A DNA stretch of 64,000 nucleotides from Aminobacterium colombiense DSM 12261 (GTDB lineage Bacteria > Synergistota > Synergistia > Synergistales > Aminobacteriaceae), in contig NC_014011.1 in assembly GCF_000025885.1 (NCBI RefSeq), forward strand, positions 930,001 through 994,000, read 5' to 3'. This document shows positions 1 to 64,000 of the stretch, piece after piece. Below the pieces are notes generated by a model. The model ran no database searches. It was not told where the DNA came from and was given only the letters and a program-made list of their open reading frames with translations. Each line of letters starts with the position of its first letter. The stretch's first letter is position 1. A program made the translations under genes and the position numbers.

Positions 1-638
1 GCGAACAAGGTACATAATGAAGGAGCGCCCCCCGCGAAAACTGCCGGTACGCCTGGACGAATGACGGCAAACTTTTCCATAGCAATGGCTTCTAGAGTGT
101 CACCTAAAAAGTCCATATGGTCTTTTGATATGGAAGTGATAATGGTGATTAGAACCTTTGTTAGAGTGTTTGAGGCGTCAAGCCTTCCCCCCATCCCCGC
201 TTCTATAACAGCGGCATCCACTTGGGAATCCGCTATGATGACAAAGGCAGCGGCAGTAAAAACTTCAAAAAATGTAGGGGGATCCTCTGAGAGCCTCTTG
301 TCTTGACCTATGGTTTTTATAACCTTTCGCGCGGCCTTTTTCCATGTTTCAGGGGAAAGCATTTTTCCGTCAAGAAGGAGCCGCTCCCCCATATGTACAA
401 GGTGGGGGCTTGTATAAAGCGCGACATGCATTCCAGATGATCGCAAAATTGATTCTACATAGGCTGAGGTAGATCCTTTTCCATTTGTTCCGACAACATG
501 TATTGCCGGGAAGGCACTTTCCGGATGGCCTAACAGTTCTAGCAACTTGGAAATACGCTCCAAGCCTGGATGTATTCCAGGGCTTGAAGCGCTTATTAAT
601 TCATTTTCTACTTTTTCGTAAAGAGTTCTAATGCTCAT
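1..638 (-). CDS. folC: Folylpolyglutamate synthase / dihydrofolate synthase (partial, 3' end outside window)
   Basis: ATP-dependent ligase that adds glutamate to (dihydro)folate in the cytoplasm. Only the N-terminal ~212 codons are present; the frame runs off the left edge. The Mur-ligase-type P-loop is visible as GTNGKGSTS about 50 residues in, followed by TSPHL and later EAGMGGRLDASN, which is typical of FolC. The ATG at 638 lies 3 bases beyond the valS stop, so the two genes are cotranscribed and probably translationally coupled. Identification is firm; the missing part is only a window-edge effect. Confidence 0.93.
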   Translation of the reverse strand, partial: MSIRTLYEKVENELISASSPGIHPGLERISKLLELLGHPESAFPAIHVVGTNGKGSTSAYVESILRSSGMHVALYTSPHLVHMGERLLLDGKMLSPETWKKAARKVIKTIGQDKRLSEDPPTFFEVFTAAAFVIIADSQVDAAVIEAGMGGRLDASNTLTKVLITIITSISKDHMDFLGDTLEAIAMEKFAVIRPGVPAVFAGGAPSLCTLF

Positions 639-641
639 ATT

Positions 642-3308
642 CTACGACCTTTTCAAGCTGCTTATATTGTCCGCGATTCGCTGGTGGTGGTTTTTGTTTT
701 CCTCAAGACGGCCTCGTTCTTTATCCACAACCTCTTGAGGAGCTTTGGATGTGAAGTTTTCATTGGCCAGTTTCTTCTCCATTTTATCTATATCCTTTTC
801 AACACTCTTGAGTTCCTGTTCCAGGCGCTCAATCTCAGCTTTGATGTCAAGCAGGCTTCCCACTTCCAGACTGATTTCCCCATTGGTCATAACTGAGGCG
901 AGGCATCCATGAGGTTTTTTGTCGCTATCTGAAATAATATCAACTCTCTCTACCTTCGCAAGGAGTGAGATCATATCCATATTTGCAGATACGAGTGCCT
1001 TTAAAGCATCATCATCTGTCTGAAGAATAACCCGCTCGACTTTTTGCTGAGGTGCTACCCTTGCCTCTGCCCGTAAGTTTCTGATTATACGAATTATTTC
1101 TTGAAGGGTTCCCATTTCAGACAAAGCATTGTTAAAAATTAGAGCTGAAGATGCTTTTGGCCACTCTGAACGTTCAATTGAGTCATCGCTGAATCCAAAT
1201 GTGTGCCACAGTTCCTCTGTAGCAAAAGGTATAAAGGGATGGATGAGCTTCAGTACTGTTTTAAAGACATATTCTACTATTGCCTGGGTATTTTTAACCC
1301 GTGACTCCCCTTCATCTCCCTTCAACGCAGGTTTAGACATTTCGAGGTACCAGTCGCACAGATCGCCCCAAATGAAGTCGTATAGCATTCGGGCTGCTTC
1401 CCCAATAAAATAACCGTCGAGAAGCCTTGTAATCTGCTCTGTCACTTGCTGTGTGCGTGTAAGGATCCACTGGTCATGAAGTCTAAGCTCGCCTTTATCC
1501 GGAAGCGGTTTTTCAGAGCAGTTTTCCTCTAGATTTATTAAGGCAAACCTGCTGGCATTCCAAAGCTTGTTCATAAAGAGGCGGTAGGTTTCAATTTTGT
1601 TTGTGCTTAATAGAATATCCCGCCCCTGAACAGTCAACGCCGCAAGGGTGAGACGAAGAGCATCTGCTCCGTATTTATCGATCATTGTGAGGGGGTCTAT
1701 GACGTTCCCCTTTGATTTACTCATCTTCTGGCCTTCCTCATCACGGATAAGGGCATGTATGTAGACCTCTTTGAAAGGCTCGTTTTCCATAAACTCAAGA
1801 CCCATCATAATCATGCGGGCTACCCAGAAGAAGATGATATCAAAGGCTGTTACCAGTAAGGATGTAGGATAGAAATAATTGAGTTCTTCGGTTTTCTCTG
1901 GCCACCCCAGAGTGGAAAAAGGCCACAGAGCGCTGCTGAACCACGTATCAAGAACGTCCTCGTCCTGTTGGATGCGAGCGCTTCCACATTTTTCACAATG
2001 GGTAGGATCTTCTTCAGAAACAGTTATGTGACCGCATTCCGCGCATGTCCATGCCGGGATACGATGGCCCCACCATAGCTGGCGCGATATGCACCAGTCA
2101 CGAATGTTTTCCATCCATTGGTAGTAGATTTTTTGCCATTGTTCAGGAATCCATGTGATATCTCCCTTTTCCACGGCTTCAATCCCCGCGTCTGCTAATG
2201 GCTTGGCTTTAACGAACCACTGTTCAGAAAGATAGGGCTCTACTACGGTGTGACAACGGTAACAGTGGCCGACAGAATGGTCGATCTCTTCTATCTTTTC
2301 TATGAGGCCCTGAGCTTTAAGATCTTCCACAGCTCGTTCCCGTGCTTCTAAAATAGAAAGCCCTTTATAGGCGGGGGCATTTTCATTCATGAATCCGTCG
2401 GCATCGATAACCTGAATTTGCTCGAGGTTGTGCCGTTGACCTACTAAGAAGTCGTTAGGGTCATGGGCAGGCGTTATTTTCACGCAGCCAGTTCCAAATT
2501 CCGGATCGACCATGATATCTTCAATAATGGGCACTTCTCGATCTGTAAGAGGTACACAAACCTTCCTTCCTATCATGTGGCGGTACTTTTCGGCCCGAGG
2601 ATGAACTGCAATAGCAACGTCCCCTAAAATAGTTTCAGGGCGGGTTGTTGCTACAAGAAGATACCCTTCTCCTTCTACAAAGGGATATTTCACATAATAA
2701 AGGCAGCCTTTCAGATCTTCATGCTCAACCTCAATGTCGGAAAGAGCCGTATGGCAGCGTGGGCACCAGTTAATGATGTAGCGCCCCTTGTAAATAAGGC
2801 CTTTTTTATAAAGTCTGACAAAAACAGTTCGTACGGCCTGGGAGAGACCTTCGTCGAGAGTAAACCGTTCTCTTTCCCAATCACATGAGTTCCCTAGCTT
2901 CTTCATCTGTTCTATGATTCTGCTTCCGTATTCTTCTTTCCATTCCCAAACCTTGTTGACAAATTCTTCCCTGCCCAGATCGTGTCTCGATATGCCATCT
3001 TTTGCAAGTTCCCGCTCTACCACATTCTGTGTGGCAATACCAGCGTGGTCTGTACCAGGCAGCCACAGAACATTAAAACCGTTCATCCGTTTATATCGAC
3101 AAACGATGTCCTGAAAAGTATTGTTGAAAGCATGCCCCATATGAAGGGAGCCGGTAACGTTCGGAGGCGGTATGACTATTGAAAAGGCTTCTTTCGTTGT
3201 GTCAACTTCAGCATGGAAGAGCCCTGACTCTAACCACCATGAATACCATTTATCCTCAATGGGCGTTGGATCGTAAGTCTTTGCTATTTCTTTTGTACGG
3301 ATTGCCAT
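642..3308 (-). CDS. valS: Valyl-tRNA synthetase
   Basis: Class Ia synthetase that charges tRNA-Val. The HIGH-type motif (PNVTGSLHMGHAF) is near residue 50, the editing/CP1 domain follows, then the KMSKS loop (GQKMSKSKGN) near residue 520, an anticodon-binding domain, and a C-terminal coiled coil rich in Glu/Lys, as in bacterial ValS (~880 residues). I chose the ATG at 3308 because GGAGGGGAG sits just upstream; an in-frame ATG six codons earlier (3326) has no ribosome site. It ends with a real TAG stop 3 bases before folC, which shows that amber is used as a terminator in this genome. Confidence 0.97.
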   Translation of the reverse strand: MAIRTKEIAKTYDPTPIEDKWYSWWLESGLFHAEVDTTKEAFSIVIPPPNVTGSLHMGHAFNNTFQDIVCRYKRMNGFNVLWLPGTDHAGIATQNVVERELAKDGISRHDLGREEFVNKVWEWKEEYGSRIIEQMKKLGNSCDWERERFTLDEGLSQAVRTVFVRLYKKGLIYKGRYIINWCPRCHTALSDIEVEHEDLKGCLYYVKYPFVEGEGYLLVATTRPETILGDVAIAVHPRAEKYRHMIGRKVCVPLTDREVPIIEDIMVDPEFGTGCVKITPAHDPNDFLVGQRHNLEQIQVIDADGFMNENAPAYKGLSILEARERAVEDLKAQGLIEKIEEIDHSVGHCYRCHTVVEPYLSEQWFVKAKPLADAGIEAVEKGDITWIPEQWQKIYYQWMENIRDWCISRQLWWGHRIPAWTCAECGHITVSEEDPTHCEKCGSARIQQDEDVLDTWFSSALWPFSTLGWPEKTEELNYFYPTSLLVTAFDIIFFWVARMIMMGLEFMENEPFKEVYIHALIRDEEGQKMSKSKGNVIDPLTMIDKYGADALRLTLAALTVQGRDILLSTNKIETYRLFMNKLWNASRFALINLEENCSEKPLPDKGELRLHDQWILTRTQQVTEQITRLLDGYFIGEAARMLYDFIWGDLCDWYLEMSKPALKGDEGESRVKNTQAIVEYVFKTVLKLIHPFIPFATEELWHTFGFSDDSIERSEWPKASSALIFNNALSEMGTLQEIIRIIRNLRAEARVAPQQKVERVILQTDDDALKALVSANMDMISLLAKVERVDIISDSDKKPHGCLASVMTNGEISLEVGSLLDIKAEIERLEQELKSVEKDIDKMEKKLANENFTSKAPQEVVDKERGRLEENKNHHQRIADNISSLKRS

Positions 3309-3370
3309 TGAAAGTCTCCCCTCCATTATTTCTATATCGGTAAACTTATCTGAAAATTAAAATCAAGTAT

Positions 3371-3964
3371 TTACCCTCTATTAAGATATTGTGTCAGAAA
3401 TTGACGGAATTCTCCTACTCCTGACTTGTCCTGAGCTGAAACTATAAAGGGAACTTCTATGGATTTGAGTCCCTTCCTGATATAAGAATGCAGCATCCCC
3501 TTATGTCGCCCCTTCGAAATCTTGTCGGCTTTTGTAAATACAACAAGGGATGGAATGCCTATTTGAGAAATCCATTCTTGCAGCTCTTGATCGTTTTTCA
3601 GCAAACCGTGGCGAAAATCTACCAAATGAACAAGAAGCTGCAATGTTTCTCTTTGTGTAATGTATTGTTCAATTAGCTTTGCCCATTTTTCTTTTTCTTT
3701 GAAGCCTCGGGCTGCGTATCCATAGCCTGGAAGATCCACTAGAAAAAAGTCAACTTCCGCTTCTATTTTGTAGAAGTTGACACTTCTGGTTTTTCCTGGC
3801 GTAGAACCGACATGAGCTAATTTCCGTTCCATAAGGGCATTAAGCAACATTGATTTGCCTACATTCGAACGCCCCACAAAAGCCACCTCAGGAAGAGTCT
3901 GGGGTGGAAACTGGTCTTCTTTAAATGCAGTCATTGCGAGCTGTGCTTTCCAGCGCTGAGCCAT
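3371..3964 (-). CDS. engB: Ribosome-biogenesis GTP-binding protein EngB/YsxC
   Basis: Small essential-type GTPase of the EngB/YihA/YsxC family, involved in late 50S subunit assembly. G1 is GRSNVGKS (about residue 30), G3 is DLPGYG, and G4 is TKADK. The length of 197 residues is normal for the family. The start lies 2 bases after the lon stop, so the gene is read in the same transcript as lon and clpX. This lon-engB arrangement is also familiar from Firmicutes. Nothing unusual was seen. Confidence 0.96.
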   Translation of the reverse strand: MAQRWKAQLAMTAFKEDQFPPQTLPEVAFVGRSNVGKSMLLNALMERKLAHVGSTPGKTRSVNFYKIEAEVDFFLVDLPGYGYAARGFKEKEKWAKLIEQYITQRETLQLLVHLVDFRHGLLKNDQELQEWISQIGIPSLVVFTKADKISKGRHKGMLHSYIRKGLKSIEVPFIVSAQDKSGVGEFRQFLTQYLNRG

Positions 3965-3966
3965 TT

Positions 3967-6306
3967 CTACCTCCGCTCCAGAGCTATGTCAAAAACTTCT
4001 GACACATTGTCAACAAAATAGAAGGAGAGCCCCTTAGTGACCCACTGCTCCATTTCCTCTACATCTATGCGGTTGGCGCCAGGAATAATAATGTTGCTAA
4101 TTTTTTGACGTTTTGCAGCCAGAATCTTTTCTCGAATGCCCCCTACCGGCAGAACTTTTCCCTGAAGAGAGATTTCACCCGTCATTGCTATCCCTGGAAG
4201 CACCTGTCTGCTGCTCAAAGCTGAAAGCATGACTACAGCCATGGTTATGCCTGCAGATGGCCCATCTTTTGGAATTGCTCCCTCTGGAACATGAATATGT
4301 ATATCCTGGTTTTTCCAGTTTATGTGGTCCAGACCTAGTTCGGCGCTACGGGCTCGCAGAAAGCCAAGAGCCGTCTGAGCTGATTCCTGCATAATATTCC
4401 CCAAATTGCCAGTGAGTATAATATCGCCCTTTCCAGACATGGCAACGGCTTCGATAACGAGGACATCTCCGCCGCTTTCAGTCCATGCAAGACCCACAAC
4501 CGTGCCTTTTTGTTTGTTTTGAGGAAGCTGCACATCGTAGAGCCGTGGCGCTCCCAAATAATCCTTCAGGTCTTTTACCCCTATTGTAATCTTTTTAAGG
4601 GTAGAGTCTTTTCCCTCTCTTACTATTTTAAGCGTTACCTTTCTACAGAGAGTGGCCAGGCTCCTTTGAAGATTGCGAACTCCTGCTTCCCGCGTGTAAT
4701 CCCTAATAGTTTTCTCCACTGTTTTCGAAGTAATGCTTATCATTTTGTCTGTCAATCCATGTTCTTTGAACAGCTTAGGCAGCAGATGCTTCTTCGCTAT
4801 GTGAATTTTTTCTTCGGCAACATACCCCGGCAATCGGATAACTTCCATTCTGTCCAGCAATGGTGCAGGGATAGTATGGGTTACATTGGCAGTAGTGATA
4901 AAAATTACATTGCTCAGGTCAAATGCCGATTCGATATAATGATCAGTAAAATTGCTATTTTGCGCCGGATCAAGAACCTCTAAAAGAGCTGATGCGGGAT
5001 CGCCTCTAAAATCCTGTCCGATCTTATCGATCTCATCCATTAGCATAATAGGATTTTTAGTGCCAGCTTGTCTCATTTTCTGTATGATTCGCCCTGGTTG
5101 AGCTCCCACGTAGGTTCGGCGATGACCGCGTATTTCCGCTTCATCCCGTACTCCGCCAAGAGAAAAGTTAACAAAGCGGCGTCCAAGGGCCCGCGCTATG
5201 GATTGCGCGAGAGAAGTTTTTCCTACTCCAGGAGGTCCTACAAAACAGAGAACCTGTCCTTTCGCCTCTTTTCCTGCCAATTGACGAACCGCCAAAAACT
5301 CAAGAATGCGTTCTTTAACCTTTACAAGGCCATAATGATCTTCATCGAGTATTCTTTGTGCCTTTGTAATATCCAGGTTTTCTTCTGTATAGGTATTCCA
5401 AGGTAATGCCAGAAGCCAATCCAGGTAGGTACGTAATACACTGGCTTCAGAAGAAATAGGAGGCATTTTTGAGAGCCTGTCAACTTCAATACGGGCTTTC
5501 TTGCAGACTTCTTCCGGCATCTCAGATTCTGCTATTTTTTTAAGAAGATTTTCTGTTTCTGATGAAAAATCCTCTTCTCCCAGTTCCGTTTGAATGATTT
5601 TCAGTTGCTCTCTAAGGTAATATTCACGGTGCCCCTTTTCCATTTTTTGACGTACTTGTTCCTGTATCGATTGCTCTAGCTCCATCAGCTCTATTTCTTC
5701 CATCAAAATTTTGATGAGAAGCTTAATATATTTTTCTGGATTAGTGATACTCAATAGTTTTTGTTTCTTTTCTGTTTTTATTTTCAAATGAGACGCAACC
5801 ACATCTGCAATATCGCAGGGGTGCTCAATGTTTGCAAGTGAAACGATAACCTCTTTTGGAATTTTTGCATTTATTGACACGTACTTTTCGAAAAGCTCAA
5901 GAACACTCCGTTTCAGCGCTTCCATGTTTTCTGGAAGTGCTGAAACCCACTGCACGATTGCAATATTACCCTGAAAGGTTTCTTCGTCTTCAAAAAATTC
6001 CCTGATACGCCCCCGCTGTTTTCCTTCTACAAGAATTTTTACTGTGCCATCGGGGATGCGAATCATTTGAAGCACTTTGCATAGTGTTCCTATGGTGTAG
6101 ATATCTTCAGACATAGGTTCTTCTGTTGTTAAATCTTTTTGAGCTACAACAAAAAGGGGTTTATCTTCAATACTTGCTTTTTCAATCGTTTTTAATGAGC
6201 GGGGTCTTCCTATATATAGAGGGACTATGACCCCTGGGAAAAGAACAAGATCACGTACAGGCAGAATATAACATCGTTCTGCCTGTACCGATTCCGTTAT
6301 TGTCAC
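3967..6306 (-). CDS. lon: ATP-dependent protease Lon (LonA type)
   Basis: Cytoplasmic AAA+ serine protease for damaged and regulatory proteins. An N-terminal LAN substrate-binding domain (residues ~1-200) and helical linker precede the AAA+ module with Walker A GPPGVGKTS and Walker B IMLMDEID. The C-terminal protease domain has the catalytic serine in PKDGPSAG and the catalytic lysine in GGIREKILAAKR. At 779 residues it is full length. The ATG at 6306 is immediately adjacent to the clpX stop, so translation is probably coupled. Confidence 0.97.
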   Translation of the reverse strand: MTITESVQAERCYILPVRDLVLFPGVIVPLYIGRPRSLKTIEKASIEDKPLFVVAQKDLTTEEPMSEDIYTIGTLCKVLQMIRIPDGTVKILVEGKQRGRIREFFEDEETFQGNIAIVQWVSALPENMEALKRSVLELFEKYVSINAKIPKEVIVSLANIEHPCDIADVVASHLKIKTEKKQKLLSITNPEKYIKLLIKILMEEIELMELEQSIQEQVRQKMEKGHREYYLREQLKIIQTELGEEDFSSETENLLKKIAESEMPEEVCKKARIEVDRLSKMPPISSEASVLRTYLDWLLALPWNTYTEENLDITKAQRILDEDHYGLVKVKERILEFLAVRQLAGKEAKGQVLCFVGPPGVGKTSLAQSIARALGRRFVNFSLGGVRDEAEIRGHRRTYVGAQPGRIIQKMRQAGTKNPIMLMDEIDKIGQDFRGDPASALLEVLDPAQNSNFTDHYIESAFDLSNVIFITTANVTHTIPAPLLDRMEVIRLPGYVAEEKIHIAKKHLLPKLFKEHGLTDKMISITSKTVEKTIRDYTREAGVRNLQRSLATLCRKVTLKIVREGKDSTLKKITIGVKDLKDYLGAPRLYDVQLPQNKQKGTVVGLAWTESGGDVLVIEAVAMSGKGDIILTGNLGNIMQESAQTALGFLRARSAELGLDHINWKNQDIHIHVPEGAIPKDGPSAGITMAVVMLSALSSRQVLPGIAMTGEISLQGKVLPVGGIREKILAAKRQKISNIIIPGANRIDVEEMEQWVTKGLSFYFVDNVSEVFDIALERR

Positions 6307-7602
6307 TTATGCTACCTCCTCTTGCCCCTTAATTTTTATTATGGGAGAAGCTCCTTTTTCGACCACTTCTTTTGTAATAATAATCTTCTCCACTTCATTG
6401 GAGCGTGAAGGTATTTCATACATAAGATCAAGCATGAGATATTCCATGATGGATCTTAGGCCACGTGCGCCGGTGTTTTTCTTGCGCGCCTCTTTCGCTA
6501 TGGCCTTGATAGCGTCCTGTTCGAAGAAAAGTTTCACACCCTCTATTTCAAAGGTTTTTTGATATTGCCGGATCAGAGCATTCTTGGGCTCCACAAGAAT
6601 ACGAGCCAGGGCATCATCATCTAATTCTTCGAGCGGAACAACAACGGGAAGACGTCCTATGAGTTCGGGGATAAATCCAAAAGCCATAAGGTCTTCAGGC
6701 TGCACCTGACGCATTAGCTCATAGTTTCGGTGCTCTTTCACGCTGAGAATATCCCCGCCAAAACCAATCATCTTCTTATTGACTCTTCGCCCTATAACCT
6801 CTTCAATTCCTGCAAAGGCCCCGCCGCAGATAAAAAGGATATTAGACGTATCCATCTGTATGAAGTCCTGGTATGGATGTTTTCGTCCGCCCTTAGGAGG
6901 AACATTGGAAAGTGTCCCTTCCAGAATCTTTAACAATGCCTGTTGTACCCCTTCTCCAGAAACGTCTCGTGTTATCGAAGCAGACTCAGACTTTCGTGTT
7001 ATCTTATCAAGCTCATCTATGTAGATAATTCCTCGCTCCGCCGCTTGAATATCATAGTCTGCGGCCTGCAAAAGGCGAACAAGAATATTTTCTACGTCTT
7101 CACCCACGTATCCGGCTTCAGTAAGGGTTGTAGCGTCGGCCATGGCAAAGGGAACATTCAATTTTTTGGCTAGGCTTTGTGCTAAAAGGGTTTTGCCAGA
7201 ACCTGTTGGCCCTATAAGTAAGACATTGCTCTTTTGCAGCTCAATGTCATCATTCTCTTCGCTCATGGTGCTAATTCGCTTAAAATGATTGTATACGGCT
7301 ACGGAAAGGATTTTTTTTGCGTCTTCCTGTCCAATAACGTACTGGTCGAGAAACTTCTTAACCTCAGCGGGTTTAGGAGTGTCTTTTAAGGACACGTTGA
7401 AAACGTCGCTTCCCTTGACAGAGTCGCCGCCAACTTCATCATTTAGAATTAGATTGCACAAGTGGATGCACTCATCGCAAATGTAGACACCTGGCCCAGC
7501 GATAAGTTTTCTTACCTCATTTTGTTCCTTCCCGCAAAAAGAACAACGCAGGGTGCCTTTATTTTCCCCTTTACCTTTGTCTTCAAATTTAAACATACAC
7601 AA
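6307..7602 (-). CDS. clpX: ATP-dependent Clp protease ATP-binding subunit ClpX
   Basis: AAA+ unfoldase that feeds substrates to ClpP. The N-terminal zinc-binding domain is intact (CSFC, then CDEC at about residues 20-43). Walker A is GPTGSGKT, Walker B is IIYIDELD, and the sensor/arginine region LDRMEVI-type motifs are in place. An IGF-type ClpP-docking loop (KKMIGFGG) is visible. The length of 431 residues is usual. It follows clpP with a ~95-base gap that holds a small hairpin, and directly precedes lon. Confidence 0.97.
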
Positions 7603-7635
7603 ACCTCCTTAAAGCCGGGGGCGTGAAACAGAAAG

Positions 7636-7663
7636 AAGGGAGCACCAATACACGGGCTCCCTT
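7636..7663 (-). terminator. Hairpin between clpP and clpX, possible weak terminator or attenuator
   Basis: Two perfect 8-base arms (AAGGGAGC and GCTCCCTT) enclose a 12-base loop. On the minus strand the arm is followed by a pyrimidine-rich but interrupted stretch (CTTTCTGTTTC), so termination would be partial. The position between clpP and clpX suggests it trims readthrough and sets clpP mRNA above clpX mRNA. This is inferred from sequence only. Confidence 0.5.
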
Positions 7664-7696
7664 GTCGAAATCCGCAGGCAGAAACTCTGGGAAAAT

Positions 7697-8278
7697 CTAA
7701 ACTCTAGATTCGATGACCTTATCGATGATGCTGTATTCAAGCGCTTCTGCAGCTGACATGTAAAAGTCTCTGTCCGTATCAGCCTTAATTCTTTTTCGAG
7801 TTTGCCCCGTGTGTTTGACAAGTATATCATTGATCTTTTCTCTAATCTTGAGAATTTCTTTTGCATGAATTTCAATATCTGTCGCTTGTCCATGAGCGCC
7901 TCCAAGGGGCTGATGGATCATAACTCTTGCGTTAGGCAGAGCGATCCGTTTACCAGGCGCACCTCCTGCGAGAAGTACAGCAGCCATGCTTGCTGCCTGT
8001 CCAATGCAGATCGTGGATACAGGACTTTTGATATATTGCATCGTGTCGTAGATAGCAAGTCCAGAAGAAATCACTCCTCCAGGGCTGTTGATATAAAGAT
8101 GTATATCTTTATCTGGGTCTTCGCTTTCAAGAAAAAGAAGCTGGGCAACAACAGTGTTTGCTATGGGATCATCAATTTCTTGTCCCAAAAAGATAATCCT
8201 ATCTTTTAGAAGACGGCTGTAAATATCATACGCCCGCTCCCCTCTTCCAGACTGTTCTATAACCATAGGTATAAGCAT
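7697..8278 (-). CDS. clpP: ATP-dependent Clp protease proteolytic subunit ClpP
   Basis: Self-compartmentalising serine protease that forms the tetradecameric chamber used by ClpX. The catalytic triad is visible: Ser in GQAASMAA (~residue 97), His in MIHQPLGG (~122), and Asp in the DRDFYMSA segment (~171). At 193 residues it has normal length. It lies between tig (45 bases upstream) and clpX, the standard tig-clpP-clpX order. Confidence 0.97.
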
Positions 8279-8323
8279 GTATTTTCACCACCTATCTTAC
8301 TAATACTTCAAAGACAGATCGTT

Positions 8324-9694
8324 CTATTCGGCCTGTTCTGCGATGTCCTCTTCAGTGTTTTTTTCCAAGGACGAAAATTTTTCCACTTCTTTAATGGAAA
8401 CTTTGCTCAAAAGCTCTTTCGTTGTCTTTTTGTAACGGATCCGGCTCCCCATTTCCATAACTCTGTTCTGATCTTTAAATACTGATCTCAACAAAGTATC
8501 GGTGCTTATATTATACGCTGTTGCAAGGGGTTCTACTTCAGATTCAAAGTCCTCTTTTTCAATGGAAATATCAAAGGATTCTGAAAGAGCATCGAGAACA
8601 AGATACTGACGAACTGCCCGCTCTGCCTGGTCTTTAACTCTGCTTTCATAATCTTCCAGTTCCATTCCAGATTCTGCTAAAATTTCTTCCATGGTCTTGT
8701 TAAATCTTTTTTGCGCATTTTCAGTGTCTTCCTTTTTAATATGCTCAATCTGTCGATTAATCAAAGTTTCTGGAAGCTCAACTTCCGTTTTATCTGCCAC
8801 TTTTGCAACAGCTGCATTTTCAGCCATGGTATCGCTTTCTTGGGTCATGCGGTCCACCAGGCGATTCTTTACCTCTTCACGAAAAGCTTCTTCACTGTCT
8901 ACAGAATGCCCTAAGGTCTTTTCAAAGAAAGCCGCTTCCAATGGCGGTAATTTCTTTACCTTTATTTCTTTGATAGACATATCGTACCGAATCTCTCTTC
9001 CCGCAACCTCTGGATCAGCATAGTCCTCTTCTACCTGAACAGTTGCTTCAACTTTTTCGTTGGCGACATGCCCTTTTAGTGCCTCTTTAATTCCAGGTCT
9101 CAAATCCTGAAGGCCAAGATCTACATTGACTGTTGCCGGTTCATGGGATTTTATAATTTCCCCTTCTTCGTCAAGAACGTTTGTAACGTATTCTATTTCC
9201 ACAACATCGTCATCTTCTACGGCCCGGTCAACTTTTTCGTGTTCCGCATTTTGTTTCTGCATGTTCTTGATTGCTTCATCCACCATTTCGTCAGTGACGT
9301 TAACCTTTAATTTTTCTATCTCAATGGTTTCAAGCTCAGGCAGTTTAACTTCAGGCGCAACCTCAAAAGTCAAAGTGAGAAGAACATCCTTTCCCTCTTC
9401 GAGCTTTTCTATTTCCATTTCTGGCTGGTCGATAAGGTCTAATTCATAATCTTTAACGATCTGGTCAATGGTATCAGGCATAATAGATTCAAGGGCTTCT
9501 ATAAGGATACCCTCTTTTCCAACTCTCATCTCCAAAATATTACGAGGGACTTTCCCCTTTCGGAAGCCTGGAACATTTATTTTCTGGGTCAGTTCACGAA
9601 CAGTCATATTTATGCTTTTTTGAAATTCTGTGACCTCTAACTCTACCTTTATAGTGACGAAATTCTTTTCCTGAGATACAAGCTCGGATCTCAT
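8324..9694 (-). CDS. tig: Trigger factor, ribosome-associated chaperone
   Basis: Binds the ribosome exit tunnel and shelters nascent chains. The ribosome-binding signature GFRKGKVP is at about residue 43. A central PPIase-like domain (~150-245) and a long helical, acidic C-terminal arm region follow. At 456 residues it is slightly longer than most, because of an acidic C-terminal tail ending in EEDIAEQAE. It is the first gene of the tig-clpP-clpX-lon-engB-valS-folC run and has its own upstream promoter-like sequence. Confidence 0.95.
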   Translation of the reverse strand: MRSELVSQEKNFVTIKVELEVTEFQKSINMTVRELTQKINVPGFRKGKVPRNILEMRVGKEGILIEALESIMPDTIDQIVKDYELDLIDQPEMEIEKLEEGKDVLLTLTFEVAPEVKLPELETIEIEKLKVNVTDEMVDEAIKNMQKQNAEHEKVDRAVEDDDVVEIEYVTNVLDEEGEIIKSHEPATVNVDLGLQDLRPGIKEALKGHVANEKVEATVQVEEDYADPEVAGREIRYDMSIKEIKVKKLPPLEAAFFEKTLGHSVDSEEAFREEVKNRLVDRMTQESDTMAENAAVAKVADKTEVELPETLINRQIEHIKKEDTENAQKRFNKTMEEILAESGMELEDYESRVKDQAERAVRQYLVLDALSESFDISIEKEDFESEVEPLATAYNISTDTLLRSVFKDQNRVMEMGSRIRYKKTTKELLSKVSIKEVEKFSSLEKNTEEDIAEQAE

Positions 9695-9733
9695 ACTTTA
9701 GCAACCCCTTTCAACTGGCAGACGACATGCCGT

Positions 9734-9742
9734 AGTATAGCA
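9734..9742 (-). promoter_or_regulatory. Extended -10 promoter element upstream of tig
   Basis: On the minus strand TGC directly precedes TATACT, which is a TGn-TATAAT-type extended -10 hexamer. It lies ~40 bases before the tig start codon. No good -35 hexamer is seen at 17 bases, as is common for extended -10 promoters. This is probably the entry point for the whole protein-quality-control transcript. Confidence 0.5.
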
Positions 9743-9766
9743 CATTAAAAAGTACAAACTTAGAAG

Positions 9767-9796
9767 GGCAGACCCAAAGAAATTTTCAGGTCTGCC
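9767..9796. terminator. Hairpin with plus-strand T-run between csp and tig
   Basis: Perfect 8-base arms GGCAGACC and GGTCTGCC are followed by TTTTT on the plus strand. No plus-strand gene precedes it, so on the minus strand it would act as a second barrier after csp or as part of the tig leader. The arms are A-rich upstream on the minus strand, so it can also work in that direction. Confidence 0.5.
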
Positions 9797-9877
9797 TTTT
9801 TAAACCGCTATGCATTGTACATGTTTCCTTTACGAATTGTAAAGATATAGCTAAAAATTTTATAACAAAAATAAAAA

Positions 9878-9901
9878 GGCAGCACGGGTTAAAGTGCTGC
9901 C
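9878..9901 (-). terminator. Rho-independent terminator of the cold-shock gene
   Basis: Perfect 8-base arms (GGCAGCAC / GTGCTGCC) with an 8-base loop are followed on the minus strand by TTTTTATTTTT. It sits ~40 bases downstream of the csp stop codon. This is a textbook intrinsic terminator. Confidence 0.85.
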
Positions 9902-9940
9902 TTTATTCCCATCGAAATAGAAGAATGCTGGATAAATAAA

Positions 9941-10144
9941 CTAGATTTTTTCTACGTTAGCCGCTTGCTCGCCTTTAGGCCCCTCTACGATCTCAAAAGA
10001 GACCCTTTGGCCTTCCTCGAGGGTTTTGAAGCCTTCGGTCTGAATTGCGCTGAAATGAACAAAAATGTCTTTGCCTTCGTCGGTAGTGATGAAGCCATAC
10101 CCTTTTGACGCATTAAACCATTTGACTGTTCCCTGAGTTGTCAA
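9941..10144 (-). CDS. csp: Cold-shock protein (CspA family)
   Basis: Single OB-fold nucleic-acid-binding protein of 67 residues, an RNA chaperone in the cytoplasm. RNP1-type KGYGFIT and RNP2-type DIFVHFSAI are both intact. The start is TTG at 10144, placed 7 bases behind AGGAGG; no ATG fits. It has its own sigma-70 promoter upstream with a ~55-base leader and its own terminator, so it is monocistronic. Confidence 0.95.
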
Positions 10145-10201
10145 AATACTGCCTCCTAAAATTTTAAGCTTGTATTACTGATGGCGCCTATCAGCACCGT
10201 T

Positions 10202-10230
10202 ACAATAAAGTATTTACAAATGACTGTCAA
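10202..10230 (-). promoter_or_regulatory. Sigma-70 promoter of csp
   Basis: Consensus TTGACA (10225-10230) and TATTGT (10202-10207) are separated by exactly 17 bases on the minus strand, ~57 bases upstream of the csp TTG start. The transcribed leader contains a short imperfect inverted repeat (GGTGCTGATAGGCGCCATC), which may be relevant to cold regulation. Confidence 0.8.
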
Positions 10231-10249
10231 GTATTCGTAAATACAGTTT

Positions 10250-10345
10250 TTATGGAATATTAACGTTGTTAAGAAAACGCTCCAGCAGTTTTTGTGCAAT
10301 TTCTTTTTTGAAGGCTGAAGATTTGCGTGGATTGATGTTCTTCAT
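10250..10345 (-). CDS. Small basic ORF, 31 residues, translationally coupled
   Basis: The ORF begins MKNINPRKSSAF and ends in LNNVNIP. Its ATG overlaps the TGA of the preceding 43-residue ORF in an ATGA arrangement, and a GCAGGAG ribosome site lies 8 bases upstream inside that ORF. It is short and positively charged with a C-terminal amphipathic stretch (KKEIAQKLLERFLNN). I recognise no family. The coupling and ribosome site support translation, but it could also be the degraded tail of a longer gene. It ends just before the csp promoter. Confidence 0.45.
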   Translation of the reverse strand: MKNINPRKSSAFKKEIAQKLLERFLNNVNIP

Positions 10346-10473
10346 GGCTTCTTCTCCTGCTTTAAAGACAAGATCTGGCCTTCAATGAACTTTTCAACAG
10401 CGTGCAACCGTTCAAAAAAAGCAGACATGCTTTCTGCTGCCATAGGAACGAAGTTTGTAAAAGAACGTCGCAT
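10342..10473 (-). CDS. Small ORF, 43 residues, downstream of ssnA
   Basis: The ORF starts MRRSFTNFVPMAAESMSAF and ends LKQEKKP. The ATG is 10 bases after the ssnA stop, with a weak GGAAG-type ribosome site overlapping the end of ssnA. The middle is amphipathic helix-like (FFERLHAVEKFIEGQILSL). The downstream partner overlaps by ATGA. Function is unknown. The spacing suggests both small ORFs are cotranscribed with ssnA. Confidence 0.45.
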   Translation of the reverse strand: MRRSFTNFVPMAAESMSAFFERLHAVEKFIEGQILSLKQEKKP

Positions 10474-10483
10474 ATAGTTCTTT

Positions 10484-11809
10484 TTACTTCCACCACGGGA
10501 ATCCCTCCCTTTTTGCGGAGGAAAAACGCTTATGGAGTTTTTCAGCAACCAGGCGTACATTGTTAAAAATGAGCCCCTCGTTAAGAGAAGAGAATGACCC
10601 GTCCTTCCATAATATATTTCCATTGCACATGGTTAAATAAGCATGACTTCGTTGAGCACCATGAATAAGATGCCCCATAATGTTGGATTCATGGATGGGT
10701 GTTACAGGCTTGTAGTTGAGAACGGTGATGTCGGCCGGCTCGTCATGAGCAAACACTCCCTGGAAGCCCCACGTATTTCTTTTAACGAGGCGGGACCAGC
10801 CCCAGAAGGTCCTTTCAAGGCGCTCAAAAGGCTCTGGTGCGTCCTTTGCTGTAATGGCATAGTTTCGCAAAGAAGCCAAAATATCTGGTGACATGCCGTC
10901 TGTTCCTATGACAAATTTTGTAATCCGTTGGCGGTTCATTTCTCCCACTCTGTTGTTTTCATTAGAATCAGGATTCGTAACCACCCACGGAGAAATGTTT
11001 TTCAGAATAGCATAATCATCCTCTGTTAAATGGATGCAGTGGATGAGAAGAGAATCCCGGCTCAAAAGATTAAAGGATGCAAGACGATGGATTGGTCCCC
11101 TATATCCTAACTGCTGACAATAGGCAAGGTCCTCTTCCCCTTCTCCGCAATGAATATGAATGTGAAGATTGCGGGGTTTTGCCTCCTTTACCTTTCTAAG
11201 AGTATCTTCAGAAAGGGTAAAATTCGCATGAAGGCCTAACATTCCATGGAGAAATGGATCCCTCTGATGGCTTTCCCAAAAAGATATATTCTCTTCAAGT
11301 TGCTGGTCTATGGTGTTTTTCCCGGCCCTGTCCGAAATCTCGAAAGAGAGTACCCCCCTAATTCCAGCCTCTCTAAAAGCGCGGCCAATTAAACTGAGAC
11401 TTCCTCTAATGTGTCCCAAAGACGCATGGTGGTCAAAGATTGTTGTAATACCGCATTGTATTGAACGCAAAATACCGTATAACGCTGAAAAATAAATAGA
11501 CTCCTCGTCAAGTAGATAATCAAGGGGCCACCACAGATTTTCCAGGATTCCCAGAAAAGACGTAGTTTCTCCACGAGGGCGTAATCCAACGGCAAGTGAC
11601 GAGTAAAGGTGATGATGAAAGTTGGTCATTCCTGGGACGATAAGTCGTCCTTCAACGTCTATTACGGGGGTATCGGGCCATTTGCGCCTCATGGATTCAC
11701 ATGTTGCAACCTCTGCTATTTTGCCATTCACTATGAGAAGAGCCCCGGAGGGATAAAAAATATCACCGTCTGTAAGAGGGCCGTTGGCTATGATCTGTTT
11801 CTTCATCAT
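10484..11809 (-). CDS. ssnA: SsnA-type amidohydrolase
   Basis: Metal-dependent amidohydrolase of the SsnA / chlorohydrolase group (441 residues), often encoded with selenate-dependent molybdenum hydroxylases and purine catabolism. The metal-site signature FHHHLYSS follows GMTN near residue 62. A second metal region is HIHIHCGEGEE (~residue 225), with a conserved Asp in FVIGTDGMSPD. The gene overlaps the adjacent xdh remnant by 4 bases (12-kb side), so they form one transcript. The partner hydroxylase is almost completely deleted here, so its physiological substrate is uncertain. Confidence 0.82.
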   Translation of the reverse strand: MMKKQIIANGPLTDGDIFYPSGALLIVNGKIAEVATCESMRRKWPDTPVIDVEGRLIVPGMTNFHHHLYSSLAVGLRPRGETTSFLGILENLWWPLDYLLDEESIYFSALYGILRSIQCGITTIFDHHASLGHIRGSLSLIGRAFREAGIRGVLSFEISDRAGKNTIDQQLEENISFWESHQRDPFLHGMLGLHANFTLSEDTLRKVKEAKPRNLHIHIHCGEGEEDLAYCQQLGYRGPIHRLASFNLLSRDSLLIHCIHLTEDDYAILKNISPWVVTNPDSNENNRVGEMNRQRITKFVIGTDGMSPDILASLRNYAITAKDAPEPFERLERTFWGWSRLVKRNTWGFQGVFAHDEPADITVLNYKPVTPIHESNIMGHLIHGAQRSHAYLTMCNGNILWKDGSFSSLNEGLIFNNVRLVAEKLHKRFSSAKREGFPWWK

Positions 11810-12153
11810 AAAATCACCCTCTTATGCCTTTTTAGTGCGACTAAAACTTTTTCAGGGGTAAAAGGAAGATCATAAAGCCTGACTCCGACTGCATCGTATA
11901 TGGCGTTAGCAATGGCAGGTGCCGTGCCATTGATCCCTATTTCGGCTGCAGATTTTGCCCTATACGGACCATCTACATCACATGAACTTACAGGGCGTCC
12001 GTTAAGAAGAACAGTGCAGCAGACACAGCTGCTCTCACTGCAGCCACAGTGAACTTCAGTGTGTTTTGCTGACCTTAAAAGATCAAGAAGGATCGTTTCA
12101 TCTGTAAAATTAAGTTCTCTCTTTTTCCCATTTATGACGAAGGTCCCGTTCAT
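11806..12153 (-). pseudogene. Remnant fusing the [2Fe-2S] subunit start to the C-terminus of a molybdenum hydroxylase
   Basis: The first ~60 residues are a plant-type [2Fe-2S] ferredoxin domain with C-x4-C-x2-C (CSESSCVCC) and a fourth Cys 11 residues later (RPVSSC), as in XdhC/CoxS. The last ~45 residues (NGTAPAIANAIYDAVGVR then LPFTPEKVLVAL) match the extreme C-terminus of the large molybdopterin subunit of xanthine-dehydrogenase-type enzymes. The second iron-sulfur half, any FAD part and nearly all of the Mo domain are missing. An in-frame deletion of ~2-3 kb is the simplest origin. The 115-residue product could still fold as a ferredoxin. Confidence 0.75.
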
Positions 12154-13261
12154 TGCTACTCCCCTCCCCTAACTCGAGGCCACCTTCTGTCAAGTTTTCG
12201 AATTCTCTTTGAATGTCCAAGGCTTTGCGAAGACGTGCCAATCCCTGTCTTTCAGCTTTCCCACCCTTAAATTTTTGAGTCGTCTCCTCAATTCTATCCT
12301 GAAGGGAAACCACATTAAAATCTTTAACTATTTTGTCTGCAAGGTAGACAATCTTGGCTTCTAGAGATGCTTCTTCAGGAAGGTCCATATGGTGCTTAAC
12401 GATCTCTGCTACTTCATCGAATCCAAAATTCGCAAGAAAAGCGCTGCCAACAATATCATGCTTGGGGGATTCACGGCAGATATCGTGTAAAAGGGCGGCT
12501 CTTTCTGCTAATAAAAAGCGGCAGGGCTGAAAAGAAGAAATAGAGAGGGCAATATGGCGAGCCATCTGTTCCACAACGCGGCAATGTTCTATGATCTTCT
12601 GAGGTGTCTGCGCCAGACGAAAAAGTTCTTCGCATTCCTCTAGTGTAGGGATATTACGTGCGCTCCATGCCCGTTGTGCTTTTCGATAATCGTCAGGAGT
12701 ATCTATGTCAAGATGGATAAAGTGGTCTGGAATGTTGATTTGCATAAAAGAATCAGCATACTGTTGCAAGAGCCCCGCTAAGCCCCTATATCCAGACCAC
12801 GCCAGAATAGAAGGCACTAATTTTGCTGATATAAGAGGCGGGTGTCCCTTTTCCCCCTTTAAAACTGGGGAAAGAACGCTTAAAGAATCTTTCCAGTGTT
12901 CACAAAGAAAACGAATGGTGCTTGGGCGTACCAGGGGAATATCTGAAGGGTGTAGAAAAAAGGCTGTAATGTCAGAAGGCAGGGATCGGATGCCCTTCAG
13001 CACCGAGCTGTACATGCCTTTTTCATAGTCTTCATTATAGACTACAGAGCAGGCAAGTCGTGAGCATTCTCTTTCAACATGTTCTCGATAGGCGCCCGTT
13101 ACAACGAAAACACGAAAAACACGGGCAACTCTATATGTTGTTACAAGGCGGCTTAGCATGTTTTGCTTTTCTATAGTGAGCAGAGGTTTACATTGCTTCA
13201 TGCGGGTAGATGCGCCTGCTGCCAATATAACAGCTGCAAATTCAGGGGTTGTGTTAGACAT
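12110..13261 (-). CDS. MobA-like nucleotidyltransferase fused to an HD phosphohydrolase domain
   Basis: The N-terminal ~190 residues are a MocA/YgfJ-like molybdopterin cytidylyl-/NTP-transferase with AAVILAAGASTRMKQCKPLL and HPSDIPLV. The C-terminal ~150 residues are an HD domain, with HDICRE and a later HHMD motif. The fusion is known next to molybdenum hydroxylase genes, where it matures the cofactor. The 3' end overlaps the xdh remnant by 44 bases. The gene appears intact although its likely client enzyme is deleted, so it may be under relaxed selection. Confidence 0.8.
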   Translation of the reverse strand: MSNTTPEFAAVILAAGASTRMKQCKPLLTIEKQNMLSRLVTTYRVARVFRVFVVTGAYREHVERECSRLACSVVYNEDYEKGMYSSVLKGIRSLPSDITAFFLHPSDIPLVRPSTIRFLCEHWKDSLSVLSPVLKGEKGHPPLISAKLVPSILAWSGYRGLAGLLQQYADSFMQINIPDHFIHLDIDTPDDYRKAQRAWSARNIPTLEECEELFRLAQTPQKIIEHCRVVEQMARHIALSISSFQPCRFLLAERAALLHDICRESPKHDIVGSAFLANFGFDEVAEIVKHHMDLPEEASLEAKIVYLADKIVKDFNVVSLQDRIEETTQKFKGGKAERQGLARLRKALDIQREFENLTEGGLELGEGSSNERDLRHKWEKERT

Positions 13262-13469
13262 GCATCCCTCCTGGAAGGTTATGATTTATTTATCATTATA
13301 CGGAGTCCATATAGTGAAGACAATAGAAACTTTTAATTATTCCCAGCATATTACGAAAAAATGATTAAAATTTTACATGTAATCTCATCAGACGTTAATG
13401 AGCTCTTTTGATGTAGAATGGTCAAAAGGTCTATATTTCTTAAGTTAAGTATCAAGGGGGGGAATACAC

Positions 13470-14021
13470 ATGGTGGTAATACTTTCGATTCTTCTTCTCG
13501 TCGCTCTTATCGTTTTTTGGGTAGTTTCCATATACAACAGACTTGTACGAATGTCTAACTTGAAGAATGAGGCGTGGAGCGGCATTGATGTGCAGCTTAA
13601 GAGGCGGTTTGATCTCATCCCTAACCTCGTGGAAACAGTAAAAGGATACGCAACTCATGAGAAAGAGGTTTTTGAACGGGTTACAGAAGCGCGGGCGGCT
13701 ATCACTAGAGCACATACAGTGAGCGAACGGGCGGAGTCGGAAAACATGCTTACCGGCGCCCTCAAAACCCTCTTTGCAGTAGCGGAGAACTACCCTGCCC
13801 TTCAGGCAAGCTCGAACTTTCATCAGCTTCAGGAGCAGTTAACCTCCCTGGAAAACGATATACAAATGGCTCGCCGGTATTATAACGGGGCTGCAAGGGA
13901 TTATAACATTGCCATTGAAACCTTTCCTGCTGTGCTCGTTGCAAAAAGATTTGGCTATGAGAAAGCGGATTATTTTGAAACTGCTGAGGAAGAGCGAACA
14001 ACACCGAAGGTGTCCTTCTAA
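13470..14021 (+). CDS. lemA: LemA family protein
   Basis: Membrane-anchored, mostly helical protein of 183 residues. A single N-terminal transmembrane segment (residues ~3-22) precedes the LemA signature NRLVRMSNLKNEAWSGIDVQ and RRFDLIPNLVETVKGY. The start ATG follows a GGGGGGG-rich ribosome site. It is paired with the DUF2207 gene 26 bases downstream, a common conserved neighbourhood. The role of LemA is not well established; the pair is thought to act at the cell envelope. Confidence 0.92.
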   Translation: MVVILSILLLVALIVFWVVSIYNRLVRMSNLKNEAWSGIDVQLKRRFDLIPNLVETVKGYATHEKEVFERVTEARAAITRAHTVSERAESENMLTGALKTLFAVAENYPALQASSNFHQLQEQLTSLENDIQMARRYYNGAARDYNIAIETFPAVLVAKRFGYEKADYFETAEEERTTPKVSF

Positions 14022-14047
14022 TTCTTTGCGGTCTGGGAGGCTTCGCC

Positions 14048-15994
14048 ATGAAGAGTTTTCACCGGCTTTTTTTGCTCATCTTTTTGTTTTTAATTTTTCT
14101 TACAAACTCTGCTGGAGCAGAGGAAGTCATTCTATCGTTTTCTTCTTATGCGACTGTCAAGGTAGATGCCTCCCTCGAGGTTCGTGAGGATATCACTGTA
14201 TGGGCAGAGGGAAAACAAATTCAACGGGGAATTTACCGAGATTTCCCAACGATCTACAGAGATACTTCTGGCAAAATCGTTAGGGTAGGTTTTTTTGTTA
14301 AAGGAGCTTTGCTTAACGGCAAGAAAGTTCCATACAGAACAGAATCCCGCTCTAACGGCGTTCGTATTTATCTTGGCGATCCCAATAGAAGAGTTCCCTT
14401 TGGAGAACAAACTTACTCTCTTATCTATGTAACTACTGGTCAGGTTGGTTTCTATGAAAAACATGATGAGCTTTACTGGAACGTTACCGGTAATGATTGG
14501 GGTTTCCCCATACGAAAGGTGCGATTTTCCATTTCCCTTCCCCAAAAGGTGTCTTTTTCATCAGTGGACATTTATACGGGATATCAAGGGGCCACGGGAA
14601 AAGATGCTCAGCTCCTTTCTGATGGATCGGTGCAGACAACAAGAAGCCTTGCTCCCAGAGAAGGGCTGACTGTGGCCTATACATGGCCGAAAGGTATTGT
14701 AACCCCGCCTAACCCCCTCTTGAGATACACTTTTTTTGATAGATATGGAATCTGGTTTTTCATCGGCGCCCCCCTGCTTTTATTGGCATATTATGCTGCA
14801 GCGTGGCATCGTTGGGGAAATGACCCTCCTCGAAAACCAGTCATCCCCCTTTTTACACCTACCAAAGGGATTGGCCCAGGGTTTATGAGATATGTGAAAC
14901 GTCTGGGCATGGATAACGCCTGTTTTACGGCAGAAATACTTAATCTTGCTGTGAGGGGCTTTATAGTGATAGAAGAATTGACCTTCGAAGAATCGGTAAA
15001 ACGACTTGGCCTTTTAGGAAACAGCGATTTGATGAAGAAAGTCGTATCTTTTTCTTCTTCTTTAGCTGGGAAACGATACTCGCTGAAGCTAAATCAGGAA
15101 CAGCTTTCCCGAAAAAAACGCTCCATTGAAGAGGACATTCTTATTTCCGCTCTTTTTGATGAAGGCAGAATCGAGCTCCTTCTCAGACAGAACAACCATA
15201 AGATTCTCAGCAGAGCCAGAACTAAACTGTTGAAATACTATCGACAGGCCGCCAAACCTCTTTTTTCAAAGAATACCTTACCATGGGCGGCAGGATTTAT
15301 TATTCCTGCCATTATTTATCTGTTGCTTGGGTGGGGCGGCCAGGCAGAAATGGCTGTTTTTTCTGTAGCAGGAACGTTTATATTTTCCATAGTAGGGTCT
15401 GTTATTCTGTCAGTCTGGAATATTTGGAGGGAAAGAGGGCAAATCATGAAGAAAATCTTTGCCACACTCTTCCCAATCTTATTCTTTGCAGGCATCGCTC
15501 AATTTTTCTTTCTTGGGCTGAACAAAAAGAGTTGGTACATACTTATTCCCATATTAGCGACTGTTGTTATGATTCTCCTCTTTCGCAAGCTTATGACAAT
15601 TCGCTCAGAGAAAGGAAATGACGTTCTAGGGGAAGTTGACGGGCTTGCCATGTATATGGGCACTGCTGAGCGTTATCGTCTTGAAATGTTCCACCCTCCA
15701 CAGGAAACACCTGAAATATTCGAACGCTTGCTCCCTTACGCCTTTGCCCTTGACACAGCTGATACCTGGGCGAACCGATTCGATAGTATTCTCCAAGAAA
15801 GCGACTATCACCCTGAGTGGTATACGGGAACAGATATCTCCGACCTTTACACTGGCAGAGCAATGGCTAATATGGCTTCCTCCATTGCTTCATCCATAGC
15901 GTCGGCTTCCGTTGCTCCCGGCTCAAAAAGCGGGAGTGGCGGCAGAGGCCTTTCCGGAGGCGGCGGGGGTGGCGGGGGCGGTGGGGGCTGGTAA
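14048..15994 (+). CDS. DUF2207 membrane protein with Gly-rich tail
   Basis: The protein has 648 residues. It has an N-terminal signal peptide (cleavage expected after SAGA, residue ~24), a large extracytoplasmic DUF2207 domain (~25-230), a transmembrane helix near 238-258, a cytoplasmic stretch, and two or more helices at ~415-500. The C-terminus ends in a run of Ser and Gly closing with Trp, a hallmark of DUF2207 proteins. It forms an operon with lemA. The exact function is unknown. Confidence 0.88.
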   Translation: MKSFHRLFLLIFLFLIFLTNSAGAEEVILSFSSYATVKVDASLEVREDITVWAEGKQIQRGIYRDFPTIYRDTSGKIVRVGFFVKGALLNGKKVPYRTESRSNGVRIYLGDPNRRVPFGEQTYSLIYVTTGQVGFYEKHDELYWNVTGNDWGFPIRKVRFSISLPQKVSFSSVDIYTGYQGATGKDAQLLSDGSVQTTRSLAPREGLTVAYTWPKGIVTPPNPLLRYTFFDRYGIWFFIGAPLLLLAYYAAAWHRWGNDPPRKPVIPLFTPTKGIGPGFMRYVKRLGMDNACFTAEILNLAVRGFIVIEELTFEESVKRLGLLGNSDLMKKVVSFSSSLAGKRYSLKLNQEQLSRKKRSIEEDILISALFDEGRIELLLRQNNHKILSRARTKLLKYYRQAAKPLFSKNTLPWAAGFIIPAIIYLLLGWGGQAEMAVFSVAGTFIFSIVGSVILSVWNIWRERGQIMKKIFATLFPILFFAGIAQFFFLGLNKKSWYILIPILATVVMILLFRKLMTIRSEKGNDVLGEVDGLAMYMGTAERYRLEMFHPPQETPEIFERLLPYAFALDTADTWANRFDSILQESDYHPEWYTGTDISDLYTGRAMANMASSIASSIASASVAPGSKSGSGGRGLSGGGGGGGGGGGW

Positions 15995-16003
15995 TGCTTT
16001 TTT

Positions 16004-17053
16004 CTATCGATTGATAAGGTCAAGAACTTTGCGTTCCTCATTTACGATTTCGAATTCGTTTTGGGCTCTTTTCTTTTGTCCCAATGCCTCGTATACTCGT
16101 GCACGCTCATATCTTATCGCAGTGAGCTACTCTCTGGGCCTGCCTTTTTTTCGTCCAAGGGCTGTAGTCAGAGTGTTACGTGCTAAAGTATGGTATCCAA
16201 GATAATAGAGGGCCTTCCCCCTGTAAAACAACAAAGCACTGTGCAGGGCTGTCTCGTTCTCAACATTATTGCTTAGGGCTACAATTTCTTTATAAATACC
16301 ATGAGATTTTTCTTCTCTTTCAGAAGCATCTGCGAGCAATTCGGCTAATGAAAGACGAAAGGCTATATCATTTGGGGATTCATCTACGATTTTTCTCAAC
16401 AACATGATGGCTTCGTCATGCTTCGCCAGTCGTTGCTTGGCTTCTATTAAAGCAAGATACAGACCTCTATTATCGGGCCATATCTCCACTTGCATCTCTT
16501 CTGTTAAAGGTAAGTATAGGGACATATAGATGCCAATTTTTTTAAAAAGAGATCCGAGAAGGTCAATTTTGTTCTGCACGTGGTGAAAAGCAATAATGGC
16601 TTGTTGGGGATTGTCGTTGTTCAGGAGAATGAGGCCGGCCATAAAAGCTGAGTCAGGAAGGTTTAATGACTTTTGAAAACAAGCTAAAGCTCTCTTTTCA
16701 TCTTTTTCCAAAAAGGCCTTTAGCCCGTCAACAAAGTTTTCTTCTGATTTAGGTAAAAAAAGCCTGCTTAAAAAATTGAGGGTTAGCTTCTTTTTGATAA
16801 TTTCTTCTCGTGTAAGAGATTCATACTGAGGTGTTGCTGGTTTTTTGGATTTTGGTGAAGCTCTTTTTTTACCTGAGTGTAAGGTTGTGTAGTAAAGCCC
16901 TGTCCCGGGCAACCCAATTGTAGTTCTAGTGCCGCGTCGTCCAAGGGTTACTTTTGCCCCCTTGGGGCCTAAAGAGGCCGAAATTCCTGTTTTGCTCAAA
17001 TTAATGGCAATGCCAGGAGCAATCCTGAAACGTCTAAAAAAACGGAAGCCCAT
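16004..17053 (-). pseudogene. DUF4236-TPR protein interrupted by one in-frame amber codon
   Basis: The product starts MGFRFFRRFRIAPGI, the DUF4236 domain (residues ~1-60: NLSKTGISASLG, GLPGTGLYYT), followed by a linker and TPR-like helices. The ATG at 17053 has GGAGGAG upstream; an ORF start 18 codons earlier has none. At 16127-16129 a TAG ends the main frame. The same frame then continues for 40 codons with clear TPR character (LTAIRYERARVYEALGQKK) to a second TAG at 16004-16006. A Gln/Glu/Lys codon has probably mutated. The truncated 308-residue product may still be made. Confidence 0.8.
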
Positions 17054-17112
17054 TTCATCTCCTCCCTTTAATGTTTTTAACATAGCACATCCCATCCAGT
17101 CATTCAACCTCG

Positions 17113-18195
17113 CTAAAGTGGAAGGGCTAATACATCTTCAGGGTCGATAAGCAGCCCCACTCTGCTTCCCTCTGGGAAAATAGTGCTGTCGTGACTATAG
17201 GGTACAAAGGCATGGACAAGCTGACCTGATTTAATCTCAATATTGTACTCTATCCTATCCCCTACGAAAACTGAGCTAAGAACTTGCCCGCTCAGCATTG
17301 ATTTTTCAGACTGTCCCAGGCTTACAGCTTCGGGTCTTACGATGAGCGCCACTTCATCTCCTATTTTAAAACTACAGTTAGATTTGTAGTTAACTGTTAC
17401 GATGCGATTATAGATAAAAACATCTATTTTTTCTTCTGAAAGGGCTTCAACCTGTCCTTTGAAAATATTGGCCTGGCCGATAAAATCGGCGACAAAAAGG
17501 GTGGCTGGATTGGCATATAGCTCAAAAGGAGCAGCGACCTGTTCTATTTTCCCTTTGTTCAAAACTACAATCCGGTCAGCTATGGTAAGGGCCTCTTTCT
17601 GATCATGGGTAACATGGATACACGTTATTCCAAGTTTTTTCTGGATCTTCCGGATCTCTGCCCTCATATATATTCTTAGTTTTGCATCCAGATTGGAAAG
17701 GGGCTCATCCATAAGAAGAACCCTGGGGTCAATAACGAGAACTCGCGCTAAAGCTACACGCTGCTGTTCCCCCCCCGAAAGCTGGTGAGGAAAGCGCTCA
17801 TCTACTCCAATTAATCCCACCAGATTTAAGACCTCTTTGACCTTTAGCTCCGCTTCTTTGCGAGAAAGTCCCCTCACTTTCAGACCGTAGGCAACATTGT
17901 CAAAAATACTCATGTGGGGAAAAAGGGCGTAGTTTTGAAAAACAAAGCCGATGTCTCTTTTGTTCACTGCCAGATGTGTAATGTCTCGTCCTCCTATTAG
18001 CACTTGCCCCTCAGTAGGTTTTTCAAAGCCGGCGATCATTCTGAGGATCGTGGTCTTGCCGCAACCGGAAGGACCCAGAAATGTTATCAGTTCGCCCGCA
18101 TCTATGTCGAGGTGGACATCATCTACTGCTTTAAAAGATTCCTTTCCTTTGGTGAATATCTTTGTTAAATGGGTGAGAGAAATAGAAAGAGACAT
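17113..18195 (-). CDS. fbpC: ABC transporter ATP-binding protein, Fe3+/spermidine-type
   Basis: Cytoplasmic ATPase of a type I importer. Walker A is GPSGCGKTT (~residue 40), the Q-loop is QNYALFPH, the signature is LSGGEQQRVALAR, and Walker B is LLMDEPLSNLD. A C-terminal TOBE-like domain (~240-360) is present, as in FbpC/PotA-type proteins. It is the last gene of the binding protein-permease-ATPase operon, 3 bases after the permease stop. Fe3+ is the best guess of substrate; related systems carry other anions or phosphonates. Confidence 0.85.
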   Translation of the reverse strand: MSLSISLTHLTKIFTKGKESFKAVDDVHLDIDAGELITFLGPSGCGKTTILRMIAGFEKPTEGQVLIGGRDITHLAVNKRDIGFVFQNYALFPHMSIFDNVAYGLKVRGLSRKEAELKVKEVLNLVGLIGVDERFPHQLSGGEQQRVALARVLVIDPRVLLMDEPLSNLDAKLRIYMRAEIRKIQKKLGITCIHVTHDQKEALTIADRIVVLNKGKIEQVAAPFELYANPATLFVADFIGQANIFKGQVEALSEEKIDVFIYNRIVTVNYKSNCSFKIGDEVALIVRPEAVSLGQSEKSMLSGQVLSSVFVGDRIEYNIEIKSGQLVHAFVPYSHDSTIFPEGSRVGLLIDPEDVLALPL

Positions 18196-18198
18196 TCG

Positions 18199-19881
18199 CT
18201 ATGGCCTCCTTGTCTGGCAGACATAATCAGGATAGGCTATACGAAACATAACAGATATAATCCCGATAGCTATAAAAACTATAAGCACAAGAACCACAGA
18301 GAATGCTGCAGCTTGTGCAAAGAGCAGTTCAGTAATACACTCCAGAATACGAATGGTCAACAGGCTCCAGCGGACAGATACTAAAAAAATAGTAGCACTT
18401 ACCGCTGTCATGGAAACAACAAACAGATAGCGCATTCCTGTTGTGACAGCAGGAATGATCAGCGGGAGAGTGACTCTAAAAAAGGTCGTCAGCCTGGATG
18501 CGCCAAGACTAAGAGATGCTTCTTCCATAGACTTATCAATTTGTTGCAGCGATGCTATTGTAGCTCGAATTCCAGTGGCATCATAGCGAAAGACGCAAAG
18601 GGCTACAATAATAGACATTGTTCCTGTTAAAACAATTGGACCAGAGTTAAAGGCGATGACATAAGCTATTCCGATCACTGTTCCTGGTAAAACGTAGTTT
18701 AGAAGCGAAGTAAACTCCAGAGTCTTGCGCCAGGGAAGGTCTTTCAGGCTCACAAGATATCCTATAGCAACGCCTATTACGCTGCCAACAAGTGTAGAAG
18801 CAATTGCAATGATAACCGTATCTTTAACTGCCTTTAGCCCCACAGTAAAAACATAAACATAATTTTCAAGAGTAAAACTATTGTCTACACCCCAGACATT
18901 AACTAAGGAACCCAGAAATATAATGGAATACAGAAAAATGATAAAGATCGTTACTAAAAAAATAAAAGCCAAAATAAGAATTTCAATAAAACCACTGGCT
19001 CCCTTGGGAGTAGTACGAATTCCTACCTTCCCAGTTACCGTAACGTAACTGCGGCGTTCTACCCAGTAGTGCTGTAAAAGATAGACCAAAACTGCTGGTA
19101 TCAACAATACAAATGAAATAGCCGCTCCCCCACGCAAGTCATACATTCCAGTTATCTGAAGGTATGCCTGCGTGGTCAGCACAGGAAATGTATGACCAGC
19201 CATAACGAGGGGGGTGGCAAAATCTGCCAATGAGCTGCCAAAAAGAAGTAAAAAGGCATTAGCCAGGCCTGGGGCACTGAGAGGCAAAGTAACCGTGCGA
19301 AATGTTCGCCACCGTGAGCTGCCCATGCTCATAGCCGCATCCTCCAAATTAGGATCAATAGCCCTAAGTACGGCAGCCAGAGTTAAGAAAGCTACGGGAA
19401 AGTACGTCAGCGTTTCAGCTATCCACGTTCCCAAGAATCCATATATGTTGAAATCCGGTATGCCCAAAAAGTTTAACAGCAGTCCATTCGGCCCCAGCAC
19501 CAGGGTGAGAGCGATACTGCTCGTAAAAGGAGGGGAAACAAAAGGCAGAACAACTACAGCTCCAATAAACCACTTGATAAAAACAGGTAAAGAAAGCCTG
19601 GTCTCCGCGAAGGCGAAAATGAAGCCTACCAGGGTTCCGCCTGCCGCTACGGAAGTTGCCAAAATAAGACTGTTAAAAAAAGCCTTGCGGTTGTACCAGT
19701 TTGTAAACACCTGTGTAAAGTTGGTAAAGCTGGCAGCCCCATCGATGGTAAAGACCATGTACATGAGGCGTGCCAGAGGATATAGTACAAAAAGGCCCAA
19801 TAGGGCCCATAACACCATCATAAAAGGCGTTAATGGGAGATCGAGCCTTTTCGTAAGCTTATTGTTATTTGAGAACTTCAT
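18199..19881 (-). CDS. fbpB: ABC transporter permease, fused two-domain Fe3+-type
   Basis: 560 residues with about 12 transmembrane helices. Two copies of the binding-protein-dependent permease domain are fused, each with an EAA-type loop (ANLEDAAMSMGSS-like near residue 175 and MEEASLSLGAS near 455). This is the FbpB/ThiP layout. The start overlaps the 3' end of the substrate-binding protein gene by 17 bases. It forms the membrane channel with the ATPase downstream. Confidence 0.87.
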   Translation of the reverse strand: MKFSNNNKLTKRLDLPLTPFMMVLWALLGLFVLYPLARLMYMVFTIDGAASFTNFTQVFTNWYNRKAFFNSLILATSVAAGGTLVGFIFAFAETRLSLPVFIKWFIGAVVVLPFVSPPFTSSIALTLVLGPNGLLLNFLGIPDFNIYGFLGTWIAETLTYFPVAFLTLAAVLRAIDPNLEDAAMSMGSSRWRTFRTVTLPLSAPGLANAFLLLFGSSLADFATPLVMAGHTFPVLTTQAYLQITGMYDLRGGAAISFVLLIPAVLVYLLQHYWVERRSYVTVTGKVGIRTTPKGASGFIEILILAFIFLVTIFIIFLYSIIFLGSLVNVWGVDNSFTLENYVYVFTVGLKAVKDTVIIAIASTLVGSVIGVAIGYLVSLKDLPWRKTLEFTSLLNYVLPGTVIGIAYVIAFNSGPIVLTGTMSIIVALCVFRYDATGIRATIASLQQIDKSMEEASLSLGASRLTTFFRVTLPLIIPAVTTGMRYLFVVSMTAVSATIFLVSVRWSLLTIRILECITELLFAQAAAFSVVLVLIVFIAIGIISVMFRIAYPDYVCQTRRP

Positions 19882-20878
19882 CGACCCAGCGCTCCACCAG
19901 CCGATCGCGGTTTTCCCCGGCCCATTTAATATCTAGCGGCAGCACATTCACCTTTGACATATCTAAACCAGGATTAGAAATTTGTACTTCAGGATTGCTG
20001 GGAATCAGATTGATTTGACTCTTTTCGTAAATCCTCTGCATTCTTTCTGTAGAGGCCCAATCAAGAAACTTTTTCGCAAGTTCCGGCTGTTTAGCTCCCT
20101 TTACCAGGGCCATAGCTTCGATGCCAGCAACTACCCCATCTTTTGGATAGCTGATAGTTACATCGTAGCCTTTCTGCTGCATCTCCAAAGCGTCTACGAG
20201 AAAGAATATTCCTCCAGCTGCCTGTCCCCTACCTATTGGCAAAGCTCCGCCAGCGCCGCTTTTCGTATAGACCTGAACATTTTCGTTTAACTTTTTCTGG
20301 TATTCGTATGCTTTATCCTCGCCCATGGCCTGTATGAGGCTCAGTATGCGGTACATGGCGGTTCCAGATGTTCTGGCATCGGCCATTTGCAGTTGGTTCT
20401 TATAGGCGGGATTGGTAAGATCTTCCCACGAAGCAGGTGCTTCCAGGCCATGATCTTTCAGGAATTTTGTATTGAACATAAAACATATAGGGTCAATTGC
20501 AACGCCTGTCCAATAGCCGTCAGGATCTTTAAATTTAGCGGGAATAGGTTCGGCCCCCTGAGGTATATAAGGTTCGAAAAGACCTTTGGGAGTTCCGCTC
20601 ACGAAGGCTTCAGCCATGTTGCCAAAAACAACGTCCACCTGAGGATTGCCCTTTTCAGCCTCTAGCCTGGCCTGTACTTCGCCAGAAGAAAATCGCATCC
20701 AGTTCACCTTAATTCCGGTGTCTTCTGTAAAAGCGCTAAATACTGCGTTAGCATATCGCTCTGACCATATGGTATAGGCATTGAGAGCTTGTTCAGCTGC
20801 CATGGCAAAGCCGGAGAAAATCATTATTCCTCCTATGGCAAAAGCAGCAATCCTACCCCAAAAAGTGTACTTTTTCAT
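19865..20878 (-). CDS. fbpA: ABC transporter substrate-binding protein, Fe3+-type
   Basis: Secreted periplasmic-binding-protein class II, 337 residues. The signal peptide covers residues ~1-27, ending in GFAMAAE. The mature sequence begins LNAYTIWSERY, similar to the LnvYs-R pattern of FbpA-like ferric-binding proteins. Conserved stretches include VDVVFGNMAEA and a C-terminal LDWASTERMQ block. A GGGGAAGTGAGAG ribosome site precedes the ATG. The exact ligand cannot be read from sequence alone. Confidence 0.83.
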   Translation of the reverse strand: MKKYTFWGRIAAFAIGGIMIFSGFAMAAEQALNAYTIWSERYANAVFSAFTEDTGIKVNWMRFSSGEVQARLEAEKGNPQVDVVFGNMAEAFVSGTPKGLFEPYIPQGAEPIPAKFKDPDGYWTGVAIDPICFMFNTKFLKDHGLEAPASWEDLTNPAYKNQLQMADARTSGTAMYRILSLIQAMGEDKAYEYQKKLNENVQVYTKSGAGGALPIGRGQAAGGIFFLVDALEMQQKGYDVTISYPKDGVVAGIEAMALVKGAKQPELAKKFLDWASTERMQRIYEKSQINLIPSNPEVQISNPGLDMSKVNVLPLDIKWAGENRDRLVERWVDEVLK

Positions 20879-21014
20879 GTTTCTCTCACTTCCCCATTAG
20901 CAAATTTATTAAAATAAATATACTTGTTATTGACACAGCCCTCCATATCCAGATTTGCATTAAATAAAAAACAAAGTGGTCCTATCGTGAGGCATACCAG
21001 TTGTTCTTTTATGC

Positions 21015-21344
21015 CTAGGGTTCCAACTTCTCCTCGTCAGAAAGGTAATCTACACCGGCCAGAGATTCTATATGGTGACGAAGTTCATGTATTATGGTGT
21101 CTTCTATCTCCTCTGCCCATTCCTTGAACGAAGCGTCTTCCAGATCCTCAACAAAAGATCCGTAATAAAGTAGAATGGTTTTCCCCAAGAATGGGTCCTC
21201 CACATACTCTCCCATCACTAGACACTCGCCATCTTCTTTTTTCTCGTCAAGAACAATGATTCCTCCGTTAAGTTGCTTAAAAAGCTCTTCTGGCAATCCT
21301 TCCATTATATTATTTGCCGTTTCACGAAACTTATTAATATTCAT
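21015..21344 (-). CDS. Zincin-like metallopeptidase family protein
   Basis: Small acidic 109-residue protein. The motif HELRHHIE (HExxH with a third ligand region following) near residue 88 is the PF06262-type minimal zincin signature, and an LLYYGSF strand lies upstream, as in that family. It has no signal peptide, so it is cytoplasmic. Substrate and role are unknown. It lies alone between the iron-type ABC operon and a divergent flavoprotein gene. Confidence 0.8.
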   Translation of the reverse strand: MNINKFRETANNIMEGLPEELFKQLNGGIIVLDEKKEDGECLVMGEYVEDPFLGKTILLYYGSFVEDLEDASFKEWAEEIEDTIIHELRHHIESLAGVDYLSDEEKLEP

Positions 21345-21399
21345 GTCTGAATGCCTCCAGAAGGATTTTTAAAAATTATATCCTATCCCCTCGTTAATC

Positions 21400-21428
21400 T
21401 TGACAATGCCACTTTAGGAAGATAGAGT
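21400..21428 (+). promoter_or_regulatory. Sigma-70 promoter of the flavin reductase-like gene
   Basis: Consensus TTGACA at 21400-21405 and TAGAGT at 21423-21428 with a 17-base spacer, 77 bases upstream of the ATG at 21506. The gene has a good GAGGAGG ribosome site. Confidence 0.65.
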
Positions 21429-21505
21429 TACCCTTAATATTCTACAAATTTAACATTAGATAAAAAGTTTGTGTTCCTTCATCACAAAGAGGAGGATGTG
21501 CCCCC

Positions 21506-21979
21506 ATGTTTAAAGAAATGAGACGTAAAGACAGGGAACTTTCTAATATAGAGGCTCTGGCACTGCTTGAAGAGGGAAATTATATGGTGCTTTCTACTCT
21601 TTCACGGGATGGATATTGTTATGGAGTACCTCTCCACTATGTTTTTATAAATGACTCCATTTATTTTCACTGTGCGATTGAAGGGCATAAACTTGAAAAC
21701 ATTGCTTACAACGATAAAGTTTCAATTTGTGTGGTGGGCAAAGCTGAAGTAGTGCCAGAAAAGTTCACTACAAACTACGAGAGTGTCATAGCCTTTGGAA
21801 GGGCTAAAGAAGTAAAAGGGGATGAAAAAGAAATCGCGCTGATTGCCCTCATTGGGAAATATTCACCGGAGCATATCTCTGAAGGGAGGGAATATATAAA
21901 ACGAGCTTCCGATAAAACAAAAGTTATAGGCATTACTGTTGAAAGGATTACTGGGAAGGCTAGAAAAGAAAAGGCATAA
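21506..21979 (+). CDS. Pyridoxamine 5'-phosphate oxidase-like (NimA-type) flavoprotein
   Basis: 157 residues with the split-barrel FMN-binding fold. The N-terminus MRRKDRELSN and the block YGVPLHYVFINDSIYFHCA followed by GHKLENI are characteristic of the NimA / 5-nitroimidazole-resistance-like group. A C-terminal IGITVERITGKA strand closes the barrel. It is monocistronic with its own promoter and a strong terminator. The likely role is reduction or heme/flavin chemistry; a real drug-resistance role is not shown. Confidence 0.82.
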   Translation: MFKEMRRKDRELSNIEALALLEEGNYMVLSTLSRDGYCYGVPLHYVFINDSIYFHCAIEGHKLENIAYNDKVSICVVGKAEVVPEKFTTNYESVIAFGRAKEVKGDEKEIALIALIGKYSPEHISEGREYIKRASDKTKVIGITVERITGKARKEKA

Positions 21980-22009
21980 ATAGCGGATCCCAAATGGGAT
22001 CCGCTATTT
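21978..22009. terminator. Bidirectional terminator between convergent genes
   Basis: Perfect 14-base arms (AAATAGCGGATCCC and its complement) with an AAAT loop. A/T-rich ends occur on both sides, so it serves both the plus-strand flavoprotein gene and the end of the long minus-strand catabolic operon. It overlaps the flavoprotein stop codon by two bases. Confidence 0.85.
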
Positions 22010-22034
22010 CAAGAAGATAATAGGAGATGTAAAA

Positions 22035-23585
22035 TTATTTACTGAGAAGAGGGAGAGCGCATCCACTAGGGCAAATGGAAAGGCCTCCCTTAGCTGTACA
22101 TCTCAGCTCTCGCGGCAGTAATTTCCCAACAGAATACATAGCGTCCACGACTTCATCAAAGGGAAGGGGATTAAAATATCCTCCCATAACTATGTCAGCG
22201 CAAACGAAGGCAGATGAAGCTGCTACCCCATTGCGGGTATGACAAGGGATTTCAACAAAACCCTGAACGGGATCACATATAGATCCAAGACTATTCTGTA
22301 AAAAAATACTTGCCGCATCCAATGCCTGTTCCGGACTTCCACCAGCAACCTCTACCACCGCAGCGCTAGCCATAGCTCCAGCTACACCTATCTCTGCTTG
22401 GCAACCAGCCACTTCTGCTGAAAATGTTGCACGTATGGCTACGATGAGACCTATTGCAGATGCTGTAAACAGCGCCCTTATCTTTTCTTCTCTGGAAAGT
22501 CTAAATCTTTCTGCCAGTGTAAGGATTACTCCAGGTATTACTCCGCTGGACCCCGCTGTAGGGGCTGCACAAATTATTCCTTTTGATGCGTTGACATGCA
22601 TTACGCCCAATGCTCGCGCCATAGCTTGGCTATGAAGCCCCCCTATAGGAAGTTTCCCTTCAATTTCCGCTTTATAGATTTTGCCTGCACTAGGACGAAT
22701 AAGCTTCATTTCAAAGGGGTGGTCTTCTATTCCCGCCCTGGCTGCTTCTTCCATTATTTCTAAACGGCTAGACATCTCCGCCCAGATTTCTTCCTCCGGA
22801 AGTTTGAGCATCTGCGATTCATAAGAAAGAGAGGCATCTGCGAGACTTTTCCCCTTTTCACCCACGATTTTTAATAACTCCTTTGCACTGGTGAAAAGCG
22901 GTTCCCCTGGGCATGCATAAACAACGGGGCAGGATATCTTTAGAGATAGGACTCCTGTCATGCTCTCTAAGTTCTTCAATATTTCCTTTACTGGCCGACG
23001 CAGATAGGCAATATGGATGAGAAATTGGCCATCTCTCTCATGAATGGTAACTGAACGCTCATTTCGGTTATGTTCTTCAATCTTTAGAAGGAGGGAGTCC
23101 TTTCCCTCAGAATTAGTTACGATGAAAAGGTCATGCGAGTCGCCTGTTATCCAGACTGGCCAACCATCGATCTTTGTTATGACTATAGCTCCTCCACCCA
23201 CAGAGCGGGCAAGAAGTTCCACACTATCTCCTCCAGTTCCCGCCATAGAAACGAGTACTTCATTAGGATGATTTGAGTCAGAAATATCATCTATCTGAAA
23301 TAGAATTAATTTGCCTTTTCTTTGCGCAATCCCTAGAACATCTTCAAACCGGGAGTCTGTTATGTCCCATCCTAATGCTCCTGCGGCAAAGGCAAGATCA
23401 CTTCCCTGCTGGCGAAAAACTTCTCCATAGGAACCCTCCCTGTCGAAGGTGAATATTACCTCCTTTAAACTGCTCTTTAACAAAGATCGTGCAATTGCTG
23501 CGATTCTGTAGGATGCAGCAGTATGAGAGCTGGACGGGCCCCGCATTACTGGACCTAAAACATCGTTTAAAATGCTATGCTTCAT
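22035..23585 (-). CDS. sdaA: L-serine dehydratase, iron-sulfur dependent, single chain
   Basis: Deaminates L-serine to pyruvate with a [4Fe-4S] cluster. The beta-type domain (residues ~1-230, start MKHSILNDVLGPVMRGPSSSHT) is fused to the alpha-type domain (~250-516), which has GGLHSQAMARALGVMHVNAS, AAPTAGSSGVIPG and cysteine motifs AGCQAEIG, CDPVQG and CHTRNG for the cluster. The length of 516 is normal for fused enzymes. It is the last gene of the 32.2-22.0 kb operon. Confidence 0.9.
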   Translation of the reverse strand: MKHSILNDVLGPVMRGPSSSHTAASYRIAAIARSLLKSSLKEVIFTFDREGSYGEVFRQQGSDLAFAAGALGWDITDSRFEDVLGIAQRKGKLILFQIDDISDSNHPNEVLVSMAGTGGDSVELLARSVGGGAIVITKIDGWPVWITGDSHDLFIVTNSEGKDSLLLKIEEHNRNERSVTIHERDGQFLIHIAYLRRPVKEILKNLESMTGVLSLKISCPVVYACPGEPLFTSAKELLKIVGEKGKSLADASLSYESQMLKLPEEEIWAEMSSRLEIMEEAARAGIEDHPFEMKLIRPSAGKIYKAEIEGKLPIGGLHSQAMARALGVMHVNASKGIICAAPTAGSSGVIPGVILTLAERFRLSREEKIRALFTASAIGLIVAIRATFSAEVAGCQAEIGVAGAMASAAVVEVAGGSPEQALDAASIFLQNSLGSICDPVQGFVEIPCHTRNGVAASSAFVCADIVMGGYFNPLPFDEVVDAMYSVGKLLPRELRCTAKGGLSICPSGCALPLLSK

Positions 23586-23621
23586 TTCGTTTCTCCCTAT
23601 AAATTAATTAAATTAGGCAAT

Positions 23622-24035
23622 TTAGTTTCTGGTAATTTCAACAGTTCCATTATCGCCGTTGACTCTAACCAGATCCCCTGTTCTAATTATTTCAAAAGGA
23701 TCTTGTTCCAGGTCCGTAACTGTAGGTACCCCTGTAACAACAGCTGCAACACCTGTGCGAGAATCCATTTTAGGGAATATCAAAGCTGCTGGCCCTATTC
23801 CTCCTACGCGAGCTGCGTGAAAATGACATGACCATCCATTCGACCCCTTCCCCCCGGAAAGGACAAGTACTGCTCCCTTAATGCTCATGCCCTCAAAAGG
23901 ATGACCTTTTTCTATAACAATGCCTGTTTTATCGTCTACCCCACTCCAGCCCTGAATGGTCTCCCTACTTACCATAGCTATGCCTTCTGCCACTCCACCT
24001 ATGGCGCTTCTACCTCGCATAATGATTTTTTCCAT
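23622..24035 (-). CDS. Aconitase X small (swivel) subunit, DUF126
   Basis: 137-residue swivelling domain of type II aconitase X. Conserved block LVLSGGKGSNGWSCHF (~residue 75) supplies the active-site Ser loop, followed by GGIGPAALIF and a C-terminal VNGDNGTVEI beta-strand end. The start is the ATG at 24035 with GGGAGGG upstream inside the large-subunit 3' end; a longer ORF start at 24080 lies inside that gene. It pairs with the large subunit 2 bases upstream. Confidence 0.88.
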   Translation of the reverse strand: MEKIIMRGRSAIGGVAEGIAMVSRETIQGWSGVDDKTGIVIEKGHPFEGMSIKGAVLVLSGGKGSNGWSCHFHAARVGGIGPAALIFPKMDSRTGVAAVVTGVPTVTDLEQDPFEIIRTGDLVRVNGDNGTVEITRN

Positions 24036-24037
24036 GT

Positions 24038-25306
24038 CTATCTGCCCTCCCAGTAACCACTGATAGCTGACTTCAGGCAATCTTCCATTGAACCAAAGTA
24101 AACCTTTGCACCACTTCCTGGCTTTATGTAGTGAGCCTGTTTACCTGAATCGAATGCCATAGTAACGGCACCATCTGGTTTCTTTTCACTGGTGAGTGGA
24201 CAACTGCTGGTGAGGACTATCCCCCCAGCTCTCTCAATGATCTCTGTGTATCCGCACCGGTCAGCCGTTTCTTTTATAGGCGCAGCGGTCCATATGTGAA
24301 GAACAGTGTTCGAATGTACCTTCTTCCCTTTTAGAAAGTTTGCCGCAATCATCATTTGCTCTATGGTGTAATGAGGGCAGCCAAGACTGATATAGTCCAA
24401 TTTTGCTCGGCCTGTCTCACAGAGCATGCTAAGGGATTCTTCAATGTCTCGCTCTGTTATCGTAATAATATCCAAGGGCGCATTTCCTCCAAGGGCATCT
24501 TCAAGGGTTCTTGCTTCAGGTGTTACTCCCACAATATGGCATATTTCAGGGCCTCCAGTGGTTGCCATAGAGGCAAAAGAAGATTTAAGCTTCGTCATGT
24601 CTGGTCTCTGGAATCCCTTTCTGAGAACTGGTATGGAATGGGTGGGTGTCTTTCGGCCTATAGTGTATCCCAGTATATCCCAATCATAGACTGTTTCTGT
24701 GGCACATTCTATATCGAAGACATGGGTTCCTTTCCTGTTTTCCATTATATGGAGTCCCCATAGCGGAGTTCTTCCACATACGGCAGACCAAAATCCTGCT
24801 TCAAGGCCATCAGCTTGTCCGCAAGCTCCCCAAAGGGAGTTCATCATGAGGACGGCGTGAGATTCACTAGTCACATAATGTTCACCCATAAGGGGTATAA
24901 ATCCCAACATATAAGGAACACACGAGCCCACGAGCTGGACGCCGGCATCAAGATATCTTTTAAGATATTTCATATTGTTCTCATGTTCTTCGTCTGAAAC
25001 GCCCATCTTTTTCCAGTTGTAAGGACACATAGGACCTACATCTGCCTGCGCATAGCATTCAACCCTATCCAAAAGAACTTTTTTTGAGGAACAGAAGTGC
25101 ATCTCCGAGATGATTTCATCTATATCATCCGAATTTACTGCACGCATATACGAATGAGAACCGCAGAAAAGATGGGCCTTTGTAACAATGCAAAGTTTCT
25201 CTGCCCCAAGTACATGGGCATATTTCACCACATTCTCCATGGCCTTTTGCTTTAATATTCCTTCTGACCCATCCAACATCCGTTTTTCTTTGTCAGTCAA
25301 GTTCAA
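24038..25306 (-). CDS. Aconitase X large catalytic subunit (cis-3-hydroxyproline dehydratase-type)
   Basis: 422 residues of the DUF521 family. Start MNLTDKEKRMLDGSEG is typical, as are KAHLFCGSHSY, GSCVPYMLG, the WGACGQADGLEAGFWSA block, GCPHYT and TSSCPL. Cysteines available for an iron-sulfur or metal site are present. TTG is the start, 8 bases after GAGGAGG. Characterised bacterial homologues dehydrate cis-3-hydroxy-L-proline to pyrroline-2-carboxylate, which fits the ornithine-cyclodeaminase-family reductase in the same operon. Other hydroxy-acid substrates remain possible. Confidence 0.87.
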   Translation of the reverse strand: MNLTDKEKRMLDGSEGILKQKAMENVVKYAHVLGAEKLCIVTKAHLFCGSHSYMRAVNSDDIDEIISEMHFCSSKKVLLDRVECYAQADVGPMCPYNWKKMGVSDEEHENNMKYLKRYLDAGVQLVGSCVPYMLGFIPLMGEHYVTSESHAVLMMNSLWGACGQADGLEAGFWSAVCGRTPLWGLHIMENRKGTHVFDIECATETVYDWDILGYTIGRKTPTHSIPVLRKGFQRPDMTKLKSSFASMATTGGPEICHIVGVTPEARTLEDALGGNAPLDIITITERDIEESLSMLCETGRAKLDYISLGCPHYTIEQMMIAANFLKGKKVHSNTVLHIWTAAPIKETADRCGYTEIIERAGGIVLTSSCPLTSEKKPDGAVTMAFDSGKQAHYIKPGSGAKVYFGSMEDCLKSAISGYWEGR

Positions 25307-25381
25307 TTATTGTGACCTCCTCTGTATTTCAGCACAATGAACAAACAATAGGTCATATCATAGGCTAAACTCGCAATAGTT

Positions 25382-25759
25382 TTATTTCTTGTAAAAAATG
25401 GCATCTATTTCTACAGAAAACCCAAGGGCAAGGGCAGACACCTCTACAAAAACTCTTGCAGGGAAAACTTCGTTAGTGTATTCTGAACAGATCTCATTGA
25501 TTTTGGTAAAATCTTCGATGCTAGTTGCGTATACTGAGGCTTTGACGAAGTCTTGCTTAGAATAGCCGGAGTCCTCAAGAATAGCCTTAATATTTTCCAT
25601 TACCTGCCTGGTCTGGGCCTAAATATCTCCGTCTACAAGTTTTCCTGAAGGATTCATGGGGATTTGTCCTGAAACAAAAAGAAAATTTTCTGCCATTACC
25701 CCAATGGAATAAGGACCAGAAGCTGCAGGAGCATTTTTTGTAATAACTGCTTTTCTCAT
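25382..25759 (-). pseudogene. ridA: RidA/YjgF enamine-imine deaminase interrupted by an amber codon
   Basis: The full frame from ATG at 25759 (GGGGGAG upstream) encodes a normal 125-residue RidA except for a TAG at 25619-25621, where family members usually have Glu or Ala after GDI. The upstream half includes [12 protein letters not shown] and [12 protein letters not shown]. The downstream half includes AQTRQVMENIKAIL and ends with PARVFVEVSAL. No frameshift or other lesion is seen. The mutation is one base from GAG. RidA would hydrolyse imine products of the neighbouring dehydratases; here it is probably non-functional unless read through. Confidence 0.85.
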
Positions 25760-25836
25760 ATGAACTCCCCCTATACAGTTGTGTTCAAATTTTGAAAAGG
25801 AAGTTCTTAATGCGCAGCTTGTCTTGTTTAAAATAT

Positions 25837-27135
25837 TTAATTTTCAAAATAAGGCAACTTTAAAAGTATTGCTAGCACGGATTTATCGATATTCTTCATG
25901 CCATACTCTGTTATGATTTTGAGATTATCCATAGTTTGTTTCATGTTCCAACCGACTATGCCATTATTACCAGGGACTTTCGCATTCAGCATTGCCATAT
26001 ATGCACATTCTATAGCGGCACCAGCAGAAGTTGCCATTTTTAAAGCGCAGCCATATTTTGCTCCGTCACAGAGCATCCCTGTCAAATTTGCAAGCATAAG
26101 ATGCACCGTATTTTCCACTTCCTTTTCTTTTCCGCCAAGCATGTAGGCAATGCCAGATGCAGCTCCTGCCCCTGCGGCAACGGAACATCCGCAATGGGGT
26201 GTCAAAATTCCTGTCCTTGTCTTAATAACTCCTATAATGAGGAGAGCTATCGACAAAGCCCTCGAAGTTTCTTCTTTGCTAATTTTGAGGTGCTCTGCCA
26301 TCATTCCCATTGTTATGAAAAGAGTTATTCCATGGTTTCCACTACCAAAGCAGCCGTATATTGGAACATTCATCCCCGACATTCTTGCGTCTGCTGCGGC
26401 ACCGACTTTTTGTTTGACGCGACTGCTAACATCATCAGGTAAATACCTTTTCTCTATCATTTCCTGGTACAGCTTGCCCACTCCTAATCCCACTCGCTTT
26501 TTTTCGCCGATCTGTGCAGCCTTTAGGTTGGTTTGAATGCCTTGATTTAAAAAAGCTATCTCCTTCGAATCAATTTCTTTTATAAATTTGAAAATATCCT
26601 CAACTGTAAGGTTCGCTATGCAGCCCAGTTTGTTAAAGGAGTCTTTTGGTGCTGATGAGTATCTTTTTGAATAAGTAATTTTTTGGTTTACAGTTATCTC
26701 AACGATATTGTCGTGAGAATTGCGTATCAACGCAGTGGCTATTCCTTTTGATGTTTTCACAATGGATTTAATGTATATTCCCTCTACTTCTTCGTTAAGG
26801 GAAAAGGAAATTTTGTGGTTTGAGAGAAACTTTTCGGCCTTCACAACACACTGTTTGTCTACATCTTTCAGCAAGCGAAGACCATTTTCAGGATTACCAA
26901 AAAGAACAGAAAGTGATACTGCTAGATCCAACCCAGTTTTCATTGTCCCGGGAATGCCAACGGAAATAGCATCTTTATAGATGTTTTTATCCATGATGAC
27001 ATCTACACTAAATATTTCGCCTCCTATAGCTTTATAAGCAAATGCAGCAGACAGTCCCACAGCAACTGGATCTGTACATCCTACAGTTAAAAACGTGTGT
27101 TCTTTTAAAATTTCCAGTAAAAGTTTCGATGTCAT
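25837..27135 (-). CDS. cyuA: CyuA/UPF0597-type L-cysteine desulfidase (serine dehydratase alpha-like)
   Basis: 432 residues. The N-terminus [23 protein letters not shown] and the block [21 protein letters not shown] are typical of the UPF0597/CyuA family, with cysteine motifs [17 protein letters not shown] and [12 protein letters not shown] expected to hold a [4Fe-4S] cluster. The ATG at 27135 follows GGAGGGGAAA; an ORF start 4 codons earlier would overlap the ribosome site. It probably deaminates or desulfurises cysteine or a related amino acid. It lies between the TRAP genes and ridA in one operon. Confidence 0.82.
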
Positions 27136-27174
27136 TTTCCCCTCCAAGCTAAATCTATACGCCGCAAAACATTT

Positions 27175-28473
27175 TTATTTTATCCCTAGAAGCAGACGAG
27201 GAAGTGCCAAAGATAAAAAGGGTACGTAGGTTGTCAAGAGAAGCGCCGGTAGCCAACAAAAAAGAAGTAATTGTAATGTGGGTTTTAAGGATTGATCTAC
27301 CCTAGCTCCGTTAAGCCTCCCTGCAAGATATAAAAGAGGCGCTGTGGGTGGGGTAATATTACCCATGCCTATGTTTACACCCAAAATAGCAGCAAAATGA
27401 ATAGGATGAACGCCTACTTTGATTGCTATAGGGAGAAGTATGGGTGTGCAAAGCATAGTGGCACTACAGTCATCCATGAGCATCCCCATGATTATCATAA
27501 AGATATTAAGCATTAACAAAATGCCAAACTTACTAGAGGTTACACTCTGTAAAAGGTTGAGTATCTTCGTCGGGAGATCTTCCATGATGTACAATCTGCT
27601 AAGCATCATTACTGAAAACAGCATGATCATAATTACGCCGGTAGTAGTTGCAGATTCCACTATTACTTCTTTGAAATTTTTCATAGTTAGACCTTTATAA
27701 ACCCAAAAGCCTATAGGAATAGCATAGACAGCAGACACAGCGGCTGCTTCTGTCGGAGTAACGAATCCGCCATATATACCGCCAAGAATAAATATTGGCA
27801 TTAAAAGAGCAGGAAATGCGTGGTACGTCCTTTGCGCAAAGGCCTTCTTGAATTGTTCAGCGTTGAGTTTCTCTGAAACTACAAGGTTGTCATTATTCCT
27901 AAGTACCCAAATATTATAAAGAGCCATCATAGTTGTTAGAATTATTCCTGGTATCAAGGTGGCAAGAAAACAGGCTAGAACAGATTGCCCCCCAACCCAG
28001 GAGAAAAGGATCATCAAAGTGCTTGGAGGAATTAAAATCCCGAGGACTGAAGCGCTAGCTAACAAAGCAGCTGTATATCCCAGCGGATAACCCGTTTCCT
28101 TTAGGCGTGGAAACATGATTGAACCAATACAAGTTAATGTTGCAGAAGAACTCCCTGTTATTGATCCAAAAACTGCGCAAGCAACAACAGCTACAGCTCC
28201 GAGCCCTCCTTTTATTCTTCCCACAAACAAATCAATCAGATTTATAAGACTCTCCGCAATATTTCCTCTTTCCATAAGACCTCCGGCCATAATAAATAAT
28301 GGTATGGCAAGTAAAACTATAGATCCAATGGAGTTATAGCCATGAGTAAAAAGAAAATCTGGATTATAAAAACCTGCCGCAATAATCCATAGAGCTGATG
28401 TAAAAAAGGCGAAGGGGACTGGGAGTCCTATTATCAGAGTGATAACAAGCAATAGTATCGCCGTGAGTAACAT
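27175..28473 (-). CDS. dctM: TRAP transporter large permease DctM
   Basis: 432 residues, ~12 transmembrane helices, DctM family. Conserved LLAIPLFIMAGGLMERGN, FGSITGSSSATLTCIGSIMFP, LGILIPPSTLMIL and the C-terminal NIGMGNITPPTAPLLY motif are all present. GGAGGC precedes the ATG. With DctQ and DctP it forms a Na+-coupled uptake system, probably for the substrate of the adjacent dehydratases. Confidence 0.93.
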   Translation of the reverse strand: MLLTAILLLVITLIIGLPVPFAFFTSALWIIAAGFYNPDFLFTHGYNSIGSIVLLAIPLFIMAGGLMERGNIAESLINLIDLFVGRIKGGLGAVAVVACAVFGSITGSSSATLTCIGSIMFPRLKETGYPLGYTAALLASASVLGILIPPSTLMILFSWVGGQSVLACFLATLIPGIILTTMMALYNIWVLRNNDNLVVSEKLNAEQFKKAFAQRTYHAFPALLMPIFILGGIYGGFVTPTEAAAVSAVYAIPIGFWVYKGLTMKNFKEVIVESATTTGVIMIMLFSVMMLSRLYIMEDLPTKILNLLQSVTSSKFGILLMLNIFMIIMGMLMDDCSATMLCTPILLPIAIKVGVHPIHFAAILGVNIGMGNITPPTAPLLYLAGRLNGARVDQSLKPTLQLLLFCWLPALLLTTYVPFLSLALPRLLLGIK

Positions 28474-28545
28474 AAAAACAGCCTCCTTAAATTCAGTTAA
28501 AGGTACTGTTGTTTCAATTTTGCCCTTTCGTGAACGTGTTAAGGT

Positions 28546-29058
28546 TTAAATACGCCCCATGTAAATCTCTTTCGCTTTTTTAAAGTGGTCTTTAAAGTGA
28601 ATGCTGAAATAAAAGGCCATAAGGACAAAGCCTAAGAAAACTGACCCCTGGGGAACCCATAGAGGAATGCGCCAAACGGGTGTTTGTGTCCCCCTGAGAA
28701 AAGAAAAACTAAGCATGCCCCATGCCAAATAAATACCAACAAAACAAAAAAAGGCAGTAACTCCTGTGCTAAAGGCGATTAAAGTTGATTGAAGTTTCTG
28801 ATTCGTTACAAAAGACGAGACAACATCTGCTTTAATATGACTATCTTCGAAAGCGCCATAAGCTCCACCAACAAAGTAAAGCCAAAAGGCAAAAATGGAA
28901 ATAATTTCTTCCATGCCATAAAGGTTTGTTTTAAAAACGTAACGAAGCATTGCTCCTATAGTTATAGAAACTGCTATGATTAAACTGAAGTAAAACATGA
29001 TATTCCGCTGCAAAGCCAATAAACCATTCCAGATAATGCCACCTCTTTTTTTCTCCAA
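28546..29058 (-). CDS. dctQ: TRAP transporter small permease DctQ
   Basis: About 170 residues with four transmembrane helices, typical of DctQ. The block RYVFKTNLYGMEEI is characteristic, followed by FWLYFVGGAYGAFEDSHIKAD. I prefer a TTG start at 29058 because GAAGGGGGA lies 9 bases upstream; the upstream ATG at 29085 has no ribosome site. It lies between dctP and dctM with short gaps. Confidence 0.87.
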   Translation of the reverse strand: MEKKRGGIIWNGLLALQRNIMFYFSLIIAVSITIGAMLRYVFKTNLYGMEEIISIFAFWLYFVGGAYGAFEDSHIKADVVSSFVTNQKLQSTLIAFSTGVTAFFCFVGIYLAWGMLSFSFLRGTQTPVWRIPLWVPQGSVFLGFVLMAFYFSIHFKDHFKKAKEIYMGRI

Positions 29059-29160
29059 AGTCTTCAGTCCCCCTTCAACGATCATTAAACGTTTATTTGG
29101 GTATTAAATAAGAGGTAGGTCAAAGACCTACCTCTTAGACTTGTATAGTTTCTAACATAC

Positions 29161-30180
29161 TTATTGATATTGCTCTCTCAGTTTTGACATGATCTCAGGT
29201 GATACTCTTTTTTCCAGCTTCGGCCAAGCTACTTCTCGAACTTTAGCTGCCACTGTGGCGAGTTCTTCACTGGAAAATGTTGTTACTTCCATGCCAAAAT
29301 CTTTGAGTTTCGTAAGATATTCTTTGTCCTCTTTTTCTGAAACTGCGACACTCTTCAACTGAAGAACTTGGGCCGTATCCAAGAACAATTTCTGATCTTC
29401 AGCACTAAGCTTGTTCCAAAAATCTTTGTTTATAAGCCAACTCTCAGTTTCTAGGTAACAATTATACTGATAGTAATATTTTATAACGTCCCTGTAGTTA
29501 AGCCAGGTAAGCACGGGAGGTCCACCAGTCCAACCTTCGCACACTCCAGTTTGAAGAGCTGTATATGTTTCAGCGTAAGGAATGGAGACTGTTGGGAACC
29601 CCATGGCTTCTGTCGATAACTTAAAGACATCCATCGGAGGGACCCGTATTAATACGGTTTTCTTTACATCAGGATTAGCAGGGTCTTCTGCTGGTTTCGT
29701 TGTTCCGAACCCGCCAAATCCCTCAATGTTAAATCCCAGAAGTTTAACTCCTAAATTATCATGAAGGCCCTCAAGAATATCGTAAAGGAAACCACCTGGA
29801 GCATATGCTTCCTTTACCTGCTCATAATTTTCCAGCAGATAGGGGAAATATGTGAGTTCAAGCCTTTGATCGAACTGGCTCGGGACAGATATCAAAGCCA
29901 TTTCTATACTGCCTTTTACCACTTCTTCATAAACCTGCGTGTAGTCGCCCAATTGGTTGGCAGGATAAACCCTGATTTCGATACGCCCATCAGTAGCTTG
30001 CCCAATTGTTTCTGCAAATTCCTTTTGGTGAATGGTAGCCTGGTGATCTACGGAGCTTTGCCCCGCCATTCTAATTCTCATTTTTTTAGCAGCTTCGGAA
30101 GGAGCACTTGTGCAACAGAGGACAAATACACACAGTATACACAACACTAACAATTTCGGCCAATTTCGCTTCTTGGTCAA
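29161..30180 (-). CDS. dctP: TRAP transporter solute-binding protein DctP
   Basis: 339-residue extracytoplasmic binding protein. The N-terminal signal segment (residues ~8-30) contains a Cys-Cys pair, so it could be a lipoprotein. The mature part has KMRIRMAGQSSVDH, GRIEIRVYPANQLGD and a conserved arginine-containing segment (LIRVPPMDVFKLSTEAMG) that binds the carboxylate of ligands. TTG is the start behind AGGGAGGG. It is the first gene of the TRAP set, so it probably sets substrate specificity for the operon. Confidence 0.9.
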   Translation of the reverse strand: MTKKRNWPKLLVLCILCVFVLCCTSAPSEAAKKMRIRMAGQSSVDHQATIHQKEFAETIGQATDGRIEIRVYPANQLGDYTQVYEEVVKGSIEMALISVPSQFDQRLELTYFPYLLENYEQVKEAYAPGGFLYDILEGLHDNLGVKLLGFNIEGFGGFGTTKPAEDPANPDVKKTVLIRVPPMDVFKLSTEAMGFPTVSIPYAETYTALQTGVCEGWTGGPPVLTWLNYRDVIKYYYQYNCYLETESWLINKDFWNKLSAEDQKLFLDTAQVLQLKSVAVSEKEDKEYLTKLKDFGMEVTTFSSEELATVAAKVREVAWPKLEKRVSPEIMSKLREQYQ

Positions 30181-30258
30181 ACCTATTCACCCTCCCTATT
30201 TTTGTTGTTTTATAAACGTACTGCTAAGCACAAAAGCAGAAAAATCTTTTTTTAATGC

Positions 30259-31248
30259 TTAAATTTTTAGCCAGGTTCCTACTCCTTTATCTACTGCCAT
30301 TTGATATAGAAGCCGACCGGTCATGATATCATGGCTTGCAATTCCCATAAGGACTGCTCCCCGTCTGCCACTAGTAACGGGAGCCTTTATACCTGCGCAA
30401 ATTTCTCCCATATCAGCATAGATCTGTTCAGAAGTTGGATATCCGCCATGAAAATAAGAGGACCAGCTCTGGGTTTCCAGATACTGATTTCTATCATCAC
30501 ATACAAAAACGCCACCTGTCATTATGTCAGCATCGAGAGATGAATCATAATCCACAGCAATAGCTAGTACATCATCTTTAAGCCAAGAAGAACGGACAAA
30601 GCGCTCCGGATTTTCAACGATAGGAGCACAGGTAATTACTACGTCAGCATTTTTAACAGTTGCTTCTACGTCTTTGCAGGGGACAAATGTAACTCCTGGG
30701 AGTTGCGGAGAAAGAATTTCTTCATATCGTTTAACCTGTTCGGGGAAAATATCGTAAATCTTAACTTCTTTTAGTTTGGGAAGAACTTCTTTCATAGCCA
30801 ATAAGTTAGTTCTTCCTTGTACACCTAAGCCAATAATTGAAATAACTTCTGATTCAGGATTTGCCATATATCTTGCGCATACACCGGAAGCTGCTCCTGT
30901 CCTCCATGCAGTTATCCAGTTTGCATCCATGACGGCTTTAAGAAGTCCTGTTTCACAATCATTCATGCACCATATACCATTAATGTAAGGAAGACCTTTG
31001 GCCTGATTACTTGGATAGCCAGCTGCCCACTTAATTCCCATTACATCGATGTCGCCGCCAACCCAGCAAGGCATAGCGTGAATGTAGCAATCTTTCCTCG
31101 CATGCACACCTATTTTTGCTGGGAGTTCCACTTTCCCTTCGCCCTTCAACTTCAATCCTTCATCTACGGCATCAATTATGCTTCTCATTGATAGTCCGAG
31201 ACTTGCTACTTCTTCCTGTGATAGCCATAGCACCTCAGGTATTTTCAT
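30259..31248 (-). CDS. Ornithine cyclodeaminase / mu-crystallin family protein (likely pyrroline-2-carboxylate reductase)
   Basis: About 329 residues. N-terminus WLSQEEVASLG, the catalytic-lysine region (GIKWAAGYP), the Rossmann motif IGLGVQGRTNL and the conserved EVISI/KIYD strands mark the OCD/mu-crystallin superfamily. Members act as ornithine cyclodeaminases or NAD(P)H-dependent imine reductases. With aconitase X in the same operon, reduction of pyrroline-2-carboxylate to proline is the better inference. The start is taken at the ATG 31248; an ATG four codons earlier is adjacent to GAGGGG and less likely. Confidence 0.85.
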   Translation of the reverse strand: MKIPEVLWLSQEEVASLGLSMRSIIDAVDEGLKLKGEGKVELPAKIGVHARKDCYIHAMPCWVGGDIDVMGIKWAAGYPSNQAKGLPYINGIWCMNDCETGLLKAVMDANWITAWRTGAASGVCARYMANPESEVISIIGLGVQGRTNLLAMKEVLPKLKEVKIYDIFPEQVKRYEEILSPQLPGVTFVPCKDVEATVKNADVVITCAPIVENPERFVRSSWLKDDVLAIAVDYDSSLDADIMTGGVFVCDDRNQYLETQSWSSYFHGGYPTSEQIYADMGEICAGIKAPVTSGRRGAVLMGIASHDIMTGRLLYQMAVDKGVGTWLKI

Positions 31249-31341
31249 ATGCAACATCATCCCCTCTACGTTTTATATGTTTCAATACAAGGCAAGCGCT
31301 CGCGAGTATTCAATAGTTATAATAAAAATACATAAATGAGA

Positions 31342-32232
31342 TTAAATTAAATCGACAACATTAATCTCTTTCCTAATCAAAAAGTTTTGAGACTTACAAT
31401 AAGAGTCAAACTGTTTAACCTTATTTTGAGAAGCATCTTTGTCCTTGAGATAGACCCCTGTGAACAACGCATGAATTAGAGCCATTACCGCACCAAATGG
31501 GTCAATAAAAGTAATGTACTGCTGTGGAATTATTAGAGGGTACTTTATGAAAGGAATTATTGGTGAAGCTACGCTATCTGTAAAACCAATTATAGGGATT
31601 TCTTTTGCTTTTAGGTATTCAAGAATATCTTGTGTAGGCTTGGAATATCGTGGGAAACTGAAAACCATTGCCACTGTTTTGGGCGGCATTTTCCGAATTT
31701 TCATTAAACTTTCAATATCCAACCGGGTTATTTTGTGAACGTTCGGGCCAAGGATGCTAAGAAAATAATTAGCATATTCAGCAAGACAAACATTAGCTAC
31801 TGTTCCAACAATGACCACATCAGAAGCTTCATATATTAAATCAACGATAGTATCCATAACATCTTTCGAAATTATCTCAGAAGCCCTGCTTAACATTTGA
31901 GCTTCCATTGACATCACTTGACGGTATATGTCTAGGCTACTTTTCCCTGAAGCATCTAGTGGGTATTTTTCAAGGGTTGAAATATGGTTTTGAACCATAG
32001 CCTGACATGCTGACTGAAAATCGGAATATCCTGAATATCCCAGAATCGCTACGAACCTCGTTACAGTAGATTCACTTACTCCAGAGTTATATGCCAAAGT
32101 TGCAGCATTCATAAATGCGCTTTTTACGTAATTTCCAGCAACGTATTCTGCCAATTTTCTTAGTTTAGGACTTAAAGACGATGAGATTTTCTTTAATTGA
32201 TCAAGAACGGAAACACTTTCCGAATTTATCAT
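31342..32232 (-). CDS. RpiR family transcriptional regulator (HTH + SIS)
   Basis: About 296 residues. An N-terminal HTH of RpiR type (LRKLAEYVAGNY, NSGVSESTVTRFVAILG) is followed by a SIS sugar/phosphate-binding domain (residues ~125-260, with VGTVANVCLAEYANYF). The ATG at 32232 has AAAGGTGG upstream; a longer ORF would start 26 codons earlier without one. It sits at the head of the long catabolic operon and is its probable regulator, sensing a phosphorylated or acidic metabolite. A palindrome CTCGCGAG in the gap to the next gene (~31290-31300) is a possible operator. Confidence 0.87.
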   Translation of the reverse strand: MINSESVSVLDQLKKISSSLSPKLRKLAEYVAGNYVKSAFMNAATLAYNSGVSESTVTRFVAILGYSGYSDFQSACQAMVQNHISTLEKYPLDASGKSSLDIYRQVMSMEAQMLSRASEIISKDVMDTIVDLIYEASDVVIVGTVANVCLAEYANYFLSILGPNVHKITRLDIESLMKIRKMPPKTVAMVFSFPRYSKPTQDILEYLKAKEIPIIGFTDSVASPIIPFIKYPLIIPQQYITFIDPFGAVMALIHALFTGVYLKDKDASQNKVKQFDSYCKSQNFLIRKEINVVDLI

Positions 32233-32473
32233 GAATAATTTTCCACCTTTTAAAAATATAATGAAATTTAGCTCTTCATTATTTATACTACCCCACATGA
32301 AAACTGTCAAGATATGTTTTTATTTTCGCACAAATAGCCATAAATTTTCAGCTAAGTGATTTTTAGCATAAGCTTCTCTTCTTCAAACATAACGAAGACG
32401 TGATAGTGCCCCACAAAAGGAAGGCTTACCACCACGTCTTCTATTGATTGTTACCCTATTTATGTGCCACTGC

Positions 32474-32806
32474 CTACTCGTTGTTGAACCTCCTCAGTTC
32501 CATCCTGTTTCGATAACGTGTCAGCCTTCTCTTGGTTTTTTTGCTGAGAGAGCTGCTTTGATCGATAGAAAAAGCAGTCAGATGAATAAGTTCCTTTCCC
32601 CCAACGAGAGCAGAGGCTATTACTTGTGTTCCTTCGTAGCGATAGTCGTGTCCGCAGCTTACAGAAGGATGTTTTGTTTCCTCAGCTTCAACGATGGATT
32701 GTAAAAAAAGCCTGGCACGTTCTTTAGTTATTCTTTTTTTGGTTTTCTTATCCTGTATTTCGCCAATCTCAAATTTGTTTAATGTTTCCATCGCCGAAAA
32801 AACCAT
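32474..32806 (-). CDS. Hypothetical basic protein
   Basis: About 110 residues starting MVFSAMETLNKFEIGEIQD; the ATG at 32806 follows AAGAGGAGG. It is rich in Lys and Arg (KKTKRRLTRYRNRM near the C-terminus) with a central HPSVSCGHDYRYEGTQVIAS segment. No membrane helix or signal peptide is present. I do not recognise a family. It is read after the WYL regulator gene with a ~76-base gap and may be cotranscribed. Confidence 0.65.
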   Translation of the reverse strand: MVFSAMETLNKFEIGEIQDKKTKKRITKERARLFLQSIVEAEETKHPSVSCGHDYRYEGTQVIASALVGGKELIHLTAFSIDQSSSLSKKTKRRLTRYRNRMELRRFNNE

Positions 32807-32882
32807 TAAAAAACCTCCTCTTAATGGCTCTATCCATTTACAAACCATTTTAAGGACTCAGGGCGACAGGTTATGTGTGTTA

Positions 32883-33866
32883 TCAACTATGGCTATTTAC
32901 TATGCTTGTCCCTAGTTCATAAAGCTGAGTTTTCAGTTCTGTGGGCTCGAGCGCTTTGGCATAGGGAGCGCTGGCCATTACCCATCGTGCAACATCGCCA
33001 AGATTAGGCACCGTTGCCGACAATATGATGGAACCATCTTCATTTTCTTCTATCTTTTGGGTAGGATGCCAGGTGGTTTCCGCTACTACAGCTGCGAGGG
33101 GTGGTTCAATCTTCAACGAAACGTCATGGATTCCTTCTCCTGTACAACCATACCACGCAGAAGAAGCATAATCTCCAACATCAAAATTCTCTGGCGGCTC
33201 AACATATGGAGGCGTTCCGTAAGCTACTATAGAAGAGATTCGCCCAATCCTGAGAGTCATAGGGCTATTTTTGCTACAGCTCCAAGCCCATAAATACCAG
33301 GCATGAGCACGGAAGTACATTCCCCAGGGGCAAATTTCATGTTCTCTAGGAGCACCGTCCCCGTAAGGAGAACAGTACCTGAGTCTGACAGTTTTTTTCT
33401 CTTGTATAGCGTTAAAAAGTGTTTCAAATACAGCAGAGTCCATGAAAGAAACAGGAAGAGCTACTACAGTAGAAAGGGCAAGCTGCTCTCCTTTCTCAGG
33501 AATATCCTCAGGAAGAACTCCTTTCAGTTTTCCCCAAAGTTCTGTGCAGGCATCTTCCAGATGTGGCAAAAAATGGGCAGCCATTTTAAGGCCTGCTGCC
33601 ATAGATGTAACTTCTCTTTCTGTCAATGCTGTGGAGACAAGAAACTTCCCCCGGCCATAAAAAACATACTGACTAGTGTTTCGGTTGTAAGAAATGTCTA
33701 CCGCGTATTCATCTCGGAGGTAGGCAAGGTCTCGTTCAAAGGTCCGATCACTAGAGTACTCAAGGCGGGTTATTATTTCTCTCTTACTCATCCGAGGCGT
33801 GGAGTAAAAAGCAAGAACAAGGTTATTTAGGCGGGAAAGTCTCACGGAGCTCAGGTCTCTGGGCAA
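32883..33866 (-). CDS. WYL-domain transcriptional regulator
   Basis: 327 residues. An N-terminal helix-turn-helix (residues ~15-60: SKREIITRLEYSSDRTFERDL) is followed by a WYL ligand-sensing domain near 150-220 with the FRAHAWYLWAWS signature, and a C-terminal WCX-like extension. TTG is the start after GGAGGGG. WYL regulators respond to nucleic acids or metabolites. The gene is divergent from the TAXI transporter operon, which it may control. Confidence 0.88.
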   Translation of the reverse strand: MPRDLSSVRLSRLNNLVLAFYSTPRMSKREIITRLEYSSDRTFERDLAYLRDEYAVDISYNRNTSQYVFYGRGKFLVSTALTEREVTSMAAGLKMAAHFLPHLEDACTELWGKLKGVLPEDIPEKGEQLALSTVVALPVSFMDSAVFETLFNAIQEKKTVRLRYCSPYGDGAPREHEICPWGMYFRAHAWYLWAWSCSKNSPMTLRIGRISSIVAYGTPPYVEPPENFDVGDYASSAWYGCTGEGIHDVSLKIEPPLAAVVAETTWHPTQKIEENEDGSIILSATVPNLGDVARWVMASAPYAKALEPTELKTQLYELGTSIVNSHS

Positions 33867-34014
33867 GATTACCCCTCCTTTTTATTATAGTTCAAAGAAA
33901 ACCTTAAAGTGCAATTCATCTATTATTTTTTCATTATATGGATGCAACCGTATTTTAAATTTTAAAACAATTGTATTTATTTAAATACATTCATCTGTAA
34001 ATTATACATCAAAT

Positions 34015-34043
34015 TTGACAATATCTTTGAAGATAGATATATT
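34015..34043 (+). promoter_or_regulatory. Sigma-70 promoter of the TAXI TRAP operon
   Basis: TTGACA (34015-34020) and TATATT (34038-34043) are separated by 17 bases, 75 bases before the TTG start of the binding-protein gene. The region is very A/T-rich. It lies in the divergent gap with the WYL regulator. Confidence 0.75.
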
Positions 34044-34117
34044 AAATATTAAAGGTGTACGCAGAATGAGCTGGGTTTATGTTTTCATTTTCTAAAAATT
34101 ATAAGGGAGGGTTTCGT

Positions 34118-35104
34118 TTGAAAAAATTCGTTATTTTACTCCTTGCCTTGACCTGTGTGTTTTCCGCTTCAATGGTTGCTGCTGACACGCCTGATCAGCT
34201 GCGTTTTATGGCGGGACCGCCGGGTGGTAACTGGTTTGCCCTGGGTGGTGCTCTTGCTGACCTATGGTCTCAGAAAACTGTTCCCACCACTAGCATTACC
34301 GGTGGTGCCGTGGCCAACATCATCAACGCTGATAAGGGTAAAGGTGATTTCGGTTTTTCTAACACGTCCATGGTTGCCGTAGCCCAAAAAGGCGCTGGCG
34401 CTCCCTTCGAAGAGCAGGTTAAAAATGCTACTATACTTGCTAACCTCTATACACAGTACACATATTTCCTCGCCCGCAAAGATTTCGTAGAAAAACATAA
34501 CATTAAGTCCCTTGATGATTTGGTTGCCCGCAAGATCCCAACACGTTTTGCAACTCTTAAGACCGGTACAGGCTCCGAGTTTATTATCAACGGTATTTTT
34601 AAATCTGGCTTTGGGCTTGACTATCGCAAGGCCCTGAAGGAATGGGGTGGCTCTGTAGAATATGCCTCCTACTCTGACGGCGCAGATCTTATCGCAGACA
34701 AACATATTGATATTTTTGCCTTCTCAGTAGGCAAGGTCGCCTCCATCGTTATGCAGGTAGAGAGCCAGACTGATATTGTGATACTTGGAATGGAACAGGA
34801 AACCCTTGATAAAGTTGGTGCCGATTACGGTACTGTAACCTTTACAGTAGATCCCGGCATCTACAAATCCGTTAAAGATACACCTGTAAAGGTTGTGGGA
34901 GACTACACCTGCATAGTGGTACGCAACGACCTCGACGAAAAAATGGTTTACGACCTCTGCAAAACAATGCATGAGAATCAGGAATCCCTTTCCAAGGCAG
35001 TGGTGGACATAAAAGAACTGAATCCCGCAACGGCGATTCCTGGAGATCCTATCAAGAGCCATGCAGGAGCAATAAAATACTGGACAGAGGCCGCCAAGAA
35101 ATAG
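34118..35104 (+). CDS. TAXI family TRAP transporter solute-binding protein
   Basis: 328 residues starting with TTG at 34118, behind GGGAGGG. The signal peptide (KKFVILLLALTCVFSASM) is followed by mature LRFMAGPPGGNWFALGGALAD, which has the TAXI-type GxxGGxW motif. The remainder has TGGAVANIINADKGKGDFG and FATLKTGTGSEF. TAXI proteins bind glutamate, other amino acids or dicarboxylates. It precedes the fused permease by ~115 bases with a terminator-like hairpin in the gap. Confidence 0.9.
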   Translation: MKKFVILLLALTCVFSASMVAADTPDQLRFMAGPPGGNWFALGGALADLWSQKTVPTTSITGGAVANIINADKGKGDFGFSNTSMVAVAQKGAGAPFEEQVKNATILANLYTQYTYFLARKDFVEKHNIKSLDDLVARKIPTRFATLKTGTGSEFIINGIFKSGFGLDYRKALKEWGGSVEYASYSDGADLIADKHIDIFAFSVGKVASIVMQVESQTDIVILGMEQETLDKVGADYGTVTFTVDPGIYKSVKDTPVKVVGDYTCIVVRNDLDEKMVYDLCKTMHENQESLSKAVVDIKELNPATAIPGDPIKSHAGAIKYWTEAAKK

Positions 35105-35142
35105 CCTAAAAGAACTTTTTTATGCACACTCAAAACCAATAA

Positions 35143-35161
35143 GGCGGGCATCAAGCCCGCC
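35143..35161 (+). terminator. Hairpin after the TAXI binding-protein gene
   Basis: Perfect 7-base GC arms GGCGGGC / GCCCGCC with an ATCAA loop, followed by TTTGTCGTTT. It is likely a partial terminator that keeps binding protein above permease in abundance. It lies in the 114-base gap before the permease gene. Confidence 0.7.
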
Positions 35162-35218
35162 TTTGTCGTTTATGTCTCTGTATCGTTTCGATTTATTTGT
35201 CAAGGAGGGTTCCATTTC

Positions 35219-37099
35219 ATGAGAAAACTTGACGGTTTTGTAGCAAAGGCATTATATGTCTATGTCCTTGCTATGGGTTTCTTCCATCTTTATACTGCTG
35301 TATTTGGTACCTTTGAGGCCTTTCTCCAAAGGGCAATTCACTTAACGTGGGTGCTGCCTATGGCCTTTGTGCTCTATCCCCTTGTCCCCTTTAAAAAAGA
35401 CCAGCTTCCTGATACAACAGTGCCCTGGTATGATTGGATTCTTGCTGCTGCTTCCGCGGCTCCTGGCCTATACATCATGATTAATTATGACCAACTCATG
35501 ATGCGTATGCAGGGAGTTGATGAACTCACCACTGCCCAGCTCATACTTGGCACCATGTTGATCGTGCTTCTTCTGGAAGCAACTCGGCGCATCGTAGGGC
35601 TGCCCCTTGTGATCGTAGCATTAGTCTTTACAGTTTATACTTACGTATGTGATGCCAGTTTTCTTCCCTCTGTACTTAGAGGAGTGCCTACAGAATTCGA
35701 CAGAATTATCGAGGGTATGTTCCTAACAGATGAGGGGATTTTCTCTTCGTCGCTGGGGGTTTCCGCAACCTTTGTAATGATCTTCCTTATTTTTGGCGGT
35801 TTCCTTGAGAAAAGCGGCGTCGGCGAATATTTCATGGAATTTGCGCAGGCCTTTACCGGAACTGCAGCTGGGGGACCTGCTAAGATAGCTGTGGTTAGTT
35901 CGGCCCTGTTCGGTTCCATATCTGGATCAGCTGTGGCCAACGTCTATGCCACAGGCTCTTTTACCATCCCACTAATGAAGCGTATTGGCTACCAACCTCA
36001 TTTTGCCGGAGCCGTAGAAGCTGTTGCCAGTGCCGGGGGACAGATTATGCCTCCTATCATGGGCGCCGGCGCATTCGTTATGGCAGCCCTCTTAGGGGTT
36101 CCGTTCAATAAGATTATGGTTGCCGCTATTCTCCCCTCACTCTTCTACTATGGCGCTGTTCTTCTGATGGTTCACCTTACTGCAGTCAAAGACGGGCTTA
36201 AAGGGCTTCCAGCTGATGAGCTGCCCTCTAAAAAAGCTGTATTCAAGCGACTGTATATGATGTCTCCCGTTGTTCTGCTTGTTTATATGCTTTTGCTTGG
36301 ATATACCCCCATGTATGGGGCCATTGCCGGCATAACTTTGGCTTGGGCTTTGTCGCTTATTAATCCAACCCTGCGTATGGGACCCAAAAAGGTTCTTGAA
36401 GCCATACATGATGGATCTGAAAACATCCCCATTATCTGTACGGCATGTGCCTCTGCTGGATTGGTGGTTGGATCGGTAGCTCTTTCAGGTATCGGTTTTA
36501 AGTTCGTCAGTGCTGTTATCAGCATTGCCCGCGGAAACTCACTGCTGGCGCTTATTTTGATCGCTCTGGTTTCCCTTATTCTTGGCATGGGACTGCCTAC
36601 AACCAGCGCCTACATTCTCGGTGCGGCGTTAGGTGTTCCCGCCCTCGTTAAGATGGGTTTTCTTCCAATAGCGGCACATCTCTTCGTGTTCTATTACGCC
36701 ATTGTTTCCAACATTACGCCGCCAGTAGCACTGGCCGCTTATGCTGCTGCATCTATTGCGGACTCATCGCCTAACAAAACCGGTTTTGCTGCTTGTAAAC
36801 TGGGTATCTTAGCATTTATTGTACCCTTCGCTTTCTGCTACGATCCAGGTCTTATACTTCAGGGCGTACTTACAGAGAACTTAACGTCTCTCATAAGCGG
36901 AATAGGAGCTCTTACCGGCATCGCTTTCGCTTTGACAGGTTATGCCCGTGGTCCTCTGCCCTTATGGCACAGAACAGCTTTTGCCATCTCAGCTTTGGCT
37001 GCACTATATCATCATCCATTGCTTTCAATGGCCAGTGTGGTATTCACAGTGTTTCTTTTTATGCTATCCAAGCCGAAAGTTGTTGAAGTTACTTGCTGA
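35219..37099 (+). CDS. TRAP transporter permease, fused small (DctQ-like) and large (DctM) domains
   Basis: 626 residues. An N-terminal four-helix part (~1-150) is fused to a DctM part (~150-540) with FLIFGGFLEKSGVGEYF, FGSISGSAVANVYATGSFTIP, GQIMPPIMGAGAF and the conserved LGMGLPTTSAYI. A C-terminal extension with extra helices is typical of TAXI-linked permeases. The ATG follows CAAGGAGGG. It works with the TAXI binding protein upstream. Confidence 0.92.
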   Translation: MRKLDGFVAKALYVYVLAMGFFHLYTAVFGTFEAFLQRAIHLTWVLPMAFVLYPLVPFKKDQLPDTTVPWYDWILAAASAAPGLYIMINYDQLMMRMQGVDELTTAQLILGTMLIVLLLEATRRIVGLPLVIVALVFTVYTYVCDASFLPSVLRGVPTEFDRIIEGMFLTDEGIFSSSLGVSATFVMIFLIFGGFLEKSGVGEYFMEFAQAFTGTAAGGPAKIAVVSSALFGSISGSAVANVYATGSFTIPLMKRIGYQPHFAGAVEAVASAGGQIMPPIMGAGAFVMAALLGVPFNKIMVAAILPSLFYYGAVLLMVHLTAVKDGLKGLPADELPSKKAVFKRLYMMSPVVLLVYMLLLGYTPMYGAIAGITLAWALSLINPTLRMGPKKVLEAIHDGSENIPIICTACASAGLVVGSVALSGIGFKFVSAVISIARGNSLLALILIALVSLILGMGLPTTSAYILGAALGVPALVKMGFLPIAAHLFVFYYAIVSNITPPVALAAYAAASIADSSPNKTGFAACKLGILAFIVPFAFCYDPGLILQGVLTENLTSLISGIGALTGIAFALTGYARGPLPLWHRTAFAISALAALYHHPLLSMASVVFTVFLFMLSKPKVVEVTC

Positions 37100-37141
37100 C
37101 CTGACTAACATAACAAACTCTATACGCATAATAAACAGTAT

Positions 37142-37161
37142 GGGCGGCCCTTGAGCCGCCC
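37142..37161 (+). terminator. Intrinsic terminator after the TAXI permease
   Basis: Perfect 7-base arms GGGCGGC / GCCGCCC with a 6-base loop, followed by AGTTTTAT, ~40 bases downstream of the permease stop. Confidence 0.8.
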
Positions 37162-37264
37162 AGTTTTATACTGCCAATGGCAGAAATTGTTTTAAAAGCT
37201 CTATCACCTTGTTGATCTTATTCTTAAAATGCACTGCTGTTTTTTAAATTTTAAAAAGAGAGAG

Positions 37265-37981
37265 CTACATTTGTTGTTTTAAAATAACCATTTCTGTCGT
37301 GTCATTCCGATTATAAAAAAGCATGATTGAAGCATTTGCTGCAAATTTATTCGCCAGGTAAGATTTTAGAGCGCTGCTTTCCATTTCTTTGGTACTACGG
37401 CCGTTGACTTCAATAATGATGTCTTTAGGCAGCAGACCTTCATCTGCAGCTAAGCTCCCAGGTTCTACTTTTGGAATAAGAATGTATCCCTCACCATTTT
37501 TATCTCCTAGAATAATCCCAAGAGCTTTTTGCCGTTCATTTCCAGAGCCAGGAAGTTGATTAACGGCTTCGCTGGCAATCTGATCCATTGGTGTTCCGTC
37601 AATTTTATTGCGAATTTCTTTAATAAGAGGAATAAGATGGTCGATTGATCGTTGACGTGCAAGTTGACCCTGCACTAACTCCGTTTCACTAACCATCAAC
37701 TTGATGTTCCCGTCACGCTCTAACATGTTGAATTTTACCTTGCATAGCTGTGATGTCACCCAAAACCCATCACCAAAATTCTTTGCAACTATAATTTTGT
37801 ATTTGTCTACTTCATCAACTGTAAAATTTTTGCCAGTCATGACTTCTAAAATCATGTCTTGCACTTCTTCCACTGTTGTTTCATGGATTGTCGTAGTATA
37901 GAGTTTAGCGGCGAAGGAAGATGATGCCATAACTATCAATAAGGTTAATATGATAAGAAGCATTCCAAGAATACGTTTCAT
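37265..37981 (-). CDS. Secreted PDZ-domain protein
   Basis: 238 residues. The signal peptide covers residues ~1-24 (ending SSSFAAK). The central part (~25-140) is of no recognised family. A C-terminal PDZ-like domain (~150-235) has GYILIPKVEPGSLAADEGLLPKDIIIEVNG. No protease domain is attached, so it probably acts as an adaptor outside the membrane. It is convergent with the TAXI operon and monocistronic. Function is unknown. Confidence 0.75.
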   Translation of the reverse strand: MKRILGMLLIILTLLIVMASSSFAAKLYTTTIHETTVEEVQDMILEVMTGKNFTVDEVDKYKIIVAKNFGDGFWVTSQLCKVKFNMLERDGNIKLMVSETELVQGQLARQRSIDHLIPLIKEIRNKIDGTPMDQIASEAVNQLPGSGNERQKALGIILGDKNGEGYILIPKVEPGSLAADEGLLPKDIIIEVNGRSTKEMESSALKSYLANKFAANASIMLFYNRNDTTEMVILKQQM

Positions 37982-38643
37982 CTCTTTACCTCCTTTATTT
38001 AAACCTTGCTATTCAAAACATTTTAAGGAGGCAGACCGACAGTTTATGGGGGCTCTCAATAACAGATGTTTGTGGCTTTATCAGCTGGTTTATAGGTGCG
38101 TTCTAATCTTATCAACTCTTTATTAGAGCGTTAGGAGGCATTGCTGAAAAGAAATTTCATATTGTTAATCATAGTATGGCTTTTTTCAACCTTTCATCTC
38201 ATCCCACTTTAGCTCTGTGAAATTTACAGCATTATAGAGACTCAATCCTATTTCTGTCCACTCCTGAATTTGGATTTGACAAACAAAAAATTAATTCTAC
38301 TCACACAACAATACTACTAACACTCCTTTTTACAAGTAAAGTTCTACAAACAGAGACAAAACGTTATTTTTGAAGAACATCTCTAGTGTGAGACAGAAAT
38401 TCCAGCGTTTTGCGGCATACTGTACTTCAGATTGGTACGGATTAGGTCTAATTTTTATATCGAAATATCAAGACAAGGAATTGCAAAATTGCTTATTGAA
38501 CAGAAATTATTAATATTGAAAGAATTAGGCGGTAAGATGAGTACTTTATGGATCACACAATATAATTCAGGTGATACAATAGCTCTAACCAAAACAGAGG
38601 TTATATAAGAGATAGGGTAAAATTTTTAAGGGGAGGTTTTTTT
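37982..38643. other. 662-base A/T-rich gap before the glutamate-synthase-like gene
   Basis: No RNA gene was recognised. The plus strand holds an open frame without a good start (38387-38608, 73 codons, ending in a stretch with KELGGKMSTLWITQYNS) that may be a gene remnant. A GGGGAGG ribosome site for the following gene is at ~38630. The rest carries no feature I can support. Confidence 0.4.
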
Positions 38644-40149
38644 ATGTCATTTTCACCAAGTTTAAGTTCAGGCTTTACGGCAGCAAGAAACAGAAGTAAG
38701 TATATTTCTCCTCAGTCAGGAATGTGTTCTTTGTGTGCAGATAAATGTTTGGGAACTTGTGAGATTGGTCAGGCAGCAGTTCTGGGAAAGATGTCTGTTT
38801 ATCCCACAACTACAGGCCCTAATCAGATTGCGTCGGAAAAGGATTATCCAGTAGATTTTTCTCATTTCAACATAAACGGTCGTGCTTTTGGCGCCATAGG
38901 GACAGAGGCTGATTATGAACATGCTGAGATATTTAACGTTAATCTGGCTTCTGAATATGGTAATGATAATAAAATAAAGCTGGATCTGCCTATTGTTTTG
39001 CCCGCTTTAATAAAAATGAACTGGGTTGATTATTTTGGTGGCGCTGCTATGGCAGGAGTTACCTGCATGATAGGGGAAGATGCAAGGAACAAAGACGATG
39101 AACTGAAAATAGAGAACGGTAAAATTTCATCGTTCCCTATGCTTCAAAAAATCCATGATAGCTTTTATAAATATTATCGAGGAGTCGGGCAGATGGTGCT
39201 TCAGTGCAACGTCGATGACCACCTTATGGGCGTTCCTGAAATAGCTTTGAACAAATATGGCTTTGAGGCTCTGGAATTTAAGTTCGGTCAGGGTGCCAAG
39301 GGAACTCAACCGGCCAACAGGATTAAGGACTATGACGAGGCCGTAAAAAAAGTTGAGTGCGGAGCTCTTGTATTTCCCAATCCATTTGATCCTAAAATAA
39401 TAGAACTTAAGGAAAAGGGTTGTTGTCCTAATTTTTACACTTACGGAAGACTGCCGATGTGGACGGAAGAATCAATGTCAAAACGGATTTCTGAACTACG
39501 CGCCATGGGGATGAAAAACGTCTACTTCAAAATGGCTGGTTTCGATCCGTCTGATGTGGAACGTGTAATCAATATGGCAGTGGAAAACAGAGTTGACATG
39601 GTAACATTTGATGGCGCTGGCGGTGGTTCAGGCTATAGCCCCTCGAAGATGATGAATGAATGGTCTCTCCCGACAATTTTGCTTGAAAAAGTTGTCGTAG
39701 ATATCTGTGCAAAACTACAAAAACAGGGCAAGGTTCTTCCTGCAATGGTCATGACTGGTGGTTTTGCCAGTGAAGATCAGATATTCAAGTCTCTTGCATA
39801 TGGAGATGGATTTATTAATGCTATTGGTGTCTGTCGTGCCTCTATGGCAGCAGCCATGACAGGAAAGACAATTGGAGACGAGATAAAAGCAGGCAGAACG
39901 CCCGAATTCTTCAAGAAATTTGGCAGTACTGTAGATGAGGTTTTTCATGATCTCGCTGACCTCAGAGGGATATATGGAAAAGAAGCTGACAACTTCTCTA
40001 CAGGAGCAATTGGAGTTTTCTCCTATCTCAATAAATTGGCATTTGGCCTGAGACATTTTGCTGCTTTAAACCGTAAGTTCGATCTAAAATATTTTGACAG
40101 GAGCGATTTGATTCCGCTTACATACTACGCAAGCGATCTTATGGGTTAA
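38644..40149 (+). CDS. FMN-binding glutamate synthase-domain protein (GltB large-domain type)
   Basis: 501 residues. A cysteine-rich N-terminus (CSLCADKCLGTCEIG, residues ~27-41) suggests a [4Fe-4S] site. The rest is the FMN-binding synthase domain of glutamate synthases: KFGQGAKGTQP, VDMVTFDGAGGGSGYSP, MVMTGGFASEDQIFKSLAYGDGF. Such stand-alone proteins occur in archaea and anaerobes and form glutamate with separate glutaminase and ferredoxin-type subunits. No partner is seen here. The ATG follows AAGGGGAGG. Confidence 0.85.
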   Translation: MSFSPSLSSGFTAARNRSKYISPQSGMCSLCADKCLGTCEIGQAAVLGKMSVYPTTTGPNQIASEKDYPVDFSHFNINGRAFGAIGTEADYEHAEIFNVNLASEYGNDNKIKLDLPIVLPALIKMNWVDYFGGAAMAGVTCMIGEDARNKDDELKIENGKISSFPMLQKIHDSFYKYYRGVGQMVLQCNVDDHLMGVPEIALNKYGFEALEFKFGQGAKGTQPANRIKDYDEAVKKVECGALVFPNPFDPKIIELKEKGCCPNFYTYGRLPMWTEESMSKRISELRAMGMKNVYFKMAGFDPSDVERVINMAVENRVDMVTFDGAGGGSGYSPSKMMNEWSLPTILLEKVVVDICAKLQKQGKVLPAMVMTGGFASEDQIFKSLAYGDGFINAIGVCRASMAAAMTGKTIGDEIKAGRTPEFFKKFGSTVDEVFHDLADLRGIYGKEADNFSTGAIGVFSYLNKLAFGLRHFAALNRKFDLKYFDRSDLIPLTYYASDLMG

Positions 40150-40236
40150 ATAAGAGGGAAAAGCTCTTTTACTGCACTTCCCCTATTTGGGTGTAGTTTA
40201 GATCCTTAATCGGTAAGATTTAATACATAGAAACAG

Positions 40237-40264
40237 CAGCCAGCAGAAAATCTTCTGCTGGCTG
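40237..40264 (+). terminator. Intrinsic terminator after the glutamate-synthase-like gene
   Basis: Perfect 12-base arms (CAGCCAGCAGAA / TTCTGCTGGCTG) with an AATC loop, followed by ATTTTATTT, ~90 bases after the stop. It marks the end of the core region before the accessory island. Confidence 0.85.
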
Positions 40265-40400
40265 ATTTTATTTATGAAGTGGAGGCGCATGAAAACTATG
40301 ACTGACACCATAACTCCTTGAAAATGCAGGGCTCATTTTTTAGTAGAGGTTCATTTTGTACAACTTCTTTGCACAAACCTTTCTCAGATTTTTGTCCATA

Positions 40401-40474
40401 AGAAAACAATTGACTAAGGCGCCACAACTGTCGCATAGCGGCAGTTGTGGTCGCTCTTTAGCCATTTGTTATGT
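40401..40474 (-). repeat. attC-like recombination site at the downstream end of the SIR2-HerA-KTSC unit
   Basis: Four bases after the KTSC stop, the minus strand reads ACATAAC, then a long imperfect hairpin with inner arms CCACAACTG / CAGTTGTGG and further pairing of TGGCTAA with TTAGTCA outwards. Such an imperfect palindrome with unpaired bases, next to a cassette stop codon, is how integron attC sites look. The 7-base ACATAAC is the exact complement of GTTATGT at 43711-43717 ahead of the SIR2 gene, as expected for the two ends of one circular cassette. The outer right core (GTTTTCT) is degenerate. Inference only. Confidence 0.45.
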
Positions 40475-40478
40475 GATA

Positions 40479-40691
40479 TTATCCTACTCTTGATTCAGAG
40501 TATTGATTTTTTATCTTTAGACGAAAAAAATGCCCTTTTGATTCTGAGGCTTCAAACTCAAGCCAAAGTGATTCAGGAAAATCAAAATATTGCCAAACTG
40601 GACCACTATTGAATTCAATTTCAAGGGTAGAATTGTTTGCATCATAGCCAATGCTTCGAATTATTGATGAATTAACATTTTGTCTGTCCAT
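40479..40691 (-). CDS. KTSC domain protein
   Basis: 70 residues starting MDRQNVNSSIIRSIGYD; ATG at 40691 lies 5 bases after AAGGTGG. It matches the KTSC fold: EIEFNSGPVWQYFDFP and then KGHFFRLKIKNQY (KTSC proteins end with a similar F..xIK..Y segment). KTSC domains are small, often linked to phage or RNA/DNA metabolism. The gene follows herA by 21 bases and is likely cotranscribed. A role in the defence unit is not established. Confidence 0.78.
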   Translation of the reverse strand: MDRQNVNSSIIRSIGYDANNSTLEIEFNSGPVWQYFDFPESLWLEFEASESKGHFFRLKIKNQYSESRVG

Positions 40692-40712
40692 AAATACCAC
40701 CTTTTTTAAGAG

Positions 40713-42488
40713 TTATATTTTTTGCTCTCTTATTTTAGTTACTACAGATTTGTAATTTTCCTCAGAGGGCTCATATTTTTTACTCCAACACTCTACAAGT
40801 TTGGGGTCTTCACTCGTCGGTCTTGGATTGTTCAGTTTTACTCTTATTCTGGATGGTATCTTGATTGATTCACCAACAATAACAGCCTCACCAATCCGCA
40901 AAGAAGGCAACAAGTCTATCAAACTATTTAAATTGTCTGGAGATGATGATTTAACAATAGATTGATCCCCTGAATTTGTTAAACGTAAAGCTATTAGCGT
41001 TCCAACTTGAGCAAGGATGGTTTCTGAAATTTCAGAAGGTCTTTGAGATATGACTAATGCCCCAACCCCAAACTTCCGACCTTCTTTAAAAATTCGTTCA
41101 ACAGCGTTTTTCGAATAACTGTTATTATCATTCTTGTTTAAATAAGTATGGGCTTCTTCGTAAGCAAGCAAGAGCGGGCGATTTTTTCCAGTATAAGACT
41201 CATATTTTCCCCAATACATGCTGTCATAGACAAATCTTGTAATCAATCCAATCGCAATATCCAATACTTCAAAAGGGACTCCGCTAAGATCAAGTATGGC
41301 CAATTTGTTTTCACTGCCTATCCATTCATTCAACAAATTATGCAAGTCTTTTGAGGATGATGCATCTTTGTAATCACCAGGGTGAAACATAAAATTAAAT
41401 CTGGAATCTTTAAGACGTGCTAAAAGCTTTTTTTCATATGAGTAAAAATCTTTATGCTGGCTTACATGTGGGGGTTGATTGTTGGCCGTAGTCAAATGGG
41501 AGGTAAATTCTGCTCCAATAAGATTTTCATAATCACCTTTATTTATTTCATATTTAGTCTCTCGCTTTTGTTCATCTTTTTTTGTCGATTCAAAACTTGC
41601 ATTCAGCCACCAATTCATTTCATACCATAATTTACGGGCACTAAAAGGAATTGGAGAATCCGCAGTAATAAACTCTTGAGTCACATCACCTGACTTTAGT
41701 TTACAGTTTTCCTTCTTAAATGTTGTTATTAACTCTCGTAATAAACGATACTCTACCCTCTGATCATCAGTCGGCTTCGCACCAACAAGAAAAAAGGCTA
41801 ATTCATCAAAATTCATCAACCAAAACGGGATATATAAAGGGTTAGAAGGGGCATTTATTCTGAAAACTTTTGCACTAGGAAAGGCAGAAGCATATTCACC
41901 ATGTGGGTCAATTAAAATCACTCTTGAGCCATCATAATCGTTTAATATTGCTCTTAGTATGCTAACAGTAGTATTTGACTTCCCACTACCTGTTGAACCT
42001 AAAATGGCGCAATGCCGTAATATCAGTTTATGGATATCAACATAGACACTCAAATTATCCGAAGAAGAGTGTTTCCCTATTTCAATAGAGCCAGCATCTT
42101 TTCCCCCATATATGTCAAACAAGTCTTTTTCAATTACCAAGTGAACCTCATCGTTAATTGTTGGGTAGGTACCAATGCCCTTCTCAAAATCATCATCGCC
42201 AATTTTTTCTCCAACAAGCTGGACACTCAAAAAACGAGACCCAACAATTTGACCTATTATATTTTCATCACTTTTCCCTGGGGTATTGCTAACAGAAGAT
42301 ACTATTCCATAGGTTGTAATATTGCCCATTGGCATTTTTACAAAAGTACCTATCTGTCCAATTTTGTACAAACGACCATTAATTATTGGTGCAGCGGAAG
42401 GGATATCATCCGACACCTCGACCTCGACAGTGCTTGAGTCCACCCTAATTATTTTCCCGAGGTATGTTATTTCACTGTCCACTTGCAA
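40713..42488 (-). CDS. herA: HerA-type hexameric ATPase/helicase of a SIR2-HerA defence pair
   Basis: 591 residues. An N-terminal HAS-barrel (residues ~1-110) precedes the ATPase core with Walker A GSTGSGKSNTT (~residue 165) and VILIDPHGEY. A long insertion (~270-370) is followed by Walker B LLAYEEAHTYL and a sensor region VISQRPSEI. HerA-family FtsK-like ATPases are DNA translocases. Here the start overlaps the SIR2 gene 3' end by 17 bases, so both are co-translated. SIR2-HerA pairs are known antiphage systems (Nezha). Confidence 0.9.
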   Translation of the reverse strand: MQVDSEITYLGKIIRVDSSTVEVEVSDDIPSAAPIINGRLYKIGQIGTFVKMPMGNITTYGIVSSVSNTPGKSDENIIGQIVGSRFLSVQLVGEKIGDDDFEKGIGTYPTINDEVHLVIEKDLFDIYGGKDAGSIEIGKHSSSDNLSVYVDIHKLILRHCAILGSTGSGKSNTTVSILRAILNDYDGSRVILIDPHGEYASAFPSAKVFRINAPSNPLYIPFWLMNFDELAFFLVGAKPTDDQRVEYRLLRELITTFKKENCKLKSGDVTQEFITADSPIPFSARKLWYEMNWWLNASFESTKKDEQKRETKYEINKGDYENLIGAEFTSHLTTANNQPPHVSQHKDFYSYEKKLLARLKDSRFNFMFHPGDYKDASSSKDLHNLLNEWIGSENKLAILDLSGVPFEVLDIAIGLITRFVYDSMYWGKYESYTGKNRPLLLAYEEAHTYLNKNDNNSYSKNAVERIFKEGRKFGVGALVISQRPSEISETILAQVGTLIALRLTNSGDQSIVKSSSPDNLNSLIDLLPSLRIGEAVIVGESIKIPSRIRVKLNNPRPTSEDPKLVECWSKKYEPSEENYKSVVTKIREQKI

Positions 42489-43671
42489 TTACCTCGATGT
42501 TTTCTTTTTTCCCGGAGTTTGTGATTAGGAAATTTATGAAATGATTAAAATCGCCGAGCTTTAAACAATTATTTGTCTCATCCCAATAACTCTCTGATTT
42601 GTCATTTTGGTTCAAGTCGTCTTCTTTATACTCCCATTCACCAAGTGTTCCGTTGATAATTGCTTTAGTTGGTCCAAAAACAGTCAAATTTAGAAATGGC
42701 GAGGATACCTTATATAATTCCTCCACTTCTGAATCTTGGTAAAAGAAAACCAAAATAAATAATCGATTATTTTGTCTTAGTGAATTGAATGCTATTTCGT
42801 TGATATGCTGATCGGAAAATGAATATCCAGTAAAGATAAAAAGACGTTCTCCGCCTAAGAGGAAATTTTTGAATCGATCAAAATAAGCGACAAATGGTTG
42901 TTTTTGGGAAGAATCGTATTTTTCCTTAGATGGATAAATAACAAGCTCATTATCTAAATTTTTAATGTCTGAGATTTTCCCAACGCGGACTATATTATGA
43001 GGATTGCAATCACTATTTTTTTTCCAAAACCAACTAAAAGAACCATGTATCTTCCATAGCCGAATCCAATTCTGTGTTAAATCTGATTTTTCTACAAATC
43101 TATCTATACTTTCAGGCCAGAAAAACGGTTCATAAGATCCAACGAATCCATCAAAGTATGGGGTACGTATTGCCTCTAAGGATTTCTCAATAATTAAATC
43201 ATAATTGGATGTGAAGATTTCTTTTGAAAAGTCCCTGTTCTGCATATTTAACCAAGCAAAGAATTTCTTGGTATTTGAAAGATCGACAGTCTCTTCGCTT
43301 TTGCTTATTATTTCATATATTTGTTTGCAAATTTCATTATCAAGATCTGTTGCTAATTCTCCACTTATATCTAAATAACTTTTATCACCTCTTTCTCCAG
43401 TTATTGATCTGATTTGCCGCAACTGGTTAAGAATGTCTTCAATATTTATAGTTTTGTCTGGGTATATAGAATCAAGTTCATCTTTGATTTTCTTAAAATT
43501 AGCTTGTTGGTCATCTTGTAGAGCGCTTTCTACACCTGTTGTCAAAGTAGCTATATTGGGGACTCCTAAAGCACAAGATGTACCAGCCCCAAAAAAGAAG
43601 CCATATTTTTTAGAATAAGAGAGCTGGTTCTTTAGTTCTCGAATTTCTCTTACGAGATTAAATTTGACCAT
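42472..43671 (-). CDS. SIR2-like NADase of a SIR2-HerA defence pair
   Basis: 399 residues. The N-terminal SIR2-like domain carries the NAD-binding motif GFFFGAGTSCALGVPNI (~residues 24-40), TSNYDLIIEKSLE (~175), WKIHGSFSW (~225) and a FTGYSFSDQHINEI segment (~275). The last is the aspartate/histidine catalytic region in SIR2 effectors. These proteins deplete NAD+ when a phage activates the complex. The ATG follows AAGGAGAT. It lies at the head of the herA-KTSC unit. Confidence 0.88.
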   Translation of the reverse strand: MVKFNLVREIRELKNQLSYSKKYGFFFGAGTSCALGVPNIATLTTGVESALQDDQQANFKKIKDELDSIYPDKTINIEDILNQLRQIRSITGERGDKSYLDISGELATDLDNEICKQIYEIISKSEETVDLSNTKKFFAWLNMQNRDFSKEIFTSNYDLIIEKSLEAIRTPYFDGFVGSYEPFFWPESIDRFVEKSDLTQNWIRLWKIHGSFSWFWKKNSDCNPHNIVRVGKISDIKNLDNELVIYPSKEKYDSSQKQPFVAYFDRFKNFLLGGERLFIFTGYSFSDQHINEIAFNSLRQNNRLFILVFFYQDSEVEELYKVSSPFLNLTVFGPTKAIINGTLGEWEYKEDDLNQNDKSESYWDETNNCLKLGDFNHFINFLITNSGKKENIEVIASGQ

Positions 43672-43710
43672 TCATTTATCTCCTTATAGGTGTGTAATTG
43701 TCACACTTGC

Positions 43711-43794
43711 ACATAACTCAGGCTCGGGCCAGATTGGCTAACAAGCTACCACGGACGTGCGGCCCCTGCAGTCCAGTGCAGCCGTTGGTTAGGT
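43711..43794 (-). repeat. attC-like recombination site between the DUF4238 gene and the SIR2 gene
   Basis: Three bases after the DUF4238 stop the minus strand reads ACCTAAC (43788-43794). The site then runs to GTTAGCC at 43736-43742, exactly 59 bases overall, and further to GTTATGT at 43711-43717. GTTAGGT-type and ACCTAAC-type 7-mers are the simple sites of attC. Inner G/C-rich arms can pair with bulges. Position directly after a stop codon and before a ribosome site fits a cassette junction. Confidence 0.45.
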
Positions 43795-43796
43795 CA

Positions 43797-44827
43797 TTAC
43801 TTATAATATTCCAGTTCTGATTGTTTATTAAGATCATGCCATTTTTTTAATTCAGCTTGTTCTTTTTTATATTGAATACTATCTACAGATCTCGGTAAAA
43901 TTTTCTCATTTTCATTATCGAAGCTATCTGCAAAAATCATTCTGTTTGCATTTTCTGCTATGATTTTCCTAAAAAATACTGTCTTATCAACAGACAATAT
44001 AGTTCCCTTTTGCATTGGTTTATCGCCTATCTGGACAAACATTGCATGTTTGGGACTGATTGGGAAAAAATGTTACCCTTCGGGTTACCCCACCCGCCTT
44101 TCAGATCATAATTTTGTGAATTTGTGAAGTTTAGTTTTACAACTGGATTGTCGCTAGTAAACCATTTAAAACCCTTTGCAGGTTTAACAATTGTCCATTT
44201 ATGATTAAGCAAAACTTTAAACGTATTCTCAAGCAAATGCCTGATTGAGAAAAGCCACGTGCCTCGGCCTATATATGTTTCTGCTTTTATAGTTACTTCT
44301 TTCTCACCTGAAGAAGATTCCGTTGTCACTCTCAGCGGCAAGAGAGAAGCTGTTTGATTAGTTACTTTAAGGTTAGCACCATCAATTTTTTCATCACATT
44401 CAAGTTTTTCTTTCAGCACTTGTAATGTGTTTTCTAATGCTTCCTGTAGTGATTCCCTGCTACGTTTCAAATGTTCATATAACCTTGCAGGAGTTCTAAC
44501 ATCTTGTGCAGCAAGAAATTTTATCAATACTTGCCAATCATTAACAGTCAGCCTCTGGTTTGATACAACTTTCTCAAGAGCTCTGTTGGCAGGGGTTTCA
44601 TACTCGCTGTCTAACCACCTTTCAAATTCGTCTGATTCTTCCCCTGATACCATACGGGTATACAAGTGTTTATGGTAAGCAATTGCAGCAACAGAGCATT
44701 TCTTCCATACAGGAACGGTGTCATGACTAACAAGTGTACGATAAAGACAAATCTGATGATTAGAATCTGCTCATCTTTTTAAATAACACTCTGGCACAAA
44801 ATGATTTTTTATATGCAATTCACTCAT
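43797..44827 (-). pseudogene. DUF4238 protein, broken by a TGA and a frameshift
   Basis: The ancestral reading from ATG at 44827 gives MSELHIKNHFVPECYLKR, then a TGA at 44771-44773 where Trp (TGG) would fit, then ADSNHQICLYRT and on through a DUF4238-like body. A second lesion is at ~44070: a run of six T where seven would restore frame, moving from NPKGNIF into FPxSPKHAMFVQIG. The 3' part (43797-44042) ends in SELEYYK. DUF4238 proteins are often found in defence islands. This copy is dead unless both lesions are sequencing errors. Confidence 0.75.
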
Positions 44828-44839
44828 ATGGTTTATCAT

Positions 44840-44846
44840 GCCTAAC
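44840..44846 (-). other. GTTAGGC core at the upstream edge of the DUF4238 cassette
   Basis: Minus-strand GTTAGGC fits GTTRRRY and lies 12 bases ahead of the DUF4238 ATG. The end site ACCTAAC at 43788-43794 complements it at 6 of 7 bases, as expected for the two ends of a cassette. The sequence before it (TTAACTT) resembles the segment before GTTAGCC at the next junction (TAGCTT). No integron integrase is in the window. Confidence 0.4.
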
Positions 44847-45384
44847 AAGTTAATAGTTCGTTTCTTTACATCTCATTTGAAATGTCACCGATTATAAGCT
44901 TCCCTACCGGATGATTTTGTCTTACACGATTAAGTGTACCATAAAAACACATATTATTAAGAAAAAACTTGATATTACACATGATCAAGTTACTGAAGAC
45001 GCTTTTAGATAAATTCTACGATTTTACATATAGGTTTTGGATATTGATCCAATCATTCTATGGAACTTGGCCGGGAATATTCATATTTTTAAAATTTTGA
45101 AAGCAACCAAAAGAATGCTTTCTATTGACTGTTCGTTATCATATGGTGGAGGCGCGTGGAAACACTAGGCCTACTTAAAGCATTGCAAATGCTACATTGT
45201 CAAATCCAAATTCATCAGTTTATGGATACTTTTAGGTGCTGACGATTTTTTGACATACCCTAAATGTTTTTATCTTTAGGGTTGAGATTATGGAGAATGC
45301 TATGGTGAATTATTAGTAACATTATGGATAAAGATTGTCTTGAGAAAATTCAGACGTCTAAGAAAACCAATACCTAAAATATTA
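44847..45384. other. 538-base non-coding stretch in the accessory island
   Basis: A/T-rich with stops in all frames. It holds a ribosome-site-like GGTGGAGGCGCGTG at ~45150, followed by a 27-codon frame starting GTG GAA ACA. A closely similar TGGAGGCGCATGAAAAC occurs at ~40276-40296. Nothing else is supported here. Confidence 0.35.
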
Positions 45385-45965
45385 TTACTCCTCCTTGGAT
45401 TTCCAATCTCTTGATAATTTCAGTGCTTTTCCTATCAAGCTGACTGTTATTCGTTTACTCACTAAGCTTCTCATTCGCAGAATTTCTTCACCATTTGCTT
45501 TTGTAGCAGGAAGGTTAAACCACATGTACGCCAGGGGTATTTTGCGCACAAGCATTACCTTGTTCAGCGGCCTTCTGATACCAACAGTTCTGGCAGCTTC
45601 ATTCAATATTCTGTAAGCCTGTACCCTTGTGATAGCTCCATTTCCTTTCTTGGACTGGAACAGTGGCAATTCACTTTCAGTTTCAACATTCTCCATGTAT
45701 TCCTGAATGGCCTTCCTAGCATTTTTACCAATGGGAAAGTCTTTCGATTTACCTGTTTTCTTTTCACGCATGCTGATACGATCCCTTACATTGCCTCTGT
45801 CATCAATCACATCAGATACCTTCAGCGCAAGCAGATCAGACACTCTCAGTCCCGAATTGATACCAAGCACGAATAACACAAGTAATCTCTCGCTTTATGG
45901 TTCTTGAGAATCTTCTTTATGCGTTCTATGACCTTTCGATCCCTTATAGGCTGTACAAATTCTAT
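45385..45965 (-). pseudogene. Decayed tyrosine recombinase (site-specific integrase)
   Basis: The 3' part (45385-45879) encodes FVLGINSGLRVSDLLALKVSDV, the box-I arginine region of phage-type integrases. Upstream, another frame gives IEFVQPIRDRKVIERIKKIL and ARDYL, so a frameshift lies near 45880. An AGGAGG ribosome site is 8 bases before ATA (45963-45965), where ATG would be expected. The C-terminus lacks the usual HxxR and Tyr boxes and looks scrambled. It is a dead copy. Confidence 0.72.
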
Positions 45966-46056
45966 CTATGGCACCTCCTGCGAAATGTAATGCGAATAGT
46001 AATTATTTCAGTTGTGTTACTTTAAGAATCATACGCTTGCTGTTATCAAGACAAGA

Positions 46057-46097
46057 ATATGCCACAAACCTATGAAATCACTGAGCTTGTGGCATAT
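46057..46097. terminator. 11-base inverted repeat upstream of the secreted Tyr-rich protein gene
   Basis: Perfect arms ATATGCCACAA / TTGTGGCATAT with a 19-base loop. The tail is T-poor on both strands, so termination would be weak. It could be a remnant terminator from the integrase side or a recombinase-related repeat. Confidence 0.4.
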
Positions 46098-46140
46098 TTG
46101 AAAATGCAACAAAACTAGATTGTGTTACCTGAACCTCCAA

Positions 46141-46190
46141 CCTCTTCCTTGCATCCTCTTTCACTGTGACTTAATATTCTTGTGGACGCA
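46141..46190. repeat. Left copy of a 50-base imperfect direct repeat
   Basis: About 80% identical to 46791-46840, with a perfect 17-base core (TCACTGTGACTTAATAT). The two copies bracket the Ala/Tyr-rich secreted-protein gene and lie next to decayed integrase genes. They could be recombination boundaries of a ~650-base cassette. Confidence 0.55.
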
Positions 46191-46229
46191 GTTTTGAAGT
46201 AGTTTTCTTAATAGGAAGGTGATCGCTTG

Positions 46230-46667
46230 ATGAGGAAATTATTCTGTATTATGTTTCTTGTCCTCTTATGTTCCATCCCTGCTCATGCCAATGTATCTGA
46301 TGCGCAAGATTATTTATATCAAGCTGCTAGTGCCGCTCAGGAAGCCTGCTCTTATGCAAGAAAAGCTTATTATTACGCATCTGACCTTGAAGAAATCCAA
46401 TATTATTCTCGAAAAGCTATGCGAGCTGCTGAAGAATCAGAATCTTATTGTGGCTTGGCTATCGATGAACTTTACGGTGCTAACATGGATGATGCGATTA
46501 TGCATACTGAAGACGCAGCATCATATGCTTATTCCGCATATCGATATTCAAGACAAGCCTATCAGTCTTCGGAATATGATGATGCACAATATTATGCCCG
46601 AAAAGCTATGAACGAGGCATCTTATGCTGAAAGCTCTGCTTGTGATGCCGCCAGTGAATGCGAATGA
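46230..46667 (+). CDS. Secreted Ala/Tyr/Ser-rich helical repeat protein
   Basis: 145 residues from ATG at 46230 after AGGAAGG. The signal peptide ends around SIPAHA (residue ~20). The mature part is an internal duplication of ~55 residues: EEIQYYSRKAMRAAEESESYC in the first half matches DDAQYYARKAMNEASYAESSAC in the second, with YARKAYYYASD-type helices before each. It has several Cys (disulfides possible) and very high Tyr. No family is recognised. It resembles extended alpha-helical coat or spacer proteins. An own terminator follows. Confidence 0.72.
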   Translation: MRKLFCIMFLVLLCSIPAHANVSDAQDYLYQAASAAQEACSYARKAYYYASDLEEIQYYSRKAMRAAEESESYCGLAIDELYGANMDDAIMHTEDAASYAYSAYRYSRQAYQSSEYDDAQYYARKAMNEASYAESSACDAASECE

Positions 46668-46724
46668 TTATTATTAGGATTTTCTCTCGCTTTTAATCAA
46701 TTCCGGACCATCTGGAAAGAAGAA

Positions 46725-46756
46725 GGATCCAGCAGACTTCCAACACTGCCGGATCC
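46725..46756 (+). terminator. Terminator after the Tyr-rich protein gene
   Basis: Arms GGATCC-A-GCAG and CTGC-C-GGATCC with a 10-base loop, then TATGTCTTTT. It lies 58 bases after the stop. Confidence 0.65.
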
Positions 46757-46790
46757 TATGTCTTTTCAATCAACATTTACTCCCCCTCTT

Positions 46791-46840
46791 CCATTTCCTT
46801 GCATATTCTCTCACTGTGACTTAATATTTTAATGGACTCC
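46791..46840. repeat. Right copy of the 50-base imperfect direct repeat
   Basis: See the copy at 46141-46190. It lies directly beside the 3' end of the next decayed integrase gene (46848). Confidence 0.55.
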
Positions 46841-46847
46841 AGGGGTA

Positions 46848-47710
46848 TTACCTTCCACCAACCCGTCCCAGTCTTCCTGACATCCCACATTCAAGCATAT
46901 TCACCGGACTCGCCTTGGCATGCTGTTTCTGTATATCTTCCTGGGTCAACGCCAGATATCTCTTCGTCATATCCAGTGTACAGTGGCCCATTAACCGTTG
47001 AAGTACAAATACGTTTCCACCGTTACGAAGAAAGTTAAGAGTGAAAGAGTGTCTTAGATCGTAAGGCTGTACCTTGAAACCAATTTGCTTTGAGTACATG
47101 TTCATACGCTGCGACCATGTCTCCGTCTTCATGAACCCAGCTTCCCATGTGCAGAAGATAGGTACTTCGTCGTCCCATTGCTCGGGTCTGGCGGTTACGG
47201 GCTCTTACATATACTTCCAGGGCATCCAGGTTTATAACTCCTTGCAGTAATGAAAGACATCTTATTCCAGTGTCGAGAGTAAGAAGTATAACTGCATGGC
47301 CCCGCAGTTCGTGGATCTGGCTGCTTGAGCAGGCTTTGCAATATATGGATCGGTATATTGACGATGCGTGGTTCTTCTCTGCGCCTTGTAAGTCTATTTG
47401 TGGGGTTGGACCGCAGGAAGTCTTCCATGATGCACCAATCGAAGAAGTGTCTAAGGTAGACAAGACGGAGGTTGTAGGTTTCGGGCATTACGGGTCTTGA
47501 TAGATAGGAAAGCAATGAAGGTTTGAGTTTATCATTACTCCAGGCATCCGGATAGGCAGTAAAGAAGGCTGTGATGTGACAGTCGTAATCGTAGATAGTT
47601 CTATCTGAAAGGCCCTGAGCACGCATGAATGACAGGAACTGGCTCATTGCTTCGGTCCAGGTGGAAGATACCTGTTGTGGCTTTGATTTAAGTGATTTGA
47701 GGCGCGGCAT
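46848..47710 (-). pseudogene. Decayed tyrosine recombinase related to the intact one at 56.9 kb
   Basis: Three frames together give one recombinase. The N-terminal core-binding domain (47195-47710) has GLSDRTIYDYDCHITAFFTAYP. Box I is in a second frame (TLDTGIRCLS, within 47035-47463). Boxes II/III and the catalytic Tyr are in a third frame (46848-47132: VQPYDLRHSFT, LMGHCTLDMTKRYLAL). Two frameshifts kill it, and box I reads GIRCL instead of GIRP. Like the intact recombinase it has Tyr where the usual box II histidine stands. Confidence 0.82.
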
Positions 47711-47750
47711 GGATGAACACTCCTTTCATAAATATTGAAGAGAAGGTGAT

Positions 47751-48149
47751 ATGTTGGTTAAGGAAAAAGAATTCGAAGAAAAAAACGTTTCATATTACTC
47801 CGTACTGTTACATGCTTGGATTGATTCGAATATGGAATATGACAAGACCTTGATCAGTCTTTCTTCATTAGGAATAGCTTTATTAGTAACAATACTGTCT
47901 ACTATCAAGCCCAGTTCTTGGTGGATACTTGCTTCTTGTGTTATCTCTTTCTTCGGCTTTGGAGCGTGTATCTGGATTTGTCTCACCATATATTTAAAAA
48001 ATACTGATCATATCGAAAATCTATTGCACGATAACCAAGACCCGAGATTAAGCTTAAAGCTTGTACAGTATGACAAGAGATCTAAAATGTCGTTCGTTTT
48101 GGGAGTTATTGGTTTTTGTTTGGCCGGAATAATTTCGGCTTTAAAGTAA
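47751..48149 (+). CDS. Small multi-pass membrane protein
   Basis: 132 residues. Three predicted transmembrane segments lie at ~36-52, ~57-82 and ~112-130, with a charged N-terminus (KEKEFEEKN) and a cytoplasmic-type linker HIENLLHDNQD. Membrane helices surround a short helical hairpin. No family recognised. It precedes a 55-residue hydrophilic gene by 22 bases and the DUF6765 gene beyond. The spacing suggests one unit. Confidence 0.65.
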   Translation: MLVKEKEFEEKNVSYYSVLLHAWIDSNMEYDKTLISLSSLGIALLVTILSTIKPSSWWILASCVISFFGFGACIWICLTIYLKNTDHIENLLHDNQDPRLSLKLVQYDKRSKMSFVLGVIGFCLAGIISALK

Positions 48150-48171
48150 ATTATCTAGGGAGGTATGACTC

Positions 48172-48339
48172 TTGAGTGACAATTCGAATACAAGGAATAG
48201 CAACAACCCAAAAGTGGAAAGAAAAAGCCTTGCCGGACTTGAAAATCTGAGGCCAGAGAATTGCACGAGCAATAATACAGGCAATACTTCTCAAGATTCT
48301 TCTTCAAGTTCCAATCAGAACAGTAGTGAAAATGAATAG
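48172..48339 (+). CDS. Small Ser/Asn-rich hydrophilic protein, 55 residues
   Basis: TTG start at 48172 with AGGGAGG 8 bases upstream. The sequence begins MSDNSNTRNSNNPKVER, has a central KSLAGLENLRPENC core, and ends in a Ser/Asn/Gln-rich tail (QDSSSSSNQNSSENE). It is disordered-looking with one Cys. It follows the membrane protein by 22 bases and precedes the DUF6765 gene by ~145 bases. No family recognised. The strong ribosome site supports translation. Confidence 0.6.
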   Translation: MSDNSNTRNSNNPKVERKSLAGLENLRPENCTSNNTGNTSQDSSSSSNQNSSENE

Positions 48340-48483
48340 CAATGAAAATCTGATCATATGCATTTCCTTTTTTTGCCTGGAAAAAGATATTCATTAAGAC
48401 CTGGATTTGAGAGATTTGCGACGAAGCATAGATGATCACTCCTTTCTTTGCTCTTGGATTATCAATTAAGGATGGTGATACAT

Positions 48484-49689
48484 ATGCAAGAGGATTTTCA
48501 CTTTTACACGACCTATGTCTTATGCAGATGCAATGGCTTACCTCATGACAAGGCAAAGATAATAGCTTATTCATCGCAACAGGTTGACGATGCAAAATAC
48601 GGACATGAACTGGAATTCAAGGAAGGTGGGCGTTTTCAACAACAGATGACAGCTCACAAATATGTTCATCCCAATATTCTCAACCTCAAAACCCAGTATG
48701 AGATATACGGAACCTTCCATTTCATTCCAGGCAACAGGCAGGATAGAAGGAATCCTGATGGAAGTGTTCCATTCAGGCATAGAATGCTCTGCACTGCAAA
48801 TAGCGAAGTATCGCAAGAGGTCTTCGAGCATGTGTACCAGCAAAAGAAAGAACCAGATTTCTTACACTCACTGGGAATAGCTTTACATGCCTATGCTGAC
48901 ACCTGGGCTCACCAGGACTTTTCTGCGTTGTTCAAGTTCGAAAAAGGAAACAAGATGAATGATGCAAATCATGTCAAAGTCTGGAATAAAACAGATCAGT
49001 GTTTCGTCCCATATGAACCTGGAGAGACTACATTTGATCAAGTATGTGGAAGAATGCAACGACTCAAAAATTACCTGCTGAATAAATTCGAACTGATGAA
49101 GATGGGTCATTGTCAAGTTTATACATTACCTGATGAACCTCATCGGAAGTGGAAATATTATCATCGCTATTCCTATCAGCATCTTGAACGAGATAATGTG
49201 GGAATCTATCTTGAGGCAAGCAACGCTATTTACGGACAGTTACAAGACCTGTTTTCAAGGCAAGGACTAAGACATCACATAACAAAACCCATTATTGACT
49301 GGAAGGATATCAAGGAGCCATTACACGAGTGCTTTTCATATGAGGGTACCCTTGAAAAGAGAAACAATAATTGGATAAAGGCTATCGAGACTGGAGAATT
49401 CGGATTCACTATACTTAATAGACCGTTAGATTCATTAGAGTATGATAGAAAAGAATGGTTCGATGCAGCCGTTGAAATTGAACCTAAAAAGTCTCGCCTT
49501 TTTGACAAGAAGAGATTTAATTGCTTTTTGCTTTACGGTAGACCTTATCACCCCAGCTTAAAGGAAACCTACTCAAGAAAAGATGGTTTTCTCTCTTCAG
49601 ACTGGAAATTATTCCATGATGCTGCCAGGAAATACAAAGATTTCTTTATTCATAAACTGTTACAAAAGTATGGGATGATCTGTGGGTAG
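48484..49689 (+). CDS. DUF6765 family protein
   Basis: About 401 residues starting MQEDFHFYTTYVLCRCNG, an N-terminus characteristic of the DUF6765 family. The ATG at 48484 follows AAGGATGG; an ORF start 12 codons earlier lacks one. A metal-binding-like motif LGIALHAYADTWAHQDFS (~residue 130) resembles zinc-dependent hydrolases of the phospholipase C / S1-P1 kind. No signal peptide. The substrate is unknown; the family occurs in accessory regions. It is the last gene of a three-gene unit. Confidence 0.7.
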   Translation: MQEDFHFYTTYVLCRCNGLPHDKAKIIAYSSQQVDDAKYGHELEFKEGGRFQQQMTAHKYVHPNILNLKTQYEIYGTFHFIPGNRQDRRNPDGSVPFRHRMLCTANSEVSQEVFEHVYQQKKEPDFLHSLGIALHAYADTWAHQDFSALFKFEKGNKMNDANHVKVWNKTDQCFVPYEPGETTFDQVCGRMQRLKNYLLNKFELMKMGHCQVYTLPDEPHRKWKYYHRYSYQHLERDNVGIYLEASNAIYGQLQDLFSRQGLRHHITKPIIDWKDIKEPLHECFSYEGTLEKRNNNWIKAIETGEFGFTILNRPLDSLEYDRKEWFDAAVEIEPKKSRLFDKKRFNCFLLYGRPYHPSLKETYSRKDGFLSSDWKLFHDAARKYKDFFIHKLLQKYGMICG

Positions 49690-49772
49690 GGATGGTTTAA
49701 GTAATACGATCTTTCCAGGAAGTGTTATCTGCAGATGGCTTTTCAACTGACAACTTAGGAAATACGAAATGC

Positions 49773-49862
49773 CTCCAGCCTATCGATAGGTTGGAGCCAC
49801 TTTTTCATGTGCGCCTAGCATGGGCGCACATGAAAAAAGCCAAGCCCGGAATAGACTTGGCT
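49773..49862. terminator. Three successive hairpins after the DUF6765 gene
   Basis: Hairpin A is 49773-49796 (CTCCAGCCTATCGATAGG-type palindrome). Hairpin B is 49801-49837, with 15-base perfect arms bearing T5 at its start and A-runs at its end (a bidirectional terminator). Hairpin C is 49838-49862 (AGCCAAG / CTTGGCT). The trio lies between the DUF6765 gene and a decayed minus-strand gene and would stop both strands. Confidence 0.65.
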
Positions 49863-49946
49863 GTATTAAAATGCAGCAAATTTATCGTATTTCTTCTGGA
49901 TCACTTTTAGAGGAGCAGGTCACATAGTTGAAGGGCGTTTATCCTC

Positions 49947-50246
49947 TTAAACGGTGTAGCTATAATGTGAAGAAGTTTCATAGTCATAAATAGAAATGGA
50001 ATTTTCATTCACGTTACCACTAAAGCGGCTACCGGTATGGTAGTCATAACCGCTAAATTGAATGCCCTTCATATTTAATTAAATATGTGCACCATTGCCA
50101 TAATCGTATAAACTATTCGGAGATCCTGACATGTGACAACCTCTATCATAACCGTAAATACTAACATTATTAGTTTCAACATTGCCACTTATATTGATGT
50201 GTTTGGATTGAAAATAGTCATATACCGATGCGCCAATAGAACTACA
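49947..50246 (-). pseudogene. Decayed C-terminal end of a SGNV-SIYDY repeat protein
   Basis: The minus strand reads an otherwise sensible frame with repeated motifs: HINISGNVETNNVSIYGYD, then FSGNVNENSISIYDYETSSHY, ending YSYTV at 49947. An in-frame TAA (50079-50081) interrupts it, and a TGA lies at its 5' edge. The repeats SGNVxxNxxSIYxYxxGxxY match a beta-type C-terminal repeat seen in many hypothetical bacterial proteins. It has no start and is probably a relic. Overlapping plus-strand frames are not coding. Confidence 0.6.
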
Positions 50247-50567
50247 TCAAATGAAACAACATCAACATCCACATCCACATCCACATCCAAAAACACAAGA
50301 CCTAAATGGAGGCCTTGTGATAGCAAAGAAATAGCGTATGAATTCGCAAAAGATTTTGTAAGATATAATCTTATTGCCCCACGGACAGCTAAGTTTGCCA
50401 GAATTTCAAGCCTTAAAGCTGAGCGTGTCGATGTGAAGACATGGAAGCTCTATTCTTATGTTGACAGTCAGAATTCTTTTGGGGCCATGATACGAACACA
50501 TTATTACATCAAAATCATGTGGTTGGGCGGCGATAGTTGGAAAGTTTTAGACAGCAAATTTAAATAA
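50133..50567 (+). pseudogene. 3' part of a conserved protein with a Ser/Thr hexamer-repeat linker
   Basis: The N-terminal ~40 residues of this frame run antisense through the beta-repeat relic and are unlikely to be native. A linker of ACATCC-type repeats (50257-50291, TSTSTSTS) follows. The C-terminal ~80 residues look real: EIAYEFAKDFVRYNLIAPRTAKF, then YVDSQNSFGAMIRTHYYIK and a final WKVLDSKFK. This block is a widespread small beta-rich domain. It has probably lost its own 5' end. Confidence 0.5.
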
Positions 50568-51005
50568 TTGAAGATGATCACCAGTGTTCATTTGTGATAT
50601 CGCAGTCATAGATCTTAAACCACAAACTGTAAACGCATATTGCCTGTTCCAGTGTATGTATATACTTAAATTAACAAAAACTTAACCGTTGCAACTTTTA
50701 GAATACTACCGAGCACTCAACACCTAAACGAAAGCAATCAGACATGTTTGCGTTAAAACATTTTTTAATGCGTAGGCAATATTTGCACAAATGAATAATG
50801 TTGGGCTCCCGACCCAAGCATGAATTCCTATGGTACTTTTGTTGTTGCGAAAATTTTCGATCTAATTCACGAGAAGGGCACGTTAAAAGTATTAGCTCCG
50901 CGGTTGCAAGAGGCAAAACTCGACAGGTCTTACATCATATCGGTAGCCATTAAGTAAAGGACTGTAACTGTAGGGATTTCCAATAGATTCGTTTTAGAAA
51001 TGAAA
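50568..51005. other. 438-base non-coding gap before tRNA-Leu
   Basis: No rRNA, tRNA or clear promoter is seen. A 72-codon minus-strand frame (50698-50916) is rich in Cys and Arg but lacks a ribosome site and looks like chance. The region is otherwise featureless. Confidence 0.35.
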
Positions 51006-51090
51006 TGGTGCGAGAGAGGGGACTCGAACCCCTACGGCCGAAACCACTGGATCCTAAGTCCAGCGCGTATACCAATTCCGCCACTCTCGC
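51006..51090 (-). tRNA. tRNA-Leu (anticodon UAG)
   Basis: Class II tRNA of 85 bases including encoded CCA (plus TGG at 51006-51008). The acceptor GCGAGAG pairs with CTCTCGC. The anticodon stem CTGGA/TCCAG holds loop CTTAGGA, giving anticodon TAG for CUA/leucine codons. A long variable arm and TTCGAGTC T-loop are present. It reads CUA, not the amber codon, so it does not explain the amber-interrupted genes. Confidence 0.93.
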
Positions 51091-51288
51091 ACATATTGAA
51101 AGGTCGTATCCTTGATGTTCAGTGCGTTATCATAGCATCATCTTTTTCTATTGGCAACATTAGCGTTAGAAACTCATAGCCCTTTCTTTTGATGTCTCTT
51201 ATGCAAGCAGTGAAGTGTGTTCTGAACAAGTTCTTTATCAGCTATAATCATAACGTTCAAAGTTAAGTTTGAGAAAGGAGGAGCCTTA

Positions 51289-52875
51289 TTGCGTTTTTCC
51301 TTAAAAGCCCTGCTTTTTACAATATTTGTGCTTGCTCTTGTCTTCTCTATTCCGTGGATATGGATAAACATAGAGTACCTTGCTATAAAAACGGTGGAAG
51401 GGGAAATTGCTGTTCTTCCTACTCTTCTCAGATTAGCCAGGATGGGCTGGAAAATCTTTCTTGACTATGTGCCCTATATTTTCACTCTCTACATTATTAC
51501 CGCAGCGGGAGTTATTTTTATGGAAGAGAAGAACCCTGATCGCACAATAGCCTGGCTTTTGGCCTTGATACTTGTTCCTGTGATAGGGTTTTTGTTTTAC
51601 TTTCTTTTAGGGCCGGATCCCAAGCGGAGAGCCATTTTTAAACGGTATAAGAAAAAACGTTTTTACCGTTCTATCCATAGAGAAACGTTTTTACCACCGT
51701 TGGATGTGGAAAACGAAGAAATACCCTCACGCCTTGTTTCTCTTCTAGAATTAACATCTCACGGTCGGCTCACCTACCACAATATAGTAGACATGCTATT
51801 AAATGGTGATGAGGTTTTTCCAGCAATTCGTGAAGCTTTAGAAGAGGCCAAGCGATACATACACTTGGAATACTTTTCTATATCAAATGACGAAACAGGG
51901 TCTGCTCTCTTTGAAATCCTTCGAAAGAAGGCAAGGGAAGGGGTTAAGATACGGGTTATATATGATAGCGTCGGAAGCTGGCGGTTGGGACGCCGTTTTG
52001 TGAAGGAACTGAGGCAGCAGGGAATTGACGCCGAGCCATTTTTGCCTGTTTCGTTTCCCATGATCCGTCGAGATTTAAATTTTCGCAACCACAGAAAAAT
52101 AGTTGTGGTCGACGGAAAAGTCGCTTTTACCGGAGGCCTGAATATAGGCGATACCTATCGTGGCCTTGACCCCCGTATGGGTTTTTGGCGGGATACCCAT
52201 ATTCGCATCCAAGGTGAAGCCGTAGCCTGTGTTCATGAGATTTTTTTAAACGACTGGTTTTTTTGTACCGGGCATAGTCTGCCTGAAACAGAAACATTCT
52301 GGGATAGCAATGCCCTGCCTGATGTTGTTTTACCTCTTCAAATTGCCGCGAGCGGTCCAGATTCCGACTGGCGCTCAATATTGCAAGGGTACTTTTTCCT
52401 TATTACTGCGGCCCGTAAAAGAGTCTGGATAACCACACCTTACCTGGTCCCGGATGATAGCTTGAAAATGGCATTGGTAACAGCAGCGTTAAGCGGTGTT
52501 GATGTGCGTATTATTCTCCCCTCCCGTCCTGATCATAAAGTGGTTTTTTGGGCAACCCGATCAAATATTGATGACATGCTTCGCGCCGGAGTGAGAATAT
52601 ATACCTACGCAAACGGATTTATTCACTCGAAGATCGTTATGGTAGATGGGAAATGGGTTTCTGTAGGAACCACTAACCTGGATAACCGTAGTTTAGATAT
52701 CAATTTTGAGATTCAGGCGTTCATATATAGTCGTTCTAAAACTAAGGATTTTGAAATACAATTTCTAGAAGACCTCAAAGAATGCGTAGAGCTTGATTTG
52801 CGCACTCATTCTCAGCGCCCCGTTTATGATAAGGTGCGAGAGTCTCTTGGGAGGCTTTGGTCGGCTCTGTTGTAA
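51289..52875 (+). CDS. cls: Cardiolipin synthase (phospholipase D superfamily)
   Basis: 528 residues. Transmembrane helices lie at ~5-25 and ~57-120, then two PLD/HKD motifs: HRKIVVVDGKVAFTGG (~residue 269) and IHSKIVMVDGKWVSVGTTN (~445). It condenses phosphatidylglycerol to cardiolipin at the membrane. TTG at 51289 is the start, 7 bases after AAAGGAGGAG. The next gene overlaps closely (7-base gap), so they are cotranscribed. Confidence 0.94.
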   Translation: MRFSLKALLFTIFVLALVFSIPWIWINIEYLAIKTVEGEIAVLPTLLRLARMGWKIFLDYVPYIFTLYIITAAGVIFMEEKNPDRTIAWLLALILVPVIGFLFYFLLGPDPKRRAIFKRYKKKRFYRSIHRETFLPPLDVENEEIPSRLVSLLELTSHGRLTYHNIVDMLLNGDEVFPAIREALEEAKRYIHLEYFSISNDETGSALFEILRKKAREGVKIRVIYDSVGSWRLGRRFVKELRQQGIDAEPFLPVSFPMIRRDLNFRNHRKIVVVDGKVAFTGGLNIGDTYRGLDPRMGFWRDTHIRIQGEAVACVHEIFLNDWFFCTGHSLPETETFWDSNALPDVVLPLQIAASGPDSDWRSILQGYFFLITAARKRVWITTPYLVPDDSLKMALVTAALSGVDVRIILPSRPDHKVVFWATRSNIDDMLRAGVRIYTYANGFIHSKIVMVDGKWVSVGTTNLDNRSLDINFEIQAFIYSRSKTKDFEIQFLEDLKECVELDLRTHSQRPVYDKVRESLGRLWSALL

Positions 52876-52881
52876 AGGAGT

Positions 52882-54048
52882 ATGAGTTTTTTGACAAGAA
52901 TCAAAAGGTCAGAGGGTGGCGTTATAGCTGCCTATATAGCTCTGTATGCTGCCCTTTCTTACTTTTTATATTTTTACTTCCAGCTAAAAAATATGCCGCC
53001 CTTTTCCTGGGAAAGCGTTGTTTTGGCATGGGGTTGCGGAACTGTGTTGATATTAGTCTCTGTCATTCCAGCCCGCTGGTCTTCTCCCCTACTCTGTGAA
53101 ATACATACGCTTCTGGCATGGATGGGAGTAACAGGCATCGCTTTTGGCTTTTACTTTATTTTTGCATCAATTGTTTTTGACGCCATTCTCTACTTTTTGC
53201 CCACGATGCATTTCCCCTTTTCCCCTTTCGGCGAGTTATGGATAGCCGCAGGCGTGGCTTTAATCCTCTGCTTTTACGGTTACAGAGAGAGCATGAAAGT
53301 TCGTATCATCCGTGTTCAACTAGAAACAGACAAGCTGCCTGATGACATTAGTAATTTTAGGATTTTACAGATATCCGACCTGCATCTTGGCATATTAATC
53401 AATAAGAAAATGTTGCGACAGATCATGAAACAGATTCAAGAAGAAAATCCAGATGTCATTGTTTCGACTGGGGATCTTTTAGATGGCGAAATTGAAGATG
53501 TAGAAACAATTTCTCAAATGATGCTTCACTACAATCCGCCTTATGGGAAATATGCAGTAACTGGAAATCATGAATTTTATGCAGGGATAGAACATGCACT
53601 GGATTTCACTGGGAGAGCGGGGTTTCAGGTGCTGCGGGGCTCCGTCGTGAATATTGGTCCTATTAGCATAGCCGGAGTAGATGATCCAGGCGGACATTTT
53701 ATTCTGGGGCAACCGGAAGTGGACGAAAGCCAGCTATTGAGAGACTCGCATCAGACGCCAACATTTACTTTACTCTTAAAACACAGGCCCCTTATTCATC
53801 GCGATGCCGTTGGGAAGTTTGATTTGCAGCTTTCCGGACATGTGCATCGGGGACAACTCTTCCCTTTTATGGTATTTACATGGCTTTTTTATAAGCATAC
53901 TGCGGGACTTATGGATTTGGGAAAGGGCTCATGGCTCTATGTAAGCCGCGGCACCGGTACATGGGGGCCGCCTGTGCGAATCTTTGCTTTTCCTGAGTTG
54001 ACCGTAATCGACCTGGTTTCAAGGCATGAAATGGTGGACCGTATATAG
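52882..54048 (+). CDS. Membrane metallophosphoesterase (YkuE-like)
   Basis: 388 residues. Four transmembrane segments (residues ~10-135) precede a calcineurin-like phosphoesterase domain with LQISDLHLG, STGDLLDG, TGNHEFY and SGHVHRGQ. Metals are bound by these Asp/Asn/His residues. The final codons (SRHEMVDRI then TAG) lie inside the 27-base direct repeat that bounds the toxin-antitoxin island. The insertion therefore replaced the original C-terminal end, which overlapped the tRNA-Lys gene. Loss of a few residues is probably harmless. Confidence 0.9.
   Translation: MSFLTRIKRSEGGVIAAYIALYAALSYFLYFYFQLKNMPPFSWESVVLAWGCGTVLILVSVIPARWSSPLLCEIHTLLAWMGVTGIAFGFYFIFASIVFDAILYFLPTMHFPFSPFGELWIAAGVALILCFYGYRESMKVRIIRVQLETDKLPDDISNFRILQISDLHLGILINKKMLRQIMKQIQEENPDVIVSTGDLLDGEIEDVETISQMMLHYNPPYGKYAVTGNHEFYAGIEHALDFTGRAGFQVLRGSVVNIGPISIAGVDDPGGHFILGQPEVDESQLLRDSHQTPTFTLLLKHRPLIHRDAVGKFDLQLSGHVHRGQLFPFMVFTWLFYKHTAGLMDLGKGSWLYVSRGTGTWGPPVRIFAFPELTVIDLVSRHEMVDRI
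54017..54043. repeat. Left 27-base direct repeat (att) of the tRNA-Lys island
   Basis: Begins TTTCAAGGCATGAAATGG and ends TGGACCGTA. Identical to 56257-56283. It lies in the last codons of the metallophosphoesterase gene. Confidence 0.85.
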
Positions 54049-54432
54049 TATAAGCAGCTATTAACATGTTTTATCTAACTTGTCTTGACTTCTACGAGAT
54101 TTATAAGTAACCTGTATTTAATATTAACTACGTCGGCGTAAGATATGGTTATATGGCTTTCCGCAAAGAAGCCTGAAACACATACGATTTGCAGTTAATG
54201 ATGATAACAACCCACCGAAAGTTCTCACATAGTTAAAAGATATGATCCTACTACTTTGTATGCTATTATTTCAACATTCTGCACTTACGCGTTTTGCAAA
54301 CGTATTTTTAATATAAAAAATTGACCCTCTTATTCCGAACGTAAAATTAGATCATGGAAATATTTATCAAAATAAGTCATTGTGAGGAGTCTCGCAGTTA
54401 ATGCGCTTTTATTACAAGAGGGGGTTATTTAG
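54044..54432. other. 389-base non-coding leader of the island
   Basis: A/T-rich with no convincing frame. The region could be the remains of a lost integrase gene, but I found no recombinase box. A GAGGGGG ribosome site near 54420 belongs to the exonuclease relic. Confidence 0.35.
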
Positions 54433-54600
54433 ATAACCAGTTTTTCTGCCATAGATTTTGAAGCAGCAAATGAGAAAAGATGCAGCCCATCTATTCTTGG
54501 GATAACTATTGTTGAAAATGGTGAAATTACAGAAACGAAATCGTGGCTCATAAAACCACCTAAAGATTATTATTACTTTACCCCTTTCAACAATATGAGC
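54433..54600 (+). pseudogene. 5' fragment of a DnaQ-like 3'-5' exonuclease
   Basis: The frame from ATA at 54433 (in place of ATG, 8-10 bases after AGAGGGGG) reads TSFSAIDFEAANEKRCSPS, ILGITIVENGEITETKSWLI, then PPKDYYYFTPFNN. This is the N-terminal ExoI motif (DFE) region of DNA polymerase III epsilon-like exonucleases. It then loses homology after ~56 codons. It is truncated by deletion and has a mutated start. Confidence 0.75.
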
Positions 54601-54719
54601 GTGAAGAAGTTGGCCTACTATTCCCCTACCTTAAATAAGGGTTATCCAATAAGGTGTAATGAGAACTTGACAAATATAAAGAGGTACACCATAATTTACT
54701 TAACTTATAGGTTAATAAA

Positions 54720-55121
54720 ATGATATTAGAGATCATCGTTAAAGGAAATTTCACTGTTTGTGGAATTGTTATGCCTAATAATGATGATCTTGATTGTACT
54801 TTTTTCTTTTCTGAAGAATGGATGCCTCCTAATTCTAGGTGGGAAAGAAGCAGAATTAAATTAATGAGACAAATCGACCTTGCTGCAAAAGATCCAAAGC
54901 TTGTAACGATATGTTGCCACTCCATTGCTCCTGAAATTTGGCAATTTAAGAGTGGCCCATATAGAATTCCCTGGTTTTACGATGAGGGAAAGTTAATTAT
55001 CTGTTCCCATGTCTTCGTAAAAAAGCAGAAAAAAACTCCAAAAGCTGAAAGGGATAGGGCAATAAAAGCTAGGGAGGATTACTTAAAAGCAAAAGAATCT
55101 GGGGCCATAGTGTTTAAATGA
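54720..55121 (+). CDS. higB: HigB-type toxin (RelE superfamily) of a toxin-antitoxin-chaperone system
   Basis: 133 residues. The block IWQFKSGPYRIPWFYDEGKLIICSHVFVKK, then KKTPKAERDRAIK and ending AREDYL, is the conserved C-terminal half of HigB/Gp49 RNase toxins. The toxin likely cleaves mRNA on the ribosome. The antitoxin gene starts 12 bases downstream, and toxin-first order is typical of higBA. The ribosome site is weak (AGG). Confidence 0.8.
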   Translation: MILEIIVKGNFTVCGIVMPNNDDLDCTFFFSEEWMPPNSRWERSRIKLMRQIDLAAKDPKLVTICCHSIAPEIWQFKSGPYRIPWFYDEGKLIICSHVFVKKQKKTPKAERDRAIKAREDYLKAKESGAIVFK

Positions 55122-55132
55122 GGTGATTAAAC

Positions 55133-55564
55133 ATGGAATACGGAAGAAGGTTTAAGAAAGCCTTCGAGAAGGCTAGAAAATCAGTTGACTATTGGATGGA
55201 AGATTTAAGACTCGATTTCTTGAATTCTCTTATTGCAACGATTGAAGCAAAAGGGATTTCACAAAAGGAGTTAGGAAAGCGTTTGGGGAAATCGGAAGCA
55301 TATATCAGTAAAGTTATTAATTCCAATTCTTCAAATTTTACATTGAAAACTATGATACAACTTTGTCTTGCCCTTGATTCCAAGATTTCCTTAAAAATTG
55401 AAGACATCGAACCTGTATCAGATTTTAATTGGCAAGGATTAACAAACGCACATGAAGTCGTTCCCGTGTTATGGGGAAGCAGTGATGAGACCGTTCTTGT
55501 GCCATTAATGAAAAATCATGGGGAGAAATTTTATGAACATAATGAATGTCCCGGTGCCGCTTGA
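55133..55564 (+). CDS. higA: HigA-type antitoxin with C-terminal chaperone-addiction extension
   Basis: 143 residues. A central XRE helix-turn-helix (residues ~40-90: SQKELGKRLGKSEAYISKVIN) is the DNA-binding antitoxin. After residue ~95, a ~45-residue tail (DFNWQGLTNAHEVVPVLWG and on) resembles the ChAD segment through which a SecB-like chaperone protects antitoxin in TAC systems. It overlaps the chaperone gene by 32 bases. The antitoxin normally represses its own operon. Confidence 0.82.
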   Translation: MEYGRRFKKAFEKARKSVDYWMEDLRLDFLNSLIATIEAKGISQKELGKRLGKSEAYISKVINSNSSNFTLKTMIQLCLALDSKISLKIEDIEPVSDFNWQGLTNAHEVVPVLWGSSDETVLVPLMKNHGEKFYEHNECPGAA

Positions 55565-55997
55565 AATCGATCATTATTTTTTCCCAGAGATAGTATTTAA
55601 GGCTTTTCCGCCAGGAAAGAAAAAGAAAAAAGTAGTCCCTGACTGTAATGTAAATTATTCTCATACGCCTCTTGATAATTCTGGAACATTTCAGGTTTTT
55701 CTTCGAGTTATATCGAATGAAGATGAAAAGTCAGAGCACTACTATTATAAATTCAGTATAGCAGCTGTAGGCATCTTCAAATGGAGCAATGGATTTCCTC
55801 CTGGTGAAAAAGAAAGGAAAGCCTTTGAAGAAAGGTTAGTCATTACGGGGTTAAGTATCCTTTATAGTGGCGTTAGAAATATGCTCCAAACTATAACAGG
55901 AATCGGTCCCTATTCTCCACCTTATATCCTCAAACCTATTTCTTTTGTGCCAGGAACGGAGGAAGGATCCTTAACACCTGAATCTCCAAACGAATAA
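55533..55997 (+). CDS. SecB-like chaperone of a toxin-antitoxin-chaperone system
   Basis: About 154 residues from ATG at 55533 (GGGGAG upstream, inside higA). SecB-family features: an early EIVFKAF strand, YYYKFSIAAVGIFKW, then a C-terminal helix-turn RLVITGLSILYSGVRNMLQTI with YSPPYILKPISF at the end, matching the PPLxLPPINF end of SecB. In TAC modules such as Rv1955-1957 the chaperone binds the antitoxin tail. The genome probably has another SecB for export. Confidence 0.8.
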   Translation: MNIMNVPVPLEIDHYFFPEIVFKAFPPGKKKKKVVPDCNVNYSHTPLDNSGTFQVFLRVISNEDEKSEHYYYKFSIAAVGIFKWSNGFPPGEKERKAFEERLVITGLSILYSGVRNMLQTITGIGPYSPPYILKPISFVPGTEEGSLTPESPNE

Positions 55998-56047
55998 GAA
56001 ACAGATTTGGCCAATAATTAATCCGTATAATTTATACTAAAACATTT

Positions 56048-56076
56048 AAGCCTAGCGTGATTTTCGCACTAGGCTT
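56048..56076 (+). terminator. Intrinsic terminator after the TAC genes
   Basis: Arms AAGCCTAG / CTAGGCTT with an inner CG pair, then TTGCTTTTG, 50 bases after the chaperone stop. Confidence 0.8.
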
Positions 56077-56256
56077 TTGCTTTTGTTATCAACATTCAAA
56101 TTGAGCTAACTGCCGCTCAATTACAGTATTTGGACAACCATACTCATTAAAAAAGTAGACGGATGTTTTTGTTTCAAAACCGTGTAAGATGTTTTCAGAA
56201 GTTTCTCGTTCAGAGGTAAAACTAGGCGAAAAGTTGACTATTACTGATTTTGTCTA

Positions 56257-56283
56257 TTTCAAGGCATGAAATGGTGGACCGTA
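56257..56283. repeat. Right 27-base direct repeat (att) over the tRNA-Lys 3' end
   Basis: Identical to 54017-54043. The last 12 bases belong to the tRNA-Lys acceptor/CCA end and the rest lies downstream. This copy keeps the tRNA intact. Confidence 0.85.
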
Positions 56284-56347
56284 CAGGAATCGAACCTGTA
56301 ACCCCCTGATTAAGAGTCAGGTGCTCTGCCGATTGAGCTAACGGTCC
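56272..56347 (-). tRNA. tRNA-Lys (anticodon CUU)
   Basis: 76 bases with encoded CCA. Acceptor GGACCGT/ACGGTCC; anticodon stem CCTGA/TCAGG with loop CTCTTAA, giving CTT. T-loop TTCGATT. It is the last gene of a five-tRNA minus-strand array, and its 3' end is the target of the TAC island. Confidence 0.94.
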
Positions 56348-56374
56348 ACGATAAACATTCTATTTATTTTAAAA

Positions 56375-56451
56375 TGGTGCGCCCGGCAGGATTCGAACCC
56401 GCGGCCTACGGATCCGAAGTCCGTCGCTCTATCCAACTGAGCTACGGGCGC
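56375..56451 (-). tRNA. tRNA-Arg (anticodon UCG)
   Basis: 77 bases with encoded CCA. Anticodon stem ACGGA/TCCGT with loop CTTCGGA gives TCG (CGA codons). Acceptor GCGCCCG pairs with CGGGCGC. Second from the 3' end of the array. Confidence 0.94.
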
Positions 56452-56468
56452 GTACCGCAATTTTTAAA

Positions 56469-56546
56469 TGGGGTGAGCGAGGGGACTTGAACCCCCAACC
56501 ACTGGAGCCACAGTCCAGCACTCTAACCAATTGAGCTACGCTCACC
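56469..56546 (-). tRNA. tRNA-His (anticodon GUG)
   Basis: 78 bases with encoded CCA and the extra 5' G (G-1 opposite C73) typical of tRNA-His. Anticodon stem CTGGA/TCCAG with loop CTGTGGC gives GTG. Confidence 0.94.
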
Positions 56547-56554
56547 GTGTCAAG

Positions 56555-56631
<77 letters not shown>

Positions 56632-56652
56632 ATACGAACGCGTCTAAATAAA

Positions 56653-56729
56653 TGGAGCGGGAAACGGGATTCGAACCCGCGACCTACGGCTTGGAAGGCC
56701 ATCGCTCTAGCCAACTGAGCTATTCCCGC
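56653..56729 (-). tRNA. tRNA-Gly (anticodon UCC)
   Basis: 77 bases with encoded CCA. Anticodon stem ATGGC/GCCGT with loop CTTCCAA gives TCC (GGA codons). Its 5' part, from the 5' end to the T-arm boundary (56682-56729), lies in the 133-base repeat bounding the downstream element. It is the first gene of the array, and a sigma-70 promoter lies 36 bases upstream of the tRNA. Confidence 0.94.
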
Positions 56730-56814
56730 TCGTTGCAACGAAGTTCTTTCGTTCAGCACGGGAAATACTACCATATGACCAGCATTCCTGCAACCATTTT
56801 TTGTGACTTATTTA
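56682..56814. repeat. Left 133-base direct repeat of the tRNA-Gly element
   Basis: Perfectly identical to 62908-63040. It contains the tRNA-Gly 5' half including the anticodon, plus 85 bases upstream of the tRNA with its promoter. It marks the boundary of the integrated element. Confidence 0.9.
56765..56793 (-). promoter_or_regulatory. Promoter of the tRNA-Gly/Arg/His/Arg/Lys array
   Basis: TTGCAG (56788-56793) and TAGTAT (56765-56770) with a 17-base spacer on the minus strand, 36 bases before the tRNA-Gly 5' end. It lies within the 133-base repeat, so a second copy is present in the right repeat. Confidence 0.65.
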
Positions 56815-56922
56815 GTAAAAAATCTACATAGGCCGTCGCTCTAGAATCGCACTACATTTTTAAGCCTGAAAAAGCCCACCTGACATTTTCAAGGAATTCT
56901 CTTTTAATGGGAGGGATTCCTT

Positions 56923-57858
56923 ATGTCTGGAAACGTGGCAAGGCTCTTTAAAACTGAAGAAACATGGCAACAAGTCGTAGAACGGTATGTTTTGACAAGG
57001 AAGGCTGACGGACTAGCCCCTCGAACCGTTAAGGATTATCGATACCATCTAACACGGTTCTTTACCGCCTACCCTGAGGGGTTGAACCCCGACAAGGCTA
57101 AACGTTGCGTTCTTGAGTATATGTCACTCGAACGAAGCCCGGGGTATCACAATATGGTATTGAAGTACCTCAGGTGCTTTTTCCGATGGACTGTCAACGA
57201 AGGGATACTATACAGCAACCCCTGTAGCGGGATACGGAGTCGCAAAGCCCAGCCAAAGATAGCCCAGCATAGCCCCGACGTTGTGAAGGCCCTTCTCGCA
57301 CTCCCTGACCAAAGCACATATACGGGCTTAAGGAGTTACGCCCTGCTCCTGCTCTCTCTTGACACGGGGATACGCCCCCGGGAAGCCCTTTCCCTCCGTG
57401 TTGAAGATGTTTCCATTCCCGCCCGGGTCGTTGTCGTTCGTGCTGAAACAGCCAAGACAAGGGTACAGCGAACCTTGCCCATATCTGACCAGACAGCACA
57501 AGCCATCATGAAGCTTGTTTCCATACGCCCCAAGGAATGGAGAAACGCCCCTCTCTTCTGCTCACGGGACGGGCAACCCCTCCGTGTCAATTCGTGGTAT
57601 CACACTGTCAAAGGGTATGGAGAAAAGATAGGGGCTGACATTACGCCTTACAGCTTGCGTCACCTGTTCGCCCTCTACTTCTTGAGGAACAACGGCAACA
57701 CCTTTGCCCTTCAACGGATTATGGGACATGACAACCTCGACACCACAAAGATATATGTAGCCCTTGCCCAGTCTGACCTTGAGGAACAACACGAACTGGC
57801 AAGCCCGGTCAATGCATTATTCCCTAAACGACAAAGACTCGGGAAGATAAGGGACTAG
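56923..57858 (+). CDS. Tyrosine recombinase (integrase) of the tRNA-Gly element
   Basis: 311 residues. The N-terminal SAM-like core-binding domain has GLAPRTVKDYRYHLTRFF. Catalytic boxes are box I LDTGIRPREALSLR (Arg), a Lys in AKTRVQRTLPI, box II TPYSLRHLFA (Arg; Tyr takes the place of the usual His), RIMGHDNLDTTKIY (box III His and the nucleophilic Tyr) and ALAQSDLEEQHELASPV. The ATG follows GGGAGGG. The gene lies ~108 bases from the repeat, as integrases usually do. Confidence 0.92.
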   Translation: MSGNVARLFKTEETWQQVVERYVLTRKADGLAPRTVKDYRYHLTRFFTAYPEGLNPDKAKRCVLEYMSLERSPGYHNMVLKYLRCFFRWTVNEGILYSNPCSGIRSRKAQPKIAQHSPDVVKALLALPDQSTYTGLRSYALLLLSLDTGIRPREALSLRVEDVSIPARVVVVRAETAKTRVQRTLPISDQTAQAIMKLVSIRPKEWRNAPLFCSRDGQPLRVNSWYHTVKGYGEKIGADITPYSLRHLFALYFLRNNGNTFALQRIMGHDNLDTTKIYVALAQSDLEEQHELASPVNALFPKRQRLGKIRD

Positions 57859-57946
57859 AGCCCCAGATATCGCCCCAGGAGCCCCTAGAATGCCCCAGGT
57901 TCAATTTATATCCTTTAGATGATAGCTCCTGCCTTTTTGAAAAGTA

Positions 57947-58327
57947 GTGGGACTTGTGGAGTGTCTTAAGCGGTCATTTTTACTTTGTCGCCTGTGGAAG
58001 AGAGAAAAATTAATTGCTAATCGCTTCAAGCTTCAAAAGAGCTACAAAACATACAAAGGAAGAAGGGATACTATAAAAGCATATGAACCTGTGAAAATGA
58101 AAGGCATTGAAAGGAAATACGATGATGGCTCTACACTGTTGATTTATGAAAATAGTGAAGTTTGGGTTCACATTGAACCGCATGTCTGGTTTGATAACCT
58201 TCACTCGATGAAGCCTTACAAAGCTGGAGAAGAACTTGACCGATTGATGAGGGATAATATCGTCCTTTACGATGAAAAGCTTTTTAGGAATATCATCAAT
58301 CCCGACCACTATCACCTTTTTTTCTAG
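57947..58327 (+). CDS. Hypothetical protein of the element
   Basis: Up to 126 residues from a GTG at 57947; the true start may be later, as no strong ribosome site is seen. The C-terminal part is acidic and aromatic (VKMKGIERKYDDGSTLLIYE, then HIEPHVWFDNLHSMKPY). It is read towards the convergent helicase gene and ends before a good terminator. Possibly an excisionase-like or regulatory factor by position, but no HTH is seen. No family recognised. Confidence 0.5.
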   Translation: MGLVECLKRSFLLCRLWKREKLIANRFKLQKSYKTYKGRRDTIKAYEPVKMKGIERKYDDGSTLLIYENSEVWVHIEPHVWFDNLHSMKPYKAGEELDRLMRDNIVLYDEKLFRNIINPDHYHLFF

Positions 58328-58334
58328 AAATCAT

Positions 58335-58368
58335 AAAAGAGGGTTGGATTTTTCCCTAACCCTCTTTT
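58335..58368. terminator. Terminator between convergent genes of the element
   Basis: Perfect 11-base arms (AAAAGAGGGTT / AACCCTCTTTT) with a 12-base loop, flanked by A-runs and T-runs. It works on the plus strand for the hypothetical gene and on the minus strand. Confidence 0.8.
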
Positions 58369-58575
58369 ACTTACCCTGCTTATAGTTTCCCCTTAACCAC
58401 CCAGCCGTGATTATTACAGGCTTTACACGCTATCTGAAGTTCAATTTGCCCCTAGTTTTATCTAGTCGTAACATCGACCTTTCAGCTAACAGTCCTATTT
58501 CACGTAAACCTTGTCTCTATCACGGCTAGCCCGTTATTTTTGACAGTTTTTTTGTATGGTTTTGTCATGTTTTTT

Positions 58576-58606
58576 AGGTTTTATTAGGTTCAGGTTTCTT
58601 CAGGTT
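58576..58606 (+). repeat. Four AGGTT direct repeats downstream of the helicase gene
   Basis: AGGTT occurs at 58576, 58586, 58592 and 58602, spaced 10, 6 and 10 bases in a T-rich stretch. The pattern resembles iterons or recombinase arm sites. They lie 20-50 bases from the end of the helicase gene. Their role is inferred from position only. Confidence 0.45.
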
Positions 58607-58624
58607 ATTGTATGGCTTAGATTC

Positions 58625-59815
58625 TTAAAGCCCATACCCGAACTCTCCATTAGCAACAAATATCTGTTTCTGTTCCGTGGCATACTCCACCCTTCTGGAC
58701 TTGCCCGTAAACTTCATGCAGTGCCCTATGTACTCAAGCTCAAAGCTTCCTTTTGTCCCGTGCCTGGCTTTTGTTATGGTTGCGATAAGCCGAGGCTGTC
58801 CGTTTTTATCAAGCCCATCTTTCTGTATCTCTATCTCGCTATGAACCAGTTCCTCGACGATACCGCCACCCTTCGCATGTCCTCCTGTCGCCCCTTTCCG
58901 CTGGTCAAGCTTTGACGCTCTCCCAAGCTGGCTTAATATGAGAGTTCGTATTTTTAACCGTTGGGTCAGCGTCTTAAGCCGTGGCATGACCTCCTCCACC
59001 GCTTCTAAGTCGCTTTGTCCGGGTCGTTTGAGAAGGGTCAGGTAGTCTATGACAACCAAAGAGGGGATACGCAACGCCACATGTTTTTCCAGTCTGTCTA
59101 TTGTCCACCGCTGACCGCTTTCTTCTCCCACGACCTCAAGCCGGTTAAGATGCTTCTTCATTCCTTCCCTTGCTTCCCGGATACGGGGAGAATTAACCTT
59201 GATGAGCCCGTGAAGTGCATTTGTCGATACCTCAAGCTCCCTCATGAAAAGCCGTTGCGTTGTTTCTTCCTTTGACATGTCCAGGGAGAAGAAGAGAACC
59301 CGTCTTTCAGGGTTACCTTGAAGAAAGTTGACCGCACCATGAAGGGCAAGGCTTGTTTTCAGGGAACCCTGAGCCCCCGCAAGGTTGAGCATTTCTCCAG
59401 GGTATACGCCATCAAAAGCTGTATCAAGTCTCCGTATGCCAAGCCTGAATGTGTAATCATCGTTCCAACTTTTAACGTCATTCTCAACCCGGCTGAAAAT
59501 CCTCAAAGGATCTCCTTCCGGAAGAGGCTTAACCTTGCTATAGAGTTCCGTCAGTCTTTCCCCTAGCCGATTAGCTAAGAGTTCCGGGTTAACGGGGTCG
59601 ATATACTTCAGCCGTTTGTAATGTTCTGCCTGCTCCTGCACCATGGGGAGAATGTCCAAGGGGTCGGCTCCCTTCTGGAAGAGGCTTTCCCCCATGTCAC
59701 AAAGAAGGGTTATGACCATTTCCTGTTTCGTGGCGGGGTCATCTTTGAATACTTCGTTATATTGGGCAAGCATATTCAGAACATTCTTATCTTCGAACAT
59801 CAAGACAGGCTCCAT
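58625..59815 (-). CDS. DnaB-like replicative helicase of the element
   Basis: 396 residues. The RecA-like ATPase core has Walker A GAQGSLKTS (~residue 152), Walker B LVVIDYLT (~257), and a LSQLGRASK segment (~300). An N-terminal region (~1-130) without the usual DnaB N-domain suggests a self-loading or element-specific type. Such genes drive replication of satellite elements and plasmids. The initiator gene is 7 bases upstream. Confidence 0.85.
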   Translation of the reverse strand: MEPVLMFEDKNVLNMLAQYNEVFKDDPATKQEMVITLLCDMGESLFQKGADPLDILPMVQEQAEHYKRLKYIDPVNPELLANRLGERLTELYSKVKPLPEGDPLRIFSRVENDVKSWNDDYTFRLGIRRLDTAFDGVYPGEMLNLAGAQGSLKTSLALHGAVNFLQGNPERRVLFFSLDMSKEETTQRLFMRELEVSTNALHGLIKVNSPRIREAREGMKKHLNRLEVVGEESGQRWTIDRLEKHVALRIPSLVVIDYLTLLKRPGQSDLEAVEEVMPRLKTLTQRLKIRTLILSQLGRASKLDQRKGATGGHAKGGGIVEELVHSEIEIQKDGLDKNGQPRLIATITKARHGTKGSFELEYIGHCMKFTGKSRRVEYATEQKQIFVANGEFGYGL

Positions 59816-59822
59816 TATTCAT

Positions 59823-60650
59823 TTACCCCCATCCTTCAACGGCAACAAGCTTCTTTTGTTCCTTGACCGCTCCGTCATTTTCCGGCGGTTCCGTGAAGTC
59901 TTCGCTGTTCAGCCACGTTGCCGGATGCTTGACATACTTTAGATCTGTTTCTTGAACACTGGATAGATATTTTTGTAGATGGACTTCTAGATTAGCAAGA
60001 TCTCTTTCTACAGTCCCTTTTTTGAAAGCATTCTTGAGAAGGGAAGTAAACTTTTTCCGTGCCTGCTGTTTCCCAACCTTCCTAGGGTAAGCCTTCCAGA
60101 ACTGGTCAAAGTATTGCTTTATTCGGTGCTCCTGCTCTTTCTTTTCCTCTTTTAGGGAAATGGTTTTAGAAAGTCGCTCATCGTTTTCTGATGAGAAAGG
60201 ATCATTTTTCTTCTCTGTTATATTCTTATCTATTCTAGAAGGACTTTCTCCCGACACTCTCCCGATACTGTCCCGATTTTTACCCCCTTTTGATACCCCT
60301 TGTTTTAGTACTCTAGCTGTGTATTCATCAGCAATCTTAAGGATATGGGGACATCCTATTTTAAGCATTTCAATATCGTATTCTTTTTCAAAACCAACCT
60401 CAAACACACCTAAAACGCCACTTATAACTGCCAGTTTCCGTATCGTTTGCGGTCTGTTTCCGATGAGTTTGCACCATGTTTTTAGCGGGAAGGTTACCGT
60501 GTCACTGATGTTATCAGCGTCTATTTGTTCAGCGATAATTTCAAGCACCCTCCAGTAGAAGCCGTATCCCTCAAGCCCTGTTTCAGATAAAAATATAGAT
60601 AGTTCCTTGCTGTTTCGTGTCGCCGTCACATTGTGCTTAATCCATTTCAT
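59823..60650 (-). CDS. Replication initiator (Lin1244/Lin1753-type N-domain, DnaD-like)
   Basis: About 275 residues from ATG at 60650, after GAAGGTG. The N-terminal ~110 residues match phage replication proteins (MKWIKHNVTATRNSKELS, LEGYGFYWRVLEIIAEQ). A charged linker follows, and the C-terminal DnaD-like part has FWKAYPRKVGKQQARKKF and VKHPATWLNSEDF. It probably recruits the downstream helicase to the element origin. Confidence 0.82.
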   Translation of the reverse strand: MKWIKHNVTATRNSKELSIFLSETGLEGYGFYWRVLEIIAEQIDADNISDTVTFPLKTWCKLIGNRPQTIRKLAVISGVLGVFEVGFEKEYDIEMLKIGCPHILKIADEYTARVLKQGVSKGGKNRDSIGRVSGESPSRIDKNITEKKNDPFSSENDERLSKTISLKEEKKEQEHRIKQYFDQFWKAYPRKVGKQQARKKFTSLLKNAFKKGTVERDLANLEVHLQKYLSSVQETDLKYVKHPATWLNSEDFTEPPENDGAVKEQKKLVAVEGWG

Positions 60651-60804
60651 ATTGTTCACCTTCTATCAAGGCTTGCTTTAAACGCTGGAAATCTTCCCCG
60701 TAAACTATCGCAGTTCCGTTTGGACTCCTGAGGGTAAGGGTATTCTTCGTAATGAAAGCACTCATTGCCATAGTTTCAATGAGGGAGTAGCCGTTTCCAC
60801 TCAC
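60637..60804 (-). CDS. Small protein of the element, 55 residues
   Basis: GTG start at 60804 overlaps the TGA of the preceding gene as GTGA; the TAA at 60637 lies 14 bases inside the initiator gene. Sequence starts MSGNGYSLIETMAMSAFITK, core NTLTLRSPNGTAIVYGEDFQ, end ALIEGEQYEMD. Two beta strands and a helix are likely. It is too short for the usual gene finders. No family recognised; the tight overlaps support translation. Confidence 0.6.
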   Translation of the reverse strand: MSGNGYSLIETMAMSAFITKNTLTLRSPNGTAIVYGEDFQRLKQALIEGEQYEMD

Positions 60805-61268
60805 GTCAACCGCCCCAACTCATATCCTTGCCTGTTCCAAAAGCTATCCTGAAAAAGCAAGCCCTGCTCATAACGTGGTTCCCTCTTCGCTTCCTTGTCT
60901 CTTTGGGGCCCGCCTAGATCTTCCCACCGGCTGAAAGGGACGTGATAGCGGGTTACCCCGTAAAAGGGTTGCGTTTGGGCTTGCAGTAAAAAGGCCTCCA
61001 AGGAGATACGATATTTTTTCTTTTGGTCTGTAACTTCAACGCAAAGGAATTTCACCTTTTGGGCCTTTAGCTGCCTGATTACGGGCTCGTCTACTCCAAG
61101 GCTCCCCCCATACTTCCATAAAAGTTGATGGCTTTTGCACTTCCTGAAAAACGTGTTATCATAAATTTGTCCGATGATTCGGATTTTCCCTTTGTACGTG
61201 ACAAAAATAGGTCTTCCTTTTTTGAAGCTGTGGGTGCTGGAACACCCACAGCTTTTTCCTTTCATCAT
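60801..61268 (-). CDS. Hypothetical protein of the element
   Basis: 155 residues beginning MMKGKSCGCSSTHSFKKGRP. It has a CxC pair and a basic N-terminus. A middle stretch (VDEPVIRQLKAQKVKFLCVEV) suggests a nucleic-acid-binding fold. The C-terminus has FSRWEDLGGPQRDKEAKRE and ends GYELGRLT. It is read between the XRE gene (overlap of a few bases) and the small 55-residue gene. No family recognised. Possibly a recombination directionality or replication accessory factor. Confidence 0.6.
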   Translation of the reverse strand: MMKGKSCGCSSTHSFKKGRPIFVTYKGKIRIIGQIYDNTFFRKCKSHQLLWKYGGSLGVDEPVIRQLKAQKVKFLCVEVTDQKKKYRISLEAFLLQAQTQPFYGVTRYHVPFSRWEDLGGPQRDKEAKREPRYEQGLLFQDSFWNRQGYELGRLT

Positions 61269-61270
61269 GA

Positions 61271-61492
61271 CTACCCCTCCTCTACGAATTTAGGCAGGTT
61301 CGTTTTCAGATCAACGACCTCCTCGATGGGAACCCTAAGGAATTCAGCAAGGGTCTTGTGGTGCTTTGGGGGTATATAGGTTCTGCCAGCCTTCCAGTGG
61401 CTAACCTGAGCTTCGCCAGCCCCAATATGCCTCGCTAACTCAATATTTTTTATGCCCTTCTTTCTCATTAAAACTAAAAGTCCTGTTACCAT
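61271..61492 (-). CDS. XRE-family repressor of the element
   Basis: 73 residues. Helix-turn-helix NIELARHIGAGEAQVSHWKAG (~17-37), followed by HHKTLAEFLRVPIEEVV. The start ATG is behind AAGGAGG. It is divergent from the cargo gene, and a small palindrome in the gap (61527-61542) is a plausible operator. It probably controls both the replication block and the divergent gene. Confidence 0.85.
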   Translation of the reverse strand: MVTGLLVLMRKKGIKNIELARHIGAGEAQVSHWKAGRTYIPPKHHKTLAEFLRVPIEEVVDLKTNLPKFVEEG

Positions 61493-61526
61493 TTTTTAGC
61501 CTCCTTTTCCTAGTTGTTTTGCGTTC

Positions 61527-61542
61527 ATAGTCATGCTACTAT
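61527..61542. promoter_or_regulatory. Putative XRE operator in the divergent promoter region
   Basis: ATAGT and ACTAT arms separated by 6 bases form an inverted repeat between the XRE gene and the divergent cargo gene. It overlaps likely -10 elements (TACTAT on the plus strand, preceded by TTGTTT at 17 bases). Confidence 0.45.
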
Positions 61543-61599
61543 TTAATTAGGACAATAACATTACGTATTTTATTGAGTGATTTAAGGAGACTAAAAACT

Positions 61600-62643
61600 A
61601 TGGAAGGGTTCGTCTTGCAATATAGGAAAATGCTTTCAGAATGGTGTTTGATAAAGGCCGGTTGGGTCCTTGTCTCTGGTTATTACGACTTCATAAATGA
61701 GGAAGCCAAGATACCTGAAAATGCACTTTTAGAAGAAATTCCGCCCTTGTTTCAGCGAATAGCGAACCTTGCCCCAAATCCCACCCAACTAAGAAAAGAT
61801 TATGAGATGTTTCAGGCTTATAACTCTTTTCGCTCTTCCTCTTCGTCAAAAGCTGATCAAGTCCAACGGGAAAGCCTTTCTGATCTTTTTAAGAAATATA
61901 TAGAAGAATCGCCCACACTAACAATAAAGGAAACATTGGGCGATTTTATAAAAAAGAGTGAGGGATATACTTCACTCTACCCCGAAAAAGTTACGTGGTA
62001 CGACGTCGCAATAGAAAGGGTCATTACCTTTATGATGACGTGTCAGGAGTTTTGTAACGATGTCGTCCAGCCAATGAACCCTAAGATAGAGAAACATGAC
62101 AATGCCCCTTTGCTGATATGTGGCAGTCTTGCGGAATGGGTAAACCTTGCTTGTGGAATGAGTGAAACTATCGCTTTGCACGAACAATATCTCTCTTATA
62201 GCAAAAAGAATAAAGAAATATTTAAAGAAGCAATTGGAAAGATTAATGAACTATGGCGACAATTCCCCTCTATCCGACAATTATGGGATAGAGGCAATAA
62301 TGAGGTAGCAATCCTCACTGTAGGTTTGGTTCCATTAGCTATCGACCAATTAGCAAGTCTCTTTTCTTCAAAAAGCAAATATCACAGATGTTTTAAATGT
62401 GGCAAGTATGGCTCTGAATCTGTTATGACAAAAATAAAAGTATTGAGTGACGAAGATAAAATAAGATTTGGCTTCCCGCTAAATCAAGATATATGGCTTC
62501 ATAGGGTGGATGGGAAAAAAGAGCAAAAATCAGGCTATGACGATTGCTACAGAAGCGTTTACGAAAAAAACACAAGAGATAAAAAGGCAATCAAGGCAGG
62601 GAGAGAACCAGGGCAACGGGGACGACCTCCTGAAAAAGCCTAG
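61600..62643 (+). CDS. Cargo protein with C-terminal zinc-finger-like motif, unknown function
   Basis: About 347 residues from ATG at 61600 (AAGGAG upstream); a TTG start at 61573 has no ribosome site. The N-terminal two-thirds are helical (EGFVLQYRKMLSEWCLIKAG, then VTWYDVAIERVITFMMT). A C-terminal CFKCGKYG motif with another Cys (DDCYR) is a candidate zinc ribbon, followed by a basic tail (AGREPGQRGRPPEK). No family recognised. Position opposite the repressor suggests a lysogeny-linked, anti-phage or host-interaction cargo. Confidence 0.65.
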   Translation: MEGFVLQYRKMLSEWCLIKAGWVLVSGYYDFINEEAKIPENALLEEIPPLFQRIANLAPNPTQLRKDYEMFQAYNSFRSSSSSKADQVQRESLSDLFKKYIEESPTLTIKETLGDFIKKSEGYTSLYPEKVTWYDVAIERVITFMMTCQEFCNDVVQPMNPKIEKHDNAPLLICGSLAEWVNLACGMSETIALHEQYLSYSKKNKEIFKEAIGKINELWRQFPSIRQLWDRGNNEVAILTVGLVPLAIDQLASLFSSKSKYHRCFKCGKYGSESVMTKIKVLSDEDKIRFGFPLNQDIWLHRVDGKKEQKSGYDDCYRSVYEKNTRDKKAIKAGREPGQRGRPPEKA

Positions 62644-62907
62644 GGCAAACTTGCGAACACATATGGAAGGTTCCACGCCGTTGACTTGGGGCATGTGTCA
62701 TGGAGATTTACCCGCCCACGCTCCTTAATGTAAGGTACGTCTTTTACGGGTTAATTCAGTACAAACCCCTTACATTACAGCACTGGCGGAAAATAGGATT
62801 ATTAACTTTGAAAAATGAACCTTGAAAATGTCAGAAGACCAACGCTCCAGAAAGGCATAAAAAAACGGGAACCCTTGGTATAACTGGATTCCCGACACAT
62901 TCTATCT

Positions 62908-63040
62908 ACCTACGGCTTGGAAGGCCATCGCTCTAGCCAACTGAGCTATTCCCGCTCGTTGCAACGAAGTTCTTTCGTTCAGCACGGGAAATACTACCAT
63001 ATGACCAGCATTCCTGCAACCATTTTTTGTGACTTATTTA
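62908..63040. repeat. Right 133-base direct repeat with truncated tRNA-Gly
   Basis: Perfect copy of 56682-56814. It holds 49 bases of the tRNA-Gly 5' half (62908-62956) and the promoter upstream. No 3' half follows; the tRNA fragment runs into element sequence at 62907. Transcription here would yield a tRNA fragment, not a functional tRNA. Confidence 0.9.
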
Positions 63041-63326
63041 AGTTCTACTGTTATATTTTTTGAAGGACTTTGCTCTTTTTATGTTTGAACTTTTAAAGAA
63101 GCGGTTTTTATGGCTCTGGTGCTTCAAAACGTTCTACAAGCTATCGGAGGATGCAAAGTTGCTAAGTTGTGCTCTGCTGGTCGAATATTACGGCCTTTCC
63201 GAGGTAATGCTAACCAGGGTTGAGCATCTCAAACCTGGTTTTAACAAAAAAGATCGCGTTGGTCTCCTTATAATATTTGAGGCAGCGGGGGTAGCCCCGC
63301 TGCTCTTAATTTGTTTAATGAACATG
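63041..63326. other. 286-base gap downstream of the element
   Basis: Contains an inverted repeat AGCGGGG GTA (G)CCCCGCT at ~63284-63303, possibly a terminator for the dipeptide epimerase. A plus-strand 106-codon hydrophobic frame starting at 63060 overlaps the epimerase 3' end and lacks a good ribosome site. It is probably chance. Confidence 0.4.
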
Positions 63327-64000
63327 CTACACCGGTTTAAGCCCATTGATTTTAGTAATGCCAAGCCCAGGTCCTTTTGAAAGAGTGATTGCCGGGCCAT
63401 CGTATTGGGCGCCACCTTCCACTGGATCTGCTGAACATAAAATAGGCGGGTCTAGATCAGCTCTGGTGATAACAGACATGGCAGTGGCAAGATGACATGC
63501 TGCCGTTACGCTGATTTTACTTTCCATCATGGCACCGATCATGCACTCTACCCCAGAGGAGCGAGCCATGGCACAAATGGCAAGAGCATTGCGAATGCCG
63601 CCCGTCTTCATAAGTTTTATGTTGAGTAGATCCGCAGCCCTCATAGTAAGGAGAGTAAGGGCATCTCGGGGAGAAAATACTGCTTCATCAGCAAGAATCA
63701 GGGTGTTTACTGTGTCGGTTACCATTTTCAGGCCTTCAAAATCATAAGCAATAACCGGCTGCTCTACCAGTTCAATATTTAGACCGTTATCTTCCATAAA
63801 ATGAATGATGCGAATGGCTTCCTTGGGTGTCCACCCCTGGTTTGCGTCTACCCGCAACAATATCTTATCCCCTACCGCTGAGCGAATTTCTTTTAGACGG
63901 ACCATATCCTGATGGAAATCAGTACCCACTTTGATTTTGAGGGCTGTGTACCCCTCCCCTACGGCTTCAAGACTGTCTTTCACCATTTCATCGGGGGCAT
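63327..64000 (-). CDS. Dipeptide epimerase (enolase superfamily, partial)
   Basis: The last ~225 codons of an L-Ala-D/L-Glu epimerase-like enzyme; the 5' end is beyond the window. Catalytic lysines are in ALKIKVG and NIKLMKTGG; metal ligands are in DANQGW, EQP and ADE. It isomerises dipeptides from cell-wall or peptide breakdown. It lies beyond the right repeat of the integrated element and is part of the host chromosome. Confidence 0.9.
   Translation of the reverse strand, partial: APDEMVKDSLEAVGEGYTALKIKVGTDFHQDMVRLKEIRSAVGDKILLRVDANQGWTPKEAIRIIHFMEDNGLNIELVEQPVIAYDFEGLKMVTDTVNTLILADEAVFSPRDALTLLTMRAADLLNIKLMKTGGIRNALAICAMARSSGVECMIGAMMESKISVTAACHLATAMSVITRADLDPPILCSADPVEGGAQYDGPAITLSKGPGLGITKINGLKPV

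Follow-up and report, generated by a model that had tools for sequence, protein, structure and literature searches.

A mobile membrane-protein duo beside an unrelated DUF6765 gene in an accessory island of Aminobacterium colombiense

Three adjacent plus-strand genes in the window, by which we mean the whole 64,000-nucleotide stretch of Aminobacterium colombiense DSM 12261 that was analysed, are two separate things: a mobile membrane-protein duo and a widespread gene, unrelated to it, whose product is probably a metal-dependent enzyme. The initial annotation had taken the three as one unit of unknown role. Its observation is sound, its reading as a trio is not, and the pair within the trio is the interesting part. 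Taken as a whole, the picture that we favour is a mobile membrane phage-defence effector with a regulatory tail, next to a mobile-element cytoplasmic metal-dependent phosphoesterase of the DUF6765 family; we would put the chances of this complete picture at about even.

Separation of the trio and the recombinase module

The three genes lie on the plus strand where the initial annotation had placed them (Table 1), and its descriptions of their products were borne out. The first product contains three hydrophobic stretches (residues 34-52, 59-77, and 113-131), as claimed for a three-helix membrane protein. The small Ser/Asn-rich protein has the TTG start ascribed to it, and GGGAGG is located 8 nt 5' of that codon. 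The third protein matched PF20551 with 291.7 bits (gathering score 26.6; E = 1.3e-86) over the full model, residues 1-325 of 325. For this gene we prefer an internal ATG start, since the resulting MQEDFHF aligns with MQIDFHH, the N-terminus of relatives. The placement in an accessory island with defence genes also proved right, as the adjacent minus-strand genes at 40713-43671, HerA (PADLOC, 1.1e-157) and SIR2 (2.4e-127), make up a defence pair of the HerA-SIR2 type. Two features had gone unmentioned, a broken recombinase on the 5' side of the trio and the 43-bp repeats between the duo and DUF6765.

Table 1. Features of the trio and its surroundings (positions in the window).
Feature	Positions	Strand	Remark
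XerD-like recombinase, C-terminal end lost	45385..45879	-	intact relative L007:5819-6385
R3a, 43-bp direct repeat, copy 1	46145..46187	+	3' side of recombinase
146-aa Ala/Ser/Tyr-rich ORF	46227..46667	+	N-terminal hydrophobic, signal-like segment; inside R3-flanked insert
R3b, copy 2 of R3	46795..46837	+	6/43 mismatches; 650-bp spacing
Tyrosine recombinase, in three pieces through frame changes	46848..47710	-	intact 317-aa relative L007:6620-7573
R5a, 43-bp direct repeat, copy 1	47685..47727	+	first codons, start, and RBS region of broken recombinase (read on -)
Duo gene 1, 132-aa three-TM protein, ATG start	47751..48149	+	unnamed mobile family
Duo gene 2, 55-aa Ser/Asn-rich protein, TTG start	48172..48339	+	motif SLAGLENLRP
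R5b, 43-bp repeat, copy 2	48404..48446	+	8/43 mismatches; right end of insert
DUF6765 ORF, TTG start, 413 aa	48448..49689	+	
DUF6765 (PF20551) protein, preferred ATG start, 401 aa	48484..49689	+	

Reciprocal profile searches spoke against the trio as one system. A duo profile built from eight relatives, with the window left out, was run against six-frame translations of 91 other DUF6765 loci and the window region; it found only the window protein (7.4e-29) and no duo member in any of the 91 loci. The DUF6765 profile recovered the window and L007 in a control search and found no DUF6765 gene in the 11 duo loci, which span 3 to 8 kb, so that a more distant DUF6765 gene would escape detection. 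The trio is rejected as a unit because of this mutual absence, and the neighbourhood analysis proposed for DUF6765 genes found no conserved association of all three genes in other genomes. What stood of the three-gene unit is its first part, as the genes for the membrane protein and the small hydrophilic protein are a conserved duo.

The closest syntenic relative, L007, comes from another Synergistales genome, and its DUF6765 protein is 76% identical. There, the XerD-like recombinase (5819-6385, minus strand), the tyrosine recombinase (6620-7573, minus strand), and DUF6765 (7616-8833, plus strand) are directly consecutive, and both duo genes are absent from the module. Homology between the window and L007 stops at the DUF6765 stop codon. 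We considered that the three genes might still function together, as a defence or toxin-antitoxin system that this lineage has put together recently. They share a strand and a single island with HerA-SIR2, gaps of only 22 nt (gene 1 to the 55-aa gene) and 144 nt (55-aa gene to the ATG at 48484) separate them, all three frames are open, and DUF6765 is under purifying selection relative to its nearest relative (dN 0.138, dS 1.156, dN/dS about 0.12). Nevertheless, the 0/91 and 0/11 counts, the L007 module without the duo, and the position of R5b, a remnant of a recombinase start, between the duo and DUF6765 make such a system very improbable.

The duo lies in a 719-bp insert between the R5 copies, of which L007 has a single one. 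A second small-gene insert (46188-46837) is located between the R3 copies, where L007 again has one repeat copy and no insert; the 146-aa ORF within it had no Pfam or PHROG match. In at least two Synergistales, DUF6765 travels with two tyrosine recombinases. For the direction of the event, a gain in the window or a loss in L007, we rely on inference; most likely, the duo was inserted between the recombinase and DUF6765 at the 43-bp site.

If the resident tyrosine recombinase carried out a site-specific reaction of cassette type, integron-like and with its site in the recombinase start, this would account for the order of divergent recombinase, site, insert, second site, and next gene. Two inserts, each with a 43-bp direct repeat around it and single copies in L007, are in line with such a reaction, as is the occurrence of duo relatives in arrays elsewhere. 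We nonetheless consider it unlikely. Comparable duplications of a recombinase start or end were absent from L007 and 15 other loci with recombinase relatives, five of which had matches of 14 to 25 nt, and R3 and R5 lack a common core, with 213 and 134 of 500 shuffles scoring as high. The repeats could also stem from homologous recombination of related elements, given that R5b corresponds to the start of another recombinase. Nor did the window copy look like an integron cassette, as R5 occurs only twice and the recombinase pieces score far below the integron-integrase cut-off.

Elsewhere in the window, a perfect direct repeat of at least 93 nt (56682-56774 and 62908-63000) overlaps a tRNA-like stretch and encloses ~6.2 kb, including an intact tyrosine recombinase (56923-57858). 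This segment is probably an integrated element with attL and attR.

The duo family and its settings

For the membrane domain we recovered eight distinct relatives, in Vibrionaceae, on a Shewanella plasmid, and on a prophage contig. Among 1112 ORFs, the leave-window-out profile had a single match, the window protein (4.2e-30). In BLASTP comparisons, gene 1 aligned with L175 (37% over 124 aa, E = 5e-20), the prophage protein P0011 (30% over 128, 6e-17), and the array protein P0009 (29% over 124 aa, 2e-14). The first lead was a weak match on the Vibrio parahaemolyticus plasmid pVPTW011 (29.5% over 94%, E = 0.02), the one credible record among 19 from a plasmid search at E ≤ 10; the rest were short matches, 17 in Rhizobium and one in Enterococcus. 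The follow-up from pVPTW011 yielded 8 of 247 Vibrionaceae genomes, a Shewanella baltica plasmid, and one viral contig (L181).

Single-protein searches with the membrane gene gave no credible match in 180 Synergistales genomes besides its own, and nothing credible in 29 DUF6765 genomes, 369 Gammaproteobacteria, plasmids at E ≤ 0.01, phages, or viral contigs. The one gammaproteobacterial match, L147, was discarded, as by eye it reads as a nucleoside-transporter-like protein. No duo member was found by tblastn in 50,697 phage records; the recombinase region and duo relatives, used as queries against plasmids and phages, had no match, and neither did L174 in a blastn of E. coli. The duo profile A4 matched 2 of 364 Gammaproteobacteria (L178 and L179), whose proteins form a sister family; its one match in 378 Bacillota (L180) was spurious. 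The sister proteins (L178:1444-1839 and L179:1315-1758) are small TM proteins with the pattern FDxAILTLSSSxLxLSLxxxKFVVP and without the tail. By eye, one is near toxin-antitoxin-like and restriction-type genes, and the other is 3' of an integrase. We found no name for the duo in Pfam, NCBIfam, PADLOC, or PHROGs; another name in print is possible. Rfam at gathering score had no match in seven duo loci, and on the window stretch it gave one tRNA and one chance miRNA match.

The 55-aa protein, which we take to be disordered, is the counterpart of a C-terminal tail that is fused in most relatives. Seven of the eight distinct relatives have the tail or a partner, which is hydrophilic and carries a motif of the type S-[ILVFW]-x-G-[AILV]-x-x-[ILM]. 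Membrane domain and tail are fused in L172, L174, L175, L177, L181, and L182. In L176 the tail is separate, as in the window, and the membrane gene is followed by two small ORFs. The tail is missing from L170, L171, and P0009, which have the membrane domain only, and is thus dispensable in some members. The loose motif, whose form was widened after inspection of the last two tails, occurs in 9/9 tails versus 14 of 1112 background ORFs, with P below 2e-4 in shuffles of each of the first seven tails. Five of these first seven contain the strict form S[ILVF]xG[AL]xx[LM]RP, which was derived from the same seven. With its RP end, the motif resembles S-hydrophobic-x-G-[AIL]-x-x-[LMI]-R-P; that end deviates in four of the nine tails (L175, L177, phage, and Shewanella).

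Array repeats flank the gene or genes in L170, L171, L176, and L177 (4/7 loci tested); they were absent from L172 and L175, and L174 has only one pair, upstream. In L176, the membrane gene and the two small motif ORFs make up one cassette between array repeats. We call these arrays integron-like by their repeat pattern. On the prophage contig L181, the only prophage occurrence, the fused duo gene begins 29 bp 3' of a CI-like repressor gene (phrog_4, 2.8e-31) on the same strand, and a CII-like gene (phrog_101) lies close by in divergent orientation. This place, directly behind the repressor, is the one that rex occupies in lambda.

The array and CI-adjacent positions led us to read the duo as a membrane effector, carried by lysogens or cassettes and paired with a regulatory peptide, that would most likely be directed against phages. 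The three-TM protein would act on the membrane in an exclusion or abortive-infection-like manner. The tail, fused or separate, would silence the membrane part or sense a trigger via its motif, and its release or modification would let the TM part disturb the membrane. PADLOC gave no match for the window protein and weak ones for relatives (2TM_IV 0.022, PycTM 0.051, CBASS 2TM effector 0.043). Another cassette or moron function, such as membrane stress, export, or a signalling peptide pair, has a substantial chance, if one short of even: cassettes carry diverse functions, and by eye no known defence gene stands out near most Vibrio duo loci. The Rex-like position in L181, the defence-island setting in the window, and the weak resemblance to 2TM and PycTM effectors speak against it. 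Our tentative proposal is an unnamed and widely mobile family of membrane effectors that protects from phages and is regulated by a short conserved motif, on a fused tail or a separate mini-protein. Its cassettes would use at least three kinds of vehicle, namely integron arrays, the immunity region of a prophage, and, in Synergistales, a site that flanks a recombinase. With members in arrays that resemble integrons, in a prophage, and in a defence island, and with no name in the four collections, the duo is a candidate for a phage-challenge test, and the sharp peptide motif points to residues worth mutating.

The DUF6765 family and its predicted chemistry

The first scans with the window protein alone as the query found no DUF6765 relatives. 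With an alignment of six sequences as the query, at least 522 relatives were found among at least 589 candidate stretches of genome contigs, indicating a large family. Nine residues are invariant in 51/51 aligned sequences: M1, H6, D35, H79, H135, D139, H143, H209, and D217. The HxxxDxWAHxD motif of the initial annotation was confirmed as HAYADTWAHQD, which holds H135, D139, and H143. Literature searches for "DUF6765" and "DUF6765 family protein" returned no papers.

The best 80 of these relatives were retained, a sample biased to close ones, and each neighbouring family was named from one representative. A radical-SAM activase family lies directly upstream of DUF6765 in 20 of the 86 neighbourhoods with the gene called, a glycyl radical enzyme family occurs in 27/86, and a GMC-oxidoreductase/hydrolase family in 10/86. 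An operon of glycyl radical enzyme, small second protein, radical-SAM activase, and DUF6765 was seen in Nitrosomonas and several delta- and gammaproteobacteria (L044, L049, L053, L066, L075, L113, L116, and others), and is often joined by a ~620-810 aa family with no Pfam match. Plasmids of Aeromonas, Vibrio, and Photobacterium (L004:7031-9074, L005:7061-9065, L006:7060-9065) carry a different trio, of a ~220-aa lipoprotein-like protein, a ~90-aa protein, and DUF6765, which adjoins a type I restriction system in Vibrio and is near ThiF/Mov34 genes in Aeromonas. In the window, terminator-like hairpins on both strands (49773-49862) follow shortly 3' of DUF6765.

The AlphaFold model built with the 51 sequences was of good quality, with a pLDDT of 84.3 and a pTM of 0.89. 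A Foldseek search of the PDB gave no match at E ≤ 0.001. When Foldseek's 188 chains were realigned with VIA-align, ranks 1-9 were all phospholipase C or S1 nuclease, with 151-168 aligned residues and Z of 7.0-5.5 (the tenth rank had 2.6), where Z under 8 can reflect a common arrangement. Residue 1 of the model superposes on the first mature residue of both enzymes. Trp21 is this first residue in S1 nuclease, where the N-terminus and His/Asp side chains bind the zinc ions (PMC5201275). The N-terminus and the invariant His/Asp of DUF6765 would probably hold a zinc cluster, and the protein would cleave a phospho-ester, possibly of a lipid.

On this model, DUF6765 is a probable cytoplasmic zinc phosphoesterase. 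The lack of a Foldseek match at that threshold, together with the probability of 0.1 in hhalign against one bacterial S1/P1 nuclease, leaves the relation to phospholipase C and P1 nuclease unproven, and hmmsearch against the PDB found no meaningful match. The same results, and the operons with glycyl radical enzyme and activase, fit a helical metal-binding protein of unrelated fold, with chemistry linked to glycyl radical enzymes or GMC oxidoreductases. We hold this to be possible, if doubtful, given that the top VIA-align rows all belong to one superfamily with the N-terminus in register and that the His/Asp set is invariant. The initial wording, "metal-hydrolase-like", is thus supported by the invariant residues and the phospholipase C/P1-nuclease-like model, evidence that is suggestive but not conclusive. 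If the phosphoesterase assignment is true, a family with hundreds of members gains a testable enzyme class, a cytoplasmic relative of secreted zinc phosphoesterases, with an active site to which the start methionine or the second residue would belong.

Comparison with known systems

The suggestive likeness of DUF6765 to the phospholipase C/S1-P1 nuclease superfamily lies in its best model matches, the register of its N-terminus, and its invariant His/Asp. DUF6765 differs in that it starts directly at the putative zinc-binding N-terminus, with no leader, and has no detectable sequence relation to the one bacterial S1/P1 nuclease compared. Within its own family, many loci are glycyl-radical-enzyme or GMC-oxidoreductase operons, whereas the window gene belongs to a recombinase module.

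Like the cassettes of Vibrio chromosomal integrons, duo relatives sit singly between array repeats in L170, L171, L176, and L177. The window copy differs from them, as no integron integrase or attC was found there and the repeat on either side of it is the start of a gene for a XerD/XerA-like recombinase. With the 2TM/SLATT and PycTM effectors of CBASS and Pycsar, the duo shares the size of a short TM effector and the weak PADLOC matches of two relatives; it has no clear match to them, no cyclase or sensor gene was noticed adjacent, and its Ser/Asn/Pro tail carries a motif of its own. Compared with lambda RexAB and other lysogen-expressed exclusion systems, the window copy lies outside a prophage, no RexA-like partner was noticed, and the duo sequence and tail motif differ; the likeness is in L181, where the membrane-protein gene directly follows the gene of a CI-like repressor.

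What the first reader, a model, noticed from the sequence alone, without database searches (positions are those of the whole stretch)
54017..56283. HigB-HigA-SecB-like toxin-antitoxin-chaperone module on a 2.24-kb tRNA-Lys island
Toxin, XRE antitoxin with a long C-terminal tail and a SecB-like gene occur in TAC order inside a 27-bp tRNA-bounded island without an integrase. The antitoxin tail looks like a chaperone-addiction segment. The combination of TAC with a tRNA-bounded, integrase-less unit is unusual.
Basis: partly seen in the sequence, partly recalled or inferred. Interest (0 to 1): 0.75.

Follow-up and report, generated by a model that had tools for sequence, protein, structure and literature searches.

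The report
Toxin–antitoxin–chaperone operon on decayed tRNA island
A small stretch of foreign DNA, inserted at the end of a lysine tRNA gene and stripped of the enzyme that put it there, still carries an intact three-gene poison–antidote–chaperone operon of a known kind; it is a good example rather than a new system.

Summary
A perfect 27-bp repeat (54017-54043 and 56257-56283) bounds a 2.2-kb insertion at the 3' end of tRNA-Lys. Both sequenced congeners have the empty site. Inside are three intact co-directional genes: a HigB/Gp49 toxin, an XRE antitoxin with a long tail, and a SecB-fold chaperone. Toxin and chaperone are confirmed by profile and predicted fold. 'Integrase-less' is explained: the right end keeps a broken C-terminal piece of a P4-type tyrosine integrase. 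With a truncated exonuclease fragment and a repressor-promoter relic, this marks a decayed prophage or island whose only intact cargo is the TAC. Two patterns support the mechanism. HigA antitoxins with an adjacent SecB end in -AA, a ClpX-type degron, in 13 of 16 cases; those without do so in 3 of 78. The operator TTAAC-N6-GTTAA lies in front of higB in ten TAC loci from at least three phyla. Most likely SecB shields the antitoxin tail from ClpXP, and loss of shielding frees the HigB ribonuclease. Chaperone dependence, toxicity and the trigger are inferred, not shown.

The parts
54017..54043 (+). Left direct repeat (attL-like): original chromosomal copy of the tRNA-Lys 3' end plus 15 bp of flank
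   Evidence: Exact repeat of 56257-56283; congeners show the uninterrupted site
54057..54144 (+). Relic resembling the promoter region upstream of the repressor gene of the tRNA-Met prophage-like element in the same genome
   Evidence: 66 bp at 74% identity, E 3e-4 genome-wide; longer gapless alignment; weak on its own
54433..54612 (+). Truncated N-terminal fragment similar to a DEDD-type exonuclease, no intact gene
   Evidence: 45% identity over 51 aa to an intact ORF in G048, E 1.2e-9; no Pfam match; exonuclease assignment from the motif AIDFEtAN, i.e. from knowledge
54667..54695 (+). Promoter: TTGACA (54667-54672), 17-bp spacer, CATAAT (54690-54695)
   Evidence: Direct reading; same arrangement in most TAC loci aligned
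54700..54715 (+). Operator-like palindrome TTAACTTATAGGTTAA just before higB
   Evidence: Only match in the window, chance 0.12; same TTAAC-N6-GTTAA before higB in ten TAC loci aligned
54720..55121 (+). higB-like toxin gene, 133 aa (Gp49/DUF891, RelE superfamily)
   Evidence: PF05973 E 5.1e-12; profile to S. pneumoniae HigB 6af3 1.2e-6; fold matches 6af4 2.9e-5 and Mtb HigB1 7awk 5.7e-3
55133..55564 (+). higA-like XRE antitoxin gene, 143 aa, with C-terminal tail from about residue 95 ending -PGAA
   Evidence: PF01381 4.2e-9, PF13744 4.6e-7; tail and -AA end shared with TAC relatives
55533..55997 (+). secB-like chaperone gene, 154 aa, RBS GGGGAG, overlaps higA by 32 bp
   Evidence: NCBIfam SecB 2.8e-4; family profile to PDB SecB 3.8e-6; model pLDDT 83.5; Foldseek top 18 hits all SecB incl. 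5mtw
56095..56184 (-). Relic of the C-terminal region of a P4-type tyrosine integrase
   Evidence: tblastn to intact tRNA-Met integrase E 4e-5; DNA 79% over 52 bp, E 1e-5 to 9e-5; 0 of 2000 shuffles and 0 of 408 control stretches reach its score
56257..56283 (+). Right direct repeat (attR-like), overlapping the 3' end of tRNA-Lys
56272..56347 (-). tRNA-Lys(ctt), the integration target, restored intact
   Evidence: ARAGORN; nearly identical in congeners

Best explanation
A HigBA–SecB toxin–antitoxin–chaperone operon is the surviving cargo of a prophage or genomic island that once integrated at the tRNA-Lys 3' end through a P4-type integrase and has since lost that integrase and most other genes. 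Proposed working: HigA binds HigB and represses the promoter through the TTAAC-N6-GTTAA site. The HigA tail is unfolded and ends in a ClpX-type -AA degron, so HigA lasts only while the SecB-like protein holds the tail. When the chaperone is drawn away (for example by phage capsid protein or export clients), HigA is degraded and HigB, a ribosome-dependent mRNA ribonuclease, stops growth. Shown here: genes, order, folds, insertion, relics, shared operator and tail end. Inferred: toxicity, chaperone dependence, ClpXP degradation, trigger.
For: Three-gene order and overlap; toxin family and fold; SecB profile and fold. -AA end in 13 of 16 HigAs with adjacent SecB versus 3 of 78 without, p 9e-11; versus 0 of 19 of similar length, p 4e-7. 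tmRNA tag of this genome ends ALAA. Mtb HigA1 ends in a ClpX degron, and E. coli CmdA ends LAA and is degraded when the chaperone is drawn off (PMC8165232, PMC11618068). Empty sites in both congeners. Integrase relic. In G037 an intact P4-type integrase abuts tmRNA and a HicAB–SecB TAC converges on it, the same layout.
Against: No experiment. The SecB-like protein alone falls below Pfam SecB detection. Addiction tails are not alignable to the Mtb one, so the tail's role is by analogy. Five HigAs with a clear or possible SecB do not end in -AA: L076 (AV), the relic L035 (AV), L169 (PA), L117/L199 (PC, weak SecB) and L113/L201 (LAG, SecB seen only by eye). The search profile itself was built from -AA sequences. 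The integrase relic is only about 30 aa, and the repressor-promoter relic is weaker.
Confidence: 0.85

Rival explanations
1. The island is a minimal mobile unit, not a remnant: it never carried its own integrase and is moved in trans by an integrase elsewhere in the genome.
For: Perfect repeats and intact tRNA imply a fairly recent or well-kept insertion; the genome holds other tyrosine recombinases; in G034 a TAC-only unit sits between 102-bp repeats of the neuC start with no integrase.
Against: Integrase relic in the right place and orientation, exonuclease fragment, repressor-promoter relic; no second copy of the island in the genome.
Confidence: 0.1
2. A plain HigBA toxin–antitoxin pair beside an unrelated SecB-like export chaperone; the chaperone does not control the antitoxin.
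For: SecB homologs do act in export; the genome has no Pfam-detectable SecB, so this one could serve export.
Against: Overlapping genes, recurrent HigBA or HicAB neighbours, and tail plus -AA end tracking with SecB. Known TAC chaperones can replace export SecB while controlling the toxin pair (PMC6377645), so the two roles do not exclude each other.
Confidence: 0.07
3. The operon is a decaying remnant with no present function.
For: Neighbouring genes in the island are broken; decayed TACs are seen in G076 (L035) and G069 (L038).
Against: All three ORFs, promoter, operator and RBS are intact while everything around them is broken.
Confidence: 0.1

Closest known systems
Mycobacterium tuberculosis TAC (Rv1955-Rv1956-Rv1957, HigB1-HigA1-SecBTA)
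   Same: Gene order toxin-antitoxin-chaperone; HigB fold toxin; XRE antitoxin with C-terminal extension; SecB fold chaperone (5mtw among top fold hits); hydrophobic C-terminal ClpX-type end (Val-Ala there, Ala-Ala here; PMC8165232).
   Different: Sequence identity is low (14-16% for the chaperone in the structural alignment); the tail is not alignable; here it lies on a tRNA island relic in Synergistota.
Geobacter lovleyi HigBA-SecB TAC (Glov_3492-3491 and chaperone; PMC5105189)
   Same: HigBA-type TAC shown to be functional in E. coli.
   Different: Its sequence was not compared here.
CmdTAC of E. coli (PMC11618068)
   Same: SecB-like chaperone protects an antitoxin ending in LAA from ClpP.
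   Different: Toxin is an mRNA ADP-ribosyltransferase, not a HigB ribonuclease.
P4-type tRNA/tmRNA-integrated islands, e.g. G037 island at tmRNA with HicAB-SecB
   Same: Target is a tRNA-like gene 3' end; integrase next to it; TAC convergent with the integrase.
   Different: In the window the integrase is reduced to a short relic.

Membership tests
HigBA-type TAC (toxin-antitoxin-chaperone) | Toxin, antitoxin and chaperone genes in one operon in that order | tested here: met
   54720-55997, same strand, 11-bp gap and 32-bp overlap; single promoter
HigBA-type TAC (toxin-antitoxin-chaperone) | Toxin of HigB/RelE superfamily | tested here: met
   PF05973 5.1e-12; fold match to HigB
HigBA-type TAC (toxin-antitoxin-chaperone) | XRE antitoxin with C-terminal extension beyond the HTH domain | tested here: met
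   HTH to about residue 90 of 143; median length 144 with SecB versus 111 without
HigBA-type TAC (toxin-antitoxin-chaperone) | Chaperone of SecB family | tested here: met
   not reached by Pfam SecB for this member alone
HigBA-type TAC (toxin-antitoxin-chaperone) | Antitoxin depends on the chaperone through its tail | not testable with these tools
   Needs expression and stability assays
HigBA-type TAC (toxin-antitoxin-chaperone) | C-terminal ClpX-type degron on the antitoxin | tested here: inconclusive
   Sequence ends PGAA; pattern supported in relatives; degradation not assayed
tRNA-integrated genomic island | Direct repeats including the tRNA 3' end and empty site in relatives | tested here: met
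tRNA-integrated genomic island | Own functional integrase | tested here: not met
   Only a short C-terminal relic
CmdTAC | ADP-ribosyltransferase toxin | tested here: not met
   Toxin is Gp49/HigB

The most novel reading that the evidence does not exclude
TAC operons in Synergistota act as retention devices or as small mobile units in their own right: they outlast the elements that brought them (tRNA-Lys relic here) or insert alone with long target repeats (neuC in G034), as proposed for restriction-modification systems.
Probability: 0.12. Interest if true: 0.55.

Novelty: new member of a known kind. Interest (0 to 1): 0.36.

Why it matters
It gives a clear natural case in which an addiction-type operon is the only intact part of a decayed integrated element. 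The comparison adds a quantitative link between chaperone-dependent antitoxins and a ClpX-type C-terminus, and a shared operator across distant bacteria. Both can be tested directly by mutating two residues or one 16-bp site. The -LAA end of known TAC antitoxins had already been noted (PMC11618068), so this extends rather than founds the idea.

Tried and rejected
Single-sequence Pfam, PADLOC and PDB sequence searches with the SecB-like protein found nothing useful; the Toxin A repeat hits are chance. tblastn of the SecB-like protein in plasmids and phages, and scans of viral contigs, found nothing. The genome-contig scan with the HigA profile gave few loci, but including TACs in Desulfohalobiaceae and WOR-3. 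Idea that the intact recombinase at 56923 is the island's own integrase: it lies in its own element with 133-bp repeats, so rejected. No relative of the relic integrase at tRNA-Lys was found in 188 Synergistota genomes by DNA search. No paper on this operon in Aminobacterium was found in the held library. Sala et al. 2013, which surveyed TACs, is not held and may list it.

Full report
Observation. The window lies in a 1,980,592-bp single-contig genome, a size I recall for Aminobacterium colombiense (Synergistota); no tool named the organism. The 27-bp repeat at 54017-54043 and 56257-56283 is exact, and a core of it occurs nowhere else in the window. The right copy overlaps the 3' end of tRNA-Lys. 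In both congeners held, G001 and G002, the phosphoesterase gene to the left is followed directly by tRNA-Lys, and joined flanks align through the junction in G001. The island is therefore an insertion of about 2.2 kb. Its G+C is 35.2% against 42.1% for the window.

Genes. The toxin gene (54720-55121) matches Pfam Gp49 (5.1e-12). Its family profile finds S. pneumoniae HigB in the PDB (1.2e-6), and its model (pLDDT 85) matches HigB structures, including Mtb HigB1. The antitoxin (55133-55564) has an XRE domain and a tail of about 50 residues. The third gene (55533-55997) escapes Pfam on its own, but NCBIfam SecB matches weakly (2.8e-4), seven of ten relatives match Pfam SecB, the family profile finds PDB SecB (3.8e-6), and the model (pLDDT 83.5) matches only SecB structures at the top, including the Mtb TAC chaperone 5mtw.

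Relatives. SecB-like proteins of this family occur in 17 of 188 Synergistota genomes, and not in the two congeners. Their partners are HigB-HigA in G034, G044, G182, G137 and G177 (two loci), with a further HigB-HigA-SecB operon in G153 found through its antitoxin; the partners are HicA-HicB in G037, G040, G026, G010 (HicB seen), G058, G033 and G125. No Pfam SecB was found in the window's genome.

Regulation and tail. The sequence TTGACA-N17-CATAAT is followed by TTAACTTATAGGTTAA and the higB start. The palindrome TTAAC-N6-GTTAA lies before higB in all ten TAC loci aligned, and in L199 and the SecB-less G026 locus. HigAs were classed by whether a SecB-like gene follows: with it, 13 of 16 end in -AA; without it, 3 of 78 (Fisher p 9e-11); among chaperone-less HigAs of similar length, 0 of 19 (p 4e-7). 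Caveats: sequences are related, the search profile was built from -AA members, and at least one 'without' case (L113/L201, ending LAG) appears by eye to have a divergent SecB. [quoted passage not shown] The genome's own tmRNA tag ends ALAA.

Why there is no integrase. Minus-strand 56095-56184 resembles the C-terminal region of the intact P4-type integrase at tRNA-Met in the same genome (tblastn 4e-5; DNA 79% over 52 bp). None of 2000 shuffles and none of 408 control stretches of the window reached its score. It lies between the TAC and tRNA-Lys, on the strand expected. A broken exonuclease-like fragment (54433-54612; 45% to an intact ORF) and a weak match to a repressor promoter region point the same way. 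In G037 an intact relative of that integrase abuts tmRNA, with a HicAB-SecB TAC convergent on it. The island is best read as a decayed prophage or island in which the TAC is the only intact cargo.

Verdict. The absence of an integrase is decay, not a new type of unit. I file it as a new member of HigBA-SecB TACs, with chaperone dependence untested.

Noticed in passing
window 56682-56814 and 62908-63040: A 133-bp perfect direct repeat covering part of tRNA-Gly bounds a separate 6.2-kb element with an intact tyrosine recombinase (56923-57858) and a helicase-like gene. The tRNA cluster thus has insertions at both ends.
   Followed up: partly
L022 5875-5976 and 7512-7613 (G034): A HigBA-SecB TAC sits between two 102-bp, 90% identical copies of the start of neuC, with no integrase: a TAC inserted into a protein gene with a long repeat. 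The genome is a MAG, so an assembly artefact is possible.
   Followed up: partly
L035 (G076) and L034 (G026): Natural breakdown cases: in G076 HigA stops before the tail and SecB is truncated; in G026 the HigB and HigA frames are fused, SecB is absent and HigA no longer ends in -AA.
   Followed up: no
window 52882-54048: The insertion gives the phosphoesterase gene a new C-terminus (...MVDRI); in the joined empty site the frame would run on into tRNA-Lys.
   Followed up: no
L076 (IMG/VR contig): A viral contig carries a HigA-like protein ending IAV followed by a SecB-like gene and a large serine-recombinase-like gene.
   Followed up: no
L100 (Thiodictyon plasmid pTs485) and L099 (Cupriavidus plasmid): MqsA-SecB pairs on plasmids; one lies directly upstream of DISARM drmA, and the other antitoxin ends LEAA.
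   Followed up: no
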